Shown: positions 1 through 38,186 of the stretch, piece by piece
How the letters are laid out: every line of letters begins with the position of its first letter
Numbering within the stretch: position 1 is the first letter of the stretch
NCBI GenBank assembly: GCA_022340425.1
Contig: JAJDNY010000127.1
Span: 1-38,186, forward strand
DNA: 38,186 bases
Reading direction: 5' to 3'
From: Desulfobacteraceae bacterium
GTDB taxonomy: Bacteria > Desulfobacterota > Desulfobacteria > Desulfobacterales > JAABRJ01
Notes under the pieces: generated by a model
What the model was told of the DNA's origin: nothing
The model's database searches: none
Seen by the model: only the letters and a program-made list of their open reading frames with translations
Made by a program: the position numbers and the translations under genes

Positions 1-173
1 GTGGACCGGCTGCGGGCGCGAAACTCGGCGCGCGGCGGCACCGCTAGGGGGCGGCCGCCAACCCCCGGCTCGTGGTTGTAATTTCTTGTTTTTTGGCATA
101 TGTCAGGCCGGAAATCGGGAACACTTCCAAGGGGTGCGGGCTTGGCGCGTCGTTGGCGCCGGCCGGGCCCGTC

Positions 174-210
174 AAAAAAAAAGGACTCAAGCCTTCCCGC
201 CTTGAACCCT
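174..210 (-). terminator. Intrinsic terminator of tRNA-Thr
   Basis: Read on the minus strand just after the tRNA, 201-210 and 182-191 form a 10-bp stem (two G-U pairs) with a 9-nt loop. It is followed by nine T residues (A run 174-182 on the plus strand). This is a textbook intrinsic terminator 11 nt past the tRNA 3' end. Positions 1-173 hold nothing else I can support. Confidence 0.85.
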
Positions 211-220
211 TTGGTCGCGC

Positions 221-296
221 TGGAGCCGGCGAGCGGACTTGAACCGCTGACCTGCTGATTACGAATCAGCTGCTCTACCAGCTGAGCTACGCCGGC
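221..296 (-). tRNA. tRNA-Thr (anticodon CGU)
   Basis: The minus strand folds as a complete cloverleaf: acceptor GCCGGCG pairs with CGCCGGC, the D arm is GCTC/GAGC, the anticodon stem is GCTGA/TCAGC, and the T arm carries TTCAAGT. The anticodon loop TTCGTAA gives anticodon CGT, which reads the Thr codon ACG. The discriminator is T and CCA is encoded (221-223). The gene has its own promoter and terminator and is transcribed divergently from mfd. Confidence 0.97.
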
Positions 297-310
297 ACGT
301 TTGGCTCAGG

Positions 311-339
311 GTACTACTGTGTTTGCTGACCAAAATCAA
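311..339 (-). promoter_or_regulatory. Promoter of tRNA-Thr
   Basis: On the minus strand, TTGATT (334-339) and TAGTAC (311-316) are separated by exactly 17 bp. The tRNA 5' end lies 14 nt past the -10 box, so the primary transcript would have a short leader of about 8 nt. The promoter overlaps the proposed mfd start codon at 319. Confidence 0.55.
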
Positions 340-3300
340 GAGAAATATTCCATTCAAACCCTGACGAACCGGCTTGCCGGCCACCATCAGAGCATCACCT
401 GTCTGGGGGTGGCGGGGGCCGAAAGCGCCTATCTGGCCGCCCGCCTCCGCCAGGGCTTGAACCGGCCGCTGTGCTGGGTGGTGGCCGACGGCCGGGAAGC
501 CGAAAAACGCATCCGCGATCTGGGTTTCTTCGGGGTGCGTCCGCCGTTGGACAGCCATTATTTTCCGCCCTACAACATCCTGCCCTACAAATTTATCGCC
601 TACCACAACCAAACCGCCGCTGCGCGCATTCAGACCCTTTATCGACTGTTGGACGCTTCGCGCCCGCCCCTGCTGGTCACCACCATCGCCGCGCTGCTGC
701 AGCGGCTGATTCCCAAGCGTGAGTTGGTGGCCTATTCCGAACTGCTGCTGAGCGGAGAGGAAATCGACCGTGACGCCCTGATCGCCAAACTGATCGCCGG
801 GGGTTACAGCCGCAGTACGCTGGTGGAAGAACCGGGGGATTTTTGCGTGCGTGGCGGGATCATCGATCTCTACTCGCCCTTGTATCCCGATCCGCTGAGA
901 ATCGAGTTTTTCGGCGACACGCTGGAGGCCATCCGGTTTTTTTCCGCCGAAAGCCAGCGCACCCTGCAATCCATTTCGGAAGCGGTTGTGGTGCCGGCCC
1001 GGGAAACGATCCTCAAAACCAGCGATGCCGAGGCCTTCATCAACCGGATTCGGAAGCTGGCCGCCACCGAGAACATCGCCGTTTCCAGAACCCGCAAGGT
1101 GGTGGACCGCATCAAGAACGAAGGGGTTTTCCCGGGAATCGAAAGCCTGTTGCCCCTGCTCTATCCCAGCCTGGGCACGCTCTTCGACTATTTGCCGCCC
1201 CACACGCTGTTTCTACTGGAGGAGCCGGCCGTTCTGGAAAAAGCGGCCCGCGAAGCCGAGAGCCAAACCCGGGCCAACTTTGACGCCGCGCGCGGCGAAG
1301 GGCGGTTGTGCGTGCCGCCGGAGGACCTGTGCTTGAATTGGCCGGAAGTCCGCAGCCGGCTGCAAACTGCCCAGCCCCTGCTCCTCAAACTCTTTTCGGT
1401 CAAGAAGGACGCGGGGTTGGCCGGGGAGAACCCCCTGGAAATGGCGTTTAGGGTAAGCGACAACGCCGGTCTGGAAATCCAGCTCAAAGACTCCAGGCCC
1501 ACGGGAAACCTGTTCAGACCCGTGGCCGACTGGCTTCGGGCGCAGCAGCGGGCCGGGCACACCGCCCTGGTGGTCTGCAGCACCGCTGCCCAGGCCGGGC
1601 GAATCCAGTCGCTGCTGCAGGCCTACGACCTGAACTTGGACGTGATCGCGGGAATGCCGGATATTCAGCCGGGGCGAACCGCCGCTTGGATCTGTCTCGG
1701 GGAGGTGAGCAACGGCTTTGTCTGGCCCTCGGAGCGCTTGGCGGTGTTGACCGAAAACGAGGTTTTTCGCACCCGCCGCCGGCAAACCCGTCAGAAACCC
1801 GGCTCTGCGCGGGTGAAAGTGCTTTCCTTCGAGGACCTCAAGCAGGGGGACCTGGTGGTCCACGACGAGCACGGCATCGGGCAGTATGCCGGGCTGGTGA
1901 AACTGCAGCTCGAGGGGGTTACCAATGACTTTATCCTGATCCGCTACCGCGATGATGACCGGCTCTATCTGCCGGTGGAGCGCATGGGGCTGGTCCAGAA
2001 ATACATGGGTGTTGACGGGGTCGCGCCGGTTCTGGACAAAATGGGGGGCAAGTCCTGGGACAAAGTGAAGCAGCGGGTCAAGAAATCGGTCGAAAAGATC
2101 GCCGGCGACCTGCTCAAGCTCTATGCCGCGCGCAAGGTCGAAAGCGGCTACAGTTTCCGACCCGGGGATGCCCGCTTCAGCCAGTTCGAGGCCGGCTTTC
2201 CCTACGAGGAAACCCCCGATCAACGCAAAGCGATCGAGGATTTGCTGCGGGACATGGCCAGTCCCGCGCCCATGGACCGCCTGATCTGCGGCGATGTCGG
2301 CTACGGTAAGACCGAGGTAGCCCTGCGGGGTGCATTCGTGGCCGTCATGGAGGGCAAACAGGTGGCGGTGCTGGTGCCCACCACGGTTCTGGCCGAGCAG
2401 CATTTTGCGACCTTCTCCCAGCGCTTTGCGCGCTACCCCATCCAACTGGCCTGCCTCAGCCGCTTTCGCGCCCCCCGGGAACAGCGTCAGATCGTTCAGG
2501 ATCTGGCCGCCGGCAAAATCGACATCGTGATTGGCACCCATCGGCTCCTGCAAAAGGATGTGGCCTTCAAAGACCTGGGCCTGATCATTCTCGACGAGGA
2601 GCACCGCTTTGGTGTCAAACACAAGGAAAAACTGAAGAAAATCAGGAAAACCGTGGACGTCCTGGCCATGACGGCCACCCCCATTCCCCGCACCCTGCAC
2701 CTGTCGCTGACCGGCATCCGGGACATCAGCGTGATTTCGACCCCGCCCGAGGAGCGCCGCTCCATCATCACCTACATTTCGGAGTTCGATGACGCGGTCG
2801 TGGTGGAGGCCATCCGCAAGGAACTGCAGCGCAAGGGGCAGATTTTTTTTGTGCACAACAATATCCACGGCATCCAGAAGATCGCCGAGCACCTCAAAGA
2901 ACTGGTCCCCGAGGTGCGTTTGGACATCGCCCACGGGCGACTGGGCGAGGACGAGCTCGAGGGGGTTATGCTGCGCTTTATGAAGCGCGAAACCGACATG
3001 CTGGTCTGCACCGCCATCGTGGAATCGGGTCTGGATATTCCCGCTGCCAATACGATCCTGATCAACCGCGCCGATCGCTTCGGGCTGTCGCAGATTTACC
3101 AGCTGCGGGGGCGGGTGGGGCGCTCCGATGAGCAGGCCTATGCCTATCTCTTCATTCCCAACGAGAGCGCCCTCAGCCGGGACGCCCAAAAACGGCTGAA
3201 GGTGCTGATGGAGCACAGTGACCTGGGCTCCGGCTTTCAGATCGCCATGAGCGATCTGAAAATCCGCGGCGGCGGCACGATCCTCGGGGCCAACCAGTCC

Positions 3301-3840
3301 GGACACATCGCCGCCGTAGGCTACGACATGTTCCTGAAGCTGATGGAACACGCTGTTTGTGAGATGAAAGGCGATCCGGTGGTGGAAAGCCTGGAGCCGG
3401 AGATCAACATGCCGATGTCGGCCTTTCTGCCGGAGGACTACATTCTGGATATCGACCAACGCCTGAGCGCCTACCGCCGCCTGGCCCGCATGACGGACCT
3501 AAAGGAAATCTCGGATTTCAAGGCCGAGTTGGAGGACCGCTACGGGGCGTTGCCCGAGGCCGGCGCTAACCTTCTGCTGAAAATCATGCTCAAGGTCCTG
3601 GCCGCGCGCGCCGGGGTCAAGCGTCTGGACCTGCAGCTGCAGCAGCTGCAGCTTTTCTTTTCCGAAATGCACCAGAAAACACCCTATGGCATCGTCGAGT
3701 TTGTCATGGCGCGCAAGAAGACCTGTGAGTACACCCCGGATCAGGTTCTGAAAGTGCGGCTCACCAAGGGATCTGCCAACCGCCTGCTTGTTCAGGCCAA
3801 AAACATCTTGAAAGAAATCAGCGCCCGTGTTAACCCCTAA
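319..3840 (+). CDS. mfd: Transcription-repair coupling factor Mfd
   Basis: Mfd removes RNA polymerase stalled at DNA lesions and recruits UvrA. The 1173-residue product has the expected order: a UvrB-like N-terminal module, a CarD-type RNA-polymerase interaction domain from about residue 505, a superfamily 2 translocase with Walker A GDVGYGKT (658-665) and box II DEEH (759-762), and the C-terminal TRCF domain. Length matches the family (about 1150). I prefer GTG at 319 because AGGG (308-311) lies 7 nt upstream. The in-frame TTG at 301 has no ribosome site and is only 5 nt from the tRNA gene. With GTG 319 the N terminus aligns roughly with E. coli Mfd. It is the first gene of the long plus-strand run. 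Confidence 0.96.
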   Translation: MFADQNQEKYSIQTLTNRLAGHHQSITCLGVAGAESAYLAARLRQGLNRPLCWVVADGREAEKRIRDLGFFGVRPPLDSHYFPPYNILPYKFIAYHNQTAAARIQTLYRLLDASRPPLLVTTIAALLQRLIPKRELVAYSELLLSGEEIDRDALIAKLIAGGYSRSTLVEEPGDFCVRGGIIDLYSPLYPDPLRIEFFGDTLEAIRFFSAESQRTLQSISEAVVVPARETILKTSDAEAFINRIRKLAATENIAVSRTRKVVDRIKNEGVFPGIESLLPLLYPSLGTLFDYLPPHTLFLLEEPAVLEKAAREAESQTRANFDAARGEGRLCVPPEDLCLNWPEVRSRLQTAQPLLLKLFSVKKDAGLAGENPLEMAFRVSDNAGLEIQLKDSRPTGNLFRPVADWLRAQQRAGHTALVVCSTAAQAGRIQSLLQAYDLNLDVIAGMPDIQPGRTAAWICLGEVSNGFVWPSERLAVLTENEVFRTRRRQTRQKPGSARVKVLSFEDLKQGDLVVHDEHGIGQYAGLVKLQLEGVTNDFILIRYRDDDRLYLPVERMGLVQKYMGVDGVAPVLDKMGGKSWDKVKQRVKKSVEKIAGDLLKLYAARKVESGYSFRPGDARFSQFEAGFPYEETPDQRKAIEDLLRDMASPAPMDRLICGDVGYGKTEVALRGAFVAVMEGKQVAVLVPTTVLAEQHFATFSQRFARYPIQLACLSRFRAPREQRQIVQDLAAGKIDIVIGTHRLLQKDVAFKDLGLIILDEEHRFGVKHKEKLKKIRKTVDVLAMTATPIPRTLHLSLTGIRDISVISTPPEERRSIITYISEFDDAVVVEAIRKELQRKGQIFFVHNNIHGIQKIAEHLKELVPEVRLDIAHGRLGEDELEGVMLRFMKRETDMLVCTAIVESGLDIPAANTILINRADRFGLSQIYQLRGRVGRSDEQAYAYLFIPNESALSRDAQKRLKVLMEHSDLGSGFQIAMSDLKIRGGGTILGANQSGHIAAVGYDMFLKLMEHAVCEMKGDPVVESLEPEINMPMSAFLPEDYILDIDQRLSAYRRLARMTDLKEISDFKAELEDRYGALPEAGANLLLKIMLKVLAARAGVKRLDLQLQQLQLFFSEMHQKTPYGIVEFVMARKKTCEYTPDQVLKVRLTKGSANRLLVQAKNILKEISARVNP

Positions 3841-3972
3841 AGGCTTATTTTGCTTGAAATAAGTTGCCGCGGGTTTGCCAGCCGTGCTTTTGCGCGGATT
3901 CCGGCGTGTTGCCCGCAACCCTGATCCGGGGCAGGGCACCATCTGAAACGGGCCTGCCAAAGGCTGGGGAAG

Positions 3973-4695
3973 GTGGCGCCAAACCGACCAAATAGGTTTA
4001 ATCGGGCGGCCTTGGCCGTCGCTTTTTTTTGCCTCGCGGCCCTCTTGGGGGGCTGCAAGGGGGGGGATTCCGAGCAGCGCCCGCTTTTCCTGTTGCGGGT
4101 GGGCCAAAGCGTCGTGACCCCCCTTGAGTTCCAGCGCGCCTTTGAAATCGCCAAGGTCGCCTATCCCCACAACACCCTGCAAGAGGCCGCCGCGCGGCGG
4201 GAGGCGCAGCTGCGGCTGCTGGAGGAGCTGATCGATGAGCTGATCCTGGTGCAAGAGGCCCACAGCCTGCGCATTGCGGTGAGCCCCGAGGAGTTGGCGG
4301 CGGCGGTTGAGAAAATCAAGGCCGATTATCCCGAGGGGGTTTTTGAGCAGGTTTTGCTGGAAAATGCCATCCCCTATGCCGAATGGGAAAAGGCCGTCCG
4401 CCGGCGCCTGCTGATCGAAAAGGTGGTGGAGGCCGGGCTGATCGACACCGTCGAGCTCACGCCGCAGGATATCGCCGCCCACCTGGCAACCCGCGGACAG
4501 GCGGCGGCCGGATCATCGGCGGCCGGCGATGCCCCCCCAGCCTCCGAACCGCGGATCGACACCCGGCTGATCCGGTATCTGCGCAAACAAAAAGCCGAAG
4601 CGGCTTATGCCGGTTGGCTCAAAGGTCTGCAGGCGAAGTACGCCGTTGAGATCAACCACAACCTATGGAACGAAATCACCGGCATAGAGCGTTGA
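3973..4695 (+). CDS. SurA-N-domain lipoprotein, probable periplasmic chaperone
   Basis: This 240-residue protein begins with a basic n-region and hydrophobic stretch ending in a lipobox LLGGC, with Cys28 the likely lipidation site. The rest resembles the SurA N-terminal chaperone module: helical, with a C-terminal strand-helix resembling the SurA tail (about 205-230). No parvulin domain is present. The next gene encodes a SurA-type isomerase, so a joint role in outer-membrane protein folding is a fair inference. The start is GTG; a GGGGA stretch lies only 2 nt upstream, poorly spaced for a ribosome site, but the basic residues just after it are needed for the signal peptide. The 132 bp between it and mfd show no clear promoter. 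Confidence 0.75.
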   Translation: MAPNRPNRFNRAALAVAFFCLAALLGGCKGGDSEQRPLFLLRVGQSVVTPLEFQRAFEIAKVAYPHNTLQEAAARREAQLRLLEELIDELILVQEAHSLRIAVSPEELAAAVEKIKADYPEGVFEQVLLENAIPYAEWEKAVRRRLLIEKVVEAGLIDTVELTPQDIAAHLATRGQAAAGSSAAGDAPPASEPRIDTRLIRYLRKQKAEAAYAGWLKGLQAKYAVEINHNLWNEITGIER

Positions 4696-4745
4696 GCCGG
4701 CCGGAACGACTTCTGTCGCTGCTTATGCCAATCTCCGCAAACACC

Positions 4746-5759
4746 ATGACGGGTTTCTTTAATCGCCACCGGGGGAAAGTCCCGGGTTTGTTTTGGCACC
4801 AAGCACTTCTGACCGCCGGCATTCTCTGCCTCTGGGCCCTTGGAACTGCCGCTGGGGAGGTGGTCGACCGGATCGTGGCGGTGGTCAACGACGACGTGCT
4901 CACTCTGGTGGAGTTGGATCAGGCCCTCCGGCCGTACCGCAACAAGTTGGGCACGATGGGGTATCCCCCTGATAAAGAGCATCAGATGCTCTTCAAGGTC
5001 CGTGAGGATATCCTCGACCAGTTGATCAACGAGAAGCTGACGGACCAGGAGATTCGCAAGGCCGATATCAGGGTCAGCGACCAGGAGGTTGACAGCGCCA
5101 TCGAACGGCTCAAAGCCGCGCGCTTTCTGACCGAGGAGGACCTGCAGGCGGCCCTGGCGCGCGACGGCATGAGTCTCGACGATTACCGCCGGCGCGTGCG
5201 GGAGCAACTGCTGCGAACCAAGCTGGTCAACCGCCAGATCAAGTCCAAAATCGTGATCACCAAGGAAGACGTCAAGGCCTATTACGAGCAACACCGGGAT
5301 CAATTCGGGGGGCAGCGGAAATACCACCTGCGCAACATCATCATGCAGGTGCCGCCTCCGGCCGGGGAAGAGGAAAGACAGGCGGTTTTGCGTGCCATGA
5401 GCGCGGTGCACGCCAAGCTGAAGGCCGGCGAATCCTTTGCCGCTTTGGCCCGCCAATACTCCCAGTCGCCGATGGCCGGCGAGGGGGGGGATCTGGGGGT
5501 TTTTGGATTGAGCGATTTGAGCCCCCAAATCCAGGCCGCAGTTCAAAACCTCAAGCCGGGGGAATTTTCCCAAATCTTGGATACCGAATACGGCTTTCAG
5601 ATTTTCGAGGTCAAGGAGATCCTGGAAAGCGGCGGCAAACCGCTCGAGGCCGTCACCGCCGAAATCGAAAGCAGGCTGTTCGACGAAGTGGTGAATCAAA
5701 AATTCACCGAATGGCTCCGGGAATTGCGCCAGCGCGCTCACATCAAAATCATCCAGTAA
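4746..5759 (+). CDS. SurA-like periplasmic peptidyl-prolyl isomerase
   Basis: The predicted 337-residue product has a signal peptide (hydrophobic 19-33, small residues near 34-37). A SurA-N chaperone domain follows, beginning VVDRIVAVVNDDVLT. One parvulin domain lies at about 190-295, with the typical HLRNII strand, the GEGGDLGVF loop and the YGFQIFEV end. E. coli SurA has two parvulin domains; one is common in this phylum. It should assist outer-membrane protein folding. I chose ATG 4746 because it gives a normal signal peptide; earlier in-frame ATGs at 4665 and 4725 would add up to 27 residues, and the first overlaps the upstream gene. No start has a strong ribosome site, so the exact start is uncertain. 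Confidence 0.88.
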   Translation: MTGFFNRHRGKVPGLFWHQALLTAGILCLWALGTAAGEVVDRIVAVVNDDVLTLVELDQALRPYRNKLGTMGYPPDKEHQMLFKVREDILDQLINEKLTDQEIRKADIRVSDQEVDSAIERLKAARFLTEEDLQAALARDGMSLDDYRRRVREQLLRTKLVNRQIKSKIVITKEDVKAYYEQHRDQFGGQRKYHLRNIIMQVPPPAGEEERQAVLRAMSAVHAKLKAGESFAALARQYSQSPMAGEGGDLGVFGLSDLSPQIQAAVQNLKPGEFSQILDTEYGFQIFEVKEILESGGKPLEAVTAEIESRLFDEVVNQKFTEWLRELRQRAHIKIIQ

Positions 5760-5760
5760 G

Positions 5761-6579
5761 ATGGCAACTGAAAATCACCCCTTCGCTTTCGGTCAGTACC
5801 TGCGCGATCTCAGGCTGGAGAGGGGCATCAGCCTGGAGACGATCTCCGCCCGAACCCGGATCGGGATGGGCAATCTTCTGGCCATCGAGCGCGAAGACCA
5901 CCAGCGGCTGCCGGCCGTCGTCTTTGTGGTGGGGTATCTCAAGGCGTATGCCCAGGCCATTGGTGCGGAGCCGGGGGAGGCCATCCGGCGCTACCACGCC
6001 AGCCGCCGGGCATACAACGACACCCTCCGGACGGATGCCGTGGCCCGGGCACCCAAACGCCGTCCCTGGTTCCGGCTGTGCGCTGTCCTGGGGCTGCTGG
6101 CGGTGGCGACCGGCCTCTCGGTTTTCGGGTTCAATCGCTGGCAGCGTGCAGCGCGCCCCACGGCCCCGGCTGTCTCGCAGGCGCCACCGCCGGCGGCGGT
6201 GGCGCGCGGCGGCAGTCCAGCGGGGGAACAGACGCCGGCGCCCGCCGCCGCCCCGGCCGAGAAGCTCAGCGAATCGCCGCCGGCACCGGTGGAAGCCGCC
6301 GCCGCTCCCGGGCGCCCGGAAACCGACCCCGCCACCGAATCGGTCGGGCCGCTGGCCCTGGTGGCCCTGGCGGAGGAGGAGACATGGCTGAAGGTCATCA
6401 GCGACAACCAGCGACCGGTGGAATACCTGCTCAAGCCCGGTGAAAAGGTGACCCTGGAGGCCCGCCGCGGCTTCAACCTGCTGATTGGCAACGCCGCCGG
6501 CCTGAGGCTGACCCTTAACGGCAGACCGGTGAGGGTCCCCGGTAAAAGCGGGCAGGTGGTCACCCTGCAGCTGCCCTGA
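5761..6579 (+). CDS. rodZ: RodZ-like cytoskeletal membrane protein (HTH_25 + DUF4115)
   Basis: RodZ links the MreB cytoskeleton to the inner membrane and affects cell shape. The 272-residue product has the family order: an N-terminal helix-turn-helix of the HTH_25 type (about 8-80, with a GISLETIS turn), a basic patch KRRPWFR, a transmembrane helix (about 104-124), an Ala/Pro-rich periplasmic linker (130-195), and a C-terminal DUF4115 beta domain (about 199-272). The ATG follows the previous stop by one base and has no ribosome site, so translation is probably coupled. The symbol rests on architecture; a shorter HTH membrane regulator is less likely because the C-terminal domain is present. 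Confidence 0.85.
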   Translation: MATENHPFAFGQYLRDLRLERGISLETISARTRIGMGNLLAIEREDHQRLPAVVFVVGYLKAYAQAIGAEPGEAIRRYHASRRAYNDTLRTDAVARAPKRRPWFRLCAVLGLLAVATGLSVFGFNRWQRAARPTAPAVSQAPPPAAVARGGSPAGEQTPAPAAAPAEKLSESPPAPVEAAAAPGRPETDPATESVGPLALVALAEEETWLKVISDNQRPVEYLLKPGEKVTLEARRGFNLLIGNAAGLRLTLNGRPVRVPGKSGQVVTLQLP

Positions 6580-6604
6580 GAAACGGGGGGAACCGAATAG
6601 CGCT

Positions 6605-7957
6605 ATGCACCGCGATCGAAGCAAAATTCTGGCCGACAGCATTCGGCGCCTGTTGAGGCGCGGCGCATCGACCCACCTGCGTAAAATCGTCAGGAAAACC
6701 CATGCCGCCGACCTGGCGGCGGTGTTCCAAACCCTGTCGCCGGCGCACCAGCAACGGCTTTTTGAACTGATCGAAAGCCGTGAGCAGAAAGGAATCGTGC
6801 TCAGCGAGCTGGACCGCGAGACTTTCCTGGATCTTGTCGAGGATCTCGACCTGGATGAACTCGTCAAAATCCTCGAAACCATGCCCAACGACGACGTCAC
6901 CGACCTCATCGGCCAGCTTCCCGAGGCGCGCTCCAGCGCGGTCCTGGAAAAGATGAAAAAGGAGCACTCGGCGCAGGTCGAAGGGCTGCTGAGCTACCGG
7001 GACGATACCGCCGGCGGCATCATGGTGACCGATTTCATCGCCCTCCGGGAGGATTGCACCGCGCGCGAGGCGATCGCCTCGCTGCAGAAGGAGTATCAGG
7101 ATGTGGAGATGCCCTTTTACCTCTATGCGGTCGACGAGAACGGCCGCTTGGTGGGCGTCAGCTCCCTGCGGCAGCTGGTGCTGGTGCCGCCCGAAACACC
7201 GCTGAAGGCGTTTATGACCCGGGATGTTTTTTCAGTCCAGACCGACATGGACCAGGAGGAGGTCGCCAAGGTGGTGGCCCGCTACGACATCTTGGCCGTG
7301 CCGGTGGTCGATGACTCCCACCGGCTGGTGGGGATCGTCACCGTCGACGACGTCATCGACATCTTCCGCGCCGAAGCCACCGAGGACATGCTCAAGATGG
7401 CCGGTGTGGGGGATGAGTTCATCGAAACCAAGTCGATCTACAAGAGCACCCGGATGCGTCTGCCGTGGCTTTTTGCCAGCTGTTTCGGCGGCATCGTAGC
7501 CTTTTACGTCATCAACCACTTTGAACCCAGCCTGACCCGTTTCGCCTATCTGGCCGCATTCATCCCGGTCATCATGGGCATGGGGGGCAATATTGGCACC
7601 CAGTCCTCCACCATCGTGGTCCGCGGACTGGCCACCGGACGCTTGATGGTGCGCGATCTGCGAAAGGTTGTGTTCAAGGAGCTGGTCATCGGGGGGGTGC
7701 TGGGGGTGTTTTACGGCCTGCTGATCGGTGGGGTCGCACAGGCCCGCTACGGCCGGTTGAGCTTTGCCCTGGCGGTCAGCCTGGCGGTGCTCTCCTCGAT
7801 GGCGATCGCCGCCCTGGTGGGCTCCATGGTGCCCATGCTCTTTGCCCGCCTGAATATCGACCCGGCGGTTGCCACGGGCCCCTTCGTGACCACCGCCATC
7901 GATATCATCAGCGTGTTCTTTTACTTCCAGATCGCAACCACCCTTCTGGGCATCTGA
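6605..7957 (+). CDS. mgtE: Magnesium transporter MgtE
   Basis: MgtE is a dimeric inner-membrane Mg2+ channel gated by cytosolic Mg2+. The 450-residue protein has the full architecture: an N-terminal superhelical domain (about 20-130), two CBS domains (about 135-260), a connecting helix, and a membrane domain from about 285 with five predicted helices. The signature GMGGNIGTQSSTIVVRG of the pore-lining region is intact. The GGGGG run at 6585-6589 lies 15 nt before the ATG, a little far for a ribosome site. No Mg2+ riboswitch fits in the 25-nt gap upstream. Confidence 0.96.
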   Translation: MHRDRSKILADSIRRLLRRGASTHLRKIVRKTHAADLAAVFQTLSPAHQQRLFELIESREQKGIVLSELDRETFLDLVEDLDLDELVKILETMPNDDVTDLIGQLPEARSSAVLEKMKKEHSAQVEGLLSYRDDTAGGIMVTDFIALREDCTAREAIASLQKEYQDVEMPFYLYAVDENGRLVGVSSLRQLVLVPPETPLKAFMTRDVFSVQTDMDQEEVAKVVARYDILAVPVVDDSHRLVGIVTVDDVIDIFRAEATEDMLKMAGVGDEFIETKSIYKSTRMRLPWLFASCFGGIVAFYVINHFEPSLTRFAYLAAFIPVIMGMGGNIGTQSSTIVVRGLATGRLMVRDLRKVVFKELVIGGVLGVFYGLLIGGVAQARYGRLSFALAVSLAVLSSMAIAALVGSMVPMLFARLNIDPAVATGPFVTTAIDIISVFFYFQIATTLLGI

Positions 7958-7958
7958 C

Positions 7959-8717
7959 ATGGCATCCTTTTCCACCCCGGCCATCACCCTGAGGCGCATC
8001 CAGCACGGGGACTTCGACCTGATCCTCAACTGCTTCACGCTGGCGCGCGGCAAAATGTCGGTCATCGCCAAGTATGCCAAAAAGAGTTCCCGGCGCTTTG
8101 GCGGGGTGCTGGAACTCTTTTCCCTGCTTCAGCTGCAATGCTCGGTGGGCCGCGGCCTGCCGATCCTGCAGGAGGCCGAATTGAAACATCCCCATGCCGG
8201 CATCCGCGGCAATTTCCGGAAAACCGCCTATGCCAGCTACTGGGCGGAGCTGGTCAACCTGTGGATGGAGGAAAACGTCGCCAACCTGGCGCTCTTCAAC
8301 CTTTTGGCGCATGTCCTGGCCGAACTGGACAGCGGCGATGCGCCGGACGTGGCGGTCTTGAATCTTCTGTTTCAGGTGCGTTTCATGGCGCTGGCCGGTT
8401 TTCTGCCGGAGCTGAACGCCTGCTGCGCCTGCGGCTGTCAGCTGGAGCAGCTCCGGAGCCGCGGGCTGCGGATAGACCCTGCGCGGGGCGGGGCGGTCTG
8501 CGGCCGTTGCGGTGGCCCCGGTGGCGGTCCGGGCGAATTGTCCAAGGGGACCCTCAAGCTGTTGCAGTGGCTCAGCTGCAGCGACCTGGCCCAGGCCGGG
8601 CGGGTTCGCTTCTCGCCGGCCGCCGTGGCCGAAAGCACCGCTTTTCTGGAAGCCTTTGTCCCCTATCACCTGGGCAAAACCCCGCGCAGCCTCAAGTTTC
8701 TGCGGGAAATCCGATGA
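7959..8717 (+). CDS. recO: DNA repair protein RecO
   Basis: RecO works with RecR and RecF to load RecA onto SSB-coated single-stranded DNA. The 252-residue product has the N-terminal OB fold (first 80 residues, with the typical LTLARGKMSVIAKYAKK strand) and a helical C-terminal part. A four-cysteine zinc site is visible as CACGC followed about 25 residues later by CGRC. The ATG lies one base after the mgtE stop (TGACATG), indicating coupled translation. Confidence 0.93.
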   Translation: MASFSTPAITLRRIQHGDFDLILNCFTLARGKMSVIAKYAKKSSRRFGGVLELFSLLQLQCSVGRGLPILQEAELKHPHAGIRGNFRKTAYASYWAELVNLWMEENVANLALFNLLAHVLAELDSGDAPDVAVLNLLFQVRFMALAGFLPELNACCACGCQLEQLRSRGLRIDPARGGAVCGRCGGPGGGPGELSKGTLKLLQWLSCSDLAQAGRVRFSPAAVAESTAFLEAFVPYHLGKTPRSLKFLREIR

Positions 8718-8733
8718 CACGGGAGAAGCTGCG

Positions 8734-9837
8734 ATGCCCCCGAGCCTGCACCAGGCGCTGACCGCACACCCGGTGAGCGCCTCGGCCCCCTGCCGGATCG
8801 ACATGGGGGGCACCCTGGACATCAGTACCTTTCACCTGCCCCTGCGGCGGCATGCCCCCTGCACCGTCAACCTCGCCATGGCGCTGCGCACCCGGGTCGT
8901 GTTGCAGCCCCATGCCGTGGGACATGTGAAAGTCTCTTCGCGGGGATTTGAAAGCGCGGCTTTCCCCACCCACCAGGCGCCTTTCCGGCATCCCCTGGGG
9001 CTGATGTTCGCCATCGCGGCTTTTTTCGACGCCGATGGCGTCCACATCCGGATCGACTCGGCCTCCCCGCCGCGCAGTGCCCTGGGCGGGTCCTCGGCGG
9101 CGGCCGTGGCCCTGGTGGCCGCCCTGCAGGCCGCCGCTGAACAGATGGGGCTAAGGCGCCGGCTCCCCCGTCGGGAGGTCGCCCTGCTGGCCCACGCTAT
9201 CGAAGCCAGCGTCGCCGGGGTGCCCTGCGGGCTCCAGGACCAGTTGGCCGCCGCCTTCGGCGGGGTCAACGTCTGGCACTGGCGCTCCGGTTTCGGCGAG
9301 CCGGCCTTTCGCCGGGAGGTGCTGCCCGTTGCGCCGGGGGATGAATCCCTGGCCGAACATCTGCTGGTGGCCTATTGCGGGGTGCCCCACGAATCCCAGG
9401 ATGTCAACGGCCGCTGGGTGCGGCAGTTTCTGGCCGGTGAGAAGCGCGCGTCTTGGGAGGAGATCGCCGCCTTGACGCGCCGCTTTGCCGCCACCCTGTG
9501 GGCGGGCGATTTCGAGGCCGCGGCCGATGCCATGAACCGTGAAACGGCCGTGCGGCGCGAGTTGACCCCGGCGGTCCTGGACGCCACCGGCGAAAAACTG
9601 GTGGCCGCAGCCATCGACGCCCGCTGCGGGGCCCGCTTTACCGGTGCAGGCGGCGGCGGCTGCCTCTGGGCCCTGGGGCCCCGGGCGGCCATCAAGCGGC
9701 TGGCGCCGGTGTGGCAAAAAATTCTGGATGCGGTCGCCGATGCCAGGCTGCTGCCGTTTCGCCTCGACACCCGCGGGGTGGCGGTGGAAGTCCCGAACCG
9801 GGACGCCGTCGGCGGGGAGCCGACCTCCGCCGGTTGA
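8734..9837 (+). CDS. GHMP-family sugar kinase (galactokinase/heptose-kinase-like)
   Basis: GHMP kinases phosphorylate small metabolites with ATP. The 367-residue protein shows the family's motif 1 region (APCRIDMGGTLDI near 18-30), the ATP phosphate-binding motif 2 (PPRSALGGSSAA, about 109-120) and the Gly-rich motif 3 (FTGAGGGGCLW). It looks closer to galactokinase and D-glycero-D-manno-heptose 7-phosphate kinases than to mevalonate or homoserine kinases, but the substrate cannot be told. ATG 8734 has GGGAG (8721-8725) 8 nt upstream and follows recO by 16 nt. Its place between recO and glyQ does not reveal a pathway. Confidence 0.82.
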   Translation: MPPSLHQALTAHPVSASAPCRIDMGGTLDISTFHLPLRRHAPCTVNLAMALRTRVVLQPHAVGHVKVSSRGFESAAFPTHQAPFRHPLGLMFAIAAFFDADGVHIRIDSASPPRSALGGSSAAAVALVAALQAAAEQMGLRRRLPRREVALLAHAIEASVAGVPCGLQDQLAAAFGGVNVWHWRSGFGEPAFRREVLPVAPGDESLAEHLLVAYCGVPHESQDVNGRWVRQFLAGEKRASWEEIAALTRRFAATLWAGDFEAAADAMNRETAVRRELTPAVLDATGEKLVAAAIDARCGARFTGAGGGGCLWALGPRAAIKRLAPVWQKILDAVADARLLPFRLDTRGVAVEVPNRDAVGGEPTSAG

Positions 9838-9903
9838 GAGCCCTCCCGGCGGCGACGCCCGGGGCCCTTCGTCAAAACCCTATCAACACCCAAGGAAGGT
9901 ATC

Positions 9904-10779
9904 ATGTATTTTCAGGATGTCATATTCGCGCTTCAGAAATTCTGGGCCCGCAAGGGCTGCGTCCTGGTTCAGCCATACGACATGGAAGTCGGCGCCGGGA
10001 CCTTTCATCCCACAACGCTTCTCAAGGCCCTGGGCCCGGAGCCCTGGAAGGTCGCCTATGTCCAGCCCTCACGGCGGCCCACCGACGGCCGCTACGGTGA
10101 AAACCCCAACCGGCTGCAGCACTACTACCAGTATCAGGTGATCCTGAAACCTTCCCCGACGGATGTCCAGCAGCTCTACCTGGAAAGCCTCAAGGTGTTG
10201 GGGGTTGAACCGCTGGAGCACGACATCCGCTTTGTGGAGGATGACTGGGAGTCCCCGACCCTGGGCGCCTCCGGCCTGGGGTGGGAGGTCTGGCTGGACG
10301 GCATGGAAGTCACCCAGTTCACCTATTTTCAGCAAGCCGGCAGCATCGAGCTCAATCCGGTTTCGGTGGAGCTGACCTACGGCCTCGAGCGCATCGCCAT
10401 GTACCTCCAGGGCATCGACAACGTCTATGACCTGCGCTGGAACGAGACGGTTTCCTACGGGGACGTCCACCACCAGCAGGAAGTCGAGCAGTCGGGCTAT
10501 AACTTCGAAATTGCGGACGTGGCCCTTTTGCTGGAGCTCTTCAACCGCTATGAGACCGAATCCCAGCGGGTAATGGCCGCCGGGCTGGTCCTGCCGGCTT
10601 ATGAATACTGCCTCAAGTGCTCCCACACCTTCAACCTGCTGGACGCCCGTGGCGCCATCAGCGTGACCGAGCGTACGGGCTACATCGGCCGCATTCGGAA
10701 CCTGGCCCGGGCCTGCGCCGAGGGCTATCTCAAGCAGCGGGAGGCCATGGGGTTTCCCCTGATCAAAAGCGCGGGCTGA
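9904..10779 (+). CDS. glyQ: Glycyl-tRNA synthetase alpha subunit
   Basis: This is the catalytic subunit of the bacterial alpha2beta2 glycyl-tRNA synthetase, which activates glycine and charges tRNA-Gly. The 291-residue product is highly typical, starting [19 protein letters not shown] and including the class II motif 2 region with [18 protein letters not shown] strong ribosome site AAGGAAGG precedes the ATG. glyS follows after 67 nt. The 66-bp upstream gap is too short for a T-box leader and shows none. Confidence 0.98.
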
Positions 10780-10846
10780 AGCGCCGGCGCCGAAGGACCG
10801 CTGAAAATTCCAGTTTGCGGTAAAGCCGCACAAGAGGAAAACAGAG

Positions 10847-12940
10847 ATGAACCATCCCTTATTGTTTGAAATTGGAACCGAGGAGATCCCGGCGGGCTAC
10901 ATCGAGCCGGCCCTGGCGGCCCTCTCGCGGATCCTGCAGGAAAAGCTCGCCGCGGCGCGCATCGACCACGGCGAGGCCCGGGTGTACGGCACCCCGCGGC
11001 GGCTGGCGATCCTGATGGCGGACGTGGCCGACCGGCAGAAGCCGTTGACCACCGAGGTCACCGGCCCGCCCGCCACCGTCGGCTTCGACCCCCAGGGCAA
11101 GCCCACCGTCGCGGCCCGCAAGTTCGCCGAGAAGGTCGGGATCTCCGTCAGGAAGATCAAGGTCGTCGACACCCCCAAGGGCGCTTATCTGGCGGCGCGC
11201 AAAACCGAGCGCGGCCTGGCGACCCTGACCCTGCTCAAGACCATCCTGCCCGAGGTGGTGGTCGCGCTGCCGTTTCCCAAAACCATGCGCTGGTCGGATT
11301 ACCGTACCGCTTTTGCGCGGCCGGTGCATTCGCTGCTGGCGCTGCTGGGGGGCCGGGTGGTGGGTTTTTCCCTGGAGGATATCAAAAGCGGCCGCCACAC
11401 CTGGGGACACCCCTTCCTGAAGCCCGGTCGGATCAAGATCTCGCACCCCTCGGAATACCTCCAGCGGCTGGAGACAGCCTGGGTGCTGGCCGATATCGCC
11501 AAGCGCCGCAGCCGGGTCAAGGCCGAAATCGAAGCCCTGGCCGCCGAACTGGGCGGCCGCATCCTGCCCGACGAGGAACTGCTCACCACCGTGACCCACC
11601 TGATCGAATACCCGGCGCCGGTTGCCGGCCGGTTCGACACCAAATTTCTCGAGCTGCCCGACGAGGTGCTGATCACCTCCATGCGCGAGCATCAGAAATA
11701 CTTTGCCGTCGAAGACGCCGCCGGCGCCTTGATGCCCCATTTTATAGCCGTCAACAACACCGCCGCCAAGGACCCTGCCCTGGTGGCGCGCGGCCACCAG
11801 CGGGTGCTGCGGGCGCGTCTGGAAGACGCCATGTTCTTTTATCGCAGCGATCTGAAGGCCTCCATGGAAGACTGGGTCGACAAGTTGCAGGGCGTCCTGT
11901 TCCAGGCAAAGTTGGGCTCGATGCACGCCAAGGCCCTGCGGGTGCAGGCCTTGGCAGAGACCGTCGCCAGCTGGGTGGATGCCGCCGGCACCCTCCGGAC
12001 GGATGCCTCCCGCGCCGCCCTGCTCTGCAAGGCCGACCTGGTCAGCCAGATGGTGGTGGAGTTTCCGAAACTCCAGGGGGTCATGGGGCGGGTCTATGCC
12101 GCCGTTGCCGGTGAACCCGAGGCCGTTGCCGTCGCCATCCAGGAGCATTACCGGCCCACCGCCTCGGGCGGCGCCCTGCCGCGGACCCAAACCGGTGCGG
12201 TGGTCAGCATCGCGGACAAGATGGATTCCATCTGCGGCTGCTTCCGGGTGGGGCTGGTGCCCACGGGCGGGTCGGACCCCTACGCGCTGCGCCGCCAGGG
12301 AATCGGGATCGTCCAGATCATGCGCGACCAGGGGATGCGCTTTTCCCTGGGCAAGCTGATCGCGGCCGCTCTGGCTGCCTACGAGGGAATCGGAGACGCG
12401 CCCCCGACCCAGAGTGCCGAGCAGGTTTTCGCCTTTTTGCGCAACCGGATGGCCCACCTGCTGACCGAGGAGGGGCTCTCCAAGGACGTCGTCGCGGCGG
12501 TGGTGGCGGCCTCGGCGGACGACGTGCCCGACGTCTGGGAGCGCGCCCGCGCCCTGGAGGCCCTCAGGGCCGCACCGGACTTCGAGCCCCTGGCGATCGC
12601 CTTCAAGCGGGTGGTCAACATCATGAAAAAGGCGGGTGTCGCCGCGGCGCCGTCCGATGCTGGCGCCGTTTCCCCCGCGCGCTTCGAGCATCCCTGTGAA
12701 GGCGATCTCCTGCAGGCCTACCAGAGGGTCAAGGCCGAGGTGGCGCGCCACCAGGCTGACCGGCGCCCGGATCTGGCCCTGCGGGCGATCGCTACCCTGA
12801 GGGGTGCGGTGGATGCCTTTTTTGACGGCGTCATGGTGATGGCCGAGGAACCCGCGGTCCGCGACAATCGCTTCGCCCTGCTGGCCCTGGTGGCCGGCCT
12901 GTTCGAAAATATCGCCGATTTTTCAAAAATTTCAACCTGA
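10847..12940 (+). CDS. glyS: Glycyl-tRNA synthetase beta subunit
   Basis: The beta subunit binds tRNA-Gly and is needed for aminoacylation by GlyQ. The 697-residue product starts with the conserved LLFEIGTEEIPAGYIEPAL segment. It has the HD-like core (around 310-480, including ALLCKADLVSQMVVEFPKLQG) and a C-terminal helical domain that resembles the anticodon-binding region of arginyl-tRNA synthetase. AGAGGA lies about 8 nt before the ATG. Length matches the family (about 690). Confidence 0.97.
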   Translation: MNHPLLFEIGTEEIPAGYIEPALAALSRILQEKLAAARIDHGEARVYGTPRRLAILMADVADRQKPLTTEVTGPPATVGFDPQGKPTVAARKFAEKVGISVRKIKVVDTPKGAYLAARKTERGLATLTLLKTILPEVVVALPFPKTMRWSDYRTAFARPVHSLLALLGGRVVGFSLEDIKSGRHTWGHPFLKPGRIKISHPSEYLQRLETAWVLADIAKRRSRVKAEIEALAAELGGRILPDEELLTTVTHLIEYPAPVAGRFDTKFLELPDEVLITSMREHQKYFAVEDAAGALMPHFIAVNNTAAKDPALVARGHQRVLRARLEDAMFFYRSDLKASMEDWVDKLQGVLFQAKLGSMHAKALRVQALAETVASWVDAAGTLRTDASRAALLCKADLVSQMVVEFPKLQGVMGRVYAAVAGEPEAVAVAIQEHYRPTASGGALPRTQTGAVVSIADKMDSICGCFRVGLVPTGGSDPYALRRQGIGIVQIMRDQGMRFSLGKLIAAALAAYEGIGDAPPTQSAEQVFAFLRNRMAHLLTEEGLSKDVVAAVVAASADDVPDVWERARALEALRAAPDFEPLAIAFKRVVNIMKKAGVAAAPSDAGAVSPARFEHPCEGDLLQAYQRVKAEVARHQADRRPDLALRAIATLRGAVDAFFDGVMVMAEEPAVRDNRFALLALVAGLFENIADFSKIST

Positions 12941-12982
12941 CAGCCGGCCCCGTTGCGGCTTCGGGTGAGTAGGGAGGATTGG

Positions 12983-13237
12983 ATGGCGTTTGATCCCCAA
13001 AAGGACAAGATCATCAAGAAGTGGCATTGCCCGGAAACCGGCCTGATGGTTTCCATCAACCAGTACGACCGCGGGGAGCCCAAGGTTCAGATCGGCCCCC
13101 GGATGCTGAAGAAGAAGGACGGCACCGACCGGGCGCCGGCCAAAGCCGGCCGCCTGAGTATGGAGGACGTCTTGTGGCTCTATGAGAACATCGACGAGAT
13201 CAAGGACGAACTCTCCCGGCTGGTGGAACCCGAATAA
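12983..13237 (+). CDS. Small conserved protein, possible PC4-like fold
   Basis: The 84-residue product starts at ATG 12983, preceded by an excellent AGGGAGG ribosome site (12971-12977). An in-frame start at 12953 would add 10 residues but has no such site. The central segment (about 20-60) reads like the beta strands of PC4/YdbC-type single-stranded-nucleic-acid-binding proteins (VSINQYDRGEPKVQIGPR), followed by a helix beginning GRLSMEDVLWLYENIDEI that matches the PC4 C-terminal helix in pattern. This is an inference from pattern only. It sits among DNA and RNA genes (glyS, ligA). Confidence 0.7.
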   Translation: MAFDPQKDKIIKKWHCPETGLMVSINQYDRGEPKVQIGPRMLKKKDGTDRAPAKAGRLSMEDVLWLYENIDEIKDELSRLVEPE

Positions 13238-13242
13238 ACCCC

Positions 13243-16037
<2,795 letters not shown>

Positions 16038-16075
16038 ACCCCGTCCCCGGCAACCGCCCCCTGGTGGGAGAAAGG

Positions 16076-16375
16076 ATGGGTCAAGCTATGGAAGAGAACA
16101 CGGTGTGTGCGCACGCAATCATCAGCGGCAGGGTGCAGGGGGTGTTTTACCGCATGGAGACCCTGCGCGCCGTGGAAGCCATCGGGGGGGTGACCGGCTG
16201 GGTCAAAAACCGGTCGGACGGAACCGTGGAGGCCGTCTTCGAGGGCCCCCGCGGCCGGGTGGAGGCCGTTTTGGCCTGGTGCCGTAACGGCCCCCCGCGG
16301 GCCCGCGTAACGGCGGTGACGGTTTCCTGGCACGACCCCAGCGGAGGCCATGAGCGCTTTGTCATCACCCGGTGA
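16076..16375 (+). CDS. acyP: Acylphosphatase
   Basis: Acylphosphatase hydrolyses carboxyl-phosphate bonds in small molecules. The 99-residue product has the signature GRVQGVFYR with catalytic Arg26 and the second signature GWVKNRSDG with catalytic Asn45, spaced as in characterised enzymes. ATG 16076 is preceded by GGGAG about 6 nt upstream. A second ATG at 16088 would still leave both motifs intact. Confidence 0.93.
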   Translation: MGQAMEENTVCAHAIISGRVQGVFYRMETLRAVEAIGGVTGWVKNRSDGTVEAVFEGPRGRVEAVLAWCRNGPPRARVTAVTVSWHDPSGGHERFVITR

Positions 16376-16414
16376 GGCTGCCGGCGGGAGCGCCTCCACC
16401 TGAAAGGCGGGACC

Positions 16415-16972
16415 ATGAGACGTCATCCATTTGTTGCTGAGCGTGAAGCCAGTTTGCTGCTGATCATCGATGTTCAGGAGGCGATGCGCAAGGTGATGGG
16501 GTCATGGGAGGCGACTGTGGCCAAGGTGCGCCAGCTGGGCCGGGCCGCCAACGCCCTGGGGGTCCCGGTTTTGGTGACCGAGCAGTACAAAAAGGGGCTT
16601 GGCCCAACCGATCCTGAACTGCTGCGGGAGATTCAAACTTCCCGGGTCTTTCAAAAGGAGCACTTCAGCGCCTGCCTGGAACCAGCGTTTCTCCCCGCCG
16701 TCCAGGATTTCCAGCGCCGCCAGATTGTGGTGGTCGGGATGGAAACCCATGTCTGCGTCCTGCAGACCGCTCTGGATTTGATCGCATCGGGCTTTCAGGT
16801 GCACCTCGTGGCCGATGCCGTGGCCTCCCGGGTGGAGCAAAACCGCGAGACCGCTGTCGATCTCTTGCGCCAGGCCGGCGCGGTGGTCAGCTCGGCGGAG
16901 ATCGTCATCTTCCAGTGGGCGCGGCGGGCCAATACCACGGAGTTCCGCAGGATTCTCCCGATCGTCAAATAG
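16415..16972 (+). CDS. Isochorismatase-fold cysteine hydrolase
   Basis: The 185-residue protein belongs to the isochorismatase-like cysteine hydrolases. The catalytic triad is visible as Asp19 (LLIIDVQ), Lys81 (FQKEHFSAC) and Cys114 (THVCVLQTA). No carrier-protein domain is present, so it is a free-standing hydrolase like the YcaC/ISOC1 group; amide or nicotinamide-type substrates are possible, but nothing here settles it. It closes the long plus-strand run and is convergent with ftsY. Confidence 0.88.
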   Translation: MRRHPFVAEREASLLLIIDVQEAMRKVMGSWEATVAKVRQLGRAANALGVPVLVTEQYKKGLGPTDPELLREIQTSRVFQKEHFSACLEPAFLPAVQDFQRRQIVVVGMETHVCVLQTALDLIASGFQVHLVADAVASRVEQNRETAVDLLRQAGAVVSSAEIVIFQWARRANTTEFRRILPIVK

Positions 16973-16975
16973 CCC

Positions 16976-16992
16976 CGGGAGCGCGCCTCCCG
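16976..16992. terminator. Weak hairpin between convergent genes
   Basis: CGGGAG and CTCCCG form a 6-bp stem with a 5-nt loop between the hydrolase gene and ftsY. A short T run follows on the plus strand only after about 12 nt, so intrinsic termination is doubtful. Confidence 0.25.
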
Positions 16993-17018
16993 CAGCGGCG
17001 GATTTTTCCCCGCGACCC

Positions 17019-18200
17019 TTAAAAGAGGGCGCTGACGAACTTCTGGGGGTCGAAATCCTGGAGGTCTGCGATCTTTTCGCCGATGCCGATGTATTTCAGC
17101 GGGATCTGGAGGCTGTTGCAGATGCCGATCACGATGCCGCCCTTGGCCGTTCCGTCCAACTTGGTCAGGGCGATGCCGGTGACGCCCACGGTCTCCTGGA
17201 AGAGTTTGGCCTGGGCCAGGGCGTTCTGGCCGGTGGTGGCGTCCAGTACCAGCAGGACTTCGTGGGGCGCGCCGGGCAGTTTACGGTCGATGGTGCGCTG
17301 AATCTTCTGGAGTTCGGCCATCAGGTTGACTTTGGTGTGCAATCGCCCGGCGGTGTCCACGAGCACCACGTCCACCCCGCGGGCCAGGGCCGCTTCGATG
17401 GTGTCGAAGGCCACGGCGGCGGGATCGGCGTTTTCGCGGTGGCGGACGATCTCGGCCCCGGAGCGCCGGGCCCAGATTTCCAGCTGTTCGCCGGCGGCGG
17501 CCCTGAAGGTGTCCGCGGCGCCGATCAGCACCTTTTGCCCGGCCGCCGTGTAGCGCGCGGCCAGCTTGCCGATGGTGGTGGTTTTGCCGACGCCGTTGAC
17601 CCCCACCGCCATGATCACATGGGGTTTAACGGCGCCCTGGGGCGGCGGCGGCGCCGTGGCCACGAGCGCCAGGATTTCCTCCTTGAGGGTGTTTTTGAGC
17701 TGTTCGGCGTTGGCGATCTCGGCCTTGCGCGCTGAAATCCGGTCCATCAGCGCCGCGGTGGTCCCCACCCCGATATCGGCGGTGATCAGAAGCTCCTCCA
17801 GCTCTTCGAGCATGTCGGCGTCGATCCTGCCCTGGCCGCGGAAGAGGCCTTCGAGGCCCGCCGCCAGCGAGCGGCGGGTTTTGCCCAGGCGCTCCGTGAG
17901 GCGCGCCAGAAAGCCCGTCGGCGTGGCGGCCGTATCCTGAGCTGCCGGTTGTGCAGCAAGGGGCGGAGCGGTTTCGGCGGCGGGGCGGGGAGGGGCCCCG
18001 GCGTCTTCAGCGGATGGCACGGGCGCTTCCACCTGCGGCTTGCCGGGCGGTTTGGGCGTTTTGCGGGCCGCAAGGCGCTGGATGATTTTGGTCAGCACGA
18101 TGGTCAGGATGAACACCAGAACGCCCCACCAGACCTCGCGCGGCACTGCCGCCAGCAGACGCGTTAAGGCTTCCCAAAACCCTTCCAGGTTTTCTTGCAT
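17019..18200 (-). CDS. ftsY: Signal recognition particle receptor FtsY
   Basis: FtsY docks SRP-ribosome complexes at the membrane. The 393-residue product has an N-terminal transmembrane helix (about 24-41), unlike E. coli FtsY, which binds peripherally. A Pro/Ala-rich acidic linker (48-95) comes next. The NG GTPase follows: helical N domain (about 97-185), P-loop GVNGVGKT (200-207), DTFRAAAGEQLE, DTAGR (G3) and TKLDG (G4). I chose ATG at 18200 because GGGAA lies 9 nt upstream; a GTG at 18209 would sit directly on that site. It follows smc by 46 nt. Confidence 0.95.
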   Translation of the reverse strand: MQENLEGFWEALTRLLAAVPREVWWGVLVFILTIVLTKIIQRLAARKTPKPPGKPQVEAPVPSAEDAGAPPRPAAETAPPLAAQPAAQDTAATPTGFLARLTERLGKTRRSLAAGLEGLFRGQGRIDADMLEELEELLITADIGVGTTAALMDRISARKAEIANAEQLKNTLKEEILALVATAPPPPQGAVKPHVIMAVGVNGVGKTTTIGKLAARYTAAGQKVLIGAADTFRAAAGEQLEIWARRSGAEIVRHRENADPAAVAFDTIEAALARGVDVVLVDTAGRLHTKVNLMAELQKIQRTIDRKLPGAPHEVLLVLDATTGQNALAQAKLFQETVGVTGIALTKLDGTAKGGIVIGICNSLQIPLKYIGIGEKIADLQDFDPQKFVSALF

Positions 18201-18246
18201 TGCAATCACTTCCCGTGGTTTTCCGCCGCCAGGTCTCCGGGGCGCG

Positions 18247-21200
18247 TCAATTCGGGGCGTTCTGAGCCTGGGAGGGGTGGGTCAGGTTGACCGACACCAG
18301 CTTGGATACGCCCTTCTTCTCCATGGTCACCCCAAAGAGGGTGTCGGCAAATTCCATGCTTTTCTTGTTGTGGGTGATCATGATGATCTGGGACTGGTCG
18401 CCGATGATTTTCAGCAGGTTGTTGAACCGGTAAACGTTGGCCTCGTCCAGGGGGGCATCAATTTCGTCCAGCAGGCAGAAGGATGCCGGCTTGATCAGAA
18501 AGATGGCGAAAATGAAGGCGATGGCGGAGAGCGCCTTTTCGCCGCCGGAAAGCAGGCTCAGCTGGGTGAGTTTTTTACCGGGAGGGTGTATCATCAACTC
18601 CACGCCGGTTTCAAGGGGTTTCTCGGGTGCGGTCAGCACCAGCTGGGCCCTGCCGCCCTCAAAGAGGCGCGGGAAGACCTCGGCCAGCTTCTCGTTGATC
18701 TGGTTGAAGGTCGTGATGAAACGCTCCTGGGTGATGCGGTTGATCTTGCGGATCACCTTCTGCAGATCCCCCAGGGCCTGTTCCAGGTCTTGCTGCTGGC
18801 CGGTCAAAAAGGCGTGGCGCTTTTCAAGCGCCTCGAACTCGCTGATCGCGCCCAGGTTGACGTCAGCGAAAGCCCCGAGCCGTTTGCGGCAATCGGCCAG
18901 CTCGACCTCCAGCTCGGCTGTCGGCCGGTCGGGTGCCTCGTTTACCTCGGGGGGCTGACCGGCCAGGGGCCGCCGAAAGTCCTCCAGGGGGCGCTGGTAG
19001 GTCTCCAGGATCCGGGTTTCCAGGGCTTCTCGTTGCAGCGTCTGTTGGCTGCGGTCCACCTCCAGCAGCCGCAGTTTTTGAAGCGCCGCCTCACGGGCGG
19101 TCTGGATGGCGGCGATCGCCTGGTCGGTTTCCTGCAAGCTGGCGTCAAAGGTACGGTAGCTGGCCTCGTTGGCTTCAAGGGAAATCTCCAGCTGCTCCAA
19201 GGCGTTGCTGAGCGTCGCCAGCCGCTTTTCGTGCTGGTCGATCTTTTCCTCGGCGGCCAGACGCTTCCGGCTTTTCTGGACAATTTCCTCAGCCAGCTGC
19301 GTCAATTGCTTCAGCCCGTCATCGCGGAAGGTGCGCAGACGCCTAAGGGTCGCCCGGTTGTTTTCAAGGCGCGCCTGGAGCGCGGTCTGGCGCAGTTTCA
19401 AATCCAGCAGATCCTGGCTGAAGGTTTCCATGCGAGTTGAAATCTCCGCAATCTCCCGGGATTTGAGGGCCACGGCCTGCTGGGTGTCCCGGACTTCGGC
19501 CTGGATGCGGGCCACCGCCTGATGGCACCTGGCCAACTGGGCGTCGATGTCTTTGGCCTCGCCCATCACCTGTTCCTGCTCCAGCCGGGCGATTTCCAGA
19601 CGCCGGCGGGCCTGTTTGACCGCCTCGGCGGCCCGGTAGTGGGCCTTTTCCAGTGCGACCTCCTCCTGGGCACTCTGTTTTTGGGCCATCCGCTGCTTCT
19701 GGAGCCCTGTTTCCAGGTCGCGCACCGTCTGCTCCAGGGTTTTTTGCTGCCCCCGGGCCTCGTCAAGGCGGGCCTCGAGGGCCGTGATGCGGCTGCCGAG
19801 CTCTCGGATTTCGCGCTTCTTGGCGAGAATGCCGGCGCCGTCCTCCCGGCTGCCGCCGATCAGAATGCCATCCGAGGTCACCATCTCGGCGGCAGGGGTC
19901 ACCAGGGTCCGCCGGCGGCCCCCGGCGTTCCAGCGGGCCACGGCCTCCGGCAGGCTGGGCGCGACGTCGACATGGCCCAGTAGGGCGGTGCAGACCGCTT
20001 CAAACCCCGGGCGGGGGGCGACGTGGTCCAGCAGCCGCTCGCCCGTCGGCCGGTCTGCCGGGGCTGCCGGCCGGATGTCGGCCAGGGGAATGAAGCCGCT
20101 GCGGCCAAGGCCCTTTTCCCGCAGGTGGGCGGCCAGTGCGGCCGCGTCCTCCTGGCGGGAGACGAGGATGTGCTGCAGCGCCTCTCCCAGGGCGGCTTCC
20201 ACCGCGGCCTGGTAGGCGGCCTCGGGCTCCAGGATATCGGCCACCAGGCCGAGCACCTGCGCCGGCAGTTGCCCATCGGATGCCGCAGCACCGCCCGTGG
20301 CGGTCATGATGGCCCGCACCCCGTCGCGGTAGCCCTCGAAATTGGCTTCCATTTTTTTGAGCGCCGCGTGGCGTGAGCGTAGCTGGCTTTTTTCGTTTTC
20401 GAGGGTTAAGACAGCCTTGACCTGGGCTCCCAGGGACTGGCTTTGGAGCTTCAACTGGCCTTCGGTGGCGTTGGCCTGGCAGTCGAGCTGGGCGATTTCC
20501 TCCCGGATGGCGGTCAGCTGGTTCCGGACGGCACCCTCGGCCTTTTCCGCTTCGGCCAGGCTGCGGGTGGCGGCCAGCTCCTCCTCGTCCAGGCGCTTCA
20601 GGCGGCGCTCAAGGCTTTCGCGGTTGTTGGCGGCATTCTGGCAGATGTTTTTGGCGCGGGCCTCTTCGGCCACCCCCTGCATCAGGGCGGCTTTGGCGGT
20701 TTCAAGCGTCCGGTTGAGTTCCGCCAGCTCCTGTTTCGTGCCCTCGGCGTCCGCCTGTCCCCGGCGCACCGCGGCCTGCAGGGTTTCGATCTCGGCCTCG
20801 GCCGCGGCGGCCGCGCGTTCCTCCTGATCGATCTCCACCGCGATGGTCTCGTTTCTGCCCGTCAGGTCGCGGCGGGCGCTTTCAAGCTCGCCGGTTTCAC
20901 GCCCCAGGCGCCCTACCTCCTGGCGCAGGTGCGCCAGATCGTTCTCGATGCGGTCGATTTCCCGCTGGCTTTCGAACTTGCGGTTTTTCTGATCCGCGAT
21001 TTCCTGGTTTTTCTGCCAGCGCTTGAGCTTGATGCCCTCGACCGCGGCATCCAGCCTTTTGACCCGGGCGCAGTGGGCCAGGTCGGCATCCTTCAATTCC
21101 ACCAGCAGCGCGTCGGTTTTGGCGATCGCCGCGGTCAACCGGTCGTGGCGGTCAAGGGCCAGGCGGATGTCCAGGCTGCGGATGCGGCGCTTGAGGGCCT

Positions 21201-21855
21201 TGTACTGAGCGGCCTTTTTGGCCTGCCGCCGCAGTCCGCTGGTCTGCCGCTGGACCTCGGTGATGATGTCGGCCAGCCGCAACAGGTTCTGGCGGGTGGC
21301 CTCGACCTTGGCCAGGGCCTCGTTTTTGCGGCTCTTGTAGCGGGTGACGCCGGCAGCCTCTTCGATGAAAATACGCCGCTCTTCCGGCCCGGCGTCTGTG
21401 ATGGCGCCGATATTGCCCTGCTGGATGACGGCGTAGGACTTGGCGCCCATGCCGCTTCCCAGGAAAATGTTGTGGATGTCCTTCAGCCGGCAGGGGGCCT
21501 TGTTGAGCAGGTAGGCGCTTTCCCCCGAGCGGTAGAGCCGGCGGGTCAGCATGATTTCGCTGAAATCTTTGAGCTCCTCCGGGGCGCTGCCGTTGTCGTT
21601 GACCAGGGTGAGCGACACCTCTGCCAGGTTCATACCGGGTTTGCCGTCGGTTCCGGCAAAGATGATGTCTTCCTTGATTTTGCCCCGCAACTGTTTGAGG
21701 CTCTGCTCCCCCATCACCCAGCGCAGCGCGTCGACGATGTTGCTTTTGCCGCAGCCGTTGGGCCCAACGATGGCCGAAATGCCGGGGGGAAAGTGGATCA
21801 CGGCTTTTTCGCTGAAGGATTTGAAACCGGTGATCTCCAGCTTTTTGAGCTTCAT
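18247..21855 (-). CDS. smc: Chromosome segregation ATPase SMC
   Basis: SMC dimers, with ScpA and ScpB, organise and help separate the chromosome. The 1202-residue product shows Walker A GPNGCGKS (30-37), two long coiled coils, a flexible hinge at about 525-660, the C-terminal signature LSGGEKALSA (from 1102) and Walker B CLLDEIDAPLD (1127-1137). Length and order match bacterial SMC. AGGAGA lies 10 nt before the ATG. ftsY follows in the same direction, and a good promoter precedes smc. Confidence 0.97.
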   Translation of the reverse strand: MKLKKLEITGFKSFSEKAVIHFPPGISAIVGPNGCGKSNIVDALRWVMGEQSLKQLRGKIKEDIIFAGTDGKPGMNLAEVSLTLVNDNGSAPEELKDFSEIMLTRRLYRSGESAYLLNKAPCRLKDIHNIFLGSGMGAKSYAVIQQGNIGAITDAGPEERRIFIEEAAGVTRYKSRKNEALAKVEATRQNLLRLADIITEVQRQTSGLRRQAKKAAQYKALKRRIRSLDIRLALDRHDRLTAAIAKTDALLVELKDADLAHCARVKRLDAAVEGIKLKRWQKNQEIADQKNRKFESQREIDRIENDLAHLRQEVGRLGRETGELESARRDLTGRNETIAVEIDQEERAAAAAEAEIETLQAAVRRGQADAEGTKQELAELNRTLETAKAALMQGVAEEARAKNICQNAANNRESLERRLKRLDEEELAATRSLAEAEKAEGAVRNQLTAIREEIAQLDCQANATEGQLKLQSQSLGAQVKAVLTLENEKSQLRSRHAALKKMEANFEGYRDGVRAIMTATGGAAASDGQLPAQVLGLVADILEPEAAYQAAVEAALGEALQHILVSRQEDAAALAAHLREKGLGRSGFIPLADIRPAAPADRPTGERLLDHVAPRPGFEAVCTALLGHVDVAPSLPEAVARWNAGGRRRTLVTPAAEMVTSDGILIGGSREDGAGILAKKREIRELGSRITALEARLDEARGQQKTLEQTVRDLETGLQKQRMAQKQSAQEEVALEKAHYRAAEAVKQARRRLEIARLEQEQVMGEAKDIDAQLARCHQAVARIQAEVRDTQQAVALKSREIAEISTRMETFSQDLLDLKLRQTALQARLENNRATLRRLRTFRDDGLKQLTQLAEEIVQKSRKRLAAEEKIDQHEKRLATLSNALEQLEISLEANEASYRTFDASLQETDQAIAAIQTAREAALQKLRLLEVDRSQQTLQREALETRILETYQRPLEDFRRPLAGQPPEVNEAPDRPTAELEVELADCRKRLGAFADVNLGAISEFEALEKRHAFLTGQQQDLEQALGDLQKVIRKINRITQERFITTFNQINEKLAEVFPRLFEGGRAQLVLTAPEKPLETGVELMIHPPGKKLTQLSLLSGGEKALSAIAFIFAIFLIKPASFCLLDEIDAPLDEANVYRFNNLLKIIGDQSQIIMITHNKKSMEFADTLFGVTMEKKGVSKLVSVNLTHPSQAQNAPN

Positions 21856-21991
21856 GCCGGATGGTCTCCTGGAATGGAGCGGACGGTTGGGACCTGGGGG
21901 TCACGCCCGAATGGGCCCTGCGGCCGGTCCCAAGCCCGGTTTTGGGCGTCTCGAGGGCGGTGAGGGGCACCCCGGAGCTTAAATTGGGGCT

Positions 21992-22020
21992 TTCATAGCA
22001 GTCCGGCGGGGGGTTGTAAA
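21992..22020 (-). promoter_or_regulatory. Promoter of smc-ftsY
   Basis: On the minus strand TTTACA (22015-22020) and TATGAA (21992-21997) are spaced by exactly 17 bp. Transcription would start near 21985, leaving a leader of about 130 nt before smc. Nothing else is evident in the 21856-22097 gap. Confidence 0.5.
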
Positions 22021-22097
22021 GTTAAAAGCACAACTGGATGTGTTCTTTGAAACTTTTGCACACTACATGTGGGGTTCTGCCCAGGGCGAGGGGAAGT

Positions 22098-22122
22098 CGG
22101 CGGGGGGCTGCCGCCCCCGCCG
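22098..22122 (-). terminator. GC-rich hairpin after the ABC ATPase gene
   Basis: A 9-bp stem of almost pure G and C with a 7-nt loop starts 8 nt after the transporter ATPase stop codon. It has no T run on the minus strand, so it may be an RNA 3'-end stabiliser or Rho-assisted terminator. Confidence 0.35.
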
Positions 22123-22130
22123 GCGGTCGG

Positions 22131-22862
22131 CTAAAGGATCTGGCTCAGGAACAGCTTGGTGCGGCTGTGGGTGGGGTTGGTGAAAAAGTGCTCCGGGGTG
22201 CCTTCCTCCACCACCGCCCCATGGTCCATGAAAATCACCCGGTCGGCGACCTCGCGGGCAAAGCCCATTTCATGGGTGACCACCACCATGGTCATCCCTT
22301 CGCGGGCCAGATTTTTCATCACATCCAGGACCTCGCCGATCATTTCGGGGTCTAGAGCCGAGGTGGGTTCGTCAAAAAGCATCACCTTGGGGTCCATCGC
22401 CAGGGCCCGGGCGATGGCCACCCGCTGCTGCTGGCCGCCGGAGAGTTGGTCCGGGTAAACCCCGGCCTTGTCCTGGATCCCCACCTTGGCCAGCAGCGCC
22501 ATGGCCTTTTGGTGGGCATCGGCCTTGGAGCGTTTGCGCACCACCTGTTGGGCCAGGGTGATGTTCTCCAGGACCGATTTGTGGGGAAAAAGGTTGAAGG
22601 ACTGGAAGACCATCCCCACTTCGGCGCGCACCTTGTTGATATTGGTCTTGGGATCCAGGATGTCGATCCCCTCGATCAGGATATGGCCGCTATCGGCGCT
22701 CTCCAGGCGGTTTAAGCAGCGCAGGTAGGTGCTTTTGCCCGAGCCCGAGGGCCCGATCACGACCACCACTTCGCCGGCCTGGATTTCATTGGTGATGTTG
22801 ACCAGCGCCTGGACCTTGTGGGGGGCATAAAATGTTTTGTAGACGTTGCGTACGGCGATCAC
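22131..22862 (-). CDS. Polar amino-acid ABC transporter ATP-binding protein (GlnQ type)
   Basis: This 243-residue ATPase would power amino-acid uptake with the permease and binding protein encoded upstream. It has Walker [10 protein letters not shown], the Q-loop region ([12 protein letters not shown]), the ABC signature LSGGQQQR, Walker [15 protein letters not shown] and the H-loop VVTHEMGF. The GTG start at 22862-22860 overlaps the permease stop as GTGA, a sign of translational coupling. Downstream of the stop lies only a GC-rich hairpin. Confidence 0.94.
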
Positions 22863-23872
22863 TGGACCAGTGTCCTCCTCTCCACGTACTGCAGCAGCAT
22901 GGATAACGTAAAGGTCAACACCAGATAGAGGATGGCGCACACGAACCAGAGTTCGAAGGGTTGCAGGCTGGTGGTGACCACCTCCCGGGTGGCCTTGGTG
23001 AGTTCCCGGATGGCGATGATGCCGAGAAGCGAGGAGTCTTTGATCAGGCTGATGAACTGGCCGGCCAGGGGCGGCAGGATGCGCCGCATGGCCTGGGGCA
23101 GAATGACATGGCGCATGGACTGGACATAGGTCATGCCCAGCGATCGGGAGGCTTCGGTCTGGCCGCGGTGGATGGACTGGATCCCGGCGCGCACCATCTC
23201 CGCCACATAGGCCCCGGTGAAGCCGGCCAGGGCCGCCACGCCGAACCACAGGGGCGGAACCTGGCTCAGGCCTTGTCGGGACAGCAGGGTGTTGATCAGT
23301 GTGCCCAGGACGAAATACCAGATGAAGATCTGGACCAGCAGAGGAGAGCCGCGGATCAGTTCAATGTAGGCGATCGAGGACCACTTGAAGGCCGGATTGG
23401 CCGAAACCCGGGCCAGGCCGGCCACCATGCCGATCAGGATCCCGAAGACGATGGCCACCACGCTGACCTTGAGTGTCAGCCAGAGGCCCTGCATCAGGAT
23501 GCCGACTTTCCATTGCTTGAAGGAACTCAGCGTGTCGCCGGGGAAGATCATGTCCCCGGCGGCCACCGCGACCCCCTTGGCCGGAACGCGAAAGGTAGCC
23601 TCCCCGCCGCCGGTCTCCTGAATTCGAATCAGGGCGTTTTCGCCCTCCGGGGTGATCTCCGCGACGCTGCCGCTGATGTCGCTCTTGATTTCGACGGTGT
23701 CCTCATAGGCAAAGTACTGCGGGATCCGGTACCAGCGCCAGACATAGTCGATCTTCAGGGTGGCGTAGTAGAGAAAGCCGCAAACGGCCAGGAGCCCCAG
23801 AAAGAAGACCCCCACCCAGAGGTAGTAGCCGACACCTTTAAGCGGGCGGCGTATGCTTGAAAGAGAATTCAT
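22859..23872 (-). CDS. Amino-acid ABC transporter permease with periplasmic insert
   Basis: The 337-residue product ends in a standard type I ABC permease domain (about 125-330). That domain has the cytoplasmic EAA loop [20 protein letters not shown] that contacts the ATPase, and repeated hydrophobic helices. Unusually, the first membrane helix (about 15-38) is separated from the rest by roughly 85 residues that are beta-rich and predicted periplasmic. Typical GlnP/HisM permeases are about 220-250 residues and lack this. The gene overlaps the ATPase by 4 nt. Its ATG has no clear ribosome site. An intrinsic terminator lies between the binding-protein gene and this one, which should lower its expression. 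Confidence 0.9.
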
Positions 23873-23939
23873 AGGCGTAACCGGAAGGTCCCTTGCAGCG
23901 GGGATTCAGCCCCTGGCGGGCGACAACGGCGGTCCCTGG

Positions 23940-23983
23940 AAAAAACCAGGCCGGCCGGCGTGATTCTCGCTGGCCGGTCTGGC
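23940..23983 (-). terminator. Intra-operon terminator after the binding-protein gene
   Basis: On the minus strand a stem of 11 positions (one mismatch), arms at 23973-23983 and 23947-23957, is followed directly by seven T residues. It lies about 24 nt past the binding-protein stop and before the permease gene, suiting partial termination so that the binding protein is made in excess. Confidence 0.75.
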
Positions 23984-24006
23984 TGGCAGTGCCGCAGCAA
24001 GCCGAA

Positions 24007-24834
24007 TCACTGCACGCTTTCGATCCAGTCGGTGCTTTTGATCCACTTGTTGTAGATCAGCTCGTAGCGGCCGTCGTTTTTCATCTGGCGCAGAAAATTG
24101 TCGAGCCAGTTGAGGAAATCCGGGTCCCCCTTGCGCACGGCCCAGGCCAGCGGTTCATAGGTAAACGGCTGATCGATGAAGATCAGTTTGCCGGCGCCCT
24201 GCTGGGCCATGAACACCACGCAGTAGGGCAGGTCGTAGACAAAGGCGTCGGCCTTGCCGTTGACCACTTCAAGGGCCGCTTCGGTTTCGGTCTCGAAGGA
24301 TTTGTAGGTGCATTTGGGAATGTGGCGTTTGACGGCCTGCTCGCCGGTCGTGCCCAGTTTGGAGGTCACGATGAACTTGGGGTCGTTGAGGTCCTTGTAG
24401 CTCGCCACAGCCCCTTCGTGTTTGGTGTTGAGCAGGATGGTCTGCCCGACGATGATGTAGGGATCGGCGAAATTGATCTTGAGATTGCGCTCCTGGGTGA
24501 CGGTCATGCCGCTCATGATGATGTCGAATTTTTCAGTGATCAGCGACGGAATGATGCCGTCCCAGGCGGTGTTGACCGGGACGAACTTGACCCCCATGGC
24601 CTTGGCCATCTCCTTGGCCATGTCGATGTCGAAGCCCACGAAATTGCCGTTCTTGTCGGTCATTTCGAAAGGCATGTAGCCGGCCTCGAAGCCGACCCGC
24701 AGTTCGCCGTTTTTCAAAATCGCTTCCAGAGTGGATTTCCGGGCCAGTTCGATATCACTGGCCCCGGCGGGGGCGCCCGCCACCAGGCAGATCACGGCAA
24801 AAACCAGCAGACCCGTTACCAAACGCTTTTTCAT
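24007..24834 (-). CDS. Periplasmic amino-acid-binding protein (SBP family 3)
   Basis: The 275-residue protein has an N-terminal signal peptide (MKKRL then a hydrophobic core, probable cleavage after the Ala-Gly-Ala near residue 25). A family 3 solute-binding fold follows. The GELRVGFEAGYMPFEM start, FVGFDIDMAKEMAKAMG, IMSGMTVTQERNLKINFADPY and LGTTGEQAVKR segments are all typical of polar amino-acid binding proteins. It has no lipobox cysteine, so it is soluble. The ATG at 24834 has a perfect GAGGAGG ribosome site; a start 14 codons upstream lacks one. The exact ligand cannot be read from sequence. Confidence 0.93.
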   Translation of the reverse strand: MKKRLVTGLLVFAVICLVAGAPAGASDIELARKSTLEAILKNGELRVGFEAGYMPFEMTDKNGNFVGFDIDMAKEMAKAMGVKFVPVNTAWDGIIPSLITEKFDIIMSGMTVTQERNLKINFADPYIIVGQTILLNTKHEGAVASYKDLNDPKFIVTSKLGTTGEQAVKRHIPKCTYKSFETETEAALEVVNGKADAFVYDLPYCVVFMAQQGAGKLIFIDQPFTYEPLAWAVRKGDPDFLNWLDNFLRQMKNDGRYELIYNKWIKSTDWIESVQ

Positions 24835-24915
24835 TCGCTTTCCTCCTCGGTTGATTGCGGTTAAAGAGTTTCCCAACAGGCGATCGCGGCCTTCCCCGGT
24901 GGGCGCAGACCGCGC

Positions 24916-25077
24916 TCAGTAGGATTTTCCCTCCGTCAAGATTTCCCGAATGACCATGGGGATCTGGCACTTGGGACATTTGGGAATGTCTTCGTCACGG
25001 ATGTAGACAATTTCGGTGTGTTTGCATTTCGGGCAAACAACTTCAACGGCATTGCGTTTGCTACGTTTTTGGCTCAT
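24916..25077 (-). CDS. 53-residue zinc-ribbon protein
   Basis: A short ORF starts at ATG 25077 behind a clear AAGGAG ribosome site 7 nt upstream and ends at TGA 24916. The product has a basic N terminus (MSQKRSKRN) and two CPKC knuckles, at residues 15-18 and 34-37, a classic zinc-ribbon arrangement. I do not recognise a characterised homologue. It is 81 nt upstream of the binding-protein gene on the same strand and could be co-transcribed with it, though no function in transport is implied. Candidate promoter elements upstream are weak. Confidence 0.8.
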   Translation of the reverse strand: MSQKRSKRNAVEVVCPKCKHTEIVYIRDEDIPKCPKCQIPMVIREILTEGKSY

Positions 25078-25273
25078 GTGCTACTCCTTAAATAAAACAC
25101 GGATTTCTTAACACATCTGTTCAAAATGGCAAGTCGTTTTTAGGGGCCGCCGGCTGTTCGGGACTGCCGGCCGGCCGTCGGGCCATGCCCGGAAGAGTCA
25201 AAAACAACGCGCCCGGTCGCCACCCGGGCGACTTTCGGGCTTGCTCGCATGGCTGCCAACCCACCAATTATCC

Positions 25274-25303
25274 TTGACAAAAAAAATCTTTGGCCGTTAT
25301 TAA
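25274..25303 (+). promoter_or_regulatory. Promoter of the diguanylate cyclase gene
   Basis: A consensus TTGACA (25274-25279) and TATTAA (25298-25303) are spaced by 18 bp. The predicted start of transcription, about 7 nt past the -10 box, coincides with the ATG at 25310. Confidence 0.65.
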
Positions 25304-25309
25304 CGTCCC

Positions 25310-26944
25310 ATGACACCCCCCGCCACAGACAAACAAATGGCCGTGATCGCCGATGCGTTGCTAGAAGTCTTGCGGGAGGTTGCCGAAAGCGGCCAGGGAC
25401 TGAGCCGCGACCTCCTCGCCGCCCGCCTGGTGGACCGCAGGGAGTTCGCCGGGTTGCGGCCTTCCCCGGGGGGGGCGGGCGGGGCTCCGGTGGAGCTCTC
25501 CGCCAGTGAGGCCGCGCGGCTCGAAGTGCTCCAGCGCCAGCTGGCGACCAGCCGCCAGCACAGGGAAAAACTGCTGGCCCGGGTGCAGCAACTGGAGCAG
25601 CGGGAGGCCGCCGACGGTCAGTTTTTTCGCCGTGCGCTGGGGGTTTTGACCCGGCAGCTGCGCCAATGGGAAGCCCCGCCGTTGCACGGCGCCCTCGACC
25701 GCCTGAAGCAGCTGGCGTCCGCCAACACCCCGGTGGCCGAGCTGGAAACGGCCTTCGCGGACTTCAAAGCGGCCCTGCTTCGCTGCCAGGCCGACCCCCC
25801 CGTATCCCGTCGGGATGCCGGCGACCGGCTGCTGAACCGTTTTTTGAAAGCGGAAAAGCCCGAAGACCAGCATCCCGCCCTGGAAACCGCATTTTTACAG
25901 CAGTTCAAGGAGATTGCGCAGTCGATTATCGCCGAGCTCAAGCTGCACCTGGACCGCGACTACCTGCAGCAGGTGCAAGCCGTCGAGGCGGGGCTGCGGC
26001 AGGCGGACAGCCTTGCGGCGGCTCTTGGCATGCGCCAGGCGCTGGTCGCGCTGGTCAAGGATTACGCCGGCCACCTGAGCCGCGAACGCCAGCAGGCGGC
26101 CACCTTCATCCAGGAAATCGGCCAGCGTCTGGGCGACATGGAGTCCCTGGTTTTCGACTCCCTCAGCCAGGCGCGGGAGGCCCAGGTGGCCCACGACGGG
26201 TTTCACGATGGTCTGGAAACCCAGTTTGAAGCCCTTAAAGGGAGTGTAAGCTTCAGCAGCAGCCTGGAGGAACTGAAGCAGACCGTGCTCTCCAAGCTGA
26301 AAACCATCAACGGCGCGCTGTCCCGGCAGCGCCGCCAGGATCAGCAGCGGTTGGCGCTGGCGGACAATCAGATGGTCGGCCTGCAGCAGGAGTTCGAAGG
26401 TCTGCGCGAAGAGATCGCCGCCGCGCGCCGGCGCGCGGAAAGCCTCGAGGCCGAGCTGCTGATCGATTCCCTGACCGGGGCATACAACCGGCGCGCCTAC
26501 GAGAAGCGCATCGGCGAGGAGTTCCAGCGGTTTGCGCGCTACGGCCAGGCGTTTGCGATCGTGCTTTTCGACGTCGACCACTTCAAACGGATCAACGACC
26601 GTTTCGGGCACGCCATCGGCGACCGCTGCCTGAACGAAATCAGCCTGCGTTTTCGCCCCATGCTGCGGGAAAGCGATTTTTTTTGCCGCTTCGGCGGCGA
26701 GGAGTTCATCGTGCTGCTGCCGGCCACCAGCCGCGAGGCCGCCGCCGGAGTGGCCGAAAAACTGCGGCGGGAGATCGAAGCGACCCAGTTTGTCTTCAAG
26801 GACCAGTCCTTCACGGTGACCATCAGCTTCGGGGTGACGGCCATAACCGCCGCGGACACGGATCCCCTGAGCCTCTTCAACCGTGTGGATCAGGCGATGT
26901 ACGCGGCCAAAGCCCAAGGCCGCAACCGGGTGGCTGTTCTCTGA
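25310..26944 (+). CDS. Diguanylate cyclase with long helical N-terminal region
   Basis: The C-terminal GGDEF domain (about 380-544) should make cyclic di-GMP from two GTP. Its active site GGEEF is at 462-466, and an RESD inhibitory site sits exactly five residues upstream (453-456), so product inhibition is expected. The substrate-binding DSLTGAYNRRAYEKRI and FDVDHFKRINDRFGH segments are intact. The first ~375 residues are Gln/Ala/Leu-rich and helical with no transmembrane segment or known sensor domain; coiled-coil dimerisation is likely. The start has no ribosome site; a second ATG at 25337 also lacks one. Confidence 0.9.
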   Translation: MTPPATDKQMAVIADALLEVLREVAESGQGLSRDLLAARLVDRREFAGLRPSPGGAGGAPVELSASEAARLEVLQRQLATSRQHREKLLARVQQLEQREAADGQFFRRALGVLTRQLRQWEAPPLHGALDRLKQLASANTPVAELETAFADFKAALLRCQADPPVSRRDAGDRLLNRFLKAEKPEDQHPALETAFLQQFKEIAQSIIAELKLHLDRDYLQQVQAVEAGLRQADSLAAALGMRQALVALVKDYAGHLSRERQQAATFIQEIGQRLGDMESLVFDSLSQAREAQVAHDGFHDGLETQFEALKGSVSFSSSLEELKQTVLSKLKTINGALSRQRRQDQQRLALADNQMVGLQQEFEGLREEIAAARRRAESLEAELLIDSLTGAYNRRAYEKRIGEEFQRFARYGQAFAIVLFDVDHFKRINDRFGHAIGDRCLNEISLRFRPMLRESDFFCRFGGEEFIVLLPATSREAAAGVAEKLRREIEATQFVFKDQSFTVTISFGVTAITAADTDPLSLFNRVDQAMYAAKAQGRNRVAVL

Positions 26945-27050
26945 GAGGCCCGCCAGGCCGGGATCGCCCGCATCCGGCCCGTCCGGTGTGTCGCGGCATT
27001 CCACAACCATCCGCCATTTACACCCAACAGATACGCCATAGGGAGGCGCC

Positions 27051-29159
27051 ATGCCCCAGAGCCCATCGTCCAGGTTGGAAACCCTTCTGCAGCACCCCGA
27101 CGTGCTCAAGGCGACCGCCAACGTCAACCCCGAGCATCGCGAGCGGCTCAACTACGCGCCGCCGCGCTGCGAGGTGTTCGCCTTTCCCTGCACCTCCCTC
27201 CGGGCAGTCGAGGAGTACCACTTTGAAATCGATGCCGAAGCGCGCCGCAAACTGCCGCGGATCATCGACAACAAGGTCCAGATGCTGGCGGCGGTGCCTT
27301 CGCCGGATCCCTCTTTTGAGGCCTGCTACCGCAAGCGGCGCAATATCGGCATCGTCTTTTCGGGCGGTCCGGCCCCGGGAGGGCACAATGTGATTGCCGG
27401 GTTGTTTGACGCGGCGCGCGAGGCCAACCCCGAGAGCCGGGTTTTCGGCTTCCTGATGGGCCCCGACGGCATCATCGAAAACGAGTGCGTCGAACTCACC
27501 GCCGAGGTGGTCGACGCCCACCGCAACCTGGGCGGGTTCACCATGATCCGGACCGGCCGGACCAAGATCGATTCCCAGGAAAAGATGGCCCTTTCACGGG
27601 AAACCTGCCGGCAGTTGGGCCTGGATGCCCTGGTGGTCGTCGGGGGCGATGATTCCAACACCAATGCGGCCTTCCTGGCCGAAGCGATGTACGCCGACGG
27701 GATCCAGGTCATCGGGGTGCCCAAGACCATCGACGGCGATATCCAGGTGCGCGACGCCGGCGGACGCAGCCTGTGCGCCATGTCCTTCGGCTTTCACACC
27801 GCGGCCCGGTCGTTTGCCAACGCGGTCAGCAACCTCTGCACGGACAGCAGCTCGGACGTCAAATACTGGCACATCTGCAAGGTGATGGGGCGCGTGGCCA
27901 GCCACCTGGCCCTGGAGGTCGCGCTGCAGACCCACGCCAACATCACCCTGATCGGCGAGGATCTGGCCGACTACTTCGACCGTTCGCGCATCGACAAGGT
28001 CCGCAGCAGCGGGGAAACCGATTACACCGCCTACGGGATGACCCTGCGGCACCTCTCCCGGGTGATCTGCGACGTCATCGTGCGGCGCGCGGCGGCCGGT
28101 AAAAACTACGGCGTGGCCGTCATTCCCGAAGGCGTCCTGGAGTTCATCAACGAAATCCAGGTCTTCATCATCAAACTGAACACCATCATCGCCGACTACA
28201 ACGCCACCCACGACACCGATTTCCACCTGGATTTCCCTGTTTTGGAGGACAAGCTCGAGTATCTCCGGCGCCTTGCCCGGCGCGCCCGCGAAAGCAGCAC
28301 CTTCAGCGTCTGGAACACCCGTGACGACGACCTCTTCAACGACATTCCAGCCTTTTTTCAGGAAGGGCTCCTGATGGAGCGCGACAGCCACGGAAACTTC
28401 CAGTTCTCACAGGTGGATACGGAAAACGTGATCCTGGGCTTGGTAACCGACTACCTCAAGCTATTGAAGGAGAAGGGTCTCTACAAGCTTGGGCTGGGGC
28501 GCGGCTGGTATCGCAAGACGCTGCTGCGGGCCGGATTGGACCCCGACGGCTTCGGCCCGGTGCTTTTTCGCAACTTCGATGACGACGGCCTGCTCTTGCT
28601 GCGGGAGACCATCATCTCCCAGAAAACCCTGCGCCAGGAACTCGTCCGGGCCGGGTTGCTGGCCGAGGAGGCCCCCATTCCGGCGGCCGTTTTGAAGGTC
28701 TATGAAAAGTCCGACCCGAAATTCAAGACCCAGGTGCACTTTTACGGCTACGACGGCCGCGGCAGCGACCCCACGCGCTTCGACTGCATCTACACCTACA
28801 ACCTGGGCCTGACGGTCTTCAGCCTGATCGCCAACGGCGCCACCGGTCAGATGGCGGCCATCCGCAACCTGGAGCTGGATTTCAAACGTTGGGAGCCCAT
28901 CGGGATCCCCATTGCCCCGCTGATGCACCTGGAGGAGCGCAAGGGGCGCCTGACCCTGGTGCTGGAGAAGAGCATCGTGGATCTTCAGAGTCCGGCATTT
29001 CAGGTGGTCAAGGCCTGCCGCGAGAAGTGGCTGGCCGCCACACCGGGAGCGGACAATTACAGGCGCCCCGGGCCCATCCGGTTTGCCGGTAAAAGCGAGG
29101 AAAACCGTCCGCTCACCCTGGTGCTAAACGCCATCGAGCCCCACCCGGCCTGGTCCTGA
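27051..29159 (+). CDS. Pyrophosphate-dependent phosphofructokinase (long form)
   Basis: The enzyme would interconvert fructose 6-phosphate and fructose 1,6-bisphosphate using pyrophosphate. The 702-residue product has the family's GGPAPGGHN (105-113), GGDDS (198-202) and PKTIDGD (224-230) motifs. GGDD in place of the ATP-type GGDG, together with the Lys in PKTID, marks PPi-type enzymes. Asp228 is the expected catalytic base. At 702 residues it is longer than the ~550 usual for long-form PPi enzymes. The extra length includes a C-terminal stretch after about 560. A GGGAGG ribosome site lies just upstream of the ATG. It is convergent with ahbD. Confidence 0.9.
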   Translation: MPQSPSSRLETLLQHPDVLKATANVNPEHRERLNYAPPRCEVFAFPCTSLRAVEEYHFEIDAEARRKLPRIIDNKVQMLAAVPSPDPSFEACYRKRRNIGIVFSGGPAPGGHNVIAGLFDAAREANPESRVFGFLMGPDGIIENECVELTAEVVDAHRNLGGFTMIRTGRTKIDSQEKMALSRETCRQLGLDALVVVGGDDSNTNAAFLAEAMYADGIQVIGVPKTIDGDIQVRDAGGRSLCAMSFGFHTAARSFANAVSNLCTDSSSDVKYWHICKVMGRVASHLALEVALQTHANITLIGEDLADYFDRSRIDKVRSSGETDYTAYGMTLRHLSRVICDVIVRRAAAGKNYGVAVIPEGVLEFINEIQVFIIKLNTIIADYNATHDTDFHLDFPVLEDKLEYLRRLARRARESSTFSVWNTRDDDLFNDIPAFFQEGLLMERDSHGNFQFSQVDTENVILGLVTDYLKLLKEKGLYKLGLGRGWYRKTLLRAGLDPDGFGPVLFRNFDDDGLLLLRETIISQKTLRQELVRAGLLAEEAPIPAAVLKVYEKSDPKFKTQVHFYGYDGRGSDPTRFDCIYTYNLGLTVFSLIANGATGQMAAIRNLELDFKRWEPIGIPIAPLMHLEERKGRLTLVLEKSIVDLQSPAFQVVKACREKWLAATPGADNYRRPGPIRFAGKSEENRPLTLVLNAIEPHPAWS

Positions 29160-29232
29160 AGCCTGTTCGGCGCGATGATCTTTAGGAGCGCGAGCCTGCC
29201 GGCGGCGGAACCCCGGTGCGATCCGATGGCTT

Positions 29233-30345
29233 TCAGGCCTTTTTCCGGGCTGACGGGATGTAGCTGCACAGCGGCTCTTCGGCCAGGTAGTTGCCGGTGG
29301 CCTCGTAGGCCCGGGCACGGCACCCCCCGCAGACCCGCTTGTACTCGCAGCAGCCGCATTTGCCTTCCAGGTTGTCGTAGTCGCGCAGCTTCAGAAAGAC
29401 CTCGGACGTGCGCCAGATGTCGGCAAACGATTGGCGGGTGACGTCGCCGCAGTTCAGCTCCAAAAAACCGCACGGCTGGACGATGCCGGTGTGGGAAATG
29501 AAGCAGAAGCCGGTGCCTCCCAGGCAGCCGCGGGTGACGGCATCCAGCCCGTGGGTTTCGAAGCTGACGTGCTCGCCGTCGGCCTTGGCCCGCTGCCGGA
29601 GGATGCGGTAGTAGTGGGGGGCGCAGGTCGCCTTGAGTTGCAGCGGCGTCTTGCCCCGCTGGTCGTAAAACCAGTTCAGGGTGCGCTCGTACTCTGCGGC
29701 GTCGATGGCCCGGTCCGCGATATACTTGCCGCGCCCGGTGGGAACCAGCAGGAAGATATGGTGGGCCACGGCCCCCAGGCTCACGGCCAGTTCCTGGATC
29801 CGGCTGATCTCGGCCAGGTTGTCCTTGGTGATCGTGGTGTTGATTTGGAATTCGATCCCCGCCGCCTTGGCCCGCTCGATGCCCCTCAGGGCGGCGTCAT
29901 AGGCGCCCGCCACGCCCCTGAAGCGGTCGTGGCTCTCGCGGGTGGCGCCGTCTATGCTGACGCTGATGCGCTGGATGCCCGCAGCCGCAAGCCGGTGGGC
30001 CGATTCGGGCGTAATCAGGGTCCCGTTGGGAGCCATCACCATACGCAGCCCCTGGTCGCTGCCGTAGCGCGCGATTTCGAATATGTCCTCGCGCAGCAGC
30101 GGCTCCCCGCCCGTCAGAATCACGATGGGGCTGCCCAGTTGGGCGATTTGGTCCAGCAGCCGCAGGCATTGGCCGGTTTCCAACTCCCCGCTGTAGGGGC
30201 CGCAAGTGGCGGCCGCCCGGCAGTGTTTGCAGGAGAGGTTGCAGTTGCGGGTGACCTCCCAGGCCACAAGCCGCAGGGTGGCCTCCGTGGGGGGGCTGTG
30301 GGGATGGCCGGTTGGGTGGGTGCCGTGGGGGTGTGGGTTCTTCAT
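29233..30345 (-). CDS. ahbD: Radical-SAM heme synthase AhbD
   Basis: AhbD converts iron-coproporphyrin III to heme b by oxidatively decarboxylating two propionate groups, the last step of the siroheme-dependent route. The 370-residue product has the radical-SAM cluster motif CNLSCKHC (Cys35, 39, 42), GGEPLLR, and a C-terminal SPASM-type set of cysteines (CGCCEYKRVCGGC and a final CSYIP) for an auxiliary cluster. The N terminus is His/Pro-rich, with His at 5, 7, 10, 14 and 16. The ATG at 30345 is the first start that gives a compact protein; no strong ribosome site is visible. It faces away from hemB. Confidence 0.88.
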   Translation of the reverse strand: MKNPHPHGTHPTGHPHSPPTEATLRLVAWEVTRNCNLSCKHCRAAATCGPYSGELETGQCLRLLDQIAQLGSPIVILTGGEPLLREDIFEIARYGSDQGLRMVMAPNGTLITPESAHRLAAAGIQRISVSIDGATRESHDRFRGVAGAYDAALRGIERAKAAGIEFQINTTITKDNLAEISRIQELAVSLGAVAHHIFLLVPTGRGKYIADRAIDAAEYERTLNWFYDQRGKTPLQLKATCAPHYYRILRQRAKADGEHVSFETHGLDAVTRGCLGGTGFCFISHTGIVQPCGFLELNCGDVTRQSFADIWRTSEVFLKLRDYDNLEGKCGCCEYKRVCGGCRARAYEATGNYLAEEPLCSYIPSARKKA

Positions 30346-30500
30346 GGTATAGGCTTCGCTTTCAGGGTGGCAACCGCGGCGCTCTGTGGCACTGGTTGCG
30401 GTTTTTTGTCTGGGTGAGGCCGCACCATACCCCCCGTCCGGCCGGCGGTCAAGGCCCCGGATCGGGTCTTTGGCGGCGCCCTGCGGCCATGGGGAATGCC

Positions 30501-30530
30501 TTGACAACCCGAAATGCCAGGGGCTATATC
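30501..30530 (+). promoter_or_regulatory. Promoter of hemB
   Basis: A consensus TTGACA (30501-30506) is followed after 18 bp by TATATC (30525-30530). Transcription would begin near 30537, giving a hemB leader of about 106 nt with the structures described below. Confidence 0.6.
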
Positions 30531-30545
30531 TTGTTCTTCGGAATC

Positions 30546-30576
30546 CGGGTGATGCGGGGCATCACCCGTTTGTTTT
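30546..30576 (+). terminator. Terminator hairpin in the hemB leader
   Basis: A perfect 10-bp stem (30546-30555 with 30559-30568, loop GGG) is followed by a T-rich tract TTTGTTTT (30569-30576). It lies about 10 nt after the predicted transcription start and 66 nt before the hemB ATG. There is no upstream plus-strand gene for it to terminate, and on the minus strand no T run follows. It therefore looks like a leader attenuator. Confidence 0.7.
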
Positions 30577-30633
30577 GCAACCGGCGCCCCTTCAGGAAGG
30601 CCGGTTTGCGGCAACCCAAGACGCAAACTGGAG
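30577..30633 (+). promoter_or_regulatory. Alternative-helix element covering the hemB ribosome site
   Basis: Two helices compete for the same bases. Helix A pairs 30577-30585 with 30600-30609 (9 bp, one bulge). Helix B pairs 30601-30610 with 30622-30631 (10 bp, one G-U) and buries the first two bases of GGAG (30630-30633), the hemB ribosome binding site. Only one can form at a time, the layout of a translational riboregulator. Read by eye; no known riboswitch class is recognised. Confidence 0.5.
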
Positions 30634-30642
30634 ACTGTTGAA

Positions 30643-31653
30643 ATGGCTTTCCCCGCCAAACGCCCCCGCAGGCTGCGAATGAGCCCCACCATTCGTCATA
30701 TGGTGCGCGAGACCACGCTCACCCCGCATGATTTCATTCTGCCCTTGTTTGTCAAAGCCACCGGCGACCGCCACTATCGGGAGCCCATCAAGAGCATGCC
30801 CGACTGCTATCACCTCAGCCCGGCGATGGCGGCCGTCGCCGCCGAAGAGGCCTACGCGGTGGGGGTGCCTGCGGTGTTGCTCTTCGGCCTGCCGGCCCAC
30901 AAGGACAGCCGCGGCTCCGGCGCCTGGGCCGAGGACGGGTCGGTGCAGCTGGCCGTTCGGGAAATCAAGGCCGCCCGGCCCGAGATCTGCGTCATCTGCG
31001 ACACCTGTCTGTGCGAGTACACCGACCATGGGCATTGCGGGATAGTCTGCGGCCACACGGTGGACAACGACGCCACCCTTGAGTTGCTGGCCCGTACGGC
31101 GCTCAGCCAGGCCCGGGCCGGGGCCGACATGGTGGCCCCCTCGGACATGATGGACGGTCGGGTGGCCGCCATCCGGCAGGCTCTCGACGCCCAGGGTTTC
31201 GCGCACACGCCGGTGATGTCCTACGCCGCCAAGTATGCCTCCTCCTTCTACGGGCCCTTCCGGGCCGCCGCCGACTGCTGTCCGGCTTTCGGCGATCGCA
31301 AGACCTACCAGATGGACCCCGGCAACGCCCGCGAGGCCCTGCGCGAGGTCGCCCTGGACATCGAAGAGGGGGCCGATATCGTCATGGTCAAACCGGCCCT
31401 GCCGTATCTGGATATCATCAAGGCTGTCCGCGAAACCTTCGATCTGCCCGTGGCAGCCTATCAGGTCTCCGGTGAGTACGCTCAGATCAAGGGGGCCGCG
31501 GCCATCGGTCTGGTTGACGAAGTCTGCAATATGGTGGAAAGCCTCACCGCCATCAAACGCGCCGGGGCCGACATGATCGTGACCTACTTCGCCGTCACGG
31601 CCGCCCGCGTGCTGGCCCGTCAAATGACCAGCTGCGACGACTGCAGCCTGTAA
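30643..31653 (+). CDS. hemB: Porphobilinogen synthase (delta-aminolevulinate dehydratase)
   Basis: HemB joins two 5-aminolevulinate molecules to porphobilinogen, feeding all tetrapyrroles, including siroheme, the precursor for AhbC and AhbD. The 336-residue product has the zinc-site cysteines in [14 protein letters not shown] (Cys122, 124, 132), indicating a zinc-type enzyme. The two Schiff-base lysines are Lys197 (MSYAAKYAS) and Lys250 (MVKPALPY). The ATG has GGAG 9 nt upstream, part of the alternative-helix element in the leader. Confidence 0.97.
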
Positions 31654-31654
31654 A

Positions 31655-31678
31655 GACCACGGCCCTGGGCCGGTGGTC
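31655..31678 (+). terminator. Hairpin after hemB
   Basis: GACCAC pairs with GTGGTC, extended by a bulged GC helix to about 10 bp with a 3-nt loop, starting 2 nt after the hemB stop. There is no T run, so it may stabilise the mRNA end rather than terminate. Confidence 0.35.
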
Positions 31679-31730
31679 GGCTTCGCAGCCGGGGTGCCGG
31701 CCCTCTGAGGTCCTGCGGAGCCCGCCCGCC

Positions 31731-32618
31731 ATGATCGTCCACTTGAAGCTGCTGCTGACCGCTGTTTTCTGGGGCGGCACGTTTATCGCCGGGCGCCTGG
31801 TCACCCAAAGCGTCGGCCCTTACTCGGCCGCCTTTCTGCGGTTTGCCGCGGCATCGGCCTGTCTGCTGTTTCTGGTCCGCAGGATCGAGGGCCGGTGGCC
31901 GCCGCTCAATCCGCCGCAGCGGTTAACGATGCTGGTGCTGGGGCTCTCGGGGGTCTTCGCCTACAACGTTCTCTTCTTCAAGGGGCTCAAGCTGATCGCG
32001 GCCGGTCGCGCTTCGTTGATCATCGCCAACAACCCCATTCTGATCGCGCTGCTGTCGGCGGTTTTCTTTAAGCAGCGGCTGACGGCTCTCCAGGGATTGG
32101 GCATCCTGATGTCGGTCAGCGGCGCTGCCGTCGTGATCTCCAACGGGCAGGTGGGCCGGCTGCTGCAGGAGCCTCTGGCAGCGGGAGACCTCTACATCTT
32201 CGGTGCTGTGCTGAGTTGGGTAACCTACTCGCTGGTGGGCAAGGGCGTTTTGCGGGGCCTCTCGCCACTGGTGGCGGTGGCCTACTCCGCCACCCTGGGC
32301 GCCGTCTGCCTGCTGTGGCCAGCGCTGGGCGAGGGGCTCTGGACCGCCATCGCGGGCTACCCGGCGGTGGCCTGGGCCGGTCTGGCCTACCTGGCGATAT
32401 TCGGGACGGTCCTGGGATTTCTCTGGTACTACGAAGGCATTCAGGCAATCGGGGCCACCCGGGCCAGCCTCTTCATCAATTTCGTCCCGGTCAGCGCGGT
32501 CCTGATGGCCTTTGTGATCCTGGACGAACCCCTCACCCACGCCCTGTTGGCCGGGGCGGCGCTGGTGACCAGCGGTGTCTTTCTGACCAACCGGTTTGCC
32601 GAGCAGGGCGAAGCGTGA
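31731..32618 (+). CDS. EamA/DMT-family transporter
   Basis: The 295-residue protein is an inner-membrane carrier of the drug/metabolite transporter superfamily. It shows ten hydrophobic helices in two EamA repeats (about 5-135 and 150-285). Family features include FWGGTFIAGRL in the first helix, the SLIIANNPILIALLSAVFFKQRLT segment split over residues 96-119, and FVPVSAVLMAFVILDEPLT near the end. The substrate is unknown. It is 77 bp downstream of hemB in the same direction and convergent with ahbC. A link to heme precursors is only positional. No strong ribosome site is visible. Confidence 0.88.
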   Translation: MIVHLKLLLTAVFWGGTFIAGRLVTQSVGPYSAAFLRFAAASACLLFLVRRIEGRWPPLNPPQRLTMLVLGLSGVFAYNVLFFKGLKLIAAGRASLIIANNPILIALLSAVFFKQRLTALQGLGILMSVSGAAVVISNGQVGRLLQEPLAAGDLYIFGAVLSWVTYSLVGKGVLRGLSPLVAVAYSATLGAVCLLWPALGEGLWTAIAGYPAVAWAGLAYLAIFGTVLGFLWYYEGIQAIGATRASLFINFVPVSAVLMAFVILDEPLTHALLAGAALVTSGVFLTNRFAEQGEA

Positions 32619-32720
32619 ACCTCTTGAGCAAGCTGACCATGGGCCGCCGGTGCCGCCGTGCAGGGCGCCCCGGCCGGGCGGGGTCCACCCGGACCGTTGC
32701 CTGGTTTGGGTGGCACGCTC

Positions 32721-33899
32721 TCAGGCAATTTCATCGTCGCTGAGGTAGCAAGCCGGATCCGGGGCCCAGACGTCGCCGCTGACCGCTTCGGCCCGAACCC
32801 TGAAGTTGCCGCCGCAGATATCCAGCCAGCGGCAGGTGGCGCAGCGGCCTTTGACATGGCGCTTCTTTTCCTTGAGCTTGCCCAGTAGGGGCTCGGATGT
32901 GTCCGTCCAGATGGTCGAAAACGGGCGTTGGCGAACATTGCCGAAACTGTAATGGCGCCAGAACTGGTCGGCGTAAACTTCCCCATCCCAACTGACGCAC
33001 CCGATGCCGCGGCCCGAGTTGTTGCCCTCGTTCATCTTGAGCAGCTCGAGCACCCCTTTGGCCCTTTCGGGGTTTTCACGACGCAGCCGCAGGTAGAGGT
33101 AGGGGCCGTCGGCATGGTTGTCGACGGTTAAGACCTCTTTGGGCTTGCCCCGGTCGTGAAGGTCCTTGGTGCGGTCTATGATCAGGTCCACGGCCGCCCG
33201 GGTCTCGGCGTGGGAGAGGTCGTCCTGGATCAGTTTGGAGCCCCGACCGGCATAAACCAGGTGGTAAAAACAGATCCTGGGGATCTGCATCTCCTCCAAA
33301 AGGTCGAAAATCTTCGGAATTTCGGCGACGTTGGCCTTGTTGATGGTAAAGCGCAGCCCCACCTTGATGCCGGCCTCCTGGCAGTTGCGAATGCCCTCGA
33401 GTGCCTTGGCATAAGCGCCCCTGACCCCTCTGAAACGGTCGTTGACCGCCTCCATCCCGTCCAGGCTGATGCCGACGTAGGACAGGCCGATTTCTTTCAG
33501 AATGCGGGCCTTTTCCCGGGTGATGAGGGTTCCGTTGGTGGAAATGACCGCCCGCATGCCCTTTTGCACCGCATAGCCCGCAAGCTCGGCCAAATCAGGG
33601 CGCACCATGGGTTCCCCCCCCGAAAAGAGCAGAACCGGGGCACCGAAGCCCGCCAGATCGTCGATCAGCCTTTTCCCCTCCCCGGTGGTGAGTTCGTTGT
33701 TGAAGGAGATGTCCTTGGCCTGGGCATAGCAATGGACGCATTTCAGGTTGCAGCGCCGGGTGACGTTCCAGACCACCACCGGCCGCTTGTCCCTGGAGAA
33801 CTGCAGCAGATGCGAGGGCAGATGGGCCGAGGAGCGGCCGTAGCGCAGGGCGTCCGAGGGCTCCACGGTTCCGCAGTAAAGCTTGGAGATTCCGATCAT
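32721..33899 (-). CDS. ahbC: Radical-SAM 12,18-didecarboxysiroheme deacetylase AhbC
   Basis: AhbC removes the two acetate side chains of 12,18-didecarboxysiroheme to give iron-coproporphyrin III, the substrate of AhbD. The 392-residue product begins with the characteristic MIGISKLYCGTVEPSDALRY. It carries the radical-SAM motif CNLKCVHC (Cys50, 54, 57), GGEPMVR, and C-terminal cysteines (GIGC, CATCRWLDICGG, ACYL) for auxiliary clusters. Its start is 4 nt after the ClpX-like gene's stop, and AAGGA inside that gene's end is the ribosome site, so the two genes form one operon. Confidence 0.92.
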   Translation of the reverse strand: MIGISKLYCGTVEPSDALRYGRSSAHLPSHLLQFSRDKRPVVVWNVTRRCNLKCVHCYAQAKDISFNNELTTGEGKRLIDDLAGFGAPVLLFSGGEPMVRPDLAELAGYAVQKGMRAVISTNGTLITREKARILKEIGLSYVGISLDGMEAVNDRFRGVRGAYAKALEGIRNCQEAGIKVGLRFTINKANVAEIPKIFDLLEEMQIPRICFYHLVYAGRGSKLIQDDLSHAETRAAVDLIIDRTKDLHDRGKPKEVLTVDNHADGPYLYLRLRRENPERAKGVLELLKMNEGNNSGRGIGCVSWDGEVYADQFWRHYSFGNVRQRPFSTIWTDTSEPLLGKLKEKKRHVKGRCATCRWLDICGGNFRVRAEAVSGDVWAPDPACYLSDDEIA

Positions 33900-33903
33900 C
33901 GCA

Positions 33904-35673
33904 TTAGGTCCTTTGGAATTGAACGCCCGTAACCTGGCGCAACTCGTTTTTGATCAGGTTGTTGAGATACTCTTCGGGGCTGAGCAGGGCCTGCTTGGAG
34001 ATAAAAAAACGGTTTTTTCCCGATTTTTCCTGAACCAGCTTGAGACCTAATTCGAAGTCGGCGGAGAGCTTGCGACCCAACTCCTCCGGTGTGATGGTGG
34101 CAGTCAAAAACTGTCCCACCACAAAGTCGATGGCCTCTTCTTCGAGGACGATGTTGATGTCATGGCGCTTGAAAAAATTCAGTTCGATGTTTTTGGTTTC
34201 ATCTATGAGCGCTTTGATTTTGCGCAGCACGCCGCCCACATCTTGAAGGTGCACGGCGTAGTGGGCCGCGGCCAGGGCGATGCGGGACTCGGTCAGGGTC
34301 AGGTTGTGCTTGTCCGTCAGGGTGCGGCTGTTGGTGCGGATGTAGTCGCGAACGTATTGGGTTTCGGCCTGGGCGATACGCTCGAAGGCGGCAGAACGTT
34401 GCGGGTCCCGGGGGGATGCCAGCCATTGCGCCAGGACCGCCTCCGGGGTTTGAATCACGGCCGCGGTCACCGGGAACCGCTGAATGTTCGTTGAGGGCAG
34501 GCGTTTTTCAAACGGCAGCAGCGCCTGCTCCACCGCGCTGACCAGCCCCCTGGCGCCGGTGTGCTCCTCAAAAGCCCGGCCGGCCAGAAGCCGTAGGGCC
34601 TCGTCGCTGAATTTGATTGCGATGCCGTAGGCGGCAAAGTCCATTTTTTTGCCGAGGATGATGGGATTGTTGGGGCTTTTGAGGATGGCGAAAAGGTCAT
34701 CCTGCTCGAGGCTTTCAAAAACCGCACGCACCGGCAGCCTGCCGACGAATTCGGATTCGAACCCATACCGGATCAGGTCTTCCGACTTCAGATGCTGCAA
34801 CAGGTGGGTGCCGTGGGTCGCCTTAGTCACGCTCGCCCCGAAGCCGATGCCCTGATCGGATACCCGCTTTTTGATAATGTCGATCAGCTCCGAGAATGCG
34901 CCGCTGACGATGAACAGGATGTGGCGGGTATTGACCGTGGTTTTTTCGCGCTTGCCGGTTTTGCGGTAGCGCTCGATCTCCTGGATCATTGAAATCGGGT
35001 CGTGGGGTACCTTGAGGTCCACATCGGTTTCTTCGAGCGGTTTCAGGAGCGCGCGCTGAACCCCCGTACGGGAAACGTCGGCGCCGATCAGGTTGCGGCT
35101 GGAGGCGATTTTATCGATCTCGTCGATATAGATGATGCCAAACTGGGCCCGCTCGATGTCGCCGTCCGCTTCGCGCACCAGATCGCGTACCAGGTCTTCG
35201 ACGTCGCCGCCGACGTAGCCGGTTTCGCTGAATTTGGTGGCGTCCCCCTTGACCATCGGGACGCCGATTTTTTTGGCAATCAAGCGGATCATGTAGGTTT
35301 TGCCAACCCCGGTGGGGCCGAGCATCAGGACGTTGTTTTTGATGCTGCCCACCATCTCGCCGATTTCATCCGGGGAGGCGGCCATGTGGTTGATACGGTT
35401 GAAATGGGTGCAGATCTTGGTCGCCAGTACGGTTTTGGCCAGGTCCTGCTTGACGATGTACTGGTCCAAGTAGGCGACCAGTTCCTCTGGCTTGAGGTCG
35501 AAATAGACCGGTGAGGGGCGGGTGGCCGGTCCGGCGGAATCGGCTTCCGCTTTTTGGGCTGTCGCCACGGGGGAAATGATGCGAACACTGTCGCCAAATT
35601 TTTTGGACAGCAGCTCAACCATTTCTTTCTCGATTTCCTTGGGTGTGATGGCTTTTTCAGCAGGTGTTTTCAT
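33904..35673 (-). CDS. Atypical ClpX-like AAA+ unfoldase with C-terminal extension
   Basis: The 589-residue protein has a ClpX-type AAA+ core. Landmarks are Walker A GPTGVGKT (119-126), the pore loop GYVG (152-155), Walker B IIYIDEID (180-187), the ClpP-docking loop IGF (276-278) and sensor 2 GAR (373-375). It differs from true ClpX in three ways. The N-terminal zinc domain is replaced by about 50 residues without cysteines. The segment where ClpX has its RKH loop reads KTTVNTRH. About 180 extra residues, mostly helical, follow the core (about 409-589). It is operonic with ahbC. It could partner ClpP or act alone as an unfoldase. A GTG two codons upstream is possible, but neither start has a ribosome site. 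Confidence 0.88.
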   Translation of the reverse strand: MKTPAEKAITPKEIEKEMVELLSKKFGDSVRIISPVATAQKAEADSAGPATRPSPVYFDLKPEELVAYLDQYIVKQDLAKTVLATKICTHFNRINHMAASPDEIGEMVGSIKNNVLMLGPTGVGKTYMIRLIAKKIGVPMVKGDATKFSETGYVGGDVEDLVRDLVREADGDIERAQFGIIYIDEIDKIASSRNLIGADVSRTGVQRALLKPLEETDVDLKVPHDPISMIQEIERYRKTGKREKTTVNTRHILFIVSGAFSELIDIIKKRVSDQGIGFGASVTKATHGTHLLQHLKSEDLIRYGFESEFVGRLPVRAVFESLEQDDLFAILKSPNNPIILGKKMDFAAYGIAIKFSDEALRLLAGRAFEEHTGARGLVSAVEQALLPFEKRLPSTNIQRFPVTAAVIQTPEAVLAQWLASPRDPQRSAAFERIAQAETQYVRDYIRTNSRTLTDKHNLTLTESRIALAAAHYAVHLQDVGGVLRKIKALIDETKNIELNFFKRHDINIVLEEEAIDFVVGQFLTATITPEELGRKLSADFELGLKLVQEKSGKNRFFISKQALLSPEEYLNNLIKNELRQVTGVQFQRT

Positions 35674-35681
35674 AACCACTA

Positions 35682-35710
35682 TTGATAATCATGCCCATTT
35701 GGGAATTCAA
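35682..35710 (-). promoter_or_regulatory. Promoter of the clpX-like/ahbC operon
   Basis: On the minus strand TTGAAT (35705-35710) and TATCAA (35682-35687) are spaced by 17 bp. The predicted transcription start is at about 35675, only 2 nt from the ATG at 35673. A CCCA/TGGG dyad lies between the two boxes and could be an operator, but is short. Confidence 0.5.
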
Positions 35711-35820
35711 GGCGGCCGCGGCGATCGGCACGCCGCCAAGGTCCCCGGGAAGCCGACCATCCGGCGGCAAATCAAGTCCCTCCATTGCGGCCGGCGACAT
35801 TTTGCGGCATCGGGGTGTCA

Positions 35821-35922
35821 CTATTTGTCAACGCGTGGCGCCGCCGGGAGGGGTTCGCCGCGATGGAAGGCCGGCAGACCGAGGTTGTGCAGCCCCTCGA
35901 TCAGGTGGAGTGAAAATTGCAT
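35821..35922 (-). CDS. Possible 33-residue protein
   Basis: This short ORF in the 387-bp gap upstream of the ClpX-like gene encodes MQFSLHLIEGLHNLG and continues to a Pro/Ala-rich tail ending RVDK. Third codon positions are GC-rich, as in the neighbouring genes, which hints at coding. The ribosome site (GGTAAG) is weak and no good promoter is seen. The same gap has plus-strand ORFs of similar size, so chance is a real possibility. I do not recognise the product. The rest of the gap (35711-35820 and 35923-36060) shows nothing I can support. Confidence 0.3.
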   Translation of the reverse strand: MQFSLHLIEGLHNLGLPAFHRGEPLPAAPRVDK

Positions 35923-36060
35923 CGCTTACCGGCGGTCGTTGTCTCTTTAACGTTCCCGGCCATCCCCAAGTGCCCATCGGCGGCGGTCTTCCCACCCAAA
36001 GGCAGCGGCCCCTGAACGGGACGGCTGCAACCTGCGGGATAAAAAGCGCAAGAGGTGCAC

Positions 36061-36792
36061 ATGACGGTTGAACCCGATCCCCACGTCGAGGAAAAGCTCT
36101 ACACCCGTTACCGCAAGCTGGCAACCCTCTATCGGCAAACCCGGACGAAAATCGAGCGCTTGGAAGACCATCGCGAGTTCATTTCCCTGGGACGTTTCTC
36201 CGAGCTGCTGACCGAAAATGAAAAGCTGTTGGCCGACCTCAGCGCCCGCCTGGCGCCCCTGACGGCCCGGGTGGAGGCGGTTTTGTGCAGCAGGAAAATG
36301 GAAGCCCGATCGGTCGAAGCGCAGTTGGCCCCGCTGGAGCGGGAAATTCAGGAGGCCCGTGTGCTGCACAAGATCAATCTGATTTCATGGCGCCAGCTGC
36401 GCAGCGAGACCAAAAAATCCAAGGGGCAAAGAAACCGTCTCCTCAGATCGTTGAAGGCCAGGAGGCGTGAAATCCGGCAGGTTCAGAATCTTCTGGACCT
36501 GGTCGCTCCCGGGCAGGCCGCAAAGTCCCCCAAAAGCCTGAGCTTTCTGTGGCGGCCCCGGCCCGGGGCCGCTTCAATCACCCCTGGTGCGAACCGGTTG
36601 CAGGAACTGAAAGTCGAAGCGCAGGCCCTGCGCAGCGAGAAAAAAAAGGCCGCTGAGCGCGCCGCGCCCACCCGCCGGGAAACGACCACGGTGGAAAAAC
36701 TCCTGGCAGCGGTTCAAAACGGCGATACGCGCGCCCTGACGACGATGTTCCCGGCCAGCGCCGGAATCACGGTCTGTGTGCGCCAGCCTTGA
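36061..36792 (+). CDS. Coiled-coil protein of unknown function
   Basis: The 243-residue product is almost entirely charged alpha-helix, rich in Lys, Arg, Glu and Leu with heptad-like spacing from about residue 10 to 140, and basic overall. No signal peptide, membrane segment or catalytic motif is visible. I do not recognise a family. ATG 36061 has GAGG (36050-36053) 7 nt upstream; a GTG two codons earlier does not. Its last codons and stop lie in one copy of a 20-bp repeat next to a palindromic element, so the C terminus may have been altered by an insertion. Confidence 0.7.
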   Translation: MTVEPDPHVEEKLYTRYRKLATLYRQTRTKIERLEDHREFISLGRFSELLTENEKLLADLSARLAPLTARVEAVLCSRKMEARSVEAQLAPLEREIQEARVLHKINLISWRQLRSETKKSKGQRNRLLRSLKARRREIRQVQNLLDLVAPGQAAKSPKSLSFLWRPRPGAASITPGANRLQELKVEAQALRSEKKKAAERAAPTRRETTTVEKLLAAVQNGDTRALTTMFPASAGITVCVRQP

Positions 36793-36800
36793 CAGTTCCG
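36781..36800. repeat. 20-bp direct repeat, copy 1
   Basis: The sequence CGCCAGCCTTGACAGTTCCG is present here and again at 36938-36957, exact over 20 bp and different on both sides. This copy provides the final codons and the TGA stop of the coiled-coil gene, and its last 10 bases are the left end of the palindrome. Confidence 0.9.
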
Positions 36801-36914
36801 TTAAATGGCCAATTTCTGCGTTGCGCTGCATCTCGAAGTCGCTGCGGCGTACAGCAGTACGCCTCACTCCGCGAGATTTGCGCGCCTTGATATTGGCCAT
36901 TTAACGGAACTGTC
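36791..36914. repeat. 124-bp palindromic (MITE/REP-like) element
   Basis: The ends are perfect 23-bp inverted repeats (36791-36813 and 36892-36914), beginning GACAGTTCCG on each strand. The interior is an imperfect palindrome: ATCTCG pairs with CGAGAT (36872-36877), and the centre is a perfect GGCGTAC/GTACGCC hairpin with loop AGCA (36846-36863). The element codes for no protein. I see no clean target-site duplication. Whether it is repeated elsewhere in the genome cannot be seen here. Confidence 0.85.
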
Positions 36915-36937
36915 TGGATTTTGAATTTTTACTGGTT

Positions 36938-36957
36938 CGCCAGCCTTGACAGTTCCG
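36938..36957. repeat. 20-bp direct repeat, copy 2
   Basis: This is an exact copy of 36781-36800, lying 157 bp downstream. A third, inverted copy of its last 10 bases is the right end of the palindrome (36905-36914). It contains TTGACA, a possible -35 box. Confidence 0.9.
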
Positions 36958-37016
36958 GAAAAGGTTGCTTTCTATTTTTGGTTGCGATGACTGCATCGGG
37001 TGCAGGCGGCGGGCGC

Positions 37017-37066
37017 AAAAACCCCCACGGGACAGAATAATTCTTTGTCCCGTGGGGGTTCTTTTT
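37017..37066. terminator. Strong bidirectional intrinsic terminator
   Basis: A stem of 15 bp (37020-37034 with 37046-37060) continues into a GAA/TTC inner helix. It is followed by CTTTTT on the plus strand and by a T run on the minus strand (A run 37017-37021). It would end plus-strand transcription from the coiled-coil gene region and minus-strand transcription of tRNA-Arg. Confidence 0.9.
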
Positions 37067-37067
37067 C

Positions 37068-37143
37068 TGGTGCGCCCGGCAGGATTCGAACCTGCGATCT
37101 CCAGCTCCGGAGGCTGACGCCCTATCCCCTGGGCTACGGGCGC
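37068..37143 (-). tRNA. tRNA-Arg (anticodon CCG)
   Basis: The minus strand forms a full cloverleaf: acceptor GCGCCCG/CGGGCGC, D arm GCCC/GGGC, anticodon stem TCAGC/GCTGG (one G-U pair), and T loop TTCGAAT in the T arm GCAGG/CCTGC. The loop CTCCGGA gives anticodon CCG, which reads Arg codon CGG. The discriminator is A and CCA is encoded (37068-37070). It has its own promoter and terminator. Confidence 0.97.
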
Positions 37144-37195
37144 ATGGCGGTATCGGTGGTGGGACGCGCGCGGCGGCTGCCGCGCAGGTGGGATC

Positions 37196-37224
37196 TATTT
37201 AGTGGATAGGCCGGGTTAAGTCAA
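37196..37224 (-). promoter_or_regulatory. Promoter of tRNA-Arg
   Basis: On the minus strand TTGACT (37219-37224) and TAAATA (37196-37201) are spaced by exactly 17 bp. Transcription would start near 37189, leaving a GC-rich leader of about 45 nt to be trimmed by RNase P. Confidence 0.7.
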
Positions 37225-37309
37225 CCCTGAAAGTGAAGCGATTTTTCCTAAGCCGGGCGCCCGCCAGTGCCCACCGGACCGCCGCTGGAGGAGGGGAAGG
37301 CGAAAAGGG

Positions 37310-38186
37310 TCAGCGGCTCAAACCCATCTGCGCAAGTGCGGCTTTGGCATCCCCGACCATGTAAAGGGAGCCCCCCACGCAAATGACCTCATCGGTCGCG
37401 GCGGTCTCCAGGGCGTATCGCAGCGCGGAGGCCACATCAGGCTTGAGGGTGATCTCCGCGGTCAGGTCGCGGGCGGCGTCGTATAGTGTCTCAGGGTCAA
37501 GCGCCCGATCGATTTGGGGGCGCGTCAAAATCACCCGGTCGCAGGCCGGCAGGAGGCTTTTCAGCATCGCCCGGTAGGGCTTGTCGCTGAGGATCCCCAC
37601 GACCAAAGTGATCTTGCGGTCCGAAAGGGTCTGGCGCAGATAGGCGGCCAGGTTTTTGGCGGCGATGCGGTTGTGGGCGCCGTCCAAAATGACCATCGGG
37701 TTGGTGGTCACGATTTCCAAGCGGCCGGGCCAGATTCTCCGGTCGAAGCCTTGCTGGATGGCCTTAAGGGAAATCTCCACCCGTGAACTTTGATTGAGCA
37801 ACTCGCAGGCCGCCAGCACGACCCCGGCGTTGTCGACCTGGTAGCTGCCGGGCAACCCGGTGCGCATCCTGTGCCAGACGTTGGCTATCCCGAAGTAGGA
37901 AAATGTCCCGTCAGGGCGGCGGCGGACGCGGAAATCTTTTCCCAATCGAAAGAGGGGGGCCTCGCGCTCGCGCGCCATGGCCTCCAGCACCCTGACGGCC
38001 GAGGTCTGCCTGACCCCGGTAACGACGGGGGTCGCGGGCTTGATGATGCCCCCTTTTTCGGCGGCAATCTTGGCCAGGGTGTTGCCGAGATACATTTCAT
38101 GCTCGATGGAAACGTTGGAAATGATCGAAAGAACCGGCGCGATGATGTTGGTTGCATCCAGACGGCCGCCCATACCGGTTTCGATC
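37310..38186 (-). CDS. folC: Folylpolyglutamate/dihydrofolate synthase, C-terminal part
   Basis: FolC adds glutamate to dihydropteroate and folates. The visible ~290 residues, cut by the window edge, include the conserved IETGMGGRLDATN (at the edge), SIEHEMYLGNTLAKIAAEKGGIIK (split over its first 25 residues), the central-domain PGRLEIV and LDGAHN, and the C-terminal VVGILSDKPYRAML and GGSLYMVGDA segments. All match FolC. The N-terminal ATP-binding P-loop lies beyond 38186, so intactness cannot be judged. Confidence 0.94.
   Translation of the reverse strand, partial: IETGMGGRLDATNIIAPVLSIISNVSIEHEMYLGNTLAKIAAEKGGIIKPATPVVTGVRQTSAVRVLEAMAREREAPLFRLGKDFRVRRRPDGTFSYFGIANVWHRMRTGLPGSYQVDNAGVVLAACELLNQSSRVEISLKAIQQGFDRRIWPGRLEIVTTNPMVILDGAHNRIAAKNLAAYLRQTLSDRKITLVVGILSDKPYRAMLKSLLPACDRVILTRPQIDRALDPETLYDAARDLTAEITLKPDVASALRYALETAATDEVICVGGSLYMVGDAKAALAQMGLSR

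Follow-up and report, generated by a model that had tools for sequence, protein, structure and literature searches.

The 38,186-nucleotide stretch of a Desulfobacteraceae contig analysed here (the window) holds a gene for a ClpX-like unfoldase immediately upstream of ahbC, and the question raised by this locus is what such a protein does beside the genes for heme synthesis. ClpX is usually viewed as one gene with one architecture per bacterium. A preliminary description of the locus had proposed that this ClpX paralogue may remodel or degrade an enzyme of the siroheme-to-heme route, or help to insert iron-sulfur clusters or tetrapyrroles, with a long C-terminal extension as its substrate adaptor.

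The unfoldase gene and its operon

The features of the locus are listed in Table 1. The gene had been placed at 33897-35710, and the supported open reading frame lies slightly inside this interval. As had been described, its end is separated by 4 nt (33900-33903) from the start of ahbC, and a ribosome-site-like sequence for the latter can be read within the unfoldase gene, from 33914 to 33909. No sigma-70 promoter was found in a scan upstream of the unfoldase gene. In relatives the usual order is unfoldase-ahbC-hemB-ahbD, all on one strand, and with respect to it hemB and a transporter-like gene are inverted in the window. The true start of ahbD may lie downstream of the start of its open reading frame.

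Table 1. Features of the unfoldase gene and of the neighbouring heme-synthesis genes, with positions in the window
Feature	Position	Strand	Residues	Evidence and remarks
ClpX-like AAA+ unfoldase gene (P0001)	33904..35673	(-)	589 aa	ATG start; ORF and translation, Pfam AAA_2 and ClpB_D2-small
N-terminal segment	35503..35673	(-)	1-57	conserved helix 11-26 and disordered linker (low pLDDT) replacing the Cys4 zinc domain
AAA+ large domain	34669..35502	(-)	58-335	ClpX crystal structures, Z 29-30 (VIA-align, AAA+ core); 38-40% identity to ClpX chains
Walker A GPTGVGKT	35296..35319	(-)	119-126	identical in 73/74 homologues
Pore-1 loop GYVG	35209..35220	(-)	152-155	invariant in 74 homologues
Segment replacing the canonical RKH loop	34933..35025	(-)	217-247	model helix 226-239
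IGF tripeptide (ClpP-docking loop)	34840..34848	(-)	276-278	[ILMV]GF in 73/74 homologues
First AAA+ small (lid) domain with sensor-2 arginine	34414..34668	(-)	336-420	Pfam ClpB_D2-small; model H-E-H-H-E-h-H
Helical insert	34249..34413	(-)	421-475	alignment and model; largely missing from Verrucomicrobiota/Poribacteria homologues
Second lid-like domain without GAR sensor-2 motif	33913..34248	(-)	476-587	hhalign, VIA-align, model
AAAGGA ribosome-site-like sequence for ahbC	33909..33914	(-)		inside the unfoldase gene, read in the sequence
ahbC, 12,18-didecarboxysiroheme deacetylase	32721..33899	(-)		ATG at 33899; TIGR04546 777 bits, cut-off 650
hemB (porphobilinogen synthase)	30643..31653	(+)		PF00490; NF006762 above cut-off
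ahbD (heme b synthase)	29233..30507	(-)		TIGR04545 568 bits, cut-off 500, match from residue 80

Motor core and family membership

As read from its residues and from its model, the protein has the motifs of an unfoldase that is driven by ATP, uses a pore loop and docks on ClpP, together with a second lid. The pore loop and the IGF loop are both kept, as the preliminary description had it, and Walker B (IDEIDK), the arginine finger (EFVGRLP) and sensor 2 (TGARGL) also occur, with conservation across almost all of the 74 homologues. In its AAA+ core fold, Walker motifs, GYVG, IGF loop, arginine finger and sensor 2 the protein agrees with canonical bacterial ClpX (TIGR00382/NF003745), whereas it differs from it in the absence of the Cys4 zinc domain, the replacement of the RKH loop and the duplication of the lid. 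The loss of the zinc domain and the change of the RKH loop had also been noticed correctly: residues 1-57 are devoid of cysteine, as they are in 71 of the 74 homologues, and the canonical PPKGGRKHPQQ is replaced by KVPHDPISMIQEIERYRKTGKREK in the window protein.

The best NCBIfam matches of the unfoldase are two ClpX equivalogs, and it scores under the cut-offs of both (NF003745, 309 against 359 bits; TIGR00382, 278 against 370.75), as do three other members of the subfamily. The score for HslU is also below its cut-off (TIGR00390, 165 against 362 bits). HslU (ClpY) shares with the window protein a related AAA+ core with GYVG and the absence of a zinc domain; unlike the window protein, it contains an I domain insertion and lacks the IGF loop. 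A role as a defence protein was discarded, PADLOC giving weak P-loop matches only.

The C-terminal extension contains a second lid

The long helical extension of the preliminary description is present, with around 174 residues past a core that ends near residue 415, although its distal part turned out to be a duplicated AAA+ lid. A profile of residues 476-587 matched the first lid of the same protein by hhalign with a probability of 98.5% (E=1.7e-15) and the canonical ClpX lid with E=1.3e-7, while slices of the large domain, used as negative controls, gave E values of at least 0.0015. In an AlphaFold2 model built from a 29-sequence alignment (mean pLDDT 81) the fold of the extension is predicted with confidence, and the extension reached a pLDDT of 94.8 when modelled alone. 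The order of its elements (helix, strand, helix, helix, strand, short helix, helix) is in the model the same in residues 479-586 as in residues 337-419 of the first lid.

Structural comparisons were less pronounced. The top VIA-align matches of the extension are HslU and ClpX lids, with modest Z values of 8.2 to 7 and an rmsd of 2.6-3.2 over about 80 residues, an HslU lid being among the best (Z 8.2). With Foldseek, no match of the extension alone passed an E value of 0.001, the matches being weak (E about 2), and the search with the whole model reported mostly ClpX cores, which is uninformative for the extension. The assignment as a lid therefore depends mainly on the profile comparison and on the order of the elements. 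The GAR motif, with its sensor-2 arginine, is absent from the second copy. Profiles and model together lead us to conclude that the AAA+ lid is duplicated, the last 110 residues or so being the second copy, from which the sensor-2 motif has been lost. No solved ClpX sequence among those matched in the analysis covers this duplicated lid.

Other views of the extension were rejected. An unrelated helical adaptor was one of them: the extension has no match to a Pfam family, but the profile and model comparisons identify a lid copy. The insert at residues 421-475 was not accepted as a third copy: hhalign gave a probability of 7% against the first lid, the model places no strands in the insert, and its match to the second lid (86.7%, E=4.3e-6) involves helices only, between slices that overlap by a few residues.

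A separate ClpX subfamily beside canonical ClpX

The genome of the window also contains a canonical clpX, in a tig-clpP-clpX operon, so that the paralogue is not the only clpX of its organism, as the preliminary description had required for its proposal. One ClpP and a separate hslU-like gene were detected in the same genome. Of 12 further carrier genomes, all but one have a canonical clpX that scores above the cut-off. In a tree built on the AAA+ core, with HslU as outgroup for the root, canonical ClpX and the paralogues fall into two distinct clades (98 and 96, respectively), with long branches between them.

Homologues of the paralogue occur in 119 of the 247 genomes of the phylum of the window, which to judge from the names of its nearest named relatives is Thermodesulfobacteriota, and relatives bearing the extension were found, among the matches listed, in records of Verrucomicrobiota, Lentisphaerota, Kiritimatiellota, Planctomycetota and Poribacteria; in one phylum of this second set about 19 of 79 sampled genomes carry a homologue. 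Its sequence relationships place the unfoldase in an ancient, unnamed subfamily of ClpX that lives beside canonical ClpX and is deeply separate from it; the subfamily is present in around half of the genomes sampled from one phylum and also in part of the Verrucomicrobiota. Nothing relevant to a second ClpX of this kind, or to ClpX in connection with AhbC, was found in the open-licence literature.

Gene context and co-occurrence with heme synthesis

Among the 247 genomes of the phylum, the paralogue accompanies ahbC in 83 and occurs without it in 36, ahbC occurs without the paralogue in 55, and the remaining 73 lack both genes. The ferrochelatase gene hemH is present in 26 of the 36 carriers without ahbC. 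Of the 83 genomes with both genes, 55 have ahbC co-directionally downstream, no more than about 850 bases away, and the other 28 have it elsewhere or on another contig. The unfoldase is not tied to AhbC. A service specific to the AhbC/AhbD route, as first proposed, is not supported by this tabulation, with its 36 carriers without ahbC and 55 ahbC genomes without the paralogue, and on this co-occurrence an AhbC-specific factor was rejected as the general role. The preliminary description had regarded homologues that are mostly away from ahb genes, or in genomes lacking them, as adverse to its proposal; this applies in part, in view of 36 of the 119 carriers, of a sister clade linked to dnaJ and of the Verrucomicrobiota homologues.

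What remains of the proposed heme connection is a looser link. The context was counted by hand with one entry per family, for 45 families with a readable context, and in 32 of them ahbC or hemB lies downstream of the unfoldase gene, sometimes after a gene for a receiver-like protein; the others have dnaJ (9), a gene for a zinc-ribbon-like protein (2) or no co-directional partner (2). Several of the hemB-linked families use hemH, which indicates that the link is with heme synthesis in general. In the tree, the dnaJ-linked genomes are in one clade (97), and the four context states require 8 changes, supporting that the arrangement is old and was shaped by few events.

The upstream side of the loci was taken as an internal control for the conservation of the downstream side. 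In pairs of heme-linked loci from different genomes, one of the three downstream genes was common to 81-100% of the pairs, against 0-17% upstream, and the downstream synteny persists below 50% protein identity with the upstream genes scrambled. This argues that the pairing with heme genes has been kept by selection, and leaves the reason for it unsaid. No recognised heme-operon gene was found near the Verrucomicrobiota homologues.

Several neighbours of the unfoldase gene were observed in these loci. In the sister clade, a gene for a DnaJ-type co-chaperone follows within about 35 nt in most cases and overlaps in some (L039-L043, L049, L056, L160, L162, L165-L167, L170, L174 and L175). In families f46 and f76 (L044, L048, L173 and L179) the gene that follows encodes a zinc-ribbon-like protein of 70 residues, after which a gene for a SurA/PpiD-type isomerase was found in 2 of the 4 loci read. 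In several families, a gene for a receiver-like protein of 120 residues is located between the unfoldase gene and ahbC or hemB (L051, L052, L058, L066, L073, L086, L161 and L163).

Receiver-type adaptors of ClpXP, such as CpdR, are known. The single-domain receiver-like gene resembles those of CpdR and RssB, and differs from them in that its product has no phospho-acceptor aspartate in the six sequences aligned; it looks like a pseudo-receiver, judging from the alignment. By analogy it is a candidate adaptor of the unfoldase (CpdR is named in PMC8973945). The window has no such gene.

Possible roles of the unfoldase

The reading that we favour, as a fairly probable one, is that of a ClpP-docking unfoldase with clients of its own, which selection keeps co-expressed with heme synthesis in one large lineage. 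The protein is predicted to form a hexamer, which would dock on the only ClpP detected in the cell and would unfold or degrade its own set of clients. Devoid of the zinc domain, the protein would select these clients with the segment that replaces the RKH loop, with its N-terminal helix and with the additional lid. Partners encoded by neighbouring genes may help, the pseudo-receiver in some genomes and DnaJ in others. In the lineage of the window, co-expression with the heme-synthesis genes would be maintained by selection, most likely for the tuning or quality control of a tetrapyrrole enzyme or of a heme-dependent protein.

A heme client is plausible by analogy with mitochondrial ClpX, which activates ALA synthase by partial unfolding, a process that needs ATP hydrolysis and pore loops and not proteolysis (PMC7077987). 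Both cases have a ClpX-type unfoldase associated with heme synthesis, although in the window the association is by operon only and the architecture of the protein differs. Conserved gene proximity has earlier indicated a true partner of ClpXP, trigger factor (PMC7804408). A bolder version, tentative and on the unlikely side, is that the tandem-lid ClpX serves specifically to regulate heme synthesis in a large lineage of sulfate reducers, a bacterial counterpart of mitochondrial ClpX acting on ALA synthase, with the second lid, joined in some lineages by the pseudo-receiver, as the dock for clients or adaptors. If the unfoldase does control heme synthesis, a bacterial unfoldase would be linked to the supply of tetrapyrroles, as ClpX is in eukaryotic mitochondria.

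Nearly as likely as the heme-linked reading, with a probability that we would put a little below even, is a role in general protein quality control, in which the heme operon would offer convenient co-regulation and contain no client. The coupling to DnaJ in the nine families of the sister clade, where mostly just a few nt separate the two genes, points in this direction, as do the zinc-ribbon-like gene in f46 and f76, the LonB/LonC-like protease gene that follows the unfoldase gene in two loci, and the Verrucomicrobiota homologues. Since these homologues and the dnaJ-linked clade have no heme context, the ancestral role may have been general. The PpiD/SurA-type isomerase gene next to the zinc-ribbon-like gene could be added to this list, but PpiD and SurA proteins act in the envelope, which makes that link weak. 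General quality control is also at odds with the conservation of the downstream side of the heme-linked loci at less than 50% identity with a scrambled upstream side, which suggests selection on the heme pairing itself.

It is doubtful that the unfoldase works as a remodeller without proteolysis, activating by partial unfolding an enzyme common to the heme routes, for instance HemB or one of the enzymes of the ALA steps. Such a mechanism is known in a ClpX relative (PMC7077987) and would fit the adjacency to hemB whatever the later heme route is, but the ClpP-docking loop kept in all but one of the 74 homologues points to work with ClpP. Equally doubtful is that the gene order was inherited by chance, with a merely shared promoter and a function unrelated to heme; the 8 context changes are consistent with one ancestral arrangement, but the upstream genes of the same loci were not conserved over the same divergence. 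Finally, a dedicated factor for the maturation or turnover of AhbC/AhbD in the siroheme-dependent route is very improbable, for all the 4-nt spacing and common operon in the window and the frequent downstream position of ahbC, given the carriers without ahbC, most of them with hemH, the ahbC genomes without the paralogue, the carriers with ahbC elsewhere, and the several families without AHB in which the paralogue still adjoins hemB.

Other features of the window

A tRNA-Arg was called by ARAGORN at 12031-12111, within a long open reading frame (10847-12940). A second tRNA-Arg with the same anticodon is found at 37068-37143, and in view of this and of its position inside the open reading frame the first call is probably spurious. 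Upstream of the unfoldase gene and on the other strand, an open reading frame at 36055-36792 encodes a coiled-coil-looking protein of 245 residues with no match to a Pfam family. At 36783-36960, cagttccgttaaatggccaat was seen by eye as an inverted repeat with copies around 110 bases apart, and the words gccagccttgacagttcc, also recognised by eye, recur to either side of it, an arrangement that resembles a small mobile element or repeat element.
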